IMG/VR virus record: IMGVR_UViG_3300038701_001731
Coordinates: 1-46,624 of that record
DNA from: a virus
DNA length: 46,624 nt
Direction: 5' to 3' (one strand)
Positions within the stretch are counted from its first letter, which is position 1. Each line of letters opens with the position of its first letter. Shown here piece after piece: positions 1 to 46,624 of this stretch. Made by a program: the position numbers and the translations under genes. Under the pieces are notes generated by a model. That model did no database searches and was not told the DNA's origin. It worked only from the letters and a program-made list of their open reading frames with translations.

Positions 1-147
1 AACGATTGCAACGCGCTCGGCCATCTGGTCGCTGTCGGCCCATCGGTCGCACGGCAGGCCCTTCCGGCGGCGGCGGGTGTATTCGGTGGCCGCCTCGATG
101 TCTGCCGCGTGCGTCTCCATCGTGTGCAAGAAATCGTCCATCGTCAT
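1..147 (-). CDS. hypothetical phage protein, C-terminus beyond window start
   Basis: The first 49 codons of a minus-strand gene are present and run off position 1. The ATG at 147 shares an ATGA junction with the stop of the transglutaminase-like gene, the coupling used throughout this operon. The visible part is charged, with an acidic N-terminal helix and an RRRRK cluster; no family is recognised. If the genome is circular, reading continues at 46624 and stays open for 29 more codons, stopping inside the inverted repeat of the transposon-like element (TAG at 46535-46537). Confidence 0.6.
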   Translation of the reverse strand, partial: MTMDDFLHTMETHAADIEAATEYTRRRRKGLPCDRWADSDQMAERVAIV

Positions 148-608
148 ACTGCTTTCCTCACTCTCGCCCACCAGATGCGCAGGCGAACTTCCAGCCAATG
201 AAACCGCCGCATCTTGAAAAACACCGGCTGCCCGGTGCGCCCGATCCGCCAGTTTTCGTGCGGCGAGCGATTGATGTTGCAGACGGTCATGCCCCTGTAG
301 CGCAGCCGCGCGTGATTGCGCCGCTCGCCGTCGTGGGCGACGAAAAGGATCTCCACCTCGCCCGTGCTCAGGGCTTTCCGCAACTCCCGCTCGCCGCCGA
401 GCATTTCACGGGCCAGCCCGAGCGCGTAGCCGTCGCAGTCGTCGCGGATCGCCATGCCGGGCACGCGCTTCGGAATGCCCCATACCTCGGCGTAGCCGCC
501 TGTCTCGCGGTCGGATGTCCAGATGAAGCCCTCTGCCCACGCCTTCGCAATGCCGATCTCGGCAGGCGTCCACACGTCGTGGGCGGCGGTGAAGTTGAAG
601 GGCATCAT
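144..608 (-). CDS. transglutaminase-like cysteine peptidase (BTLCP-type)
   Basis: This is a 154-aa protein. The motif R-D-D-C58-D-G-Y-A resembles the G-D-C-D-x-Y/F-A active-site block of bacterial transglutaminase-like cysteine peptidases. It is followed by N-H99-A-R-L and a short strand ending V-C-N-I-N, in the expected places for the catalytic His and Asp/Asn. The family contains predicted papain-fold hydrolases, and phage copies sit near tail and lysis genes, where they may trim wall peptides or modify virion proteins. The gene starts in an ATGA overlap with the fibre gene upstream and ends in one with the next. The family call is moderately sure; the substrate is unknown. Confidence 0.6.
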   Translation of the reverse strand: MMPFNFTAAHDVWTPAEIGIAKAWAEGFIWTSDRETGGYAEVWGIPKRVPGMAIRDDCDGYALGLAREMLGGERELRKALSTGEVEILFVAHDGERRNHARLRYRGMTVCNINRSPHENWRIGRTGQPVFFKMRRFHWLEVRLRIWWARVRKAV

Positions 609-1852
609 CCGATGTCCGGGCCGCGCGACACAAGCTGATAGCTGGTGCCGCCGTCAGTCGTCACGATTTCGAATGCCGCCTTGCGCTGGTAGGTGGGCGG
701 GAGGATCACCGGCGCCTCAAGCGCAGCCGGGAAGTTGATTGTGGGCGAGCGGGCGAGGGAATACTGAAACACTGCGTCGGTGGTTGATCCGGTAACAAAA
801 AATGCTGTCCCGTCTGGATTAATAAAAATGCCGGTCGGGTTTGTCGCCTGCCCGCTGATGTCAAAGGCACTATCGTGCGTGGCCGTCGAAATGTTCCACG
901 CCGTGCCGAGCGTATACTTGTTCACCTCATCGTCACCGCCGACAATGAACATTTCTGTGCCATCGGGTTTGAAGTGCACTTCACCCAAGTTGTCTTCTTG
1001 CGACCCCACGTCAAGATCGCGAACATAACTGGCCGTCGAAACATTCCAAGCGGTAGAAAGGTCATACTCAATAATTTCTTGCGTGCTTCCGCCGCCGGCC
1101 ACATACATCTTCGTGCCGTCTGATTTGAAAAACAGACCTTTGGGGCTAGCTGTCTGCCCGCTCACGCTGAAATTGCGCACGTAACTGGCGCTGGAAACAT
1201 CCCATGCCGTCGAAAGCGAGTATTCATTCACATCGTCGCCCGACGTGCCGGTCACATACATTGCCGTGCCATCGGCCTTGAAGGCCAAGCCTTCGGGGGA
1301 GATTTCTTGCGACGATACCGAAAAAGACTGGACAAACCTTGCAGTCGAGAGATCCCATTTTACTGTCAGATCATACTGATGAACGCTGTCGCTCGTGGCG
1401 CCCAGAACATACATTTTCGCGCCGTCGTCTCCGAAAACAACGTCATTGGGCGTGGACTCCTGCTCCGAAACATCGAAACTCACACCTTCATATGCCGCAA
1501 CGCCGAAATTCCAGCCATCATCCCACGCGTGCTCGATGATGATGGTCGCGCGGTCCACCGTGTCCGGATTGCTGAACACGAAATCGGTGGTCTGCTGCGA
1601 AAGCGTAGACGTGAAGATGTCGCCTACGCTGAAATCCACGGTCTGCGTGGCGCCGGTCAGGTTGGCGGTGGCGAGGCCGCCCCCCGCCTCGCTTTCCTTC
1701 GCCATCGCCTCGTAGGTGCCCGTTCCGGTGCCCACGGCGAGGCGGTCCTCGTCGGTGATGAGGTAGGGCTCGCCCTGGTGCAGCCCGGAGGCGCCCGCCG
1801 CCGTGTCGATCTCCGCGCGCGTGCCGCGCTTGATCTGAATCCGCACGCTCAT
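605..1852 (-). CDS. tail fibre / receptor-binding protein with beta-propeller repeats
   Basis: The protein has 415 aa. The first ~50 residues (RIQIKRGTRAEI, then LITDEDRLAVG) match the N-terminal anchor seen in many phage fibre proteins. Residues ~105-350 contain about five imperfect 45-50-residue repeats built on DGTxMYVxG and YxLSTAWxxSTAxY, typical of a YVTN/NHL-like beta-propeller. Such a blade array on a tail anchor suggests receptor recognition. It follows two other fibre-type genes and precedes the peptidase by an ATGA overlap. The propeller fold is inferred from repeat spacing. Confidence 0.7.
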   Translation of the reverse strand: MSVRIQIKRGTRAEIDTAAGASGLHQGEPYLITDEDRLAVGTGTGTYEAMAKESEAGGGLATANLTGATQTVDFSVGDIFTSTLSQQTTDFVFSNPDTVDRATIIIEHAWDDGWNFGVAAYEGVSFDVSEQESTPNDVVFGDDGAKMYVLGATSDSVHQYDLTVKWDLSTARFVQSFSVSSQEISPEGLAFKADGTAMYVTGTSGDDVNEYSLSTAWDVSSASYVRNFSVSGQTASPKGLFFKSDGTKMYVAGGGSTQEIIEYDLSTAWNVSTASYVRDLDVGSQEDNLGEVHFKPDGTEMFIVGGDDEVNKYTLGTAWNISTATHDSAFDISGQATNPTGIFINPDGTAFFVTGSTTDAVFQYSLARSPTINFPAALEAPVILPPTYQRKAAFEIVTTDGGTSYQLVSRGPDIG

Positions 1853-1853
1853 G

Positions 1854-2156
1854 TCACGCCGCCCCGAAGATGCGGCGCCACCGCGGGCGCTGTTCAGGTT
1901 CAGGCGCGCTCCACGTCACGGGCTCGGGCATGTCTTCGATGGGCTCCCAAACTGCGCGCATCATCTGCCCGTCCGGCGTCCGATAGATCAGCGCATCGGA
2001 CGGCGCGTGCCACGTCATGACGCCGGGCGACATATGGGCCGCGGCCTCGGACATGGGCAGATCGGTGCGCGCCAACCGGGTCAGGTCGGGCGTATAATGC
2101 AGCGGCCGCATCGCCTCACCGCGCATCAAAAACTCTCCATTGGTCGGATAGGTCAT
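1854..2156 (-). CDS. hypothetical small protein between fibre genes
   Basis: This 100-aa protein has no recognised family. It starts in a TGATG junction with the stop of the upstream fibre gene and ends one base before the next gene, so it is part of the same coupled unit. The C-terminus is basic and aromatic (RPRWRRIF). Its position suggests a small fibre accessory or chaperone, as fibres often have such partners; the sequence itself does not show this. Confidence 0.6.
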   Translation of the reverse strand: MTYPTNGEFLMRGEAMRPLHYTPDLTRLARTDLPMSEAAAHMSPGVMTWHAPSDALIYRTPDGQMMRAVWEPIEDMPEPVTWSAPEPEQRPRWRRIFGAA

Positions 2157-3301
2157 CAGAACGTGCCCCCATCGATGGTGCCGCTGTCAATCGTCACGCC
2201 GTCGATGGTGCCGCCGGTAATCGCCACGGCGTTCGCGGCCTGCGTGGCCATGGTCCCGAGGCCGAGCGTGCCGCGCGCGGTGGCCGCGTCGGCGTCGTCC
2301 AGAAGCGTCCGCGCGAAGGCGGTGAGCGCCGCCGTGGCAAAGCTGTCGGCGCCGTCCGCGTAGATCACCTGATCCGCCGAGACCGTCACCCCGGCAAGCG
2401 CGGTGAGCGTGGCGTCGAGGCCCTGCGCATCGGTGATGCCGTAGCCCGCCAGCGTCGTGGGGCTCGTGCCCGCCGTCACGCGGCCGTAGGTGTCCACCGT
2501 CACGCTCTTGTAGGTGCCGGGGCTCACCGCCGTGGTGGCGAGGTCGATGCCCGAGGCCCCCACCGTGATCCGGCCGGAGTCCACCGTCTGCACCGCGAAC
2601 TCGGACGAACTGAGCACCAGCCCGTCCCCGGCGGTGTAGGTCGTGCCGCCGCCGAACACCGAAAAGGTAAGCGCCGTGGTATCCAGCGTGATCGCGCCGG
2701 TGGTGGTCAGGACGAATTGCTTGCCCCCGCCCGCCGTGCCTTCCTCCACGAAGGTGAGCGCGCCGCTGGAAACATCCGCGTCACTGTCGAAATCGGTGGC
2801 GCGCGACCATGCCGAGGCGTCGGCCACGTAGATGCCATTCGCGCTTCCGCTGGTCTGGTTCTTCACCAGCACCCGGTCGCCCGTTACCACGCTCACACCG
2901 TCGATGGTCTGCTCGCCGGAGAGCGTGATGTTGGCGGTGGTCGCGGCCCGGCACGATTCCTTGAAGTCGAGCCCGGCGGTGAGGCCATCGACGTAGCTCT
3001 TGTTCACCGCGTCCGAATTTGCCGTGGGCGCCCCCACGTTCGTGATCCGGTAGCCGTCGAAGCTGATGTTGCCGGTCGGCACCGTCAGGTCGCTCAGGCT
3101 GTGCGTGTGATCTGCGTCCGCCTTGGCCGAGCCGCCGAGCGCCACCACGGAGGTGGCATCGCCCTCGCCGTCGTCACCATACCCGCCGTAGAGGATGCCC
3201 TCGTCGGCGTCGGCCATGTTCCAGGCCAGCTCGGCAGTTTTCAGCGCCGAAGGGGCGCCAGTTACGCCACTGACGCGGCGCTTGATCCGAATATCCGTCA
3301 T
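2156..3301 (-). CDS. phage tail fibre protein
   Basis: The protein has 381 aa. The N-terminus (MTDIRIKRRVSG, then AELAWNMADADEGILYGG) is the same type of fibre-to-tail anchor as in the downstream fibre. The middle has DHTHSLSDL, ISFDGYRITNVG and DAVNKSYVD, and later YKSVTVDTYGRVTAG and LLDDADAATARGTLGLG. These are classic phage side-tail-fibre shaft motifs. The end is a simple T-I-D-G/S repeat (IDGVTIDSGTIDGGTF), a likely trimer tip. It acts in adsorption. Confidence 0.85.
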   Translation of the reverse strand: MTDIRIKRRVSGVTGAPSALKTAELAWNMADADEGILYGGYGDDGEGDATSVVALGGSAKADADHTHSLSDLTVPTGNISFDGYRITNVGAPTANSDAVNKSYVDGLTAGLDFKESCRAATTANITLSGEQTIDGVSVVTGDRVLVKNQTSGSANGIYVADASAWSRATDFDSDADVSSGALTFVEEGTAGGGKQFVLTTTGAITLDTTALTFSVFGGGTTYTAGDGLVLSSSEFAVQTVDSGRITVGASGIDLATTAVSPGTYKSVTVDTYGRVTAGTSPTTLAGYGITDAQGLDATLTALAGVTVSADQVIYADGADSFATAALTAFARTLLDDADAATARGTLGLGTMATQAANAVAITGGTIDGVTIDSGTIDGGTF

Positions 3302-3312
3302 GTCTCGATCTC

Positions 3313-3501
3313 CTAGAAATTGCCGCCGTCAACGATCAGGCCCACGTCGCCCGCCTCGCCGGGCGGCCCCTGCGGCCCCGGCACGCCGCCGATCTCCACC
3401 ACCGCCGGGGCGCTGGCGATCTCCACCGTCACGCCCTCGGCCGTCTCCACCAGGATCGGGGCGGTGGCGATCTCGATCTCGATTTCAGCAGGCGTGCTCA
3501 T
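3313..3501 (-). CDS. short collagen-like virion protein
   Basis: This 62-aa protein has two hydrophobic, acidic strand-like repeats (VETAEGVTVEIASAPAVVEIGG) followed by a short collagen-like stretch (GPQGPPGEAG) and a D-G-G-N-F end. Collagen-like triplets are common in phage fibres and support trimerisation. The gene overlaps the end of the upstream gene by an ATGA junction and precedes the main fibre gene by 11 bases. It may be a small fibre adaptor. Confidence 0.6.
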   Translation of the reverse strand: MSTPAEIEIEIATAPILVETAEGVTVEIASAPAVVEIGGVPGPQGPPGEAGDVGLIVDGGNF

Positions 3502-3836
3502 GCCAGCCCCCGCGTGATCGGGTCATCGACGGGGATGGTGAGCCGAAAGCCCATGTGCGTGTCGGGGTCGGTGTCCGTCCGCACCATGTCGAAGACGACG
3601 CTGCCCTCGGCCATGGCGGCCGTCTCGGCGGCCGGGATCTCGATGTCCACATGCTCGGCGTCCACCCGCGTGATCTCGCCGTCGGCGGTGGTGAGCGTGG
3701 CGAGGATCGTTTCGGAATCCTCGCTGCTCCGGACATGGCCGGTGAAGGTCGCGGCCACGTCCACCGCCAGTTGCAGGCGCACGCGGTAGGGGTATCCGCG
3801 CATGATGATCGGGCCGGCACGTCTATAGACGGTCAT
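3498..3836 (-). CDS. hypothetical virion-associated beta protein
   Basis: The 112-aa protein alternates short strands (YRVRLQLAVDVAATFTGHVRS, then ILATLTTADGEITRV) in an Ig-like or baseplate-upper-protein-like pattern. It lies between the Rz1 gene, which it overlaps by 14 bases, and the collagen-like gene. No family is firmly recognised. Placement among fibre genes suggests a fibre adaptor or decoration domain. Confidence 0.55.
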   Translation of the reverse strand: MTVYRRAGPIIMRGYPYRVRLQLAVDVAATFTGHVRSSEDSETILATLTTADGEITRVDAEHVDIEIPAAETAAMAEGSVVFDMVRTDTDPDTHMGFRLTIPVDDPITRGLA

Positions 3837-4056
3837 CGCATTCGCGCTCCCATGTCAGGTTCGTCTGGAAATCCCGGCGAAGGTTCCACGGCGCGTTCTC
3901 GGCCCGCCAATCGAGCTCGGCTTGGCTGAACCGGCGCGGTTCCTCCACGTCGCAGAACTCCACCCCGGCGTAGATCACCGTGGGCTCACGGGCGCAGCCA
4001 CTCAGGAGGCACGCTGCGCAGATCGTCATCGCCCATTTGGTCAACGGCTCGGTCAC
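3823..4056 (-). CDS. Rz1-like outer-membrane spanin lipoprotein
   Basis: The proposed GTG start at 4056 has a GAGAGGG ribosome site about nine bases upstream. It gives 77 aa: a short basic N-terminus, a hydrophobic stretch and the lipobox L-L-S-G-C at residues 18-21 (mature Cys encoded at 3996-3994). The mature part carries EFCDVEEPRRFS and NLTWERECD, resembling o-spanins of alphaproteobacterial phages. It begins inside the Rz gene in another frame and extends beyond it, an overlapping Rz/Rz1 arrangement. It would pair with Rz across the periplasm for the last lysis step. A longer reading from 4185 would have no signal sequence at its start. Confidence 0.7.
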   Translation of the reverse strand: MTEPLTKWAMTICAACLLSGCAREPTVIYAGVEFCDVEEPRRFSQAELDWRAENAPWNLRRDFQTNLTWERECDDRL

Positions 4057-4228
4057 TCTGCCGGTCCCTCTCGATAGCGCCGAGCCGCCCGGTGCAGCCG
4101 GCGAGTTGCGTTGCCAGCGCGGCGCTCTCCGCGCGCAGGGCGGCCACCTCGCGGCTCTGCCATGCGAAGCCCCCGGCGAAAGCAACCGCCGCCCCAGCGG
4201 CCAACGCGGCGGCCGTGCGCCAGATCAT
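3986..4228 (-). CDS. Rz-like inner-membrane spanin
   Basis: The 80-aa protein has a single N-terminal membrane segment (residues ~4-22, alanine-rich) followed by a heptad-like helix (EVAALRAESAALATQL) and a charged tail, the usual form of a short i-spanin. The ATG at 4228 lies in an ATGA overlap with the endolysin stop. The Rz1-like frame is partly nested in its 3' half. Size, topology and neighbours together support the call; sequence similarity alone would be weak. Confidence 0.7.
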   Translation of the reverse strand: MIWRTAAALAAGAAVAFAGGFAWQSREVAALRAESAALATQLAGCTGRLGAIERDRQSDRAVDQMGDDDLRSVPPEWLRP

Positions 4229-5268
4229 CCGCCCAGGAAACGCCCGGCGCGGGCGTCCTCCACCAGCGAGGCGCGCACCCGGCGCAGTCCGCGCTTGCCG
4301 AAGCGGGCGGCCACCACCACCACCAGCGCGACGAGCAGGATCGGCCAGTAGGTGACGAGGATGCGCTGCGCGGCTTCGAGCGCGCCCTCGGCCCGCTGCG
4401 CCGCGGCGCCCACCTCGAGCAGCCCGCCGATGCTCGCGGCCGAGACGGTCGTGCCCTCCACCGCGCTAAGGCCGCGCTCCATCTTCCGCGTCTCGGCGAC
4501 GGGCACCTCGGCCTCGAGATCGGCCTCGGCCACCTCGCGCGGGGCGCGGGCGGGGGCCTCATCGAGCGCCGCCCATGTCGCCGGGCCCACGATGCCGTCG
4601 GTGACGAGCCCGTGATCGGCCTGGAAGGCGAGCACCGCGGCGCGGGTTCGGGCGCCGAAGAGCCCGTCGGCCCGGCCGGCATGGTAGCCGCGCGCGGCGA
4701 GATCGGCCTGCAACTCGCGCACCGCGCGCAGCGGCGCGGCGTTGCCGTGGCGCAGCGTCGGCCGCGGGTCGCGCGCCGGCGCGATGCCCGCCACCTGGCG
4801 CACCATCTCGCGCAGGTACTCGCCCACCGGGATCGCGCCGGCGAGATCGCGGCGGAAGGGCAGGCGGGTGATGTCCCATTTCCCGCGCTGGGGCACGCCG
4901 AGCACGGGCTCCACCTCGGCGTGGGTCAGCACCGTCTGCGGCGTGATCGGAATCGAGTGCTGGTGCGCGAGATCGGCGATGAGGATGCAGGCCGCGCGCC
5001 ACTGCCGCTCGGTGATCGGCGAGGGGCCCGGGTCGAACGGCGCCTCGCGCGCGCCGTGCATCCCGCAAAGCGCCACGCCGATGGAGCCGGTGTTGAGGTG
5101 GCGGGTGTGGGCGGCATAGTCGCCGTCTGCCGTCACCACGTTGTCGGCGATCTCGTGGGTGCCGGCCACGATGGTGCCGTCGTATTCCACGAGCCGGTGG
5201 TAGGCCCGGCGATCCACGTCGGACGCGCGGCCGCCGCCGGCGGTCCAGTGCAGGATGATGCGCTGCAT
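4225..5268 (-). CDS. endolysin: N-acetylmuramoyl-L-alanine amidase with PG-binding domain and C-terminal membrane anchor
   Basis: This 347-aa protein cuts the amide bond between muramic acid and the stem peptide. Residues 1-140 are an Amidase_2/PGRP-type domain, with H7 (LHWTAG), H116 (LTHAEVEP) and the K130-x-D132 pair of the zinc site. Residues ~178-236 are a PG_binding_1 domain (ELQADLAARGYHAGRADGLFG). A hydrophobic segment at ~303-322 then gives a C-terminal membrane helix followed by a basic tail, unusual for an endolysin. The start has an AGGAG site. Rz follows in an ATGA overlap. Confidence 0.88.
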   Translation of the reverse strand: MQRIILHWTAGGGRASDVDRRAYHRLVEYDGTIVAGTHEIADNVVTADGDYAAHTRHLNTGSIGVALCGMHGAREAPFDPGPSPITERQWRAACILIADLAHQHSIPITPQTVLTHAEVEPVLGVPQRGKWDITRLPFRRDLAGAIPVGEYLREMVRQVAGIAPARDPRPTLRHGNAAPLRAVRELQADLAARGYHAGRADGLFGARTRAAVLAFQADHGLVTDGIVGPATWAALDEAPARAPREVAEADLEAEVPVAETRKMERGLSAVEGTTVSAASIGGLLEVGAAAQRAEGALEAAQRILVTYWPILLVALVVVVAARFGKRGLRRVRASLVEDARAGRFLGG

Positions 5269-5277
5269 GTCGTGCTC

Positions 5278-5613
5278 CTATTCCGCCCCGGCGATCCGCA
5301 TGGTGACGGCCACGATGGTGCCCCCGGCGAGAAGCCCGAACGTCGCCGCGCCGAGCGCCACGCGCACCCAGTCGCGGGTGCTTTGGGCGCCTTCGACGCG
5401 GGTGTGATCACTGGCGATCTTCACGGCCGTGGCGGTGGTGTTGGCGTGTACCTCGGCCGGGATGCTTTCGATGTGGCGCAGTTTCGTTTCGATCCGCGCG
5501 AGCCGGTCGGTGGCTTCCTGACGGTGCTCGGCCGCCTCCTCGCTGGCGCGGTTGAGCATCCGCAACTGCTCTTGGATCGCGCCAAGCTCGCGGGCGATGT
5601 GGTTCTCGGTCAT
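5278..5613 (-). CDS. coiled-coil protein with C-terminal membrane helix, candidate holin-type protein
   Basis: The start at 5613 is set by an AGGAG six bases upstream and gives 111 aa. Residues 1-50 form an amphipathic coiled coil (ELGAIQEQLRMLNRASEEAA, then RLARIETKLRHIES). Residues ~84-105 are one membrane segment. It lies ten bases upstream of the endolysin, where a holin is expected, but a single C-terminal helix after a coil is not a standard holin form. The same layout occurs in small uncharacterised lysis-cassette proteins of alphaproteobacterial phages. Function is inferred from position. Confidence 0.6.
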   Translation of the reverse strand: MTENHIARELGAIQEQLRMLNRASEEAAEHRQEATDRLARIETKLRHIESIPAEVHANTTATAVKIASDHTRVEGAQSTRDWVRVALGAATFGLLAGGTIVAVTMRIAGAE

Positions 5614-5657
5614 GGGCCGCTCCTGCTGTTGTGAGCGGCCCATGCCGCTCGGTGTGC

Positions 5658-6152
5658 TCAGTCGTCGTCGCCGTCGTCGCCGTCGTTCGCGAAGCCGCCG
5701 GGCGCGCGGGGCGGGCTGTCCTCGCCGCCGTCGTCGCCGTCGTTGGCCCAGCCGCCGGGGCGCGGGGGCTTCGGGGGCTCGCTGGAGCCGTCGTCGCCGT
5801 CGTAGGCGCCGCCGTTGCCGGAGCCGACACCGCCGCCGGGGGCGCTGCTGTAGCCGGTGTGCGGGCCGGGGTCGAACACGTCGCCGGGCCGGGGCTCGCC
5901 CGGCTTCCACTCGGGCTCGGCGGGCTCGCTGGAGCCGTCGTCGCCGTCATAGGCCAGCGCGGCAGTCGCGGGCGCAGGATCGATCACCGCCGTGACGGTG
6001 GCGCGCGGCGTGGGAGCCGGGCTGCTGGCGGGAGCAGCCGCCGGGGCGCGATCGCGCTCGGTGCCGACATTGGCGCCGATGCCGGTGGGGGGCGAGCACG
6101 CGGCAAGCGCGCCCGCTGCGGCAAGCGCCGCGCAGGTCGTGAGAAGTCGCAT
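5658..6152 (-). CDS. lipoprotein with acidic DGDDG repeats
   Basis: The 164-aa protein has a lipoprotein signal (basic start, alanine-rich stretch, lipobox L-A-A-C at residues 16-19). The mature part is low complexity, an A/P-rich spacer followed by five D-G-D-D-G blocks (YDGDDGSSEP twice, then NDGDDG forms) ending in D-D-D. The pattern resembles calcium-binding acidic loops. The start has AGGAG seven bases upstream. It opens the lysis cassette between fibre-type genes. A role in the outer membrane or in exclusion is possible; nothing in the sequence proves it. Confidence 0.6.
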   Translation of the reverse strand: MRLLTTCAALAAAGALAACSPPTGIGANVGTERDRAPAAAPASSPAPTPRATVTAVIDPAPATAALAYDGDDGSSEPAEPEWKPGEPRPGDVFDPGPHTGYSSAPGGGVGSGNGGAYDGDDGSSEPPKPPRPGGWANDGDDGGEDSPPRAPGGFANDGDDGDDD

Positions 6153-6230
6153 CGTAATCTCCTGTGGGGTGTGCAGTTGTCGTGTGCGGGGCCGCAGCCC
6201 CTATTCGGGCGGCTCAGGCCGCCGGAATGA

Positions 6231-6842
6231 TCATGCCGGGGTCAGGCGAATGTGCGTGATGCGCGCGCGTTGGTCGGCAAGGTTGCCCGGGGAATACGAG
6301 CCGCTGCCAGCCGGGCCGGAGGCGATTTGAGTGATGGCGTCCTGCAAAAACGTTGAAACGCTTTCGCCGTGCAGCGTGTAACCTGCGCCATCGCCCGAAC
6401 CCCAGAATCCAGCCGACCCGCGGCCTGTCTCAAGCGATATGACAACCGACAGGTCTGCCGAGGCCATGGTGACGCTCGGCACGCCGCTAGAACTGTTGTT
6501 GGACGCCGACGCGCCCCATGCCGCGCCGGTAAAGGCCACGAGGGCCTTGGCGGCGGGCGCGTTGGAAAACTCGGCTACCCCTGAGTTAGTAAACACCCGG
6601 TAAGCGAGAAACAGCGCGCCACCACTAACTTCTACACTATAGACCACCGTGGCATCTTGGGGCTCGTCCGGAAAGCCGGATGACGCGTCTGATGCGCTCG
6701 CGTATATCACCAGCGCCCCGGCTGGCACCGCGAGTGACAGATCCTGCCCGCTCGGCGAGAACGCGCCGCCGAAGTAAGCGATGCTGCTCCCACGAGCGCC
6801 CGCTACCACCGGGCCGGGCATCAGAATACCGGGCAGCATCAT
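6231..6842 (-). CDS. tail-associated protein, probable fibre tip domain
   Basis: The start is the ATG at 6842 in an ATGA overlap with the upstream fibre gene, giving 203 aa. Open reading continues upstream to 7451 but is antisense-style shadow sequence over the fibre gene. The protein is a jelly-roll-like string of strands (SLAVPAGALVIYASASDASS, VAFTGAAWGASASNNSSSG) of the sort seen in phage tail proteins that carry a concanavalin-like tip domain. It ends with an R-I-T-H-I-R-L strand. Probably part of the adsorption apparatus. Confidence 0.6.
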   Translation of the reverse strand: MMLPGILMPGPVVAGARGSSIAYFGGAFSPSGQDLSLAVPAGALVIYASASDASSGFPDEPQDATVVYSVEVSGGALFLAYRVFTNSGVAEFSNAPAAKALVAFTGAAWGASASNNSSSGVPSVTMASADLSVVISLETGRGSAGFWGSGDGAGYTLHGESVSTFLQDAITQIASGPAGSGSYSPGNLADQRARITHIRLTPA

Positions 6843-7747
6843 TGCTCCAGCACCCCGCCCCCGACGATCACCTCGCCCGTGGCCGAGCCCGTCAGAAAGA
6901 TCACCGCCGGGGCCGTGTCCGTCACCGCCACCGTCGGCAGCCCGCCGCCCGCGCCGAAATAGTGCGTGCCGAATGTGATGGTCCGCTCCGTGCTGGTGCT
7001 CGAAACGATCCGGACCTTGATCGTCACGCCGTCTTTCACGTTCAGCGGGTTCGCGATCACGCGGTTCGCCGTCACCGCCCATGTGCAGACCCGGTGCAGA
7101 TCGAAATCGGGCGTAAAGTCCGCCGCGCCCGAGATCACCACCGGCGCCAGCGCATCCGCGATCCGCCGGGGAGTGACAAGCCCGGTCCCCGTCAGGTCGA
7201 TCAGCGCCGCCGCCGCTACCTCGTCGCTCTGGTAGAGATCGCCGAGCGAGACCACCCGGTTGATCTCGGCGGTGGAAGCCGTCACACCGTCCAGCTTGTT
7301 GATCTCGGCGGCGCTCGCCGTGATGCCAAGCCCGGCGAGGTTCGTCACCCCGCCCAGCCGATCCCAATTGGTCGCGTCCGTGCTCGGATCGCCCGTCTCG
7401 CCGCTGTGCGTCAGCTTGGCCCGGTAGGTCTGGAAATCCACCGGGCTCCACACCGCGTCACCGGCCGTGTAGCTCGCCGCGCTCACCCAGGCCGAGGCGC
7501 CGACCGTCAAGGCGGCCGAGTCGCGCGCGGCTTCCGCTGCCGTCTGCGCGGCTTCCGCATTGGTCGCGGCGGTTTCCGCCTCGCCGACAGCCGTGTTCAA
7601 CTCCGGGATCGTGACAGCCAACTCGGTTGAAGTGGTCTTGATGGCATTCAAGAACGCCGTGATGTTGGTATTGAATGCCGCCTGCCCTTGCGTCCGATCA
7701 GGCGCCGTGGCCGTGATCGGCGTTACAGTGGTGACAGTGGTTGCCAT
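6839..7747 (-). CDS. tail fibre protein with carbohydrate-binding-like module
   Basis: The 302-aa protein begins with a coiled coil (residues ~25-80, AETAATNAEAAQTAAEAARD) that would form a trimeric shaft. A chitin-binding-3-like module follows (SYTAGDAVWSPVDFQTYRAK, ending TNWDRL), then AEINKLDGVTASTAEINR, a motif very common in phage fibres. The C-terminal part is beta-rich. It is coupled to the genes on both sides. It likely sits near the tail tip and contacts surface glycans. Confidence 0.75.
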   Translation of the reverse strand: MATTVTTVTPITATAPDRTQGQAAFNTNITAFLNAIKTTSTELAVTIPELNTAVGEAETAATNAEAAQTAAEAARDSAALTVGASAWVSAASYTAGDAVWSPVDFQTYRAKLTHSGETGDPSTDATNWDRLGGVTNLAGLGITASAAEINKLDGVTASTAEINRVVSLGDLYQSDEVAAAALIDLTGTGLVTPRRIADALAPVVISGAADFTPDFDLHRVCTWAVTANRVIANPLNVKDGVTIKVRIVSSTSTERTITFGTHYFGAGGGLPTVAVTDTAPAVIFLTGSATGEVIVGGGVLEQ

Positions 7748-8640
7748 CAGGTCAGCCCTCGCACTTCAAGATCATAAAACGCATGGTTTCCGGGATCGTG
7801 GGTGGCCTCGAACTCGCCGACAATGCCGAAGATCGTGGCGCCGTAGCCGTCCAGATCGGGGCCGGGATAGAACACCGCCGGCCGGGCGCGCTGCTCCACG
7901 AGAAGCGCCCGCACCCACTCAACATCGCCTTTGAGCACTGCCACCTGGTAGTCGGCGGTTTCGATGTAGCCGCGCTCTACCAGCGTGATCCGGCCGAAGA
8001 TGTCTTCCTCTTTCGTGGAAAAATCCTCGTAACCCACGCTCACGTTGCTGGTGACGGAGCCGATCCTGTATTCGCGCCCCGGCACGATCTGCCCCACCTT
8101 CGCGGTGCCGCCGGCCTTCGTGACGGTCACGTCGATCTGCGCGTCTTCGTAGGCCGGCAAATCCAGAAACAGCGTCTTCGAAAGCACCCGGATCGGCTCG
8201 AAAAACCATGTGAAGAAGTCAATCACGCGGCTGTCGTCGCGCATGTTCCGGGTTTCGTTAAACACCTCGCCGTCGGTGGCGTCCGTCACCTGAACCTGCA
8301 CCGTGTCGGCGTCGACGTTGAAAAACGCCATGGCGTTGACGATGCTCGGATCTTCGATCCGGTATGTGATTTCATCGGCGGCCGAGGCCTGATCGCCGAT
8401 CACCGCGTCGAACGCCTTGTAACGGTTCGTCGCGCTTACCAGCACCCATTCGGCGCCGCTGTTGCTCGGCGTGACGCCTTGCGTGTTGTCGACCAAGCAC
8501 TCGAACACCTGATTTTCATAAATCACGCGGTTGCCGGCCCAATAGTTTGTCGCGGCCGAGTAGGCAGCGTGCTCGTTTTCAGGGAGGCTGGTCGCGGTCA
8601 GGTTGGTGGGCGTGACGGCGAGACGGACAATCATCCTCAT
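7747..8640 (-). CDS. tail tip / fibre protein with carbohydrate-binding-like module
   Basis: The 297-aa gene starts in an ATGA overlap with the tape-measure stop. Residues ~25-70 (YSAATNYWAGNRVIYENQVF, ending GAEWVLVSATN) resemble the chitin-binding-3-like module of the next gene, suggesting a shared glycan-binding fold. The rest is a beta-rich domain with no clear family. Lying directly after the tape measure, it probably belongs to the distal tail. Confidence 0.6.
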   Translation of the reverse strand: MRMIVRLAVTPTNLTATSLPENEHAAYSAATNYWAGNRVIYENQVFECLVDNTQGVTPSNSGAEWVLVSATNRYKAFDAVIGDQASAADEITYRIEDPSIVNAMAFFNVDADTVQVQVTDATDGEVFNETRNMRDDSRVIDFFTWFFEPIRVLSKTLFLDLPAYEDAQIDVTVTKAGGTAKVGQIVPGREYRIGSVTSNVSVGYEDFSTKEEDIFGRITLVERGYIETADYQVAVLKGDVEWVRALLVEQRARPAVFYPGPDLDGYGATIFGIVGEFEATHDPGNHAFYDLEVRGLT

Positions 8641-11600
8641 GGCGTCGTCTCCAGCGTCGTATCGGGCGCATTGATGACTGGCACGCCGCCCTGTTGATCC
8701 CAGCGGCGCAGCGGGGCTGCGGTGCGGCGGGTGTTCCGCTCGACCGCCGTAAGGAGCCGGTTCACGTCACGGCGCAGCGCCTTGATTTCTTCGGAGGCCG
8801 CGCCGCCCATCATGTCTTGCGTTTGCCGGGCCGAGTAGTAGCGCGCCGGGCCGGTGGCCTCGATCTCCGGCCCCTGCTCACCGACGAGGCGAATGCCGCC
8901 CATGTGCAGACCGCCAGCCGCAAAGGCCGGGTATTGGCCCGAGTTCACGGCGTCGGCCAGTCGCGCAAGGTCAAGTGATGTCAGCCGAGACGCGCTCGGG
9001 ATTGCGCCGGCGTTGAAAAGATCCTGTCTTGAGCGCCAGCCCCCAAGGGGGCCTGCGACACCCGGCGTGCCGCCCTGCGTCAAGGACGAGAAGTCCGACG
9101 CGGTATAGGTCGTTGGTGTCGGGGTCGTCGGCGTCGTCCCGCCCGTCGTCGTCGCACCGCCGCCACTGTCCGACGTGCTCGGATCGGAACCGCCCGAAAC
9201 GCTGGTCGAAAAGCCTTGATTGAGCGCGCTCAGAAGCGCGTTTTTCATGATGTTCGTGGCGCTGATCTGATCATCGATCGCGTTGACAACCGTGCCGCGC
9301 ATGGTGACAACGGCGGCCTGCACGTTGTCTGTCGCGACCCGCACCGTGCCGACCTCGTTGAACACGTCGGTTGACCGGGCAAGCTGATTATCCAGCCGCT
9401 CCAGCTGCTGACCGCGCCACACATCGTTGCGGGCAAGCTGGCGCTCAAGAGCGTCAACCGCCGCCTCGTCGGCCGTCATCGTGTCTTCGGCCTGCGCGAG
9501 CAGCTTTTCGATTGTGTCGGAGGTTTTCCCGAACTCGCGGGCATAGGTCAGGAAATCGCTATACAGCGCCTCGCTCGGCTCGCTCACGGCTTGCAGGGCG
9601 CGATCGAGCGCATCCGGGTCATCTACCCCGCCGCGAGCAAGGAAGCCCTCTAGCGTAGCCTGCCCCTGCGCCAGCGAGGCCGCCGAGGCGCCCGGCGCAT
9701 TGAACCGCCGCCCGGTGGACGCCTCAAGAAGCGCCTCGTAGATGTCTGTTGACCCGCGCAGCCGTTGTTCCGCAGCCTGCAACTGATCCTCAAGCGCCCC
9801 GGCGAGATCGCGCGCCGCGTCTTCGATCTGGCTGCGCTCGCGCTGCACCGCCTGCTTGAAGCTGTTGACCGCATCATCATAGGCCGAGCGGGCGGCGCTC
9901 TGGCGCTGCTGTGCCTGCCGGGCCAGCGCGTCGGCGCGCGCCTGCGCATCAGACGCCACCTGATCGGCCAGCCGCTCAAGCTCCACGAAGGCCGGAGCAA
10001 GCTGAATCACGCTTGCCGCGGCGGCCTGATCGCCAGCCGCCAGAAGGTCCGACACAAGCCCACGGAACTCTGCGCGGGTTGCCGGGATCGCCGAGACGCC
10101 AAGCTCGGTAAGCGTCCGCACCAGATCGGTGGCGCCGGCGTCAAGCTGCTCTGCCGCGCTGTAGAACTCGGTAAAGAAGAAGCTGGTGGACTGCTCGAAA
10201 GCCTCAAGCGAGCCGAAAAGCTCCACGAAGGACGAAGCCGCCGCCGCACCCGCAAGCGAGGCATCGTTGAGCGCGAAGCCGAGCGCCTGGAACCGCGTAT
10301 TCACAACGTCGAGATCGTTGGCCAGCCGCAACAGCGTATCGCCCGCCGTTTCGCCCTGTCGCGCGAACTCGGCAAGCTCGGGGATCGTTTCGGCCATGGC
10401 ATCGGCCACACCGCCGATCTGCTCGGCAATGGCCGTTGCAATCTCGCCTTCGCTCAGGCCGCGCGTGCTGATCCGGATTTTCGCGGTGAAGCCCTCGAAA
10501 GCATCCGCACCAATGCCAAGCGCGGCCGCGGCGTCGAACACGCTGTCCCGCACAAGCCCGGCGGCCGCTTCGACCTGCGCGGCGGTGTTGGCGTCCAGAT
10601 CGCTCGTGCGGGTGCTGGTGGATCTGCTCAAACCGAAGAACCGGGTCCGCTGAATTTTCTTGAACCGCTCGGCGAGAATGTCGGTTTCGGAAACTGTGAC
10701 CTGAATGCCCTTATCAAGCGTTTTCGTGCTGCCCACGAGGCCCCGGATGGCCGTTATGGCCAGCGTTGCAGGCCCGGCAATGGCGCCGATAGCCGTGCCA
10801 AGCCCGGCAAGCCCGCCACCCGCAACACTGCCAAGCGCCGTCTTGACCGCGCCGAACGCGCCGCCGATGCCGCCGCCGGTAAGGCCCTGCACCACGCTAC
10901 CGAAGCCGGAACCGATGCTGCCGAAGAAACCTCCTGCCGGCGCGCCGCCGCCACCGCCCATGCCGAAAGCCTGCATCAGCCGCGAGCGCGCAGCCGTGGC
11001 GATCATGTCGGCAATCATGCGCTGGAAGCTGGCCAACACCTGATCCACGAAGCCTTTGAAGTCTTGCAGCCCCCCGGCGATGAAGTCGCCCCACGCGCCA
11101 GCTACGCTGTCAATCGCCGATACCATCGGTGCATCAAGCTGTTTTTGCAGACGATCCGCCTCTTCCTCTGCCTCTGACAAGCTATCCGCAACAGCCCGGC
11201 CCGCGCCGCCACCCGCGCGGCCAAACTCGGTCACCGACTTCGACGCAAGCTGCGTGGAATACTCGATGTCTTCCATGCCGCGACGAATCCGCTCCAGCCG
11301 GAACTCTTCGCTTTCAAACCTCTGGTCGCGCGGGTCGAAAACATCGGCGGTCACACTTCGATCAAGTGCGCCAGAAATTGCCAACGCGCGCTGCAACGAC
11401 ACGCCGAGCTCTTTCGAAAGATCGCGGGCTGCATTGACAGCAGGCGTGATCCCGTTAGCCATGTTGATTGCGGCCAAGGCGCGCGCCACGCGCTCCGCTT
11501 CAGAAATATTCGTCGCGACCTCTTGGGAACTTTTGCCCAATACAACCGTTTCTCCGGTTGCCGATTCCAGCGCCTCGCGCAGCGCATGGATCCGACTTTC

Positions 11601-13223
11601 AAGTGCCTCGTATTCTTCGGGCAAGGCGCCGGAAGCGTCCAGAAGGGCCATTTGCCGGTCGCGCAGATCGCCGATTTGCTCATTGGCCTTTTGCAGGGCG
11701 GGCAGCAGGGCCGAAGGGGCTATTGCGCCGTCCAAGTCTGGCCCGGCGTCAAGAATGGAAATCTGATTGACGATGCGCTGAATGCCGCGCTCAAGCTCCT
11801 GCCATTCGGAACTGGCTTCGATCTGCTGCCTGATCTGCGCTTGGGCTGCGTCAATCGCGGCTTTGGTGTTTTCCGCCAACTCAAGCTGAGCGAGCGCCAC
11901 GTCGCGCGTCAGTGTAGCGCCATTTTGCAGCGGGATCGCGAGGTCATTATACATCGAAAGCTGACCGCTAAACCCGCGATTCGCCGTTTCAATCGCCTCG
12001 GAAAGCTGCCTCTGACTGGTCCCAAGGCCCAGAACGCTATTCTTGAACTCGCCGATCCGGCCGAGCACAAAACCTACCGCATCGACCATTTGCGACACTG
12101 TGCGCACCAGCCCGGTGGCAACCTGTATAACGCCGCGAATAACCGCTGTAAGTCCCGCCTCGCCGAGCGCAAGAATAAGGCCCTGTGCCGCCGATTTAAG
12201 GCTATCAAGATCGCCGCCGAGATTGTCACGCATGGTATCCGCCATTCGTGACGCTTCCCCGTCCACGTCCGACAGGGCCTCGGTGAGATCGCGCAGTCGC
12301 CCGGTTTGACTTGTGAGGGCCAGAACCGCAGGGCCGCCGCGATCCCCGAAAATGGTAAGAGCGTCGGCGGCCGACAGGCCCACATCCGAAAGCCTTTGAA
12401 TGACATCGGCAATATCATTGGTCTGCGGGTTGACCTGCTCCATCGTCACGCCAAGCGCGGAGAGCGTTCTTTCGGCATCCCGCGTCGGATTGGATAGCGA
12501 CGAAAGCACACGCCGGAGGCCGGTGCCGGCGGCGCTGCCCTGAATGCCAGCGTCCGACAAAACGCCCACGGCCGCGGCCGCGTCCGACATTCCAATGCCG
12601 AGCGCGGAAGCGACCGGGCCGACGAAAGACATCGCCGCTCCCAATTGCTCAACATCGGTGTTTGCCCTGCTGGACGCCGCGGCAAGCACATCGGCCACAT
12701 CTGCGGCGTTTTCCGCTTCAATCGAAAAAGCCGACATAATGTTCGAGGAAATATCCGCCGCCCTGCCGAGATCCATCGCCGCAGATGTGGCAAGGTCAAG
12801 AACCGCAGGGATAGACTTCACCGCCTCGGCCGCAGAAAAACCCGCGCGGCCCAAAAACTCCAAGCCCTGTGCGGCCTGCTGCGCGGAAAACTCCGTGGAC
12901 GATCCGAGCTGTTTTGCAACGGCGCTTAGATCGGCAATTTCCTTGTTGGTCGCGCGCGTGATCGCGGCAACCTTGGACATGGCGCGGTCAAAGTCGGCAA
13001 TCGTGATAGCAATGCCCCGAAGCCCCGCCGAGGCGGCTACCAGTGCGCCGACCGCCGCGGCCACCTTGCCGGCCGATGCTGCGGCCGTCTTTCCGCTTTT
13101 TGAGAACCGCCCGAGCTCGTCTCCGGCACGCTTGCCGGTCTTCGCGAACTCGTCAAGATCGCGCTTTGCAGTCCGGGCCTGCCGGCTATCGACCTCGATA
13201 GCAAGAGATGCGATGTCTGTCAT
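8637..13223 (-). CDS. tail tape-measure protein (TP901 family)
   Basis: The 1528-aa protein sets tail length and helps DNA passage. The first ~60 residues give the IEVDSRQARTAKRDLDEF start. Residues ~70-350 are the TP901 core (FDRAMSKVAAITRATNKEI, SSTEFSAQQAAQGLEFLGRA, SNPTRDAERTLSALGV). Glycine- and alanine-rich hydrophobic segments lie around 760-830, followed by long helices. The ATG at 13223 is chosen over a GTG at 13229 because AGAGGG sits seven bases before it. Length would correspond to a tail of roughly 200 nm by the usual 1.5 A per residue rule. Confidence 0.92.
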   Translation of the reverse strand: MTDIASLAIEVDSRQARTAKRDLDEFAKTGKRAGDELGRFSKSGKTAAASAGKVAAAVGALVAASAGLRGIAITIADFDRAMSKVAAITRATNKEIADLSAVAKQLGSSTEFSAQQAAQGLEFLGRAGFSAAEAVKSIPAVLDLATSAAMDLGRAADISSNIMSAFSIEAENAADVADVLAAASSRANTDVEQLGAAMSFVGPVASALGIGMSDAAAAVGVLSDAGIQGSAAGTGLRRVLSSLSNPTRDAERTLSALGVTMEQVNPQTNDIADVIQRLSDVGLSAADALTIFGDRGGPAVLALTSQTGRLRDLTEALSDVDGEASRMADTMRDNLGGDLDSLKSAAQGLILALGEAGLTAVIRGVIQVATGLVRTVSQMVDAVGFVLGRIGEFKNSVLGLGTSQRQLSEAIETANRGFSGQLSMYNDLAIPLQNGATLTRDVALAQLELAENTKAAIDAAQAQIRQQIEASSEWQELERGIQRIVNQISILDAGPDLDGAIAPSALLPALQKANEQIGDLRDRQMALLDASGALPEEYEALESRIHALREALESATGETVVLGKSSQEVATNISEAERVARALAAINMANGITPAVNAARDLSKELGVSLQRALAISGALDRSVTADVFDPRDQRFESEEFRLERIRRGMEDIEYSTQLASKSVTEFGRAGGGAGRAVADSLSEAEEEADRLQKQLDAPMVSAIDSVAGAWGDFIAGGLQDFKGFVDQVLASFQRMIADMIATAARSRLMQAFGMGGGGGAPAGGFFGSIGSGFGSVVQGLTGGGIGGAFGAVKTALGSVAGGGLAGLGTAIGAIAGPATLAITAIRGLVGSTKTLDKGIQVTVSETDILAERFKKIQRTRFFGLSRSTSTRTSDLDANTAAQVEAAAGLVRDSVFDAAAALGIGADAFEGFTAKIRISTRGLSEGEIATAIAEQIGGVADAMAETIPELAEFARQGETAGDTLLRLANDLDVVNTRFQALGFALNDASLAGAAAASSFVELFGSLEAFEQSTSFFFTEFYSAAEQLDAGATDLVRTLTELGVSAIPATRAEFRGLVSDLLAAGDQAAAASVIQLAPAFVELERLADQVASDAQARADALARQAQQRQSAARSAYDDAVNSFKQAVQRERSQIEDAARDLAGALEDQLQAAEQRLRGSTDIYEALLEASTGRRFNAPGASAASLAQGQATLEGFLARGGVDDPDALDRALQAVSEPSEALYSDFLTYAREFGKTSDTIEKLLAQAEDTMTADEAAVDALERQLARNDVWRGQQLERLDNQLARSTDVFNEVGTVRVATDNVQAAVVTMRGTVVNAIDDQISATNIMKNALLSALNQGFSTSVSGGSDPSTSDSGGGATTTGGTTPTTPTPTTYTASDFSSLTQGGTPGVAGPLGGWRSRQDLFNAGAIPSASRLTSLDLARLADAVNSGQYPAFAAGGLHMGGIRLVGEQGPEIEATGPARYYSARQTQDMMGGAASEEIKALRRDVNRLLTAVERNTRRTAAPLRRWDQQGGVPVINAPDTTLETTP

Positions 13224-13259
13224 TGTCACACCCTCTTGCCTGCATCGCCGTGAGTGGCC

Positions 13260-13736
13260 ATGTTGCTCGCCATGCTCAGAACCGCTTGTGCGCTAGTCGC
13301 CGCCGCCACCGTGGCCGCCTGTGGGCCGCCACCCCCAAACGCATTCACCCGCGATGCACCGCCAGCCCAATGGACTGCGGAACAACGCCAAGTTGCCGTC
13401 GATACCCACCCGTTCGGCTGGTATGGCATCTGCGTCATTGCGCAGGACAACTTCGGCCCGAAACTCACCGAAGCCGATAAGCGCGTCGTCGCCGAGATCC
13501 TGCACCGCAAGGGCTACACCGCCCGCGATGTCGAACTCATCACCGACGGATCGGTGGTCTACGGCACCGGAATGACTTACCGCGGCCTAGAATGCGCCGG
13601 TGGCGGTCGGCTCTTTCCGAACCGGGCGTTCTATCCCGGCACCGGGCACCAATGGCAGGTGCCGTTCGGCTCCGGCTTCGTCTACCTGGAAGGGGACGGC
13701 ACCCCCGAGGGGATGCGCGTCACCGCTTGGAACTAG
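13260..13736 (+). CDS. lipoprotein on the opposite strand (moron-like)
   Basis: The 158-aa protein has a lipoprotein signal (MLLAMLRTAC start, lipobox V-A-A-C at 18-21). The mature domain has GYTARDVELITDGSVVYGTG and a glycine/aromatic-rich end. It is the only plus-strand gene within the leftward half, placed between the tail chaperone and tape measure, and its last 17 bases overlap the end of the frameshifted chaperone frame. Independent orientation and an envelope signal fit a lysogenic-conversion or exclusion gene. A GTG at 13254 is an alternative start. Function unknown. Confidence 0.65.
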   Translation: MLLAMLRTACALVAAATVAACGPPPPNAFTRDAPPAQWTAEQRQVAVDTHPFGWYGICVIAQDNFGPKLTEADKRVVAEILHRKGYTARDVELITDGSVVYGTGMTYRGLECAGGGRLFPNRAFYPGTGHQWQVPFGSGFVYLEGDGTPEGMRVTAWN

Positions 13737-14124
13737 CCCGCCCCGCGTCAACCATCGCATCGGCCGCGGCGAGAATGGCTTTCGTCTGCACCGGAGCGCC
13801 CGGCGGGTCGGTTGCGTGAAGCCCGCTCACGAAAGCGCGAGACAGGCGGCGCAGCATCCGGAACTCCCAAGGGCTCAAACTGACGCCCTCGCCCTCGGCC
13901 CATGCCTTGATCTCCTGCGCCGTCACCGGCGCCTCACCCATGCCGCCGGGCATACTCAGGCCCAATGTCTGCGCGTGATCGAGAACGGGAATATCCGGCA
14001 CCAGCGGTAACGGAACCGGCTGGCCTGACCTCTCGATAAGCGAGCGCCGCGAGATCGTGCGGCCCTCCGGCGAAGCCGCCAGAAAGCCGCTCTGCGCCGC
14101 CCACTCGATCAGGTCGCTTTCGAG
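13720..14124 (-). CDS. tail assembly chaperone, frameshifted C-terminal part (gpT-like)
   Basis: This frame has no good start of its own. It is entered by a -1 slip at the heptamer at 14124-14130, adding 134 residues to the first 146 of the upstream gene (280-aa fusion). It contains LIEWAAQSGFLAASPEGRT and later SLSPWEFRMLRRLSRAFVSG, the W-E-F-x-x-L-R-R-L-S-R-A motif typical of G-T chaperone extensions. It would bind tail protein while the N-part binds the tape measure. A GTG at 14001 could be read as a start, but without a ribosome site. Confidence 0.8.
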   Translation of the reverse strand, partial: LESDLIEWAAQSGFLAASPEGRTISRRSLIERSGQPVPLPLVPDIPVLDHAQTLGLSMPGGMGEAPVTAQEIKAWAEGEGVSLSPWEFRMLRRLSRAFVSGLHATDPPGAPVQTKAILAAADAMVDAGRASSKR

Positions 14125-14561
14125 TTTCCCAACTCTGCCACGATGCGCTGCACCTCGGCCGAGACGGCCTCCAGCACGTCGGGGAAGACCTCGTAGAACT
14201 TGAAGCGATTATCCCGCGTGGGCTCCACCTTGTCGCCGTTCGGCGTCGAGACGTTCCAATCGACTGTCATCCGGGCGATAAGCTCGATGCTGGACGCCTT
14301 GTCCTGCTCGGCGAGCTTGGCGATGGTCTGCTCGTCGGCGGTGCTCAGATCGCCTTTGTCCTTGCCGACGGCATACTTGATGCGCCACCGCCGCATCTCC
14401 TCCTCGCCTTCCGGGCTGTTCATCGCCAGCAGCTTGACCTTGAGCGGCTGCCCGGCGCCGTTCAGAAACGGCTGCCCTTCGGCGGTGACAACCGCCACGT
14501 CAAACGCGGTTTTCTGCGCCTTTTTCTTCGGGGCGCCAACGTCGATCTTCGAAAAATCCAT
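14109..14561 (-). CDS. tail assembly chaperone (gpG-like)
   Basis: The 150-aa protein has MDFSKIDVGAPKKKAQ at its start, then a domain with MNSPEGEEEMRRWRIKYA and DNRFKFYEVFPDVLEAVSAE. Size and place (after the tail tube, before the tape measure) fit the short form of the tail chaperone pair. A fraction of ribosomes should shift at codon 145-146 into the T frame. The start has CCGGAGAAAG upstream. Confidence 0.8.
   Translation of the reverse strand: MDFSKIDVGAPKKKAQKTAFDVAVVTAEGQPFLNGAGQPLKVKLLAMNSPEGEEEMRRWRIKYAVGKDKGDLSTADEQTIAKLAEQDKASSIELIARMTVDWNVSTPNGDKVEPTRDNRFKFYEVFPDVLEAVSAEVQRIVAELGNSKAT
14124..14130 (-). other. -1 ribosomal frameshift heptamer GGGAAAC
   Basis: On the minus strand the G frame reads ttG GGA AAC, an exact X-XXY-YYZ slippery heptamer placed 15 nt before the G stop. 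A -1 slip leads directly into the 134-codon T frame. The site, its place and the downstream motif match lambda-type G/GT control. Confidence 0.85.
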
Positions 14562-14594
14562 GGGTGCTTTCTCCGGGTGTCAGGGTGTCATGGT

Positions 14595-14627
14595 GGGGCG
14601 GCCGGAGACACCCGTGCCGGCCGCCCC
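14595..14627 (-). other. 11-bp perfect stem-loop between tail tube and tail chaperone
   Basis: GGGGCGGCCGG at 14595-14605 pairs with CCGGCCGCCCC at 14617-14627 around an 11-nt loop. There is no T-run on the minus side, so it is more likely an mRNA stabiliser protecting the abundant tail-tube message, or a weak pause, than a full terminator. Confidence 0.5.
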
Positions 14628-14634
14628 GTCGGCA

Positions 14635-15111
14635 TCATGCAGCGGCTACGCGCACAACGCCGGTTCCGGCCGAGTCGAAGATCGGCTTGATCGTGAAGTT
14701 GGACGCGACGTAGCCGGTCGGGCTGTCCACCGTGGGGCCGTAGTTGGTGGCATAGCCGGCGCAGTAGACCTTATCGCCAGACGGAAGCGCGAACTCGAAG
14801 AAAAGCTCGGTTTCGCCGTCGGCGTTGGCCTCGATGATCGTCTGGCCAGCGTCGTCGCCCTGAAACACCGTTTCGATGTTCAGGTCTTCCATCCGCTTCG
14901 GGCCGATCACGGGCAGCGTCGTGCCGTCCAGAAGGTCCACGTCGGTGTATTCCCGGAACTCCTTGGGGAGCGATCCGGTGGTCACGACTTGACCGATGGT
15001 GGTGTAGGACAGCGCGCCGAAGCCGGAGGCATCGTGCGAGCCGGGCACGGAGGTCGTAACGCCCACGGTCGTGCCCGAGGCGTTCGCAATGGTCGGGTAG
15101 GTTGCAGGCAT
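14635..15111 (-). CDS. major tail (tube) protein
   Basis: This 158-aa protein is beta-rich (TVGVTTSVPGSHDASGFGAL, GETELFFEFALPSGDKVYCA) with FTIKPIFDSAGTG near the end, the pattern of siphophage tail-tube proteins. It lies between the tail terminator and the chaperone, as expected. It polymerises as hexameric rings around the tape measure. A strong stem-loop follows the gene. Confidence 0.82.
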   Translation of the reverse strand: MPATYPTIANASGTTVGVTTSVPGSHDASGFGALSYTTIGQVVTTGSLPKEFREYTDVDLLDGTTLPVIGPKRMEDLNIETVFQGDDAGQTIIEANADGETELFFEFALPSGDKVYCAGYATNYGPTVDSPTGYVASNFTIKPIFDSAGTGVVRVAAA

Positions 15112-15192
15112 TCTCGAATCTCCTTCGAATGCACAGGTTCAGGCCCGCCGAGGCGGGTTTTCCACGTCATTGTGGAACCGGGGCCGGTGGTG

Positions 15193-15597
15193 TCAGGCCG
15201 GGTTGTTCAGAAGCGCGCGAATCGTGACGGTGACGGGCACGCGATATTCGGCGTCGTCCTGTATGCTGGGGCCAATAACCGGCGGCTTGTCCACCCATGA
15301 GCCGTCATCGACGGCAAGCCCGCTCGGAAAACGGTCAATGATGCGCTGCACCATTCGGTCAGCTTGGCCGGTGCCAGTGTTTGCATCGACAGCGACTGTA
15401 ACTTGAATGAGGATCGTCACCTCTGCCGTGCGGCTTAAAGTGACGATTTGCGAATTTACGGGGCCGGGCTCGAATACAAGGTATGGCCGGGAGTTTGGCG
15501 CTGTCTCATTCGGCCAGACAAACACGGTGCCGGCGTCCACGGCCATTTGACCAAGACGCTCGCGGGCCGCGGCAACTATACTCGTCACATCGCTCAT
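15193..15597 (-). CDS. tail terminator protein
   Basis: The 134-aa protein has VFVWPNETAPNSRPYLVFEP and VDKPPVIGPSIQDDAEYRVPV, the layout of the DUF4128-type tail terminators of alphaproteobacterial siphophages. It caps the tail tube and sets the joint to the head. It starts in an ATGA overlap with the gp10-like gene and directly precedes the tube gene. Confidence 0.72.
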   Translation of the reverse strand: MSDVTSIVAAARERLGQMAVDAGTVFVWPNETAPNSRPYLVFEPGPVNSQIVTLSRTAEVTILIQVTVAVDANTGTGQADRMVQRIIDRFPSGLAVDDGSWVDKPPVIGPSIQDDAEYRVPVTVTIRALLNNPA

Positions 15598-15995
15598 CGC
15601 ACCGCCGCCTTCGCCAGTTGCGTCTGCTCAGTCACAATGCGCTGCCACTGCGCCGCGGCGTTGCGCACGAAGAAGCGCCCGGCCCGCCCGCGCGCGCCGT
15701 ATTCCACCGGCGCGGCATATTCTGCCGTCCACTCGAACCGCGCCACGTCGCCCGCTTCCATGCTGGCAGCCGCGAGCACGTAGCTTTCGGCGCCCGCGCC
15801 CACCGCCTGCCCGCTCACGCTGGAGCGCAGCGAATTGCGCAGAAAGCCGGTATCGACGGGCATGTTACCGCCCTTCGCCACCGGGCGCTGCGCCTCGTCA
15901 ATCACGCCTTGAGCCGACGCCTTGACAACCGCCTCGGTGCGCTCGGCGGTTTTCAGCGCCCATTGATCGAGCTTGGCAAAGCCGAAACGCGCCAT
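15594..15995 (-). CDS. HK97 gp10-like head-tail protein
   Basis: The start at 15995 is in a TGATG junction with the MuF-like stop, giving 133 aa. It contains PVDTGFLRNSL and WTAEYAAPVEYGARGRAGRFFVR, the P-V-D-T-G-x-L-R and A-x-x-V-E-Y-G signature of HK97 gp10-like proteins. It takes part in head-tail joining. Open reading upstream to 16202 overlaps the MuF gene and is not used. Confidence 0.85.
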   Translation of the reverse strand: MARFGFAKLDQWALKTAERTEAVVKASAQGVIDEAQRPVAKGGNMPVDTGFLRNSLRSSVSGQAVGAGAESYVLAAASMEAGDVARFEWTAEYAAPVEYGARGRAGRFFVRNAAAQWQRIVTEQTQLAKAAVR

Positions 15996-16753
15996 CAACT
16001 CAGCCCCTCGAAATAGTCGATCTCCACACGCACGGTGCACCGGCACTGGATCGTTTCCGACGCAGAGGCGCCTAGCGACGTGTCGCTCGGATAAAGCAGC
16101 CGCGCGCCGCTTGGCGTCGTGAACGGCTCGTCCATACCGACGCGCTGGCCCTCCATCGCGAGGTGGCTTGACCGTGTGCGGCTGTCGCCTGTTGCATCCC
16201 AAACCCGCTTGACCTGCGAGGCATTGACCTTGCCGCCGTCCACCAAGCCGCGGATCGCCGCGTCCTGCCCCTGATGCAGCGCCGTGATTGCCTCCGTCCG
16301 GGCGATGGTCTCGCCGCGCAACGCAAGCAACCGATCCTCGTAGCGCGCCCGCAGCTTTCGGGCCTCGTCGGCCGTCAGGCCGCGCCCCTCGCGCTGCGCT
16401 CTGCGCAGAACGCGGTCAAGCCGCTTGTCTCGCCGCTTTCGGCGCAGATACTCACCCCAGCGGGCCGGATCGCGCAATTCAGCCTCGGCTGTGGCGCCCC
16501 ATTCCGCTTGCTGCCGCGTCAGGCCAATGATGCCGCCGACGCGCTGTTGTTTCGAACGGTCAAAGATGCCGACGAGATCGTCGACCAAGCTGCGCGGGTT
16601 GCGGCCCTCACGCATCCCCTGCGCCAGCTTTTCACGGGCCAGCTCGCGCTGTTCTTCGATGATCTCCCGGATCAGGGTTGACGAGTGGTTAGTCAGCCAC
16701 CGCGCCGAGCGCGGATCGCCCGCAGAAAAGCGGCCGACCACGCGCCCGCCGGA
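15995..16753 (-). CDS. Mu gpF/SPP1 gp7-like head morphogenesis protein, C-terminal frame
   Basis: The frame encodes about 252 residues after the shift at 16753-16759. It contains DPRSARWLTNHSSTLIREII, a basic helical middle, IARTEAITALHQGQ, VWDATGDSRTRSSHLAMEGQ and ETIQCRCTV. These are core motifs of the MuF minor head protein. The GTG at 16741 has no ribosome site, and homologues carry the preceding part in one chain, so it is probably the second half of a 338-aa product joined by a -1 shift, or of a gene with a one-base error. Confidence 0.8.
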   Translation of the reverse strand, partial: SGGRVVGRFSAGDPRSARWLTNHSSTLIREIIEEQRELAREKLAQGMREGRNPRSLVDDLVGIFDRSKQQRVGGIIGLTRQQAEWGATAEAELRDPARWGEYLRRKRRDKRLDRVLRRAQREGRGLTADEARKLRARYEDRLLALRGETIARTEAITALHQGQDAAIRGLVDGGKVNASQVKRVWDATGDSRTRSSHLAMEGQRVGMDEPFTTPSGARLLYPSDTSLGASASETIQCRCTVRVEIDYFEGLS

Positions 16754-17010
16754 AAAGGGTCCGGTATCGCCGGCAGGCCCGTCATAGCCTGCCTCCCGCC
16801 TTCCAGATACGCCGCCCGGAGCGCGTCATCGAGCGGCGCGAAGAACTCGGCGTCAAGGTGCATAGCCGCAAGGGCGCGCGGAATGTCGCCGTTTTCAAGG
16901 TGCCGGGCAATCACCGACAACTGCGCCTCGCTCTTGATGTCTCGGACAGCCGCGAGAAAGGCATCCCGCATCGCCGGCTCCATGCGATTGAGCGCGCCAA
17001 GCAGGCTCAC
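16693..17010 (-). CDS. MuF-like head morphogenesis protein, N-terminal frame
   Basis: The GTG start at 17010 is in a GTGA overlap with the upstream stop and has GAGGTGA five bases before it. As read it gives 105 aa. AEFFAPLDDALRAAYLEGGR and GLPAIPDPFP match the N-terminal part of MuF-like proteins, but the frame then runs into out-of-family sequence. Family likeness passes to the -1 frame at the CCCTTTT heptamer. Confidence 0.72.
   Translation of the reverse strand: MSLLGALNRMEPAMRDAFLAAVRDIKSEAQLSVIARHLENGDIPRALAAMHLDAEFFAPLDDALRAAYLEGGRQAMTGLPAIPDPFPAGAWSAAFLRAIRARRGG
16753..16759 (-). other. CCCTTTT slippery heptamer joining the two MuF frames
   Basis: On the minus strand the N-frame reads gaC CCT TTT, an X-XXY-YYZ arrangement. 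A -1 slip gives ..DPF-SGGRVVGRFSAGDPRS.., which restores the family alignment. It is either a true frameshift site or a homopolymer-adjacent indel. Confidence 0.55.
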
Positions 17011-17357
17011 GAGATCACCTCGGCCTGCCAAAGCACCACCGATCCGGCCGGTGCAATCTGCGCGACCTCGCCGAGCCTGAGCCAAGCGCCGCCGATCTCG
17101 ATCTCGTCTTGCCGCTCTGGCGCCGTGCCCGCGGCGGAAATCAGCACCATTCGCTTCTGCCCCTCGATCAGCGTGCCCGACTTGGACATGAAGCGCCCGT
17201 CGATTTCAACCGCCCGCACCGTGTGCGTCGTCGGCGCTCCCGGCTCCCGCGCGTGACCCGCGCCGATCATTGCGCCCGGCTTGCGCAATGTTACCAACTG
17301 CCCCTGCCTGCGGAGAGCATCATCGACCCTCGCCTTGATTTTTTCGTAACGGCTCAT
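17007..17357 (-). CDS. head-tail joining / head closure protein
   Basis: The ATG at 17357 is in an ATGA overlap with the MAF-like gene stop, giving 116 aa. It has an N-terminal helix (MSRYEKIKARVDDALRRQGQ), then a beta part with VTLRKPG and EIDGRFMSKSGTLIEGQKR and D-E-I-E-I-G-G-A-W-L. Size, fold pattern and place before MuF and gp10 fit a head-closure protein. No exact family is recalled. Confidence 0.6.
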   Translation of the reverse strand: MSRYEKIKARVDDALRRQGQLVTLRKPGAMIGAGHAREPGAPTTHTVRAVEIDGRFMSKSGTLIEGQKRMVLISAAGTAPERQDEIEIGGAWLRLGEVAQIAPAGSVVLWQAEVIS

Positions 17358-17875
17358 GGCGCCCCCAGGAACTCGCGCGACCACCCTGACATCGAGCGCA
17401 TCCGCTCCCGGTAGTGCGTCGGTATGTCAGCCCAACAGCGGGCAAAATCGCGCGCATTGCGCCACGGCTTCGGCCGGTTGTAGTGCGGCGTGGCCGTCAT
17501 CGGTATTCCGGCCAGCACAACGCGGTCAAAGCCGAGATCGCAAAGCGCCACCTTCGCCGCGAACTGCCCCGAAGACCCGCACCGCTCCTGCCCCGGAAAC
17601 GTGTTCGGCGTCACCAGGTCCATCGGCCGGAACCGTCCCGGCGGGCCGGGATGGCGGAACGACACCAGAAACGGCGTTTCGCCGCGCGCCTCGCACCAAC
17701 GCTTGAACTTCTCCGGATGCAGCGACACCCACGCCGCGAGATCGCCCTTGTAATCTACGCCCGCGTCGTTGCAGGCCACCACCCCATCAATCGGGCCGGT
17801 GTATGCTTTGATGTCATCCCAAACGCAGGCCGCGCCGCCAATGACAAGCGCCGTTTTCACGGCCGCGCAATCCAT
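17354..17875 (-). CDS. MAF/DUF115-like protein (putative glycosyltransferase-type)
   Basis: The 173-aa protein begins TALVIGGAACVWDDIKAY and continues GPIDGVVACNDAGVDYKGDL and AWVSLHPEKFKRW. This resembles the core of motility-accessory-factor (MAF, DUF115) and 6-hydroxymethylpterin-kinase-like proteins, which include flagellin glycosyltransferases. It sits with a methyltransferase and a glycosyltransferase inside the head-completion cluster, suggesting a common job on a sugar or glycoprotein. The family call is by motif only. Confidence 0.55.
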   Translation of the reverse strand: MDCAAVKTALVIGGAACVWDDIKAYTGPIDGVVACNDAGVDYKGDLAAWVSLHPEKFKRWCEARGETPFLVSFRHPGPPGRFRPMDLVTPNTFPGQERCGSSGQFAAKVALCDLGFDRVVLAGIPMTATPHYNRPKPWRNARDFARCWADIPTHYRERMRSMSGWSREFLGAP

Positions 17876-18429
17876 GTGCTGTCAGGCCCGATCTCGCAGT
17901 CAAGCCCCTTGATTGCCTCGGCCACGGTCGGCCAGTTGGCATCGTGCCCGACGAGAAAGCCGCGCTCGCGCAGAAGCGGGCGCCACGCCTTGATGTCAGC
18001 CTTGACCGCCCTCGTCGTGTGCGCGGCATCGATGAACACGAAATCGAACCGCTCCGCGTGCAAAGCCTTCGCCGCGGCTGCACTCGTCATGTGCAGCACC
18101 CGCGCCCGGCCGCCAAAGCGGGCGAGCCGATCCAGCGCCACCCGCTTCTGATCTTCCTGCCCCCACTCGGCATAGGTCTCGGCACCCGCCTCGCCGGTCG
18201 GCTCAGACGTGGCCCACGAATCCACCCCGACCATTTTCGCGCTCGGCACCTTGGCAAGCACGTGCGCCATGGTGCGACCGTCACCAAGGCCGATCTCGGC
18301 GCCGTAGCGCAGACCGTGAACCTTGCAAAGCCACTCCAGCACCGAACCGCGCGATCGTACCCACGGTGGCGTCGTGATCGTCGGCTCCGCCTGCGGCGGC
18401 ACGTCAATCTCGGGCGAACGCTTCACCAT
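17857..18429 (-). CDS. class I SAM-dependent methyltransferase
   Basis: The ATG at 18429 follows GGAGGCGACGGA and gives 190 aa. Residues ~44-52 (AEIGLGDGRT) are the SAM-binding motif I, and FDFVFIDAAHT is the motif II/III strand of Methyltransf_24-type enzymes, which often act on sugars or small molecules. The end is HDANWPTVAEAIKG. It overlaps the glycosyltransferase by 7 bases and the MAF-like gene by 19, forming a three-gene insert. Confidence 0.75.
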   Translation of the reverse strand: MVKRSPEIDVPPQAEPTITTPPWVRSRGSVLEWLCKVHGLRYGAEIGLGDGRTMAHVLAKVPSAKMVGVDSWATSEPTGEAGAETYAEWGQEDQKRVALDRLARFGGRARVLHMTSAAAAKALHAERFDFVFIDAAHTTRAVKADIKAWRPLLRERGFLVGHDANWPTVAEAIKGLDCEIGPDSTWIARP

Positions 18430-19133
18430 TCCGTCGCCTCCCATTCCGCCTGCGCCCACCCGCCGCACTCGTGCTGCTTGGGCTTGCCGTGGAAGCACAC
18501 CACCGAAGCGCCAGACGGCCGCTCACGGCGGCATGAGTGCACCTTGTAGGACCGGATCAGGTCCGCGCCGCAAAGCGCCTGGAAGCTCTCCCAATCCTCG
18601 CCAGCATCGGCAAGCACATCCTCGATAAACGCCTGATCTCCGATGCGCCCGCTCGCGGCGGGTTCCCGGTCGTCATATCGCGCCATGATGCGTTCGGGAT
18701 CGGCGAGGAAAGCCTCGTGAATGAGCGACCAGTCGCCCGACCATGCCAGCATCCCGGAGCCGAAGCGCCCGCTGTTGAAATCCGCCAGCGCCGTGAAGCG
18801 GTGCGGCAAGCCCGCGATGCCGTCGAGGCTGCCAATCACCAGCGTGTCGAGGTCCAGGTACAACGTCGGGCCGGTCAGAAGCCCCGGCCGGAAAAGCTCG
18901 ATTTTGCTCCACCAGCCCTTGTGCACCGTCCACCCGTTGCCCGCGCGGCCGGTTGTGGCGGCCACGTCAAGCTCCAGCGGGATTGCCTCGCATCCGGTGA
19001 GCGCCGCGTTTGTCAGGCACACGAAGCGGTGCGGGATGCTCAAGTGCCGCGCGACCTGCGCTTGCAGCCGGTAAACCCACGTCGGATTGTAAGTGGCCGA
19101 GGGCCGCAGCACGCAAGCAACGGTGAGCGTCAT
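18423..19133 (-). CDS. glycosyltransferase with DxD motif
   Basis: The 236-aa protein has an N-terminal nucleotide-sugar fold (VACVLRPSATYNPTWVYRLQ), then GWWSKIELFRPGLLTGP and L-Y-L-D94-L-D96-T-L, the metal-binding DxD of GT-A enzymes (GT8-like). R-I-G-D-Q-A-F-I matches the usual second motif. A C-terminal V-V-C-F-H-G-K-P-K motif is also GT8-like. It would transfer a sugar to a capsid, tail or envelope acceptor. Confidence 0.75.
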   Translation of the reverse strand: MTLTVACVLRPSATYNPTWVYRLQAQVARHLSIPHRFVCLTNAALTGCEAIPLELDVAATTGRAGNGWTVHKGWWSKIELFRPGLLTGPTLYLDLDTLVIGSLDGIAGLPHRFTALADFNSGRFGSGMLAWSGDWSLIHEAFLADPERIMARYDDREPAASGRIGDQAFIEDVLADAGEDWESFQALCGADLIRSYKVHSCRRERPSGASVVCFHGKPKQHECGGWAQAEWEATEW

Positions 19134-19390
19134 TCCAGCCCCATCATCAGGTTGACCAGCCGGGTTTTCGTGAACTCCATCAGCGCGATCATTTCAGACG
19201 ATTTCAGGTTCGCCGCCCACCAGCCGGTGTCGTAGCTGTCGCCATCGGTATCGAGGCGCAGCACGAGCACCGAGGTTGCCGGTTCCTCGCCGCGTTCGAT
19301 CTCGTCTGCGGCCTGCCGAAGCAGATCGGCGGGATCGACGAAGCGGTTGTCGGTTTCCGCGCGAATCTTGTTGAGATCGACCACGCTCAT
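19130..19390 (-). CDS. hypothetical small head-cluster protein
   Basis: The 86-aa acidic protein contains DTDGDSYDTGWWAANLKSSE, then a final amphipathic helix. It is coupled by ATGA overlaps on both sides. No family is recognised. It lies just before the glycosyltransferase and just after the head-tail adaptor, and may be part of either. Confidence 0.55.
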   Translation of the reverse strand: MSVVDLNKIRAETDNRFVDPADLLRQAADEIERGEEPATSVLVLRLDTDGDSYDTGWWAANLKSSEMIALMEFTKTRLVNLMMGLE

Positions 19391-19929
19391 GTTCGCATCG
19401 CCCGCCCGACCACGCGCGAGCCTTGGCTGTGGTCCAAAAGGTGCCCGATCAGGTCTTGAACCGAAAGCAGCACCGGCCGCACGCCACCGGGATCGCGGCG
19501 GCTCATATCGTATTCGAAACGCAGCGGCCCGATCTGCTCAGACTTAAGCCGCTCGCTCGGCGTCGTGTCAGGCGTCATCGCGCCGGGCGATGCAAGCTCC
19601 CGCCGCGTTACCTCGCAGGTCGCGTTGACAACCTCCACCGGCACCACGTCACTTGCAATAGCCGCGCCGTATTGGTCGGCAACGTAGCTGCGCGGCCATG
19701 CCTGCGCCTGCTCACCGTCGGAATGGTTCCGGCCCTTCGTCGGGTAGCCCTTCCACGCCCAGGCCGTCGACATGAACTCAGTTGCCCGGCGGATCGCCTG
19801 CTCCTTCTGCGCGGCGGTGTAGTCGGCGTGCGCGTGCCCGCGCTTGTCAGCCCACGCCTCGAAGTCGGCCACCGAAACGAAGGCATCGGCGTTGGCAAGC
19901 CCGGCCCCGGTTTCCACGATCAGCCCCAT
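19387..19929 (-). CDS. head-tail adaptor, DnaT-like family
   Basis: The 180-aa protein begins with VETGAGLANADAFVSVADFE and continues EQAIRRATEFMSTAWAWKG, a pattern seen in a phage head-cluster family commonly labelled DnaT-like ssDNA-binding protein. It is probably the connector that binds under the portal. DVVPVEVVNATCEVTRRELA is the usual second helix block. Position right after the coat and its small neighbour agrees. Confidence 0.75.
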   Translation of the reverse strand: MGLIVETGAGLANADAFVSVADFEAWADKRGHAHADYTAAQKEQAIRRATEFMSTAWAWKGYPTKGRNHSDGEQAQAWPRSYVADQYGAAIASDVVPVEVVNATCEVTRRELASPGAMTPDTTPSERLKSEQIGPLRFEYDMSRRDPGGVRPVLLSVQDLIGHLLDHSQGSRVVGRAMRT

Positions 19930-19932
19930 GGG

Positions 19933-20190
19933 TCAGGCCGCCACGAAAAGCGCGCGCTTGAGCATGTCGCGGCGCTCCTGCACCGTCTTCGGCACGTCGA
20001 GGTTGAGGGCTTCCAGCCACTCGGCCGCCTCGGCCTTGCCGAGCGCGTCCACATCCTCGGGCGATTGCGGCACGCCGCCGCCGCTCGGCGTTTCCTGCCA
20101 CTTCTCGTGAACGGTCGGATCGAAACGGTCGGCGTTGATGATCGCGTATCCGTCAGGATGCTTGATGCGAACGGTCGGTATCCGCGGCAT
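19933..20190 (-). CDS. hypothetical protein downstream of coat protein
   Basis: The ATG at 20190 has AGGAGAAACAC before it and gives 85 aa. The N-terminus is beta (RIPTVRIKHPDGYAIINADR) and the C-terminus holds two helices rich in E, A and L. Similar short proteins follow coat genes in many phages, but no defined role is known. Confidence 0.6.
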   Translation of the reverse strand: MPRIPTVRIKHPDGYAIINADRFDPTVHEKWQETPSGGGVPQSPEDVDALGKAEAAEWLEALNLDVPKTVQERRDMLKRALFVAA

Positions 20191-20227
20191 GTGTTTCTCC
20201 TTGGATGTCTGTCTGGCCTTGATCAAA

Positions 20228-20251
20228 CGGGCCGAGGTTGCCCCCGGCCCG
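20228..20251 (-). terminator. stem-loop downstream of coat gene, weak terminator-like
   Basis: On the minus strand CGGGCCGGGG pairs with CCTCGGCCCG (one G-U) around a short GCAA-type loop and is followed by TTTGATC. The T-run is short, so it would attenuate rather than stop transcription after the coat gene. Confidence 0.5.
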
Positions 20252-20261
20252 CTCGGAAAGG

Positions 20262-21413
20262 TCAGCCCATCACCAGCGTGATGAAGTCGGGATTCACGGC
20301 CTTGAAGCCCCACGCGAGGTGAAGCTCCCACGACCGCTGGCCATACTGCGCGATGTCCAGCATGAGATAGGTCATCCCATACTGATCGCTCACCAGCATC
20401 GGCTGGATCGTCGGGTTGGCAGGCATCAGCGGCGGGCGCATAACGCCCACAATCGCCGAACGCTCGAAGGCGAGGTTCGCGGTGTAGGAATCTTCCGTTT
20501 CCGCCACCACGTTATCAGCGAGAGACTGCCGCAGACCGCTTCCGCGCAGGACGATATCCTTGTCGCCGTTGTCGGCCGCGCCCGTGCCGATGACATACTT
20601 GTTTGTGTCACCGGCAAACGAGATCACGTCACCCGCAAGATGCGAGCCCGACCCCGTATCGAGGTGAATCGTGGTGTCGCCAGCGTCGTAGCCCGCAGAC
20701 CGATCCACCAGGTAGTCCGGGGAGGCCCCGAAGGCGCCGCCGGTCGTGTGCGATGCCACGCCCGCGCTCTCCGAGATCATGAACCCGAACTGACGCGAAA
20801 TGCGGCCCGAGCGGCGCTCCTCGTCAGAACCGGCAAGGTTCGCCTGCTGGAACACGTTGAGCTGTCGCAGGTTAAGCCCGGCCGCCGTATCGATGCACAT
20901 CTGAAGGTCGGCCAGCGGCGCGCCGCGATCTTGAAGTGCCTTGCGGGCAGCCGCGATCAGGTTGAGGTTGCTGGCAAACGGCGTGGTGCCGCCGACCCCA
21001 ACGGCCGAGGCCGCGCCCTCGAAACCGGCGATGCCCGCGTCAACTTCGCACTCGTTGCGAAGCGTCCGCATACCTTGGGCAACAAGCTGTCGGACCCATT
21101 CCTGGTTGATGCCGCCATTTTCGAGCGAACGCTGTTGCTCGCCGGTCAGGTGCCAGTCGACCTTGCGCGATTTGGTGATCTGCACCGAAATATCCGTCGC
21201 AGCAGCGTCGGCGCCAGTGCTCGTGATGTTCGACGGCGTGAAATCCGAAGCGGTGCGAGCCGGGGCAACGGGAACGTCCACAGAATCGCCCTTGGCAACC
21301 TGCTTGTCGTCAAAGTCGGCGTTGATGGCGGAAACGATGCCGAACGGCTCGTTCGCGACCTCGCGAGCGGCGCTGTAAAGCACCGGCGCGAGCGTAACTA
21401 GGGTATTCGACAT
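20262..21413 (-). CDS. major capsid protein (P22 coat type)
   Basis: The 383-aa protein starts MSNTLVTLAPVLYSAAREV. It has ARKALQDRGAPLADLQMCID and TAAGLNLRQLNVFQQAN, then RQFGFMISESAGVASHTTG, all hallmarks of the P22 gene-5 coat family (HK97 fold with an inserted domain). It forms the icosahedral shell on the scaffold. The ribosome site is a strong AAAGGAG. A three-stem-loop leader lies before it. Confidence 0.9.
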   Translation of the reverse strand: MSNTLVTLAPVLYSAAREVANEPFGIVSAINADFDDKQVAKGDSVDVPVAPARTASDFTPSNITSTGADAAATDISVQITKSRKVDWHLTGEQQRSLENGGINQEWVRQLVAQGMRTLRNECEVDAGIAGFEGAASAVGVGGTTPFASNLNLIAAARKALQDRGAPLADLQMCIDTAAGLNLRQLNVFQQANLAGSDEERRSGRISRQFGFMISESAGVASHTTGGAFGASPDYLVDRSAGYDAGDTTIHLDTGSGSHLAGDVISFAGDTNKYVIGTGAADNGDKDIVLRGSGLRQSLADNVVAETEDSYTANLAFERSAIVGVMRPPLMPANPTIQPMLVSDQYGMTYLMLDIAQYGQRSWELHLAWGFKAVNPDFITLVMG

Positions 21414-21423
21414 GTCGGAAACT

Positions 21424-21502
21424 CCTTTTGCATGTCAATTCGGTTGAATCGGACGAAACGTCCTGAGACGGGCCATCCGGCCCAACCGCCCTTCGCATCC
21501 GC
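21424..21502 (-). promoter_or_regulatory. triple stem-loop leader before coat gene
   Basis: The minus strand holds three successive hairpins: GCCCGAAGC-GGAT-GCGAAGGGC, GGGCC-GGAT-GGCCC and GGACG-TTTC-GTCC, ending shortly before the coat ribosome site. The same order with GGAT loops occurs before the scaffold gene. They may control stoichiometry or mRNA stability of the two abundant products. Confidence 0.5.
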
Positions 21503-21515
21503 TTCGGGCTCCTGG

Positions 21516-22289
21516 TTAGTCGACCAGCTTGAGCTTCCCGCTGGCCATTTTCTCGGCCCGCTCTTTCGGAGACAGGCTCAGAAATTCATCTTGACGCATG
21601 GTGCCGCCGTCGCTTCCGGCGCCGCTCGGCTGCGCGCCGCTGCCCGACTGCCCGCGGCCCTTGAGGATCTGGTCGCGCTCGGGGCGAGCATCGACAAGCT
21701 GCTCAAGCGCCTCATCGAAAGAAGCGAGCTCGCCGGGGTTGGCCTTGCTGTAGATCGTGTTGCCGTTTGCGTCCTTCGCGACGACTTTTCCATCCTCCAG
21801 CGAAAAATGCCGGCCAAAGCTCTCGCGGGCGAAGCTCGCCGGCAGCGCGAGTTTTTCCTGAATGAATCGGGAGTCCGCAAAGCGACGGCCGATCTCTGCC
21901 TCGTGCATCCGGTCGCGCCACGCGGCAGCCTCTTTTTCCGCGGCTTGCAGCTTTTCCGCATAAGAGCGGGTCGCGGCGTCAACCGCGCGCTGGCGCTCGG
22001 CGGCGGCCTTCTCGGCGTCCATGAGCTTGCCGGCGTCCATTCCGGAAATGGCCTCCAGCGCCTTGCGCGCGGCGTCCGGGTCTTCGATGCCCTCGAACGC
22101 CTTGAGCCGGTCCTCGGCCTCCTGGCGCGAAATCCGGTGGCCCTTGGCCTCCTTGTTCACGCGCTCAAGCGCCGCGATGGCGCCCGGAGCGTCGAACGGG
22201 ATGTCCTTGCCGCCGTCGTCATAGACGGGCTTGCCGTCCTGCACCTCGGCATAGGTCTTGCCTTCGATTTCAACAGTTTTCAGTTGCAT
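21516..22289 (-). CDS. capsid scaffold protein
   Basis: The ATG at 22289 has GGAGACCCC before it, giving 257 aa. The first part is MQLKTVEIEGKTYAEVQDG. The middle is a long charged coiled coil (EKAAAERQRAVDAATRSYAE), then IGRRFADSRFIQEKLALPAS. The end is G/S-rich followed by a short helix (MRQDEFLSLSPKERAEKMAS) that would bind coat protein. Composition and place between portal and coat fit a scaffold of the P22 type. Confidence 0.8.
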   Translation of the reverse strand: MQLKTVEIEGKTYAEVQDGKPVYDDGGKDIPFDAPGAIAALERVNKEAKGHRISRQEAEDRLKAFEGIEDPDAARKALEAISGMDAGKLMDAEKAAAERQRAVDAATRSYAEKLQAAEKEAAAWRDRMHEAEIGRRFADSRFIQEKLALPASFARESFGRHFSLEDGKVVAKDANGNTIYSKANPGELASFDEALEQLVDARPERDQILKGRGQSGSGAQPSGAGSDGGTMRQDEFLSLSPKERAEKMASGKLKLVD

Positions 22290-22380
22290 GGGGTCTCCAT
22301 TCGGCGTCCGCCGTTCCTGTGGGGCATCCGCCCCGGTTCGCCCTTCGCATCCGCGAAAGGGGCACAATGATCGGGTGTCA
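22290..22380 (-). promoter_or_regulatory. triple stem-loop leader before scaffold gene
   Basis: The minus strand holds CCCTTTCGC-GGAT-GCGAAGGG, GGGGC-GGAT-GCCCC and a small GGCG-GA-CGCC hairpin just ahead of the scaffold ribosome site. A 16-bp stretch (GCGGATGCGAAGGGCG on the minus strand) is identical to the copy at 21487-21502 before the coat gene. Confidence 0.5.
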
Positions 22381-22385
22381 GGCCG

Positions 22386-22427
22386 TCACTTCTTGCGGCC
22401 GCCCTTCTTCTTGTAGGTCTTAGGCAT
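22386..22427 (-). CDS. 13-residue basic peptide ORF
   Basis: ATG at 22425-22427 overlaps the portal stop region and reads MPKTYKKKGGRKK then TGA. Seven of 13 residues are K or R. It may be a real tiny virion or DNA-binding peptide, or chance; only its placement and composition speak for it. Confidence 0.3.
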   Translation of the reverse strand: MPKTYKKKGGRKK

Positions 22428-23856
22428 CCTCGCCTCCGTCCATTTCCGCGAGTATCGCCTCGATGTCCCCGTCGCCGTCATAGTCGGCGTCCAGAATGCC
22501 CCGGCGCTTGGCCTCGTGTAGCGCGGCCTCGCGGCTGATCTCGCCCTGTGAACGCAGCGCCAGCACATGCGCAAAGCTCTCGTCGTCTCCCGTGCCGAGA
22601 TCAAAGTCGGTCGGGATCGTGACCTCGGGATCGTATCCTTCGATCCGCAGCCACATCGCCGTCAGGCGCAGCGCCTCGCGAAGCGTATCTTGCAGATTGA
22701 GCGCCCAAGCCTGAATCGCCGCGTTGCCCTTCTGCGCCGCCACAGCCGTCGTGATGACGGTGAGATTGCCCGACTGCGCGGTGAGCGGCTGCCGGCCAAG
22801 CTCGCGAAGCTCCCGCGCGGTGGCTTCGACCTGATCGGCCATGAAGCGCAGCGACGTGCCGCCGGGCTCGATGAACTCCCACTTGCCGGCCCCGCCCTCG
22901 TCGGGCGGCGCGTAAAGCACGGTGTGCGGCCCGACCGGCACCGTCGAGGGCTTGCCGTTGTCGCCGATCGGCGGGTTGACGCCGTTGCCCGCCAGCATCG
23001 GGAACGCCGTCAGGAGCGAGATGTGCTTAAGGCCGCTTTCCTGCTGATAGTGCTCGATCTGGAGCTCGGCCGCGTCACGCATCGGCGGGTGCACAATCCA
23101 GCCGGAGCCCATGCGGCGGCCGGTGACAAACGGCACCATCGGAATAACGCCGATGCTCAACGGCTCGGGCTCGGCCAGCGGCACCCACTCCTTGCCGTCT
23201 TTCGTCTCCACCTCACGCCAGATTTGCCACGTCGCCGGGCCGTAGCCGCCGGGGATCGGCTCGCGGTTGAAAACCCGGATCTGCTTGACCTCGGCCTCGC
23301 CGAAGCCGTCCCGCTCCCTCACCGTCTCGCGAAGGCGCGCGTGCACAACCTGCTCAACACCGCTTACCGTGTCAGTGTAGACCGCAACCACGTTGCGAGC
23401 CGGCACGCGCACCCAATACGGCCGGGCGCCCATTGCGCGTTCCTCGGCGACGGTCGCCGAGGCCGGCACGCCGCGGGTGTAGTCCACCAGCAGCCATTCG
23501 ATGCCGTTGGCGATCCCGCCGAAGAACAGGTGCCCGGCAAATCCGTGAAGGCTATTGCCCCGGCCGTCCACATCGAGGGCGAAATCCTTGATGTCATCCG
23601 GCGCCGCTTCGCTTACGTCGAGCCGCTTGGCAAACGGCCGAGCGGCGAGGTTTTCCACGATGTCGCGAAAGATGTTCGTGAACCTGGCGTTTTGCCGGCG
23701 GAACTTGTATGCTTCGTCTTGCTCCTGCGGCATTTGCGGCAGGTATTCTTTGGCCTCCCGCATGGTTTGGGCGCCGCCCAGAATTGCCGCGACCATCGCC
23801 CAGTAGGGCGACATGGCTTCTTGATCGCCCGAGAGCGTATCCGGCTTCGCGTCCAT
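22420..23856 (-). CDS. portal protein (DUF4055-type)
   Basis: The ATG at 23856 after GGGATGCGAAA gives 478 aa. Motifs include KFRRQNARFTNIFRDIVENL near the start, GIEWLLVDYTRG, YWVRVPARNVVAVY, IPMVPFVTGRR and LRELGRQPLTAQSGNLT. These match the DUF4055 portal family found with P22-like coat genes. It forms the dodecameric DNA channel and docks the terminase. The N-terminal extension upstream to 23931 overlaps the terminase and is not used. Confidence 0.85.
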   Translation of the reverse strand: MDAKPDTLSGDQEAMSPYWAMVAAILGGAQTMREAKEYLPQMPQEQDEAYKFRRQNARFTNIFRDIVENLAARPFAKRLDVSEAAPDDIKDFALDVDGRGNSLHGFAGHLFFGGIANGIEWLLVDYTRGVPASATVAEERAMGARPYWVRVPARNVVAVYTDTVSGVEQVVHARLRETVRERDGFGEAEVKQIRVFNREPIPGGYGPATWQIWREVETKDGKEWVPLAEPEPLSIGVIPMVPFVTGRRMGSGWIVHPPMRDAAELQIEHYQQESGLKHISLLTAFPMLAGNGVNPPIGDNGKPSTVPVGPHTVLYAPPDEGGAGKWEFIEPGGTSLRFMADQVEATARELRELGRQPLTAQSGNLTVITTAVAAQKGNAAIQAWALNLQDTLREALRLTAMWLRIEGYDPEVTIPTDFDLGTGDDESFAHVLALRSQGEISREAALHEAKRRGILDADYDGDGDIEAILAEMDGGEDA

Positions 23857-23867
23857 TTTCGCATCCC

Positions 23868-25193
23868 TCAATAGCTTGACGCGACAGCCGTCGGCCGGGG
23901 CTTCTTGACCATCAGATCGGTCAGCGCCCATACCAGCGCATCGAGCCGGTCAGGCGAGGGCATCCCGCTCAACGGCTCCCACGTCACGAGCTGGTCTTCC
24001 AGCGCGTCGAGGCGCCCGTGATGGTGCACGCGGCCTTGTTCGTAGAGCGCCGCCACCGGCTCGGCCCGTGCGGCCTTGCCCCGGCTTGCGTGCACCCGGC
24101 GCAGCGGCGCGGAAGGCCACACCGTGCGAATCGTGTGATCGACCATTTCGCCGCCCTGATTGCCCTCGGCCACGATCCGATCCGCGCCGACCTCGTGAAA
24201 CAGCGTAACCGCCGCTTGCGCCCATTCCTGCGGGCTGTAGCGCCCGGAACGATCCGCAAGCACATGCCCCTCGCCGGCCTCGTCTATGCCGGCGGCAATG
24301 ATGCCGGTTTCGTCGGAAGTCTCCGACTTGGTGATTGCCGGATCGACGGCCACCACGACACGGCGGAAGGTTTCGGGCCGCCCGCGCTGTCGCGCCGCCT
24401 CGATCATGTCGCGCGTCCATAGCGCATTTTCGGATTGGTCCAGAAGCTCGGCGTATAGCTCCTGACGGCCGAGGCGGGTGCCCTCGTAGTCTGCCTTCAC
24501 CTTCGCGAGAAACGGCGCGGCAAGGTTTGCGGCGTTGTCATAGGTCGAACCGCGCGAGATCACCGTTGACTTGTCGGCGAGAATTTCGCGCAGAAGCGCC
24601 AGCGGCTTGGGCGTCGTTGTCACCATCACGCGCGGGTGATCGCCGAGGCGCAGGCCGAATTGAAGCATATCCCAGGTTTCGCGTAGCCGCTTCCACGCGG
24701 CGAGCTCATCGCACCATGATGCGTCATGTTGCGGCCCGCGCAGACGCTCCGGTTCCTCGGCCGAGAACAACGCGGCCTGCGCGCCGTTGGCCCATGTTAC
24801 GCGCCGCTTCGAGGGCTCGTAGTCGGGCCGCCCGATCTCGGCGCCGCGGTGGTCCTTGTCTTTCTCCCAGCAGACGGCGAGCAAGCCGCTCTCACCCTCC
24901 ACCATCACATCGCGCGCATCGCCGGCCGTGGGCGCTACCAGCGCGATCCGCCCGCACCCGGCCTTGATCTGCTCCCGCACCCATTCGGCGCCGGAGCGCG
25001 TCTTGCCCGCGCCTCGGCCGGCGAGGAAGGCCCAAGTTGACCATTCGCCCTCCGGCGCGATCTGCTCAGCCCGCGCCCAGAAGCGCCAGTCCCATAGCAG
25101 CCCGTCAAGCTGCGCGTCAGTCAGATCCGCCAGTATCCTCGCCCGCACCGCTTCGGGCTGAGAGGCTAGAGAGCTTGCGAGCGATTGCGTCAC
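23868..25193 (-). CDS. terL: terminase large subunit
   Basis: The GTG at 25193 has GAGGAA ten bases before it, giving 441 aa. Walker A G-R-G-A-G-K-T is at 59-65. The acidic C-D-E at 161-163 is the Walker B end. T-T-T-P-K-P-L follows as motif III. The nuclease domain begins V-V-A-V-D284-P-A-I and has the later D-x-x-V-W-A-L acid near the C-terminus. It powers packaging and cuts DNA. A TTG at 25247 would add 18 residues but has a poorer site. It overlaps TerS by 77 bases. Confidence 0.92.
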   Translation of the reverse strand: MTQSLASSLASQPEAVRARILADLTDAQLDGLLWDWRFWARAEQIAPEGEWSTWAFLAGRGAGKTRSGAEWVREQIKAGCGRIALVAPTAGDARDVMVEGESGLLAVCWEKDKDHRGAEIGRPDYEPSKRRVTWANGAQAALFSAEEPERLRGPQHDASWCDELAAWKRLRETWDMLQFGLRLGDHPRVMVTTTPKPLALLREILADKSTVISRGSTYDNAANLAAPFLAKVKADYEGTRLGRQELYAELLDQSENALWTRDMIEAARQRGRPETFRRVVVAVDPAITKSETSDETGIIAAGIDEAGEGHVLADRSGRYSPQEWAQAAVTLFHEVGADRIVAEGNQGGEMVDHTIRTVWPSAPLRRVHASRGKAARAEPVAALYEQGRVHHHGRLDALEDQLVTWEPLSGMPSPDRLDALVWALTDLMVKKPRPTAVASSY

Positions 25194-25533
25194 GGGCCGT
25201 CGTTTCCTCGGTCTGGATCGGGCCGCCGTCGGGGCCGGAGTGCTCAATACTCGTCGTTTCGCGCCAGCCGGCGCGGGTTTTCAACCAGAAGATTGCCGCC
25301 GTTACGGTCGGGCCGGTGATGTCGGCATTTGTCGCCTTGCGGTAAAGCGTTTCCGCGACCTTCGCGTTTGCCTTGGCCGTCGCGGTGGCGAGCTCTTCGG
25401 CGTAGTATTTGCGAAGCGTCCGCGGGCTTATCCCAACAACGGCGGCGATATCAGGCTGCGGGATGCCATAACCGGCCATGCTTTCAACCGTCCTGCGGTC
25501 ACGGTCGGTGGGCTCGTGAGGTGCTTGGGGCAT
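25117..25533 (-). CDS. terS: terminase small subunit
   Basis: The 138-aa protein has an N-terminal helix-turn-helix (AGYGIPQPDIAAVVGISPRTL) followed by RKYYAEELATATAKANAKVA and W-L-K-T-R-A-G-W, the usual TerS order of DNA-binding and oligomerisation helices. The C-terminus is acidic and flexible and would contact TerL. The direct overlap with TerL supports it. Confidence 0.85.
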   Translation of the reverse strand: MPQAPHEPTDRDRRTVESMAGYGIPQPDIAAVVGISPRTLRKYYAEELATATAKANAKVAETLYRKATNADITGPTVTAAIFWLKTRAGWRETTSIEHSGPDGGPIQTEETTARDAIARKLSSLSARSGAGEDTGGSD

Positions 25534-25536
25534 CGT

Positions 25537-26799
25537 TTACGCCGCAGCCTGCTTGCGCTGCGCCTCTATCTCCGCGAACGTGCGGCCGTCGCATTCCAGC
25601 GTGGCGGCCTGCCCAGTGAAGTCCTGCCAGCGGCGCACGATCACGTCGCAGTAGCGTTCGTCCAGTTCCATGCCGTAGACGTGCCGGCCTTCCATCTCGC
25701 CCGCGATGATGGTCGTGCCCGATCCGCAGAAGGGCTCGTAGACCGCCTGCCCGGGGCTGCTGTTGTTGACGATGGGCCGGCGCATGCACTCAACGGGCTT
25801 CTGCGTGCCGTGGCCGGTCTTGCTCTTGCGGTGGTCGATTTGCCAGAGGGTTGTCTGCTTGCGGTCGCCAGCCCAATGGCCCGTGCCGCCCTTCTTGACG
25901 GCATACCAGCAGCATTCGTGCTGCATGTGGTAATGGCCTCGCCCGATGACGAGGCGAGGCTTGGCCCAGATGATCTGCATTCTCGGCTCGAAACCACTTT
26001 CGCCCAGCGATGCAAAAACCGACACGTTAAGGGGACCGGGTGCGCACCAGACATAGGCGACGTCGCCGGGGAACAGCGCCCACGCCTCGCGCCAGTCGGC
26101 GTTGTCGTCGTTCTGGACCTTGCCTACGGCGCGAGCGCCGTAGGGCTTGCCGTTCGCCCTGTCCGCGCGATTGCGCCAGTCAGGATCGTAGCTCACCCCA
26201 TACGGCGGGTCCGTGACCATCAGGTGCGGCTCCACGCCTGCGAGCAGCGCCGCCACGTCGTGCGCGTCGGTCGAGTCCCCGCAGCGCAGCCGGTGCTTGC
26301 CCAGCAGCCACGTATCGCCGCGCACGGTGATCTCCTGCTCCTGCACCTCAGGCGCGTCGTCGGGATCTGTCAGCCCCTCGGTCTTGTCGGCCAGAAGCCC
26401 GGCCAGCTCCTCGCCCCCGAAGCCGGTCAGGCCGAGGTCGAAGTCGAGGCCCTGCAACTCGCCAAGCTCCACCTTCAGCAGATCGTTGTCCCAGCCAGCG
26501 TTAAGCGCCAGCTTGTTGTCCGCGATGACGTAGGCCCGCTTTTGCGCCTCGGACCAGCCCGCCGCGACCATGCACGGCACGTCCTCGATGCCGAGCCGCT
26601 GCGCCGCCATGATGCGCCCGTGCCCCGCGATGATCCCGCCGTCCTCGTCCACCAGGACGGGCACTGTCCAACCCCACTCGCAAATACTCGCCGCGATCTG
26701 CGCAACCTGCTCGTCGCTGTGAGTCCGGGCATTGCGGGCGTAGGGCACGAGGTCTTTTACCTTGCGCCGCTCCACCTTATCGGCGGGCCAGTCTCCCAT
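25537..26799 (-). CDS. ParB-domain / N6-N4 DNA methyltransferase fusion
   Basis: The 420-aa protein has an N-terminal ParB/Srx-like domain (residues ~10-100, with G-I-I-A-G-H-G-R-I at 55-63) and a C-terminal methyltransferase with D-P-P-Y at 197-200 and F-C-G-S-G-T-T at 357-363. DPPY before FCGSGTT gives the beta-class order. It lies directly before the terminases, where such fusions are common, and may mark DNA against host restriction or time packaging. Its ATG is in a TGATG junction with a 16-codon ORF. Confidence 0.9.
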   Translation of the reverse strand: MGDWPADKVERRKVKDLVPYARNARTHSDEQVAQIAASICEWGWTVPVLVDEDGGIIAGHGRIMAAQRLGIEDVPCMVAAGWSEAQKRAYVIADNKLALNAGWDNDLLKVELGELQGLDFDLGLTGFGGEELAGLLADKTEGLTDPDDAPEVQEQEITVRGDTWLLGKHRLRCGDSTDAHDVAALLAGVEPHLMVTDPPYGVSYDPDWRNRADRANGKPYGARAVGKVQNDDNADWREAWALFPGDVAYVWCAPGPLNVSVFASLGESGFEPRMQIIWAKPRLVIGRGHYHMQHECCWYAVKKGGTGHWAGDRKQTTLWQIDHRKSKTGHGTQKPVECMRRPIVNNSSPGQAVYEPFCGSGTTIIAGEMEGRHVYGMELDERYCDVIVRRWQDFTGQAATLECDGRTFAEIEAQRKQAAA

Positions 26800-26849
26800 C
26801 AGGTTTTATAGGCGGAAACATTGCCCGCCCCCTTTCCCGGGGTGCTCAT
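26799..26849 (-). CDS. 16-codon ORF coupled to methyltransferase
   Basis: ATG at 26849 has a strong AGAGGTGA ribosome site and reads MSTPGKGAGNVSAYKT before a TGATG junction with the methyltransferase. It may serve to bring ribosomes to the methyltransferase start rather than make a useful peptide. Confidence 0.35.
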   Translation of the reverse strand: MSTPGKGAGNVSAYKT

Positions 26850-26935
26850 CTGGTCACCTCTTTGCGGTGGTGCTGAAACGCGAAAGTGCGCCGCTGATTT
26901 CTCAAGGCGCACTCCGTCACCGGCAGACCTAACAT
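26846..26935 (-). CDS. 29-codon ORF, possibly an extension of the upstream gene
   Basis: ATG at 26935 gives 29 residues (VTECALRNQRRTFAFQHHRK within) and ends in an ATGA overlap with the 16-codon ORF. The open frame extends back to an A6 tract at the 3' end of the preceding gene. One base fewer there would fuse this sequence to that gene. Without the shift it has a weak start. Confidence 0.3.
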   Translation of the reverse strand: MLGLPVTECALRNQRRTFAFQHHRKEVTR

Positions 26936-26951
26936 TTTCAAAACCGCCTCG

Positions 26952-27449
26952 TCAACGTCTTTTTTGCGAGACGGCCAGAACGTCAAGGCCGCGCCGCAGA
27001 AGGGTCAGGTTTGTCGGGCGCTCGTCCATCCCGCAAACGCGCAGCACCTCGCGCGCCCCGGCCTCGCCAACGGCCTTACGCAAACGGCTCGTGATCTCGC
27101 GGTATGCGCGGATCACGTCCGGGTTTCCGTCGCCATCGTCGTATCCCGGCACGCTGTCATCGATGCAGGAGCGATAGCCGGACACGTCTGGCAGCTCGCC
27201 GAGAAAGCGATGCCGGGTTTCCTGGTAGTGGCGCGCGGCCTGCTCTTGCGCGCTGGTGATTAGCCGGCCCTCGTAAAGCGCGCCGACGACATCGGGCGTT
27301 GTGCACACGATTGCGCGGTGCTTTCGCCCCGGTCCTTTCGGATCGTTCCATTTTCCAAAGCGCATTCTCTCGGGCGTGGGGCGCTCGGCATCGATGATGC
27401 CGGCATCAAGTGCGCTCTGGTGGCGCTTTCGGTGATCGCCTTTTCCCAT
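26952..27449 (-). CDS. hypothetical protein before terminase, possible late regulator
   Basis: The ATG at 27449 has AGGAG seven bases before it (165 aa). The basic N-terminus (GKGDHRKRHQSALDAG) is followed by VGALYEGRLITSAQEQAARH and EAGAREVLRVCGMDERPTNL. The helical order and placement before the late genes recall small late-transcription regulators or DUF6456-like proteins of alphaproteobacterial phages; this is not firm. An alternative ATG at 27479 lies deeper in the previous gene. The last codons lie on an A6 tract. Confidence 0.5.
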   Translation of the reverse strand: MGKGDHRKRHQSALDAGIIDAERPTPERMRFGKWNDPKGPGRKHRAIVCTTPDVVGALYEGRLITSAQEQAARHYQETRHRFLGELPDVSGYRSCIDDSVPGYDDGDGNPDVIRAYREITSRLRKAVGEAGAREVLRVCGMDERPTNLTLLRRGLDVLAVSQKRR

Positions 27450-27600
27450 TCCGCGTCTCCTGCTCGATTGCGGTTTCATGGTCGGACGGCTGGTCGCCGT
27501 CGCAGCAGTGGGTGTGCATTCGCCCCAGGCATTCCGGGCATGGCATCGGATAGCCGCCGGGGCGTATGTCGCCCCGCCCGTGACAGGACGGGCAGATCAT
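27406..27600 (-). CDS. small zinc-ribbon protein
   Basis: The 64-aa protein starts M-I-C-P-S-C-H-G-R-G-D and continues P-C-P-E-C-L-G-R-M-H-T-H-C-C, giving C-x2-C and C-x2-C pairs like a DnaJ-type zinc ribbon. The C-terminal half is charged. It overlaps the next gene by 44 bases and the preceding one by an ATGA junction. Role unknown, possibly nucleic-acid binding. Confidence 0.6.
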   Translation of the reverse strand: MICPSCHGRGDIRPGGYPMPCPECLGRMHTHCCDGDQPSDHETAIEQETRNGKRRSPKAPPERT

Positions 27601-27803
27601 TCCACCGGCTCCGGCTTGTGCGGCACCACGCCCATCAAATCGACGCGGCGGCCGGTGTAAATCTCACGGTATCGCGCCCAGGCGTCCGAGGCGGTCTGCG
27701 CGCGGATGCCGTGCTGGATTTTGCCGAGCCCTCGGATCTCGCCGGTCACCCACCAGAGCGGCGGACCACGGCGCTTGCGGGGCGGGCTGTGAATGCGGCT
27801 CAT
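27597..27803 (-). CDS. hypothetical basic protein
   Basis: The ATG at 27803 in an ATGA overlap gives 68 aa, with a basic N-terminus (SRIHSPPRKRRGPPLWWV) and A-S-D-A-W-A-R-Y-R-E-I-Y-T-G-R-R. The W-A-R-Y motif is seen in small phage proteins of unknown role. Nothing more can be said. Confidence 0.5.
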   Translation of the reverse strand: MSRIHSPPRKRRGPPLWWVTGEIRGLGKIQHGIRAQTASDAWARYREIYTGRRVDLMGVVPHKPEPVE

Positions 27804-28141
27804 TCCGCGACGGTCCACTCGACCACGAAGCCCACGGGGTTCGCAGCCGGAACGCCCTTGCGCTTCTGGACGCGCCGATTGACCAGCAGCCGGTAAAGCG
27901 CGGTCTTGGCGGAAGTGAGCGGCATTCCGAGTGCGTCTGCGATTTTCCGGGTGCGATACCAGCGGCCCGGCGTAGCCGACAGGAAGGCCAGGATCGCCGG
28001 CCCGTTCCGAGGCGTGGGGCCGCGGCCCCCGCCATGCGCCTCTTCAAGCGATTTGGGCAGCGCAGGCATATGCCCCTCACGGCGCGCCAGCACGGGCCAT
28101 TCCCTGGCGACCCATTCTTCAAAGCTCGATGGGGTCATCAT
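27800..28141 (-). CDS. winged-helix-like DNA-binding protein
   Basis: The AGGAG-linked ATG at 28141 gives 113 aa. SSFEEWVAREWPVLARREGH is an N-terminal helix. The rest (ILAFLSATPGRWYRTRKIAD, ALGMPLTSAKTALYRLLVNR) looks like a winged helix with its recognition helix. An ATG at 28336 in an ATGA overlap with the primase is in frame but runs through the repeat region and gives a low-complexity lead, so it is less likely. It may bind the repeats beside it. Confidence 0.6.
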   Translation of the reverse strand: MMTPSSFEEWVAREWPVLARREGHMPALPKSLEEAHGGGRGPTPRNGPAILAFLSATPGRWYRTRKIADALGMPLTSAKTALYRLLVNRRVQKRKGVPAANPVGFVVEWTVAE

Positions 28142-28159
28142 GACGAGATCTCCTGTGTA

Positions 28160-28324
28160 GGTGTGGAAGAGGTGTGAGGTCTTGGCGCCCCCACCACACC
28201 CACACTGCCGCCCCCCCACACCCCACACCCCCCCTAAAGGGGGGGTGGTGTGGTGGTGTGGAAAGATCGGGGCGGTTCCACACCCTGTGGCGGAAGGTGT
28301 GGAAAGGTGTGGAAGGTGTGGAAA
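28160..28324 (-). repeat. iteron cluster with GC hairpin, candidate replication origin
   Basis: Six copies of GGTGTGGAA(A), read TTTCCACACC on the minus strand, lie at 28160-28168, 28255-28264, 28276-28284 (inverted), 28296-28305, 28306-28314 and 28315-28324. The last three are end to end. The TTTCCACA core matches DnaA-box consensus at most positions. A CACCCCCCC-TAAA-GGGGGGGTG hairpin (28226-28247) lies within. It sits next to the primase-helicase gene, a usual place for a phage origin. Origin function is inferred. Confidence 0.55.
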
Positions 28325-28332
28325 CGGGCACA

Positions 28333-30423
28333 TCATTCGGTCACATCTGCGGGATTGTTCGGGCCGGGTTTCAGGTGCCAGACCATGCGCCCGGTGCGCT
28401 TGTCATGGTGCTGTTCACGCGCCAGGACGCCGGTTTCGAGCCATGCCTTGATGACGGTCTTGACCTTGGCCTCTCCGGCCTTCTCGGATGTGTCTATGCC
28501 GAGCACCTCACCAATCAGGTGGCCTGCCCAGCTCTTTGACTGGCCGCTCTCGCGAGCGCGATCCGGGGCTGTTACGAGGGCGCGACGCACGGCGATGGCG
28601 CTGTCTGGCGACAGGTCGGTGAAGGCATCGGGCCACTGCCACGGCACCACGACACCGACGCTTTCGCCGTTCGGGGTGGTGACGCTGATCTTCTCGAACC
28701 AGCGCGCATAATCGCTCGACGGGGGCGCAAGGTTGCCCTCGATGTCTCCGACCTGAAAGTGAGAACGATGGTCCTCAAGGCCCGCCTTGGCGGCTTCTTC
28801 GGTGCTCATGGGCACCAGCAGTCGATTGAACCGGGCGGTGCCGCGGAGTGCGCTACCGCCACGCATGTCGTCAATGGAAGCGCGAATGCCGGGCTGCATC
28901 TTTCGGGTGTGATGAATCAATCCGATTGCAAGTTGGCATTTCGCCGAGAAGCGCCGAAAGCGCGCGCCAAGAATGCGCATGACTTCGTTCGTTTCAGGGC
29001 TTCTGGAAAGGTCTTGAAGCGGGTCAAGCACCATGCAATCAATTCGAGCGGCGAGGCATTTTTCCTCCATCGCGGCGAATTGAGATTCGTTGATTTCGCC
29101 CTCTTGGCCGGAAATGATGTAAAATCCGTCCTCTCCGATACCTGAATGAACGGCTAGGTTCCCGCTAATGTCATTCTGAGAAAGTCCGTAGTGCTGCAAA
29201 ATTGCGGCGACACGGTTCTTGATCGTCCAGATATCGTCCTCCGCATTGTAGTAATAAACTTTCAAGGGGGCTCTTTCTTCCCCTGTCAGGAGCCCTTTTC
29301 CGGACGCCATATCGACGCATTCAATGAGTGCCAGAAGCGATTTGCCGACTTTCGGCGGGGCGGCGGTGACGCTGGTGTATCCGCGGGCGTAGAAGCGATT
29401 GTAAAGGTATTCGACGCGCGGCAGGCTTTCGAGGTCTTCACTTTCCCAGAAGTCGATTTCGAAGCGCGCTGCGGCCTGCGGGGCTTCGGTTCGCATCGCC
29501 CGGATAAGCGCGCCGAGATCTTCGTCTGTGGCGTCGGCTGCATCCCATTTTTCGGGGCGCGTGTGCGGCACCGCGAGGATCGACACGGCAAGGACGCCCT
29601 CCGCTTCAAGGTGCGGTTTAAGGCGTTCGGCGTATGCGCGGCCTGCGTTGTCATTGTCGGGCCAAATCAGAATCTTGCGCCCGCGCAGCGGTGTCCAGTC
29701 TACCTGTTCCAGCTTGGTATTGGCGCCGCCCATGGCCGTGGTCGCGTCGATGTTCTGAGCGATCAGAGCGTCTGCGGCTTTTTCGCCTTCGCAAAGCACG
29801 ATCTCGGGCGCGCGCACGATGTTTGGCAAATTGTAGAGCGGGCGCACGTCGGGGTGGGTGTATTTGCGCTTGGCTACATCCCAGGGCTGAAAGGTTTTCT
29901 TGCGCTCGCCGTCCTGTGTCCAATCGTATCGCTCGATCTCGGCGATAAGGCGGCCGTTGGCATCCTGGTATCTGTAGACGGCCGTGGGGGCACCCCATGC
30001 CTCGCCGCCTTTCGGGCTCTTGCGCTTGGGCGCCCGGCGCGGGGTGTTGATGGTAGCGCCGGTGTATTCGGCGGCGTCCTTCAGGGTCTCGCGGAAGCTG
30101 GCGCATCCTCGGGCGGTGCGCCACAGATCGAAGATGTCGCCCCCGTCTCCGGTGGCGAAATCATGCCACAGGCCAGCCTTTTCACCGCCGAGCTCAACGC
30201 TCAGGCTTTCGCCTGCCTCGCCTTGCACGCTGCCGATGTAGAACTTGCGGCCTTTGGGGTCGGCAAAGCCGTTCGGATAGAGGTAGCCCAGAACGCTCTC
30301 CAAGCGCGCTGTGAGGGCCTTGTGCACCTCGTCGCGATCGAACCCCTTGGCAGCCCATTCCGGCGCTTCTGTCGGCACCTGTGCGGCCTGTGTGGGCGCG
30401 TCGTTGAAGTCCTGCCAGATCAC
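28333..30423 (-). CDS. primase-helicase (Toprim plus RecA/RepA-type ATPase)
   Basis: The GTG at 30423 is in a GTGA overlap with the nuclease stop and gives 696 aa; a GTG three codons upstream is possible. Residues ~60-125 hold a DNA-primase-like zinc-less N-domain (LWHDFATGDGGDIFDLW). Toprim spans ~207-272, with V-L-C-E-G-E-K-A-A-D-A-L and I-W-P-D-N-D-N-A-G. The AAA_25/RepA-like ATPase begins with A-P-P-K-V-G-K-S at 355-362, then V-L-D-P-L-Q-D-L as Walker B. It would prime and unwind at the fork. Confidence 0.9.
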   Translation of the reverse strand: MIWQDFNDAPTQAAQVPTEAPEWAAKGFDRDEVHKALTARLESVLGYLYPNGFADPKGRKFYIGSVQGEAGESLSVELGGEKAGLWHDFATGDGGDIFDLWRTARGCASFRETLKDAAEYTGATINTPRRAPKRKSPKGGEAWGAPTAVYRYQDANGRLIAEIERYDWTQDGERKKTFQPWDVAKRKYTHPDVRPLYNLPNIVRAPEIVLCEGEKAADALIAQNIDATTAMGGANTKLEQVDWTPLRGRKILIWPDNDNAGRAYAERLKPHLEAEGVLAVSILAVPHTRPEKWDAADATDEDLGALIRAMRTEAPQAAARFEIDFWESEDLESLPRVEYLYNRFYARGYTSVTAAPPKVGKSLLALIECVDMASGKGLLTGEERAPLKVYYYNAEDDIWTIKNRVAAILQHYGLSQNDISGNLAVHSGIGEDGFYIISGQEGEINESQFAAMEEKCLAARIDCMVLDPLQDLSRSPETNEVMRILGARFRRFSAKCQLAIGLIHHTRKMQPGIRASIDDMRGGSALRGTARFNRLLVPMSTEEAAKAGLEDHRSHFQVGDIEGNLAPPSSDYARWFEKISVTTPNGESVGVVVPWQWPDAFTDLSPDSAIAVRRALVTAPDRARESGQSKSWAGHLIGEVLGIDTSEKAGEAKVKTVIKAWLETGVLAREQHHDKRTGRMVWHLKPGPNNPADVTE

Positions 30424-31148
30424 CCCCAGCACACCCCCTGGTAGGGGCAGAACCGGCAGACAAAGGATGCCGGGTCATCTGTCGCGCGGGGCAGTGTTTC
30501 GCCGTGATCGCAGGCGGTGAGCACCTGCGCGGCCTTGTCGATGCTGGCTTGTGCGAGCTCTTGATCGAAGGGCACAAGCTCAAGGTGTATTTCCATCGTA
30601 TCGGCATTAAGCGCGGTGAAATATGCGGGATGCTCGGCGAGCTGCATGTATGCCTGATATGTAGCGAGCTGCGCCGCGTATTTGGGATAGGCTTTGGCCA
30701 CGCCGTGCCTTGCGAGTTGTGCGAAGCCCTTGGCGCCGAGCACCTTGTTTTCCCATAGGGCCGGAGCCTTGAAGCCTTCCGGAGCCTGCACGATCACGCC
30801 GTCGATATGGCCGCGAAACCTGCCGTCGCAGTCATCAAAGCCGAATTGATGCCCGTTTGGCTTTTGGGTTTTCAGGTGGAAGCCGGCGGCTCTAATCCAC
30901 TCGGCCATCCAGTCTTCGCCTTGGTGCCCGCGGTGGAAGATTCGGCGCGTGCGCGCCGAGAAGCCTGCGCCTTCATCCTTCGGGGCGTTCTGGTATTCGT
31001 ATTGCAGACGCCGCAGGCACGGTTCTCCGACAGCGGAGCCGCCGAGATAATCGCGCGGGCGCTCTTGCCGCTCATCAATCGCGGCGTCGATTAGCGCGAC
31101 AAAGCGATCAGACAGCGTAGCGCGGGAGTTGAAGTCGGACCAACTCAA
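30420..31148 (-). CDS. Cas4/RecB-like PD-(D/E)XK nuclease with Fe-S cysteines
   Basis: The 242-aa protein has C44, then C231-x2-C234-x5-C240 at the C-terminus (C-R-F-C-P-Y-Q-G-V-C), the four-cysteine layout of Cas4/AddB Fe-S nucleases. The catalytic core is G-H-I-D116-G-V-I and W-E133-N-K135. YPKYAAQLATYQAYMQLAE is the usual Q-x-x-x-Y helix. It likely resects DNA ends for the Sak4-type recombination genes upstream. Confidence 0.82.
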   Translation of the reverse strand: MSWSDFNSRATLSDRFVALIDAAIDERQERPRDYLGGSAVGEPCLRRLQYEYQNAPKDEGAGFSARTRRIFHRGHQGEDWMAEWIRAAGFHLKTQKPNGHQFGFDDCDGRFRGHIDGVIVQAPEGFKAPALWENKVLGAKGFAQLARHGVAKAYPKYAAQLATYQAYMQLAEHPAYFTALNADTMEIHLELVPFDQELAQASIDKAAQVLTACDHGETLPRATDDPASFVCRFCPYQGVCWG

Positions 31149-31510
31149 AACGGGATCTCGTCATCAGGAATTGCGCCCATTGCTGCCGCGCCCTGACGCT
31201 TGAGGCTTTCGTGCACGCCTTCATGCGCCGCGCGGATCAGACCGCAAATGTCGTCTTTGGAGAATGTCGCGAAGGCATCGATCTTGCCGATGCTTTGCAG
31301 GTATTCGGCAACCTGCTGGCGCGCGTCGAGAATGGCCTGCACCTTCTCATCTGGTGACGGCTTGTAAATCATCTTGCCTCTCTTTGACGGGATGCACCCG
31401 CACTTGGTGTGTGGATCGTGGGGAAGGCCCGCCCATGGGGCCTTCCCCAAATTCACCCCACAAAGGGAGCAAACGAACTCAGGTCGCTTTCTGTCGTGTC
31501 TGCCCGGCAT
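31145..31510 (-). CDS. hypothetical protein with N-terminal zinc knuckle
   Basis: As read it has 121 aa. An N-terminal C-S-L-C-G with later H-T-K-C-G-C is a possible zinc site. The rest is helical (SPDEKVQAILDARQQVAEYL) and ends D-D-E-I-P-F, an acidic tail like those of ssDNA-binding proteins. An internal ATG at 31372 has a better ribosome site (GAGAGG) and would remove the zinc part, so two products are possible. Confidence 0.55.
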   Translation of the reverse strand: MPGRHDRKRPEFVCSLCGVNLGKAPWAGLPHDPHTKCGCIPSKRGKMIYKPSPDEKVQAILDARQQVAEYLQSIGKIDAFATFSKDDICGLIRAAHEGVHESLKRQGAAAMGAIPDDEIPF

Positions 31511-31722
31511 CCGTTCGCAGCCCTTTGCAGCACCCAGCCCGTGATGCAGGCCATGGCGAGCTTGCGCAGATCGGCCTTGTTGAGACTTCCGAGGGGCCGT
31601 GTATGGTCCCAGGTGCTCAACGGTCCCTCGATCATCGTTTGAACCGCGTGGTCGAGGGCCTTGGCGTCTGCTTCATCGGCAGGGGAAAGGGCGCGCTTCG
31701 GCGCCCCTTTCTTGCCGCTCAT
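31453..31722 (-). CDS. hypothetical protein in recombination cluster
   Basis: The 89-aa protein has a basic start (MSGKKGAPKRALS) and helices with LDHAVQTMIEGPLSTWDHTR and ADLRKLAMACITGWVLQRAA. It overlaps the next gene by 58 bases and follows the ssDNA-binding-like gene by an ATGA junction. No family is recognised. Confidence 0.5.
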   Translation of the reverse strand: MSGKKGAPKRALSPADEADAKALDHAVQTMIEGPLSTWDHTRPLGSLNKADLRKLAMACITGWVLQRAANGCRADTTESDLSSFAPFVG

Positions 31723-32297
31723 TGCGCCCAGGCGGGTGTGTTCGCCGCCGAGGCCGGTGCGGGGGCGGGCGTGTTCGCGGCCGGAGCCGCGCCGCCCATG
31801 TGGGCCGCATAGTCCTTGTGCTTCACCCCGATGACGGTGTTGATCTTGTTCTTGTCATCGTAGCCGCTGCCCTCGTCAGCCTTTTCAACGTCGATCTTGG
31901 CAACGAACTCCAGCCCGTCGAGATCCTGCAGGCTGTTGATCTGCCGGGCCTTCATCGCGCGTTCGCTGGTGTCGTCCGGAGCGATGCCGCGGGCGCTTTC
32001 AAGGGCGGCGCGGATGAACGCACGGCCCATGGCCTGCCACTTCGGCCCTTTCGGCGAGTGCAGGCCGATCAGGGACCACACCTTGCGCTTGGCGAACTTG
32101 CCGCCCATCACCGTGTATTCGGCGTCCAGGTAGATCGCGCCGGTGTTGTCGCTCCGCGTGGCGATGTCGCCGGTCAGGCCCATGTTGGCGTCATTGTATC
32201 CGCCGGGCCGGATCTTGAGCCGCACCTTGGCGATGGTGCCGTGCGGGATGACATCGCCGGTCTGTTCCTCGGCGTCAGAAAAATCTTTCCACGACAT
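31719..32297 (-). CDS. probable ssDNA-binding protein of the Sak4 module
   Basis: The 192-aa protein is beta-rich at first (TIAKVRLKIRPGGYND, AIYLDAEYTVMGGKFAKRKV) with WSLIGLHSPKGPKWQAMGRA and GLEFVAKIDVEKAD. The end is a flexible A/P-rich tail. This shape, size and place after a Sak4-like ATPase match the phage SSB-like partners of that recombinase. No direct family motif is certain. Confidence 0.6.
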   Translation of the reverse strand: MSWKDFSDAEEQTGDVIPHGTIAKVRLKIRPGGYNDANMGLTGDIATRSDNTGAIYLDAEYTVMGGKFAKRKVWSLIGLHSPKGPKWQAMGRAFIRAALESARGIAPDDTSERAMKARQINSLQDLDGLEFVAKIDVEKADEGSGYDDKNKINTVIGVKHKDYAAHMGGAAPAANTPAPAPASAANTPAWAQ

Positions 32298-32308
32298 GCT
32301 TGTGTCTC

Positions 32309-32581
32309 CTATGCTGCGTCGGGGTTGGTGAGCTCTTCCACGCGGATGACGATCGTTTCGCCTTCCACGTCAAAGCGTGACAGGTCGCCGAGCTCTGCTT
32401 CGGCGGCCTTGCGGTCGAACCGCTTGGTCTTGCGCTTGCTTATCGCCGCGATTGCGTAGTCTCCGAAGTTGTCGAGAGCACCGGACCTGATGCCATCCTT
32501 CAACTCGGCTTCGCGCGCTTGGAGTTGCTTGATCCGTTCGCGGATGAAAAGAAGCTCATCTGCCGGCTTTTTGTTGCTCAT
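32309..32581 (-). CDS. hypothetical coiled-coil protein in recombination cluster
   Basis: The 90-aa protein opens with a helix (LLFIRERIKQLQAREAELKD), then YAIAAISKRKTKRFDRKAAE and an acidic end. It lies between the Sak4-like ATPase and the SSB-like gene. Similar small proteins sit beside phage recombinases; the role is unknown. Confidence 0.55.
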   Translation of the reverse strand: MSNKKPADELLFIRERIKQLQAREAELKDGIRSGALDNFGDYAIAAISKRKTKRFDRKAAEAELGDLSRFDVEGETIVIRVEELTNPDAA

Positions 32582-33411
32582 GCCGCATTCTCCTGTTTAG
32601 GAATGTCGGTCACGAGCGCATCATGCCGCGCGCCGCTCCTGATCTTCTCGAAAAGCTCGCCGAGGTGCGGCTTTTCCATCTGGTCGAGCCGGCCGGAGCG
32701 ATCCTTTGCCGGATAGCCCCACGGGTTCGGGCTGGTGCAGATCAGCGCGCGAAACTTCGCCTCATCGGCCTGCACTTCCTGGTAGGTGATGACTTGATCA
32801 ACGATGCCGGGGAGCTCGCGCCCGACCTTGCTGCCCTCGATTTGCGGCACCCACTGAGTGCGGCCATAGTCGTCTTCCTTCTGATCGAGGATCCCGACGA
32901 AGATCACGTTGCGGTCGCGGGCGTGTTGAAGGTGCGACAGCCATGCCAGCATTTCCCGGCCGTGCAGGCCGTAAGCGCCGCGGGTGTCCGGCTTGCCGGT
33001 CTTTTCGGACTTGGCCTCGGGCTGGCCCTGCGCCCACTGGAAGCACAAGCGCCCGGCGACCGTAATGGAGTCGATAAAGATCGTGCGATACTGCGCCAAC
33101 GCTTCGGCCGCGCCGTCAGTGTTGACGTGGGCGAAATGTGCGGCGCTGTAAGGCTGCTCGTCGCGCAGCGCCGGGTTCGGGCCGGAAATCAGCGCCGCGA
33201 GCGTGCGGCAGTCATCCCAGGTGCGCGGGCGCACCGTGTCGCCGGGCCAGCCTTCAACCGCGAGATCGCCCGCTTCGAGGTCGAAAAAAAGCGTCTCGCC
33301 GGGTGGTAGCGTTTTCAAGAGGGTTGTTTTTCCGATGCCGGAGGGACCGAAAAGGGCAGCCTTGATGCCCCCTCGCTCCTTCATCCGATCGGATGCCTTG
33401 ATGATTTGCAT
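32578..33411 (-). CDS. Sak4-like RecA-fold ATPase (AAA_24)
   Basis: The 277-aa protein has Walker A G-P-S-G-I-G-K-T-T at 22-30, a following F-F-D-L-E-A-G-D, and Walker B T-I-F-I-D-S at 110-115. GLHGREMLAWLSHLQHARDR and V-I-F-V-G-I-L are RecA-core strands. Such phage ATPases act in single-strand annealing or strand exchange, usually with a phage SSB and a nuclease, all present here. The C-terminus is short and acidic. Confidence 0.85.
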   Translation of the reverse strand: MQIIKASDRMKERGGIKAALFGPSGIGKTTLLKTLPPGETLFFDLEAGDLAVEGWPGDTVRPRTWDDCRTLAALISGPNPALRDEQPYSAAHFAHVNTDGAAEALAQYRTIFIDSITVAGRLCFQWAQGQPEAKSEKTGKPDTRGAYGLHGREMLAWLSHLQHARDRNVIFVGILDQKEDDYGRTQWVPQIEGSKVGRELPGIVDQVITYQEVQADEAKFRALICTSPNPWGYPAKDRSGRLDQMEKPHLGELFEKIRSGARHDALVTDIPKQENAA

Positions 33412-33515
33412 TTCAGCGTTCTCCTATTGCTGCTCTCCTGTTGCTGCTTGGTGTGTTGAGGCGGGGGGTGCAGCGGCCGGAGAAGCCCTTGCCCGATGGG
33501 CAAGCCCCCCCGCCC

Positions 33516-33929
33516 CTATTCGAGTTGGCGCGCCATGATCTCGCGCGCCACGTATGCAAAGCCGTCGATTGACAGGTCTGCGGATTGATTGCTGACCGCG
33601 TGCCCGCCGAGGCCGAGGGCGAGCGCGTCGAACCAGACGCGGAACCGCCACTGCTGCCCATCGAAGCGATAGGCCACGCAGGGGTGCAGGCTGCTGCCCT
33701 CGGCGGCGCGGAAGACCTGGGCTTCCCAAGCCGGGGCACAGGTCCAGCCTTTGGCGTGTCGTTTCACCTCGATGATGAACGGGAAGCCTTCGTCGCTCGG
33801 AATCAGGTCGGCATGCGCGGCGGTGCGGCTCTGTTCGAGGTTGCGCTCGAACTTGATGCCGAGGTGCTGCTCAAGCAGCCGGGCCACCTCGCGCTCGCCG
33901 TTGGCGCCTTTGTTGCGGGAGTTGGTCAT
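33516..33929 (-). CDS. Holliday-junction-resolvase-like / VRR-type nuclease
   Basis: The ATG at 33929 gives 137 aa. N-K-G-A-N-G-E-R-E-V-A-R-L-L, then RNLEQSRTAAHADL and F-P-F-I-I-E-V-K-R-H form a PD-(D/E)XK core of E, D and E-x-K residues as in archaeal-type resolvases. It is the first recombination gene leftward from the switch. The start is inside an ATGA overlap with a doubtful ORF and just after a strong hairpin that takes in its ribosome site. Longer reading to 34154 is not needed. Confidence 0.75.
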   Translation of the reverse strand: MTNSRNKGANGEREVARLLEQHLGIKFERNLEQSRTAAHADLIPSDEGFPFIIEVKRHAKGWTCAPAWEAQVFRAAEGSSLHPCVAYRFDGQQWRFRVWFDALALGLGGHAVSNQSADLSIDGFAYVAREIMARQLE

Positions 33930-34195
33930 GTCAAAAAGCCCCCGGCGGCGAAGGATGGATGGATGAAAGCCGCCGGGGGAGTGGTCCGCGCGCAGGGGAT
34001 CGGTCGGGACACTGCCGTTCCTGCGCTCGGATGGAGAGAATGGGGTTGCCCTGCCTTGCGGCTCTCGCGCGGGCCACGCGCAGGTTCCGAGGCTTGCGCC
34101 GGCAATACGTTGCCCTGCCCCCACGGCGCGGCAGCCTCGGCTTTGTGAGGCCACGCCATGCTGCGCAGCCGAGAGGAATGGGGGGGGGTGTTCAT
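33926..34195 (-). CDS. doubtful 89-codon ORF filling the gap before the resolvase gene
   Basis: It has ATGA overlaps at both ends, which suggests a coupled gene, but the product is low-complexity (rich in P, A, R, S), has a C9 tract near its start and matches no family. Other frames are also open here. The DNA holds a large stem-loop at its end. It may be a structured leader rather than a gene. Confidence 0.3.
   Translation of the reverse strand: MNTPPHSSRLRSMAWPHKAEAAAPWGQGNVLPAQASEPARGPRESRKAGQPHSLHPSAGTAVSRPIPCARTTPPAAFIHPSFAAGGFLT
33939..33979 (-). terminator. 11-bp stem with T5 just before the resolvase start
   Basis: CCCCCGGCGGC at 33939-33949 and GCCGCCGGGGG at 33969-33979 form a perfect stem with a 19-nt loop. 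On the minus strand it is followed by CTTTTTGACATG, so the T-run lies directly before the start codon. It could terminate or attenuate leftward transcription and also hides the G-rich ribosome site. Confidence 0.6.
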
Positions 34196-34461
34196 ACGCC
34201 GAGCTCCCGGCGCAGATCGGGAGTGATGCGCGAAGGCGTGGCGTTCACTCGGTTGCCACCGTATCCAACGTCGAGACAACGCCGCTCGGGCGCGCGCATC
34301 CGGCCGATCCAGCCGCGACGTTGGCAAGTCGATGCGACCCGCTGCGGGCTTTCGTCCAGCGCCTCGGCGATCTCCATGACGCTCACATCCCAGCCGCGCG
34401 GCTCGGCGAAGCACCATATGCGATAGGCCACGGCCTCGGATTTGGGGCTGCGGCTAGTCAT
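34192..34461 (-). CDS. helix-turn-helix regulator-like protein
   Basis: The ATG at 34461 gives 89 aa. VAYRIWCFAEPRGWDVSVME and IAEALDESPQRVASTCQRRG have the layout of a winged-helix or sigma-region-like HTH, with R-G-W at the recognition end. It overlaps the Cro-like gene by 8 bases and is the second leftward gene. It may act as an early regulator, like lambda cII/N in position only. Confidence 0.55.
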   Translation of the reverse strand: MTSRSPKSEAVAYRIWCFAEPRGWDVSVMEIAEALDESPQRVASTCQRRGWIGRMRAPERRCLDVGYGGNRVNATPSRITPDLRRELGV

Positions 34462-34651
34462 GGGCTTCGAACCATGACGTGACCGGCACTGCACCTTCGG
34501 TCGCCTCGGCGATGCGTTGCATCAGCTTCCGCGACGGATAGGCGGCGCCAGACAGCAGCATCGTAAAGTGCGAGCGGGATACGCCGAAGCGTTCCGCCCA
34601 TTCAGCGTGCGTCCTGCCCGGCTGTGCCTCGATGTAAGATTTCAGCGTCAT
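34454..34651 (-). CDS. Cro-like HTH regulator
   Basis: The ATG at 34651 gives 65 aa. AEWAERFGVSRSHFTMLLSG is a clear helix-turn-helix, followed by A-Y-P-S-R-K-L-M-Q-R-I-A. It is the first gene of the leftward promoter. The predicted transcription start lies within a few bases of the ATG, so the message may be leaderless; an ATG six bases upstream is the other choice. By place it competes with the repressor for the operators. Confidence 0.75.
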   Translation of the reverse strand: MTLKSYIEAQPGRTHAEWAERFGVSRSHFTMLLSGAAYPSRKLMQRIAEATEGAVPVTSWFEAHD

Positions 34652-34658
34652 GGGCATT

Positions 34659-34687
34659 GATGTCGAACATTTCGACGCCCATGTCAA
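34659..34687 (-). promoter_or_regulatory. leftward early promoter with operator in its spacer
   Basis: On the minus strand TTGACA (34687-34682) is 17 bp from GACATC (34664-34659). The 17-bp operator TGTCGAA-CAT-TTCGACG (34661-34677) overlaps the spacer and -10. Bound repressor or Cro would block polymerase. The same architecture is found at the rightward promoter. Confidence 0.75.
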
Positions 34688-34733
34688 GACGGGATGTTGT
34701 TATAAGCGACGCGACTTGATGTTTTTGCGCTTC

Positions 34734-34739
34734 TATACT
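34734..34739 (+). promoter_or_regulatory. -10 element TATACT for repressor, leaderless start
   Basis: The TATACT ends seven bases before the ATG, putting the transcription start at about the A of ATG. No good -35 is seen at 17 bp, as is common for maintenance promoters that need an activator. Confidence 0.5.
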
Positions 34740-34745
34740 CGCGGC

Positions 34746-35048
34746 ATGGGTCTCAGGATCAAAGAGCTGCGCCAGGCAAGGGGCCTAACCCAGCAACAGC
34801 TGGCAGACCTCGCGCGCATATCCCGTCCGCAGCTTTCCGAGATCGAGAACGAGCGCAAGCCAGCCAACACCATCCGCTTGGCGGCTATCGCGAAAGCCCT
34901 GAATGTTTCTGTCGATCAGCTTTTCACGCAAGATGCTGCGGACGCTTACAAGTCAGCTATCCTTGACTTCATGTCCCGCATGGGGCCGGACGACCGCGCC
35001 GCGATATTGCGTATGGCCGAGGCGTTCGCTTCGCAGGGCGGCGGCTAA
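34746..35048 (+). CDS. XRE-family phage repressor
   Basis: The ATG at 34746 gives 100 aa. IKELRQARGLTQQQLADLAR and ISRPQLSEIENERKP form a classic XRE helix-turn-helix, then RLAAIAKALNVSVDQLF. The C-terminal helix may make dimers. No peptidase domain is present, so it would not be cleaved like CI. TATACT lies at 34734-34739, seven bases before the ATG, and no ribosome site is seen, suggesting a leaderless mRNA. An extended reading from 34650 overlaps the operator and is not used. It sits between the two operators. Confidence 0.85.
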   Translation: MGLRIKELRQARGLTQQQLADLARISRPQLSEIENERKPANTIRLAAIAKALNVSVDQLFTQDAADAYKSAILDFMSRMGPDDRAAILRMAEAFASQGGG

Positions 35049-35209
35049 GGCAACCCGATAAAGATCGGCAACGCTTAGTTGATCAAGAATCGCTCTTGCG
35101 CGGGATGCATCAAGGCTTTTTGCCCCCATCAAAACCCCCCTTAGCACAACTTAAAATAATGCTTGATGATACCATTTCACCTGCGTTTCGGGTCAAGTCT
35201 TATGGTGGA

Positions 35210-35262
35210 TGTCGAAAATAACAACGTGGCCGCTTGACATCTTAGTCGAAACCTTCGACATT
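35210..35262 (+). promoter_or_regulatory. rightward early promoter with operator in its spacer and a lone half-site
   Basis: TTGACA (35234-35239) is 17 bp from GACATT (35257-35262). The operator AGTCGAA-ACC-TTCGACA (35244-35260) lies in the spacer and runs into the -10. A half-site TGTCGAA at 35210-35216 is 34 bp upstream, about three turns, and may be a second weak operator. The first gene starts at 35302. Confidence 0.75.
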
Positions 35263-35301
35263 ACCTCCCAACAGCCCACAACGGGCCAACCGGAGGACGC
35301 C

Positions 35302-35715
35302 ATGACCGACCACCACTCCATGTTCATGATCGAGGCCGCGGGCCGCACCGGCTGGGAGGTCGCGGATACCGGCTATGTCGGTTTCCCGCACTTCGCCAGC
35401 ACCGAAAACGAAGCGGCCCGCTGTGTCGTCGCGATTGCCGATGCCGGCGCCGAGACTGCGTTGCGCATCTGGCACGCCCAGACCGATGCGCCGCTGCGCG
35501 ATGTCACCGAGGATGTGATGCGCCGCGCCGCCGAGCTGTGGGCCGACACTCACGCCGAGGACGGCTACCGCGAGGGCTACGTACCCTCGGCGGATGATCT
35601 GCTGGCGCCGTGGGGCGCCGACATGCTGATCCGCGCCCGGATCGCCGAGATCGCCGAGGACGCCGACCATGTGCGCACCGAACGCGCGCTGCTGGGTGTG
35701 GGGGCGTGGGCATGA
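35302..35715 (+). CDS. first gene of rightward operon, hypothetical
   Basis: The ATG at 35302 has GGAGG five bases before it, giving 137 aa. It is acidic with W, H and D-rich parts (AGRTGWEVADTGYVGFPHFA, RAAELWADTHAEDGYREGY). No family is recognised. As the first rightward gene under the switch it could be an early host-takeover or anti-defence protein; this is only by place. Confidence 0.6.
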   Translation: MTDHHSMFMIEAAGRTGWEVADTGYVGFPHFASTENEAARCVVAIADAGAETALRIWHAQTDAPLRDVTEDVMRRAAELWADTHAEDGYREGYVPSADDLLAPWGADMLIRARIAEIAEDADHVRTERALLGVGAWA

Positions 35716-36443
35716 CCGTGATCCGTGAAACCGCCTACACCCTGCGCACCTGCAAAGCCGACATGACGAGCCACGCCGGCTTTATCTGGCCGCGCCGGGG
35801 CTGGGTGGAGGCGCCCGACTGGAAGCCGACCAAGGTATTCGGCAACGGGCTGCACGGCTTTCTTAACGGCGAGGGAGACGGCTTCCTCGCAGACTGGTCG
35901 CCCGATGCCGTGTGGCTGGTGGCGCGCATCGAGGAATACGTCGATCTCGGCGGCAAGGTGAAATTCCCGCGCGCCAAGGTGATGTTCGCCGGGTCGCGTG
36001 AAGACGCCACGCAGAAAATACATAAGCTTTACCCAGGCGCCGCTGTGATCGGGATTTCGCTCACCGGCGGCGACGGCAGCACGCTCACCGGCGGCCACTG
36101 CAGCACGCTCACCGGCGGCGACGGCAGCACGCTCACCGGCGGCCACCGCAGCACGCTCACCGGCGGCCACCGTAGCACGCTCACCGGCGGCGACGGCAGC
36201 ACGCTCACCGGCGGCCACCGCAGCACGCTCACCGGCGGCGACGGCAGCACGCTCACCGGCGGCCACCGTAGCACGCTCACCGGCGGCCACCGCAGCACGC
36301 TTTGCATCTGGTGGCACGACGGCACCCGCCGCCGACTGGCCGTCGCCTATGTCGGCGAGGGCGGCATCAAGCCCGACACGCCCTATCGCATCGATGACAG
36401 CGGCAATTTCGTGGAGGCCACATGGTCCGTGCTTTTCTCGTAA
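35712..36443 (+). CDS. octapeptide-repeat protein (LTGG[DH]xST), predicted beta-solenoid
   Basis: The ATG at 35712 in an ATGA overlap gives 243 aa. Residues 1-115 are a non-repeat domain (KVFGNGLHGFLNGEGDGFLA, VKFPRAKVMFAG). Residues ~117-196 are ten exact-frame LTGG[DH][GRC]ST units, then CIWWHDGTRRRLAVAYVGE. The strict 8-residue period with T, G and S fits a narrow beta-solenoid. Repeat proteins of this general type occur in phages with no known role. Reading upstream to 35610 is not needed. Confidence 0.75.
   Translation: MTVIRETAYTLRTCKADMTSHAGFIWPRRGWVEAPDWKPTKVFGNGLHGFLNGEGDGFLADWSPDAVWLVARIEEYVDLGGKVKFPRAKVMFAGSREDATQKIHKLYPGAAVIGISLTGGDGSTLTGGHCSTLTGGDGSTLTGGHRSTLTGGHRSTLTGGDGSTLTGGHRSTLTGGDGSTLTGGHRSTLTGGHRSTLCIWWHDGTRRRLAVAYVGEGGIKPDTPYRIDDSGNFVEATWSVLFS
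36060..36299 (+). repeat. ten 24-bp tandem repeats encoding LTGG[DH]xST
   Basis: Ten units of 24 bp with almost no change except at codons 5-6 (GAC-GGC, CAC-CGC, CAC-CGT, CAC-TGC). Near-identity at silent sites points to recent expansion or gene conversion. Confidence 0.9.
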
Positions 36444-36511
36444 CCGGCGCTGCGAGCGCCTGCACATGGCTTGCCGCCAGCACGGCGTGGCCGATCCTGA
36501 TGGGAGTCTGA
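36422..36511 (+). CDS. 29-residue hydrophobic peptide
   Basis: ATG at 36422 has GGAGG four bases before it and overlaps the end of the repeat-protein gene. It reads MVRAFLVTGAASACTWLAAS.., one short membrane segment. The strong ribosome site and packed operon support it as real; the function is unknown. Confidence 0.45.
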   Translation: MVRAFLVTGAASACTWLAASTAWPILMGV

Positions 36512-36514
36512 CTG

Positions 36515-36886
36515 ATGACGGAATCGAAAATCGAACGCGGCGAGCACTGGCGCACGCGAGCCGGCAACGAGGTTCGCATTCTCGCGACGGATGCGGACGG
36601 CGAGCGGCCGATTGTTGGGCAGATCGCGGGCACGCGCGGCGTGTTCGTTTGGTGTGCCAATGGGGGGTGGAGAGACAATCACAGTGAGCATGTCAACGAT
36701 CTCGTGGAACTGCTGCCCGAGGAGCACGTCTACGAGCGGTGGGCCAATATCTACCCCGACAATTTTGCCACGAACTACCTGACGCGGGGGGATGCAGACG
36801 CCTTTGCTGGCGAACACCGCATCGCCTGCCTGCACATCAAGATCCCTTACCGCGCAGGCGACGGGCTGAACGATGGGGGAGTCTGA
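36515..36886 (+). CDS. hypothetical protein of rightward operon
   Basis: The 123-aa protein has EHWRTRAGNEVRILATDADG and GGWRDNHSEHVNDLVELLPE, then Y-E-R-W-A-N-I-Y-P-D. The N-terminal part looks like the small beta domain (gene-regulated 'W-R-T-R-x-G' type) seen in many uncharacterised phage proteins. GGGAG lies before the start. Confidence 0.6.
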   Translation: MTESKIERGEHWRTRAGNEVRILATDADGERPIVGQIAGTRGVFVWCANGGWRDNHSEHVNDLVELLPEEHVYERWANIYPDNFATNYLTRGDADAFAGEHRIACLHIKIPYRAGDGLNDGGV

Positions 36887-36887
36887 G

Positions 36888-37022
36888 ATGACCCACACCT
36901 TCACGCTTTCCGAACTGCGCGCCCGCCAGCGCGAGCGCATCCGCTATCGGCTGTGGCCGCTGGTGCCGCTGCTGATCGGCGCGGCGCTGGCCGTGGCCGC
37001 TATGCTGGGGGTCGCGGGGTGA
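36888..37022 (+). CDS. 44-residue membrane peptide
   Basis: ATG at 36888 with GGGGGAG before it reads MTHTFTLSELRARQRERIRY, then a membrane helix (WPLVPLLIGAALAVAAMLGV). The stop overlaps the methyltransferase start as TGATG. The DNA for its last 15 codons is the left copy of the 52-bp direct repeat. It could be a small inner-membrane protein. Confidence 0.55.
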   Translation: MTHTFTLSELRARQRERIRYRLWPLVPLLIGAALAVAAMLGVAG

Positions 37023-37024
37023 TG
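36973..37024 (+). repeat. 52-bp direct repeat, left copy
   Basis: TGATCGGCGCGGCGCTGGCC and what follows to GGGGTGATG at 37016-37024 matches 37580-37631 at 51 of 52 bases (C/A at position 33). It covers the 3' end of the 44-residue peptide gene and the TGATG junction with the next gene. Confidence 0.9.
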
Positions 37025-37582
37025 CGCTTTGCCTACGCTGACCCTCCCTATTTGGGCTGTGGTGCGCTTTACGCGGCGCACCACCCGAAAGCGATGGCGT
37101 GGGACGACCCCCAGACGCACCGCCAGTTGGTCGAGCGACTGATGGACGAATACGCGGATGGCTGGGCGGTTTCTTTGCACGAGCCGTCGCTGCGTTTTTA
37201 CCTGTCTATCGTGCCCGAGGCGGCAAGAGTCGCCTCTTGGGTTAAGCCGTTCGCGATTTACAAGCCGAATGTTACGCGGGCGTGGACTTGGGAGCCGGTG
37301 ATTTTCCACGGCGGGAGACCGATTCCGCGCAGCGCGCCTACCTGGCGGGACCATGTGCAGGCAGTAGCGGAGCCGATCACGTTGCGCCGAGGCCTTACAG
37401 GGGCGAAGCCTGACGCGGTTTGTGACTGGATATTGACCGGCCTCGGATTTCAGCCCGGCGACGAGATAGATGATCTTTTCCCCGGCACAGGAGCGATGGG
37501 GCGCGCTGTGGCTCGCAGAAACGGAGATTTCGACCAAATGAACACAGACCTTTTCAAACACGTTTCGGAGTCGGGCCAATGA
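37022..37582 (+). CDS. DNA adenine/cytosine-N4 methyltransferase, orphan
   Basis: The 186-aa protein begins A-Y-A-D-P-P-Y (DPPY at 7-10), with F-P-G-T-G at 153-157 near the end, so the catalytic motif precedes the SAM motif (beta-like order). W-A-V-S-L-H-E-P and H-G-G-R-P-I-P-R are other core parts. No restriction partner is seen. It probably modifies phage DNA against host nucleases. It is exactly bounded by the two copies of the direct repeat. Confidence 0.8.
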   Translation: MRFAYADPPYLGCGALYAAHHPKAMAWDDPQTHRQLVERLMDEYADGWAVSLHEPSLRFYLSIVPEAARVASWVKPFAIYKPNVTRAWTWEPVIFHGGRPIPRSAPTWRDHVQAVAEPITLRRGLTGAKPDAVCDWILTGLGFQPGDEIDDLFPGTGAMGRAVARRNGDFDQMNTDLFKHVSESGQ

Positions 37583-37631
37583 TCGGCGCGGCGCTGGCCG
37601 TGGCCGCTATGATGGGGGTCGCGGGGTGATG
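37580..37631 (+). repeat. 52-bp direct repeat, right copy
   Basis: The second copy starts in the stop of the methyltransferase and ends in the start of the next gene. It still encodes a 16-codon remnant (MIGAALAVAAMMGVAG, 37579-37629) of the membrane peptide end, in an ATGA/TGATG frame. Recombination between copies would delete 607 bp and restore one junction. Confidence 0.9.
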
Positions 37632-37823
37632 GGGGACACTGACGAAATCCAGCGATTCATCGATGAATACGGCGTGGCCGTGACTGGCATTTCATTTCTC
37701 AAGCAGATCGCCAATGCCGCGGATCAGTGCGATCCGGACGCGGGCATCGTGATCCGCGGCCCCACGCTTTACAGCCTGCTCGTGTGGCTGCGGGCGTATG
37801 AAGAAGCGGCGGAGGACGGGTGA
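37629..37823 (+). CDS. hypothetical small helical protein
   Basis: The ATG at 37629 gives 64 aa (DTDEIQRFIDEYGVAVTGIS, then YSLLVWLRAYEEAAEDG). Two helices, no known family. It is coupled by TGATG to both neighbours. Confidence 0.55.
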   Translation: MGDTDEIQRFIDEYGVAVTGISFLKQIANAADQCDPDAGIVIRGPTLYSLLVWLRAYEEAAEDG

Positions 37824-37990
37824 TGGGGGACTGCAAGAAATGCGACGGCAAGGGCTGGCTTCTGTATTCTTACGAATGGACGCGCCCACGCCCGGCTTAT
37901 TGGTTCAATCGCGGACCTGACGGTGAAAAGCCAAGCGTCTGCGAGCATTGCGATACCATTGAGCGCGGCGTGCCAGCGGAGGAAGGGTGA
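37823..37990 (+). CDS. 55-residue zinc-knuckle protein
   Basis: ATG at 37823 in a TGATG junction reads MGDCKKCDGKGWLLY.. and later V-C-E-H-C-D, giving two C-x2-C pairs like a DnaJ-type zinc fold. The next gene starts in a TGATG junction. Role unknown; probably nucleic-acid or protein binding. Confidence 0.55.
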   Translation: MGDCKKCDGKGWLLYSYEWTRPRPAYWFNRGPDGEKPSVCEHCDTIERGVPAEEG

Positions 37991-38202
37991 TGGCCGGCGG
38001 GTGGCCTGAGGGGCGCCAGCGACCTGACGGTCTGGCACGCGGCGTAGCGCGCGGTGGCCGCAGGCAATGCGTCATCAAGATGGACCAGGATCAATTTGAA
38101 GAGGTGCGGGCGCTTGCCGAGGCCGAGGGCATCAGCATGGCGCAGCAGCTCCGGCTGCTGATCGAATGGGGTCTGGAAGCTGCATCGGACCCCGACGCAT
38201 GA
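37990..38202 (+). CDS. ribbon-helix-helix-like protein
   Basis: The ATG at 37990 gives 70 aa. A basic G/R-rich N-terminus leads to RRQCVIKMDQDQFEEVRALA and EAEGISMAQQLRLLIEWGLE, the strand-helix-helix of CopG/Arc-type DNA-binding proteins. It may regulate the rightward operon. Confidence 0.65.
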   Translation: MAGGWPEGRQRPDGLARGVARGGRRQCVIKMDQDQFEEVRALAEAEGISMAQQLRLLIEWGLEAASDPDA

Positions 38203-38255
38203 CCGCCCCCGCGAGCCTCGCCCCCGGAGGGCGGATGAAAGGAGAGACGACATGA
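38199..38255 (+). CDS. 18-codon ORF linking two genes
   Basis: ATG at 38199 overlaps the stop of the RHH gene (ATGA) and its TGA overlaps the start of the next (ATGA). It reads MTAPASLAPGGRMKGETT. The ending KGETT/GETT recurs at other gene ends of this operon, so it may be a remnant left by gene loss. Confidence 0.3.
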   Translation: MTAPASLAPGGRMKGETT

Positions 38256-38650
38256 AAAGTGAGATCATTGAGCGCCTGCTGGCAAGGGTGGCCGAGCTGT
38301 CGGCGGAATTTGAAGAGATGCGCCACGAGCGCGACGAGGCCCGAGCACGGGCGGCGGCTGCGTATGAGGCGGCGGCACAGGTCTGCGACGTGATGCAATG
38401 CGCCGACGCCGCGAGGGTCATTCGAGGCGGCATCCGCGCGCCCGACGAGGACGCCCTCACCGCAGCGCTGGAGAAGGCGCGGGCCGAGGAAAGGAAGCGG
38501 TGTGCGGAGGTTGTCGAGAGCTTTGCAAAACAGGCTGACGCTTACGCTGAGTTGGCCGATTTGCAGCCATTCAAGAGGCTTTCCGAGCAAGACGCTAAAA
38601 TTCTGAGAATTGTCGCTCGCGCGATCCGCAACACGGGAGAGACGACATGA
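38252..38650 (+). CDS. coiled-coil protein, paralogue family A
   Basis: The 132-aa protein starts with a long helix (EIIERLLARVAELSAEFEEM, then RDEARARAAAAYEAAAQ). D-A-L-T-A-A-L-E-K-A-R-A-E-E-R-K-R-C-A follows. The RDEARARAAAAYEAAA block and the ALxxAR-EER-CA block recur in the genes at 40000 and, more weakly, 41812. The end is NTGETT. Function unknown. Confidence 0.6.
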   Translation: MKSEIIERLLARVAELSAEFEEMRHERDEARARAAAAYEAAAQVCDVMQCADAARVIRGGIRAPDEDALTAALEKARAEERKRCAEVVESFAKQADAYAELADLQPFKRLSEQDAKILRIVARAIRNTGETT

Positions 38651-38877
38651 CAATCGATCTGCGCTGGCTGCTGCCGGTGGTGGCTCTTTACGCGCCCGGC
38701 CTGCTCATGCTCATTGGAGCTTGGGCGTTGGGGTATACGACGGAAGAAATTAGGGGGCCTGTTGGCGTGCTGGGCCTGCTGACGGGCAGTCTCTTTTCAG
38801 TATTTGTCGTGGCGCTGTGCCTTTGCGACGACATCCCCCCGATGCGCGTTCGCCTGTGGGGGCGGGGCGACGAATGA
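38647..38877 (+). CDS. two-helix membrane protein
   Basis: The 76-aa protein has two membrane segments (WLLPVVALYAPGLLMLIGAW and VLGLLTGSLFSVFVVALCLC) joined by a short loop, then a charged tail ending WGRGDE. It starts in the GGAGAGACGACATGA linker. It could be a holin-like or exclusion protein of the early operon. Confidence 0.6.
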   Translation: MTIDLRWLLPVVALYAPGLLMLIGAWALGYTTEEIRGPVGVLGLLTGSLFSVFVVALCLCDDIPPMRVRLWGRGDE

Positions 38878-39206
38878 CCCTACTCACCGACAGTGCGCCG
38901 AAGGCTCGCAAGCACCATCGCTGCGACGATTGCGGCGGATGGATCGCGCCGGGCGCGGTCTACCGGCTATCGAAGATACAGGATGACGGGACAGTGTACC
39001 CGTGGCGTCAGCACCTGGACTGCTTCGCAATGGCCCACGATGTCGAAATAGCTGACGGCGACTACTACCACGACGGAAGGCCGCCGCTTTGCCAAGACGA
39101 GGGCGTATTGGATGATCTGGACCTCTGGCGCGGGCGCTATCCCCACGTCGTCTGCCGGATCGAGCTACAGCAGCAGCTCTATTGGGCGAGGAAGGGCGAC
39201 GAATGA
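38874..39206 (+). CDS. zinc-binding hypothetical protein
   Basis: The 110-aa protein has H-H-R-C-D-D-C-G-G-W-I at the start and W-R-Q-H-L-D-C-F, a likely C2HC/HxC zinc site, then YYHDGRPPLCQDEGVLDDLD. Similar small proteins are common in Rhodobacterales prophages, with no known task. It ends ARKGDE and overlaps both neighbours by ATGA. Confidence 0.6.
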   Translation: MTLLTDSAPKARKHHRCDDCGGWIAPGAVYRLSKIQDDGTVYPWRQHLDCFAMAHDVEIADGDYYHDGRPPLCQDEGVLDDLDLWRGRYPHVVCRIELQQQLYWARKGDE

Positions 39207-39472
39207 CAGCGCCGCGCGACATCGCCGCGATGCTGCATGGGCTGGCACGGCTGCACGTCGCGCTCGGCCGCATGGAGGGCGCCGGGGTCAGCACGCGCGG
39301 CTGGAGCTACAACGGCCTCGTAGATGGCGTGCTTGCATTGTCCCTGCCCGACAGTGGCCACGAGGCCCGCTCCATCGCCACGCTTTTCGACACGCTGGAC
39401 GGTGTGGCCGAAATCGGCCCGGCCGCCGTCGAGCACCTGCACCAGTTGCGGAGGATGGGAGAGACGACATGA
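39203..39472 (+). CDS. hypothetical small protein
   Basis: The 89-aa protein begins MTAPRDIAAMLHGLARLHVA and ends RRMGETT. No family is recognised. The bases around its start (GGAAGGGCGACGAATGACAG and following) are identical to those at 40416 onward, before another gene. Confidence 0.55.
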   Translation: MTAPRDIAAMLHGLARLHVALGRMEGAGVSTRGWSYNGLVDGVLALSLPDSGHEARSIATLFDTLDGVAEIGPAAVEHLHQLRRMGETT

Positions 39473-39834
39473 GCGATCTGGAAGCCGTGAAGGCGGCACG
39501 GAATACGCTGGCGCAGGAGGCGCTTGCTCGCATCAAAGCCCTAGAGGCCGACCTTGCCGCCGAGAAGGCGCGGGCCGACGCGCTGGCCGAGAAGCTGGCG
39601 ATGCGCACAGGAGTCCCGCACGACGACCGCTATGTCTTGGTCGCTTGGCGGTGGTCAAAGGGCGTCTCGTTTTCGGTGGCCCACTATTGGTGGCATGAAG
39701 ACGACCTCGAACTGCGCTGGAAAGACGAAGACGGCGGGCTGCTTTGCGAAAACCATGAGGTAGTGGGCTGGTGGGAGCTTGAGCCGTTCCGCGATGCCCT
39801 CGCCCCTACACAGGAGGACAACACCGATGACTGA
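39469..39834 (+). CDS. coiled coil with aromatic C-terminal domain
   Basis: The 121-aa protein has an N-terminal coil (RIKALEADLAAEKARADALA) and a compact domain rich in W (YVLVAWRWSKGVSFSVAHYW, EVVGWWELEPF). It starts in a GGAGAGACGACATGA linker. The aromatic domain resembles small phage domains of unknown role. Confidence 0.6.
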   Translation: MSDLEAVKAARNTLAQEALARIKALEADLAAEKARADALAEKLAMRTGVPHDDRYVLVAWRWSKGVSFSVAHYWWHEDDLELRWKDEDGGLLCENHEVVGWWELEPFRDALAPTQEDNTDD

Positions 39835-40003
39835 CAGGTATGAAAGCATGACGAGCCACGACCTCGTGGAGGAGATGGTCGCATGGCAAGCCGTGGCCGA
39901 CGCGCCGAAAGGGCCGGGTGGGCCGTCGAATGGTGCCCGCAAAGAAGCAATTCGCCAAATGCGCTTGGCTGAGGCGTGGTATCACAGAAAGGCCAAGCGA
40001 TGA
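39827..40003 (+). CDS. hypothetical 58-residue protein
   Basis: ATG at 39827 after AGGAGG. It is a short helical, basic-ended protein (SMTSHDLVEEMVAWQAVADA, AIRQMRLAEAWYHRKAKR). No family is known. Confidence 0.5.
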   Translation: MTDRYESMTSHDLVEEMVAWQAVADAPKGPGGPSNGARKEAIRQMRLAEAWYHRKAKR

Positions 40004-40428
40004 CTGACACCCCCGACACCACCCGCAAGGAAGCGCCTGAGCGCATCCTGTGCATCAAAGACCTAGCGGCCGAGCGGGACGAAGCCCGCGCACGGGCGGC
40101 GGCTGCGTATGAGGCAGCGGCCCGGCGTGCTCAATACTACGAGCGCATCCTCCCCCGCGCGGATCAGTCCGCCTACGGCTTGGCCCGCGAAGAGGCCGCC
40201 TCGGACATCTCCGCTCTCGCCACCGACGCCGAGCGGGACGCCCTCACCGCCGCGCTGGAACGGGCGCGGACCGAGGAAAGGGAGGCGTGTGCGAAGGTGG
40301 CGGAGGACGCCATAATAGACGGTCTGGAGGGGCTGTATGATCTAGCCCATCCATACGATCAAGGGTGGGTCCGGTCCGCAAAACGCATCACCGCCACCAT
40401 CCGCGCGCGGGGGAAGGGCGACGAATGA
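40000..40428 (+). CDS. coiled-coil protein, paralogue family A
   Basis: The 142-aa protein contains ERDEARARAAAAYEAAARRA and D-A-L-T-A-A-L-E-R-A-R-T-E-E-R-E-A-C-A, nearly the same blocks as the gene at 38252, with a different middle. The ATG shares an ATGA junction. It ends RARGKGDE. Shared blocks with a replaced centre suggest recombination between paralogues. Confidence 0.6.
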   Translation: MTDTPDTTRKEAPERILCIKDLAAERDEARARAAAAYEAAARRAQYYERILPRADQSAYGLAREEAASDISALATDAERDALTAALERARTEEREACAKVAEDAIIDGLEGLYDLAHPYDQGWVRSAKRITATIRARGKGDE

Positions 40429-40598
40429 CAGCGCCGCGCCTGACGCCTTCGGAGATCGAGCGCACCGTCTCGGCCGCCAAGCGCGCGGGCGCGGTGCGCG
40501 TGCGGATCGAGGCGCACGGGCGCACTTATCAGTTTGACCTGCGCGAAGAGACCGCCGAACCTGCCGATGAATTTGATTTGGTGGACATGAGGCGATGA
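40425..40598 (+). CDS. hypothetical 57-residue protein
   Basis: The 57-aa protein has a helix (TPSEIERTVSAAKRAGA) then strands (VRVRIEAHGRTYQFDL) and an acidic end. This helix-plus-strand pattern, directly before the integrase and coupled to it by ATGA, is like small excisionase-adjacent proteins, but no winged helix is visible. Confidence 0.55.
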   Translation: MTAPRLTPSEIERTVSAAKRAGAVRVRIEAHGRTYQFDLREETAEPADEFDLVDMRR

Positions 40599-41581
40599 CG
40601 CGCAAGGATCTGCCGCCCTACGTCTACGCCGAGACGGTCAAGGGGCACACCTACCACTACTTTCGGCGCGGCAAGGGGCCTCGCGTGCGGGTCTATCCGG
40701 ACGATCCGGGGTTCTGGGCGCGGTATCACATCCTGCGCGAAGGCCGCACACCTATCCCCGCCGCCAAGACGCTGAAAAAGCTGGCCACCAGCTACCGCCG
40801 CTCAAGCCGCTACACCGCGCTCGCGCCGCGCACGCGGGCCGACTATGACAAGGTGCTCGCCTATATCGAGCGCCGGATGCCCGATCTTTCGGCGGTCAAG
40901 ATGCAGCGGAAGGACGTGATCCGCGCCCAGAGCGCCAACGCCGATGCAGTCCGCTTCGCGAACTATGTCGTGCAGGTGTTTTCGGTTCTGTTCGAGCACG
41001 CCATCGATCAGGGCTGGCGCAGCGACAATCCGGCCAAGGGCGTTCGCAGGCTCAAGGGCACGCAGATCGATCGCCAGCCGTGGCCCGTGGATATGGTCGA
41101 AGCCTACCGCGCCAAGGCGACAGGCCGCGCGCTTCTGGTGTTCGAGCTGGCGCTCGGCACGGGGCAGCGCATCGGTGACGTGCTGAGGATGCAGTGGGGC
41201 CACGTCGAGGGCGATGCGATCCGGGTCAGGCAAGGGAAGACCGGGGCCGACCTGCTGATTCCGCTCACGGCTCGTCTGCAGGCGGTGCTGCGGTCAACGC
41301 CGCGCACCGGGCTCTACATCGTGGCGGGAAAGCACGGGGCGCCGCTGTCCTACAGGCAAGCGTCACACGCCGTGCGGGCGGTGCGGGAGCAGATCGGCGC
41401 GGAGGCATACGACATCCACGCGCTGCGCTACACGGCGGCTTCGGAACTCGCCGAGGCGGGATGCAGCGATGAACTGATTCAGGCCGTCACCGGCCACAGG
41501 AGCGCGGCGATGGTGCGCCGCTACAGCGCGGCGGCCCGTCAGAAGGCGCGGGCGCGGCAGGCACAGGAGAAGCGGGAATGA
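40595..41581 (+). CDS. int: tyrosine recombinase integrase
   Basis: The 328-aa protein has an N-terminal arm-binding part, a core-binding SAM-like domain (residues ~65-155) and a catalytic domain with R192 (TGQRIGDVL), K215 (QGKTG), H275-x-x-R278 (DIHALRYTA), H301 (TGHRS) and Y310 (RRYS). It integrates and excises the phage at the site just after it. It is the last gene before attP, and its mRNA would read into attP. Confidence 0.93.
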   Translation: MTRKDLPPYVYAETVKGHTYHYFRRGKGPRVRVYPDDPGFWARYHILREGRTPIPAAKTLKKLATSYRRSSRYTALAPRTRADYDKVLAYIERRMPDLSAVKMQRKDVIRAQSANADAVRFANYVVQVFSVLFEHAIDQGWRSDNPAKGVRRLKGTQIDRQPWPVDMVEAYRAKATGRALLVFELALGTGQRIGDVLRMQWGHVEGDAIRVRQGKTGADLLIPLTARLQAVLRSTPRTGLYIVAGKHGAPLSYRQASHAVRAVREQIGAEAYDIHALRYTAASELAEAGCSDELIQAVTGHRSAAMVRRYSAAARQKARARQAQEKRE

Positions 41582-41608
41582 CGGGCGGAACAGAACGGGT
41601 CCGGAACA

Positions 41609-41798
41609 TGAAAGCCCCGAACCGCGCCCCGAACGCCCTTGCGGCTTCCGACGGTTTCCGTTACGGGTCAAGTGCTTGGCGAGTTGGCGGAGTGGTTACG
41701 CAGCGGATTGCAAATCCGGCGGGGGCCACTGTTTTTCCACGCTTTCCCGCCCCGAAAATCCCCGGACATGTTAGAAACGAAGCGTGAAAGCCCCGAAC
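41609..41798 (+). other. attP: tRNA-Cys 5' half as core, flanked by repeated arm sites
   Basis: 41678-41718 reads as the 5' 41 nt of an alphaproteobacterial tRNA-Cys (acceptor strand GGCGAGT, D-arm, anticodon stem-loop with GCA at 41710-41712); the 3' half is missing. CGGATT-GCA-AATCCG (41704-41718) is an inverted repeat that suits crossover. GCCCCGAAC/A repeats at 41614, 41626, 41749 and 41790 lie two on each side, like arm-type integrase sites; the outer two extend to TGAAAGCCCCGAAC. Confidence 0.78.
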
Positions 41799-41811
41799 AG
41801 GAGGATGGCGG

Positions 41812-42333
41812 ATGAGTGACGATACCGACACGACCCCCGAGGCGGCGGCGCGGCTGCTGATAACGTGGCTGGATCAGGAAGCGGAGGCCATGCTGGGCCC
41901 GGCCGGGTCTGATTACTCACGCGAGCCCCTTGCGGTTTATAGCGAATGCCGGACGGCACTGCGCGCCCTCTCTGCCCGCGTGGCCGAGTTGGAGGCCGAG
42001 CGCGACGAAGCCCTGAACCAGCTAGACAGCGAACGCCACGCTCGTGAAACCATAGAGCGCCGGGCGGCGCAGTTTTTAGCAGAGCGCGACGAGGCCCTCA
42101 CGCGGGCGGGAGCGGCGTATGAGGTGACGGCGAGCGTCATGTCCGACGCGCGGGCCAACGCGCGGGCCGACGAGCGCAGGAGGGTTCTGGAGGAGGTTTC
42201 GGAAGCGTGGTCACTGGCGATCGAGAACGGCGTGGCGAGCTTGAATCAACCGGCCGCCGAAGAGCTAAAGCGCAGGTATCCGCACTTGGTGGCGTTCTGT
42301 GAATGGCTGGGCAAGATGGAGGGCGACGGATGA
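41812..42333 (+). CDS. coiled-coil protein, paralogue family A (distant)
   Basis: The 173-aa protein has LSARVAELEAERDEALNQLD and L-A-E-R-D-E-A-L-T-R-A-G-A-A-Y-E-V-T-A, related to the ERDEARARAAAAYEAA block of the genes at 38252 and 40000. The C-terminus (YPHLVAFCEWLGKM) is a separate small part. AGGAGG precedes it. Confidence 0.6.
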   Translation: MSDDTDTTPEAAARLLITWLDQEAEAMLGPAGSDYSREPLAVYSECRTALRALSARVAELEAERDEALNQLDSERHARETIERRAAQFLAERDEALTRAGAAYEVTASVMSDARANARADERRRVLEEVSEAWSLAIENGVASLNQPAAEELKRRYPHLVAFCEWLGKMEGDG

Positions 42334-42668
42334 GTGACGACTACCACCGCGGTTTCCAGGATGGCTACGTCGCAGCCATGGAAGCCGCCCGCAAAGAGCT
42401 GTCGCGTTTTTCTCGGCCGCCTGATCATGACAGGGTGTCCGACTTCGCCCGAGGCAATGGGCACGGCGTCGCGATGTGTCAGGACGCGATCGAAAAAATC
42501 TCCGGCGTGCCTGACTTTTCGATCCACAAGATGGAGCCGCCGCCCGATGCTGGTGGGCTGGTCTTCAGGGGCGGGACGCGCGGTGATGACTGGGTAGTCA
42601 TAACCGATGACGCCGACGACGTGCACTTCCGCCGCGCCACGTGGCATGACCAAGAGGACGACGGATGA
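42330..42668 (+). CDS. hypothetical protein, paralogue family B
   Basis: The 112-aa protein begins MSDDYHRGFQDGYVAAMEAA, matching the start of the gene at 43004. The later part is D-rich (VVITDDADDVHFRRATW). It starts in the GACGGATGAGTGACGA linker. Function unknown. Confidence 0.6.
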   Translation: MSDDYHRGFQDGYVAAMEAARKELSRFSRPPDHDRVSDFARGNGHGVAMCQDAIEKISGVPDFSIHKMEPPPDAGGLVFRGGTRGDDWVVITDDADDVHFRRATWHDQEDDG

Positions 42669-42865
42669 GTGACGAACTGGAGCGCCTGCGCGAGCGGGTG
42701 GCGAAACTGGAAGCCGAGATCGACCTGCTGCACGCGCTTATGCCGCCGGAGGTGGGCTCAGTCGCTGAATGGCGACCAGACGCAGGACCGCTCATCACCC
42801 GCCTTGAGAACTGCGTCATCTTGCTGCGCAAGCGGCCCGAGCCGAGCGAGCGGGGGGGGGGATGA
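42665..42865 (+). CDS. coiled-coil protein, first part of a gene split at a G10 tract
   Basis: The 66-aa reading has a coil (ELERLRERVAKLEAEIDLLH) and ends at TGA right after ten G (42852-42861) as R-G-G-G. If one G were missing, translation would go on into the downstream frame for ~48 codons, making one protein of about 113 aa that ends at the next gene's linker. The shift is either real variation or a sequencing error. Confidence 0.5.
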   Translation: MSDELERLRERVAKLEAEIDLLHALMPPEVGSVAEWRPDAGPLITRLENCVILLRKRPEPSERGGG

Positions 42866-43007
42866 CTGGCGCGACCTGCCTTTCACGACAGAGCCGCGCC
42901 TAGTCCGGCACGCCGAAGCGCACGGCTGGAATGAAACCCGTGCTCCGCGAGACAGCGGAGGGTATCATGGCGTCGAACCGGGCTCAATACAGGAGAACGA
43001 CGGATGA
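42861..43007 (+). pseudogene. out-of-frame second part of the G10-split gene
   Basis: The frame reads DDWRDLPFTTEPRLVRHAEA.. to QENDG and stops in an ATGA overlap with the next gene, as complete genes here do. It has no good start. It joins the upstream part by a one-base change in the G tract, and DDWRDLPF is a plausible protein segment. Confidence 0.5.
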
Positions 43008-43195
43008 GTGACGACTACAAGCGCGGCTTCGAGGACGGCTACCGCGCGGCGATCGAGGACGCAAAGAAGGCGGCGCCCGAGTTTCCATACATGGGGCGCT
43101 ACGAGTTTGCCCCTGAGATTGTGCGATCTCGACTGGACGCTAACGCGGCCTATCAGAACGCCATCGGGCGGCTCTGCCCTAAGCCGCCCGCTTGA
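43004..43195 (+). CDS. hypothetical protein, paralogue family B
   Basis: The 63-aa protein starts MSDDYKRGFEDGYRAAIEDA, paralogous to the N-terminus of the gene at 42330, then ends N-A-I-G-R-L-C-P-K. It is the last rightward gene and converges with the phosphoesterase gene 13 bases away. Confidence 0.6.
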   Translation: MSDDYKRGFEDGYRAAIEDAKKAAPEFPYMGRYEFAPEIVRSRLDANAAYQNAIGRLCPKPPA

Positions 43196-43208
43196 TAGGA
43201 TCGAGGGC

Positions 43209-44411
43209 CTAGAACCATTCCGTGCGCCGGAGTACCTGGCCCTCGTGCGGATGGTGAATGAACGCCTCAACCGCCTGCCGGTTGATGTAACCGTTCCGGT
43301 GGTGCCAGCCGTCAGGCGGCGAGGGCGAGCGGATGTATTCGACGTGCAAATTATCGCCCTCCTGCGCCCCGCCTCCGGTGCCGACAACCGTCATTCCGAT
43401 GTGGTCTTTTTCGCGCTGTTGCGGGCGCACGCCAAGTCCGCGGCGCATCTTGTGGTGCATGTGGTGCAGGTAGAAATACAGGTGCGGGCACTCCGATATG
43501 TGCGAGCGCGCTTCGACCTGCATCAACATCGGCAGATCCCGCTCGGCTGCGCCGTCGCCGTGTGAAAAGCCTGACAGCGACGTGCCGAAGCGGTAGTATT
43601 TCCGATGCTGCTCGGAAAGCATGTAAGGGCTAGCGTTCACGTTGTCGTGGCCTTCGAACATGGCCCCAATCGCCTGCGCCACGCAAAACCCGAGAACCCA
43701 ATCGTGATTGGACGGCACAAACATGATGTCCATGTCAAGCCCCATTTCAAGGCCGAGGCGGGCAATCCTTGTGTAAGCGCGCTGCGCCACGCGGTAGATG
43801 TGAAACAGGTTGCACGACACATCCTGCGGGGTGCCCGCCGTGGTGGTCTTGCGCGGCGTGTCAATGTGCGAAATGTCGTTGCCGATCACGAAAAGCACGC
43901 GCGTCACGCCTTCGCGAAGGCCCCATTCCATGAGCATCCGCGAGCCCTCGACAAGCCGGTGCTCGGCCACCTTTTCATCGTAGGAGAAGCCGGTTTCGCT
44001 GACGACGGACAGCTTGCCGATATGCACATCGGCCGGGTCCAATATCAGAAGGTTGCCGGGCCGCGTCTCGAAGCGCGGGGGGAGATCGAGCTTTACGCTT
44101 GCCGCTACGTCTTCCAGCGTTTCGCGGATCGTCTCCTTGAAATCGACTTCATCGCCGCCGGGCATCTTCCACATGACGGTGTTGAAACTGCCGCTTTCGT
44201 CCTTGATGCGGCGATAGCCAAAACACGCCGCATCCGGCGAAATCCCGGTTTCCTCAAGCGCGGAGCGGATGCCGGGGTCTAGCTCCTGCATCCGCGCAAA
44301 CTTCGCGCGCTTGCGGCGTAGGGTGCGCTCGTGCACGCCGAGGGCTTCGGCGGCGGCTGAGTTTGTGCCGTGCTGCTCAAACGCGGCTTGGCATTCCTCT
44401 GGCGTCGGCAT
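43209..44411 (-). CDS. calcineurin-like metallophosphoesterase with N-terminal HTH
   Basis: The ATG at 44411, one base after the upstream stop, gives 400 aa. Residues ~10-38 are a helix-turn-helix (GTNSAAAEALGVHERTLRRK). The phosphoesterase motifs are D128-V-H130, G-N-D at 177-179, N-H-D at 235-237 and H-G-D at 284-286. It resembles SbcD/Mre11-type phosphoesterases that occur in phages, and may cut or repair DNA. It appears to be the last gene of the leftward (late) transcript. Reading upstream to 44486 is not needed. Confidence 0.82.
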   Translation of the reverse strand: MPTPEECQAAFEQHGTNSAAAEALGVHERTLRRKRAKFARMQELDPGIRSALEETGISPDAACFGYRRIKDESGSFNTVMWKMPGGDEVDFKETIRETLEDVAASVKLDLPPRFETRPGNLLILDPADVHIGKLSVVSETGFSYDEKVAEHRLVEGSRMLMEWGLREGVTRVLFVIGNDISHIDTPRKTTTAGTPQDVSCNLFHIYRVAQRAYTRIARLGLEMGLDMDIMFVPSNHDWVLGFCVAQAIGAMFEGHDNVNASPYMLSEQHRKYYRFGTSLSGFSHGDGAAERDLPMLMQVEARSHISECPHLYFYLHHMHHKMRRGLGVRPQQREKDHIGMTVVGTGGGAQEGDNLHVEYIRSPSPPDGWHHRNGYINRQAVEAFIHHPHEGQVLRRTEWF

Positions 44412-44412
44412 G

Positions 44413-44697
44413 TTACAGCGCCTCGCCGCGCACCGGGTCAAGCCGCGCGAACGCGCCGCCCGCCGCCCGCAAGCACGCCGTACCATCGGGCTCGATGGTC
44501 ACGATGGACCAGGAGCCGGTTTCCGGGTTGGCCCATAGCTGCATGATGGCGCCGTCGCCGGTGAGCCCTTCGCTGTGCGCGACCTCGCCGTAGCGGTCTG
44601 TCAGAAGCTCGGCCATCTGATCTACCGGGCCGCAAGGTGCTTGCCCAAGCGCAGGCACAGGCATACATACCGCGAGCGCGGCGGCTAGTCGTCTCAT
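44413..44697 (-). CDS. small exported protein
   Basis: The 94-aa protein has a signal peptide (RRLAAALAVCMPVPALGQA, cleavage after A-L-G-Q-A) and a small domain with CGPVDQMAELLTDRYGEVAH and G-A-I-M-Q-L-W-A-N-P-E-T-G-S-W, often seen in short Rhodobacterales phage/prophage proteins. AGGAG lies before the start. Its leader holds the transposon-like insertion, which would cut it from any upstream promoter. Confidence 0.65.
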   Translation of the reverse strand: MRRLAAALAVCMPVPALGQAPCGPVDQMAELLTDRYGEVAHSEGLTGDGAIMQLWANPETGSWSIVTIEPDGTACLRAAGGAFARLDPVRGEAL

Positions 44698-44806
44698 AGC
44701 TATCTCCTGTGGATTGAGCGGGTAGTGGGTCAGTTTGAAATCAGAAAGTGACGCCTCGCGCGAGGCGGGGTTTGCGCCAAGCCCAGCCGGGCACTACCTT
44801 AGGAGC

Positions 44807-45019
44807 ATGACCGACAAGCCTAAGAGACCCCGGGACGCCAACCAGCTTGCTAAGTTCATCGTGGACTTGGCGACGGGCGAGGCGTCGGAAGACGACGCCG
44901 ACGTGAACGAAGGCCAACGCGAGGGCGGCAAGAAGGGCGGCAAGGCCCGCGCCGACAAACTGACCGCCGAGCAGCGGTCCGAGATAGCCCGCAAGGCCGC
45001 TAAGGCGCGTTGGGACTAG
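44807..45019 (+). CDS. KGG-type small basic protein
   Basis: The ATG at 44807 after TAGGAG gives 70 aa. DANQLAKFIVDLATGEASED is a helix, then G-G-K-K-G-G-K-A-R-A, L-T-A-E-Q-R and A-R-K-A-A-K-A-R-W, the repeat motif of KGG proteins (general stress/RNA-binding type). It is typical of bacterial chromosomes, supporting host origin of the element cargo. A GCCTCGCGCGAGGC palindrome lies upstream at 44752-44765. Confidence 0.75.
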   Translation: MTDKPKRPRDANQLAKFIVDLATGEASEDDADVNEGQREGGKKGGKARADKLTAEQRSEIARKAAKARWD

Positions 45020-45066
45020 CGCGACGAATCAGCCTGTGTTATAAGGGGGATGGTTCGGTCCCTGCG

Positions 45067-45161
45067 CGGTGACGGTGGGATTCGAACCCACGGGGGCGCT
45101 CTTTCACCTTCACCCCGTCGCATTTTGAGTGCGCTGCCTTAAGCCGCTCAGCCACGTCACC
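45067..45161 (-). tRNA. tRNA with anticodon CAA and serine-like body
   Basis: Acceptor GGTGACG/CGTCACC, D-arm TGGCTGAGCGGCTTAAGGC, anticodon loop CTCAAAA (anticodon CAA at 45127-45125), long variable arm with GGGG/CCCC stem, T-arm GTGGG-TTCGAAT-CCCAC, discriminator G. The CAA anticodon reads UUG (Leu), but bacterial Leu tRNAs have A73 and a different D-arm. The D-arm, long arm and G73 here are serine-type. No CCA is encoded (CGC follows). Confidence 0.78.
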
Positions 45162-45165
45162 CACA

Positions 45166-45194
45166 GGGCCGGATTCGTCCGGCCCTTTTCTTTT
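45166..45194 (+). terminator. intrinsic terminator
   Basis: GGGCCGGA-TTCG-TCCGGCCC followed by TTTTCTTTT, an ideal terminator on the plus strand. It would end the KGG transcript after passing antisense through the tRNA gene. Confidence 0.85.
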
Positions 45195-45287
45195 GCCAGA
45201 TCGCACGCGACGGGTCAGCGGAGACGACGTGTTTATTCCGACGTGCTTGGTATTGCGCCGCCATCCGGGCTGTGCGATAAAGCCGTC

Positions 45288-45794
45288 ATGGATGCTCTAG
45301 ACAATATGATTTCAGAAAAGCGCGCCGAAGCTGAGAGGCTTCGTGAGCAGGTTCGCGTCTTGGAGGCTGAACTTGCCGCCCTACAGCTTGCGGCACAACT
45401 CCGGCCCGCCCCAACATCTAAGCGGCCAGCCAAGGCCGCCCGCTCTGGCGGAGGGCGCAGGCCTGGGGACATTTCACGTGACTGGCGGGCAATCCTTGGG
45501 GCCATCTATTCGCGTGGCAACGCGGTTTCATATGAAGATGTTGCCGCTGTGGCCGCCGAACAAGGCAACGATTTGGCGCCGTCCAGTGTGCGGGACCGTG
45601 TGCGAAACATGGTTAAGACCGGCCTTATGGAAGGAAACCCACAAGACGGCTTCACCGTCACAGAAGATGCTGCGGAGCGGTTCGACTTCGCCAAAGAGAA
45701 TGAGGGGGCCGCAGCCCCCTCAGACGATGAGGTGCGCACCTCTGACACAGGTGGTTACCTCTTTGATCCCAACCCAGCCCAACGCGGCGCATGA
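45288..45794 (+). CDS. winged-helix-like DNA-binding protein
   Basis: The ATG at 45288 gives 168 aa; any longer start would cross the tRNA. An N-terminal coil (MISEKRAEAERLREQVRVLE) is followed by a basic stretch and a domain DWRAILGAIYSRGNAVSYED and VAAVAAEQGNDLAPSSVRDR, a likely winged helix. The end is acidic and disordered. Codon use is less GC-biased than in the phage genes, supporting host cargo. Confidence 0.6.
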   Translation: MDALDNMISEKRAEAERLREQVRVLEAELAALQLAAQLRPAPTSKRPAKAARSGGGRRPGDISRDWRAILGAIYSRGNAVSYEDVAAVAAEQGNDLAPSSVRDRVRNMVKTGLMEGNPQDGFTVTEDAAERFDFAKENEGAAAPSDDEVRTSDTGGYLFDPNPAQRGA

Positions 45795-45871
45795 GAAAGG
45801 AGTAACCTTGTGTGGCAAACCGCTTTGAGATCTAGCGCCGCGTAGCGCGGATCGAGAAAACTCGAAGGCGA

Positions 45872-45901
45872 ACGGGGCGGCCTGCGGTGCCGTCCCGTTT
45901 T
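45872..45901 (+). terminator. intrinsic terminator
   Basis: ACGGGGCGGC pairs with GCCGTCCCGT (one G-U) around a short loop, followed by TTTTCGTT. It ends the transcript of the winged-helix-like gene. Confidence 0.8.
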
Positions 45902-45915
45902 CGTTAGCACACCCT

Positions 45916-45931
45916 GATTCCAAAGGGAATC
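45916..45931. promoter_or_regulatory. inverted repeat upstream of the GNAT pair
   Basis: GATTCC and GGAATC around AAAG form a small palindrome about 50 bases before the first gene of the pair, in a spot where an autoregulatory operator would lie. Its role is only inferred. Confidence 0.35.
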
Positions 45932-45979
45932 CCCAAATCGAACTGAGGTGCAGTTGCCGAGTTATGGTATCGTTGCTAC

Positions 45980-46237
45980 ATGACCTTACGCTCAAGCCGC
46001 AGCAAAGGAGATGGACAGGTGGCTTTCAGTCTTCTAGACCTTCTGCGCTGGGGTGCCAGCCCAAACAAGGAAAAGTCGGTTTTTGCTTCTGAAAAAGAAG
46101 CTTACGACTTTTGCAGGTCGGTTTATCGCGATACAGGTGGTGTAACCCCCGAGCTTCGGCGGGCATTTGAGGCCTATCAGCACGCGATAAATGACCAGTG
46201 TTACTCCGGAGAACGTTCCGCCGAAAATCACGCTTAG
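45980..46237 (+). CDS. partner gene of the GNAT gene, antitoxin-like by position
   Basis: The 85-aa protein has LLDLLRWGASPNKEKSVFAS and RRAFEAYQHAINDQCYSGER. It overlaps the GNAT start by 47 bases, as type II antitoxin/toxin pairs often do, though no DNA-binding fold is clear. It could instead be a small unrelated protein. Confidence 0.45.
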   Translation: MTLRSSRSKGDGQVAFSLLDLLRWGASPNKEKSVFASEKEAYDFCRSVYRDTGGVTPELRRAFEAYQHAINDQCYSGERSAENHA

Positions 46238-46538
46238 ACACGTTTCATCACGAAACGACCTGAAGAACTTTGTCTGTGGCAATCGTGAAATCGACACCTG
46301 GGCAAAGAGCAAGGCGCACAAGCTTCATGACCGCGGTAGGGTGAGTGTAACTGTTGCGTGCGCAGACGGCAGTAACTCACCTTGTGGCTTCTATTCGCTC
46401 ACGCACAATGTTGCGGAAACGAGCAAACTGCTACGTCGCGAAGATCGGGATGTTTGGGACAAGGCCCCCAAAGAGGATGGCCCCACACCGCTTATGATAC
46501 TTCCAATCTGGACTATTGCAGACCTCTTCGGCGGCTAG
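46191..46538 (+). pseudogene. GNAT acetyltransferase (TacT-like), truncated at the element end
   Basis: As read it has 115 aa. N-R-E-I-D-T-W-A-K-S-K-A-H and V-A-C-A-D-G-S-N-S-P-C-G-F-Y-S-L match the first half of GNAT toxins that acetylate aminoacyl-tRNA. The acetyl-CoA loop (R/Q-x-x-G-x-G/A) is missing. The stop (46536-46538) touches the first base of the right inverted repeat, so the element end has removed the C-terminal half. It should be inactive. Confidence 0.65.
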
Positions 46539-46624
46539 ATTTCAAACTGACCCACTACCGATTGAGCGGCGAGGGGTGGCAGCCCCGTGCCGCCGCGTGT
46601 ATAGTGTTGGCGGGCTGTGACGCT

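Follow-up and report, generated by a model that had tools for sequence, protein, structure and literature searches.

The locus under study lies on the plus strand of the window, by which we mean the whole 46,624-nt stretch of viral DNA analysed here (IMG/VR record IMGVR_UViG_3300038701_001731), within an operon of overlapping genes. A gene without assigned function (36515–36886), whose end is similar by eye to that of a gene in the relative IMGVR_UViG_3300037780_000117 (L002), is followed by a gene for a 44-aa membrane-like peptide (36888–37022), a gene for a putative beta-class N6-adenine DNA methyltransferase of 186 aa (37022–37582), which has DPPY near its N-terminus and FPGTG near its C-terminus, and a gene for a 64-aa protein (37629–37823) about 60% identical to its counterpart in the relative. 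A homologue of the peptide was also found in the relative (E = 2.6e-4). Pfam and PHROGs gave no nuclease match for the genes adjoining the methyltransferase, and PADLOC gave no match for the four other operon proteins scanned. A tandem array of 24-bp units was observed at 36040–36310, inside the gene at 35712–36443 (repeated STLTGG[HD]), and in the relative the peptide homologue lies beside a repeat-rich gene of another kind, which is alanine-rich and has 12–15 bp units.

The methyltransferase gene is framed by a 52-nt direct repeat, of which the left copy (36973–37024, plus strand) consists of the 3′ end of the peptide gene and a TGATG overlap, and the right copy (37580–37631, plus strand) takes the methyltransferase stop codon (TGA, 37580–37582) as its first bases. 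The copies, spaced by 607 bp, are identical at 51 of 52 positions, with C at 37005 against A at 37612 as the sole mismatch, and the repeat reaches 47 nt into the peptide gene, so that the last 16 codons of this acceptor gene are the duplicated target. The ATGs at 37022 and 37629 each form a TGATG overlap with the stop before them. The repeat as described in the first-pass annotation is real and far above chance, given a score of 49 at the locus, whereas none of 100 dinucleotide-preserving shuffles scored above 17. The right copy indeed holds the 16-codon remnant of the peptide that had been reported there, an ORF at 37579–37629 (plus strand) encoding MIGAALAVAAMMGVAG, of which the ATG overlaps the methyltransferase stop as ATGA and the 3′ end overlaps the next gene as TGATG. 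The proposal that recombination between the copies would remove exactly the methyltransferase and recreate TGATG was reproduced in silico: loop-out takes away 607 bp and only the methyltransferase, leaving a complete 44-aa peptide with one L/M difference and an unchanged TGATG for the gene that follows. These observations support a cassette of a single gene at a stop/start overlap that is, in principle, cleanly losable. The insert is the methyltransferase alone, and no transposase, integrase or inverted ends were detected in the 561-bp cassette. RNA structure predicted at the two junctions was no better than that of shuffled sequence. Composition was considered as a horizontal signature and set aside as not diagnostic, since the GC3 of the methyltransferase (0.69), while below that of most neighbours, falls inside the range of the operon.

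No significant match in Pfam, PHROG or NCBIfam was obtained with the methyltransferase protein by itself, and RsrI was retrieved as a weak sequence match. Relatives with 32–44% identity are encoded in ten named phages, and others at 98 IMG/VR places, from which 80 loci were kept as the family set. An alignment of 64 members shows full conservation of D7, P8 and Y10 and near-complete conservation of P9, F153, P154 and G157. A model predicted from the family alignment (mean pLDDT 91) gave the beta-class N6-adenine DNA methyltransferases M.BceJIV, M.MboIIA and CcrM as best PDB matches in Foldseek (E = 1e-5 to 3e-4). Like these enzymes, the protein has DPPY (motif IV) ahead of FxGxG (motif I), with a predicted methyltransferase fold; unlike them and RsrI, it is only 186 aa long, about 15% identical and under the Pfam cut-off. 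The earlier assignment as a methyltransferase is thus sustained by motifs and predicted fold, and the gene belongs to an unnamed phage family whose predicted fold resembles that of the beta-class N6-adenine enzymes. In Xanthomonas phage PBR31 (L004, 3992–4557) the homologue is split across two frames and only its first half is annotated, owing either to disruption of the gene or to an error in sequencing. Among 65 family loci the upstream neighbours fall into 58 and the downstream neighbours into 59 unrelated groups, suggesting that the family moves as a single gene.

The geometry seen in the window recurs at other family loci. In one phage (L086) a 22/22 repeat joins an upstream gene ending in LLAELEK, followed by TAATG, with a methyltransferase ending in LLAELEKQG. 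In Microbacterium phage Wyvern (L006) the sequence CGGCGGTGATCTCGTGA occurs once at the methyltransferase start and once at its stop (17/17), VIS is the C-terminal sequence of both the methyltransferase and the upstream gene product, and both junctions are GTGA overlaps. At a further locus (L018) an imperfect 50-nt repeat, which has its source in upstream non-coding DNA, forms the C-terminus of the methyltransferase. A 30/31 repeat at L027 encloses two genes and was ranked as a weaker case, and the repeats at L017 and L021 were set aside because they are of low complexity or encode coiled coils. With the window excluded, 5 of 63 methyltransferase loci had a repeat within 600 nt, as did 1 of 183 other genes (p = 0.005), and exact junctions sharing at least 11 nt occurred at 7 of 70 and 5 of 290, respectively (p = 0.003), where cross-paired junctions predict 0.22; because these uncorrected p values shift with zone and threshold from 0.003 to 0.065, we take the tests as supportive and not as proof. 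Control genes also share junctions above the cross-pair expectation. A flanking repeat is missing in most family members (about 90%) at the sensitivity used, and none was found around the phrog_757 methyltransferases of ten named phages.

In phages Isperia and OscarSo, homologues of the two neighbours of the Wyvern gene overlap directly, without a methyltransferase gene between them, and the Isperia flanks are 73–77% identical to those of Wyvern. On sequence comparison, this is the presence and absence of a family gene at a stop/start overlap with preserved neighbours, although the pre-insertion target of Wyvern is unreadable base by base because the Isperia junction has diverged, and the gene may have been lost from Isperia and OscarSo rather than gained by Wyvern. 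Isperia gp42 (L107, 824–2071), annotated with 415 aa, seems over-long, and the real upstream frame lies at 1200–1529, stop to stop. The idea that gp42 is one gene split by the insertion was rejected, as a separate, real upstream frame meets the downstream start in an ATGA overlap.

Relatives of the window itself were sought in viral scans with the methyltransferase, the downstream gene, the peptide DNA, anchor genes and a tail gene as queries, and one useful relative was obtained, the contig L002 introduced above, the tail genes of which share 77–85% DNA identity with those of the window. Its gene order is peptide homologue, small CxxxC gene and downstream homologue; the slot holds neither a member of the methyltransferase family nor a repeat. 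The presence of a different gene indicates that the slot is variable. Genome scans yielded nothing useful, a search of the locus against named phage and plasmid DNA returned no relative, and a small match (L003) proved a chance hit to an unrelated contig. No deletion form or exact empty site of the window phage was found in the collection scans. Of the two kinds of relative that the first-pass annotation had pointed to, one with another gene at the same junction was hence recovered and one with the deletion was not; likewise, its claim that an overlapping operon can gain or lose one gene is borne out by the variable slot and by Wyvern compared to Isperia and OscarSo, but not by a deletion form of the window phage. 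As no relative with the exact empty site is at hand, insertion is distinguished from other routes only indirectly for the window phage.

The relative is informative in another respect. On its 39-kb contig, the two strongest direct repeats that are not of low complexity each flank a methyltransferase: a repeat of 54 nt, 34 of them perfect, surrounds a D12 methyltransferase (PF02086, phrog_56), and a 25/25 repeat surrounds a phrog_757 methyltransferase. These two unrelated DNA methyltransferase genes (L002 5195–6800; contig 11291–12900) appear to be nested within a single small acceptor ORF. When the sequences on either side of the phrog_757 gene are joined, an intact 31-codon ORF overlapping the next gene results, so that the two methyltransferases look like successive insertions into one small acceptor.

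Shared junction sequences are also a wider property of the window operon, in which in-register matches of 14 nt or more occur in 8 of 153 start-codon pairs compared to 3 of 3081 control ATG pairs (permutation p = 0.0002), although common ribosome-binding sites may account for part of the short matches. A perfect 28-nt stop/start boundary repeat (39190–39217 and 40412–40439, both on the plus strand) brackets a 1222-bp block of small genes, and recombination across it would delete the block and restore the same junction. The boundary sequence at 38186–38212 (plus strand) matches 26 of 27 nt at 11278–11304 of the relative's contig, where the upstream genes differ. The junction GACGGATGAGTGACGA was noticed three times at stop/start overlaps, at 42319, 42654 and 42993, with a spacing of about 340 bp, possibly another row of single-gene cassettes. 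Two genes of the same operon, at 38252–38650 and 40000–40428, are paralogous, share the ERDEARARAAAAYEAA motif and are 81–92% identical in stretches.

Since related genes in unrelated phages display the same pattern, the arrangement in the window resembles a scar left by the insertion of one gene. We therefore favour, with a probability of about 0.68, the reading that insertion of the methyltransferase gene at the stop/start overlap created a second copy of the upstream gene's 3′ end. We infer the order of events, the engine and the occurrence of loss as follows. A solitary DNA methyltransferase gene would enter the early operon where the membrane-peptide gene overlaps the gene that follows it, one join falling at the end of the peptide gene and the other about 50 bases back, inside it, so that its 3′ end would be duplicated behind the new gene. 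The peptide would stay whole, and the next gene would keep its native 50 bases and TGATG, read after the 16-codon remnant, whose translation would preserve the start context of that gene. Because the operon offers the incoming gene no spare bases, a right join downstream of the left join would cut a neighbour, while a right join upstream of it would duplicate the overlap and let both neighbours survive. As only duplicating joins would spare both neighbours, selection may keep the duplicating events, which would account for the repeat being always neighbour sequence, for its variable length and for the preserved start context of the next gene. Recombination between direct repeats is expected to cause loss through the repeat, and the empty site could be restored by recombination between the two copies or by replication slippage. 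The likely engine would be single-strand annealing or illegitimate joining at short matches; for the former, the window encodes on its minus strand a Sak4-like single-strand annealing protein (32578–33411; phrog_124, E = 2.9e-47) and, as its candidate partner, a Cas4-domain exonuclease (30420–31148; phrog_1990, E = 5.8e-69), a module that is plausible in this role.

Whether the same route serves more broadly is a tentative matter: we regard it as rather doubtful that, in several unrelated families, solitary phage methyltransferase genes travel singly as bare cassettes that prefer stop/start overlaps and duplicate the end of the upstream gene. If so, they would have a mobility route without a mobile element and a ready-made exit by repeat recombination, and the nested methyltransferases of the relative, two in one acceptor, would represent successive rounds.

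Other explanations may be weighed against the insertion reading. The shared operon junctions raise the possibility of a general exchange at gene boundaries, in which many stop/start junctions of the operon carry one of a few interchangeable short sequences, genes are swapped by homologous recombination at these, and the 52-nt repeat is an extreme case with no specific tie to methyltransferases. The excess among start-codon pairs, the 28/28 repeat around another gene block, the 26/27 boundary with the relative despite differing upstream genes, the third set at 42319, 42654 and 42993, and the junction sharing of control genes above cross-pairs all fit this view. The window repeat, however, enters the upstream gene by 47 nt, far past a boundary motif, and methyltransferase loci exceed control genes in both comparisons given above, so we hold general exchange to be unlikely as the explanation. 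It is improbable that the peptide gene was first duplicated in tandem and the DNA between the copies then filled or replaced. Such a history would likewise leave two tails, and the copies are indeed one base apart, but the duplication is confined to the 3′ tail, with the right copy opening precisely on the methyltransferase stop, and L086 and Wyvern repeat this tail-only arrangement, which random duplication does not predict; no relative with two full peptide genes appeared in the searches for relatives.

The suggestion in the first-pass annotation of on/off anti-restriction content, that is, a repeat maintained for switching methylation in phage populations, is speculation and, in our estimate, very improbable. 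A near-perfect repeat that has hardly diverged and loops out cleanly in silico would suit a switch, but the collection scans contain no deletion form, the repeats differ from case to case in length and sequence as insertion scars should, and no cognate restriction target is known. The window phage moreover keeps a second DNA methyltransferase, a ParB–methyltransferase fusion on the minus strand (25537–26799; phrog_498, E = 8.7e-144; PF01555). The 52-nt repeat is thus better read as an insertion scar than as a dedicated switch. A flanking duplication also resembles the target-site duplication of a transposable element or site-specific cassette, an origin that we find scarcely credible for a 561-bp insert lacking transposase, integrase and inverted ends, given also that the repeat length varies among cases (17, 22 and 52 nt, and an imperfect 50 nt).

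It is debated how new genes enter tightly overlapping phage operons without damage to their neighbours, and two models of mosaicism stand, targeted recombination at boundaries and illegitimate joining at random with subsequent selection (PMC3233612, PMC3945230). Duplication of a neighbour's end that spares the start of the next gene offers a concrete and testable route, and Wyvern with the gene, together with Isperia and OscarSo without it, forms a laboratory phage set in which gain and loss become measurable. In bacteria, restriction-modification genes have been described to insert with long, variable target duplications and without a mobile element, according to papers that cite Nobusato et al. 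2000 and Furuta et al. 2010 as the sources (PMC3874152, PMC3031569, PMC1643837), and the duplications are placed in the order of 100 bp in the account of one of them (PMC3874152). No phage case was found in the literature, in which the two original studies were covered through these citing papers. The window shares with this process a methyltransferase-bearing insert, direct target copies of variable length and no mobile element, its target being duplicated on both sides of the insert (51/52 over 52 nt), as is also the case in L086 and Wyvern. Unlike the published bacterial units, it has a solitary phage methyltransferase in an operon of overlapping genes, and its 52 nt coincide with the 3′ end of the neighbour plus the stop/start overlap. 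The old idea of modification genes moving with long target duplications would thereby be extended to phages.

The window also has features of the phage boundary-sequence mosaic, namely exchange at gene boundaries, stop/start sequences common to non-homologous genes and a phage annealing protein; its boundary sequences are common beyond chance (p = 0.0002), and that at 38186–38212 is retained in the relative (26/27) despite non-homologous upstream genes. Classical boundary sequences are, in contrast, common to phages at module edges, whereas the main repeat of the window is an internal duplication in one genome. Relaxed recombination by phage recombinases has been reported (PMC3945230), Sak4 proteins work with their SSB in single-strand annealing (PMC5928155), and proteins of this type have been linked to phage mosaicism (PMC5499656, PMC3945230); the Sak4-like protein and Cas4-domain exonuclease place the window phage alongside such systems, as candidates for a role in the cassette. 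Judged from its sequence, the insert appears to differ from a phage moron, as start/stop overlaps on both sides would leave no room for a promoter or terminator of its own. Taken together, the cassette resembles a combination, a solitary phage methyltransferase with a target duplication at a stop/start overlap, which joins the long target duplication of bacterial modification genes to the boundary exchange of phage genomes.
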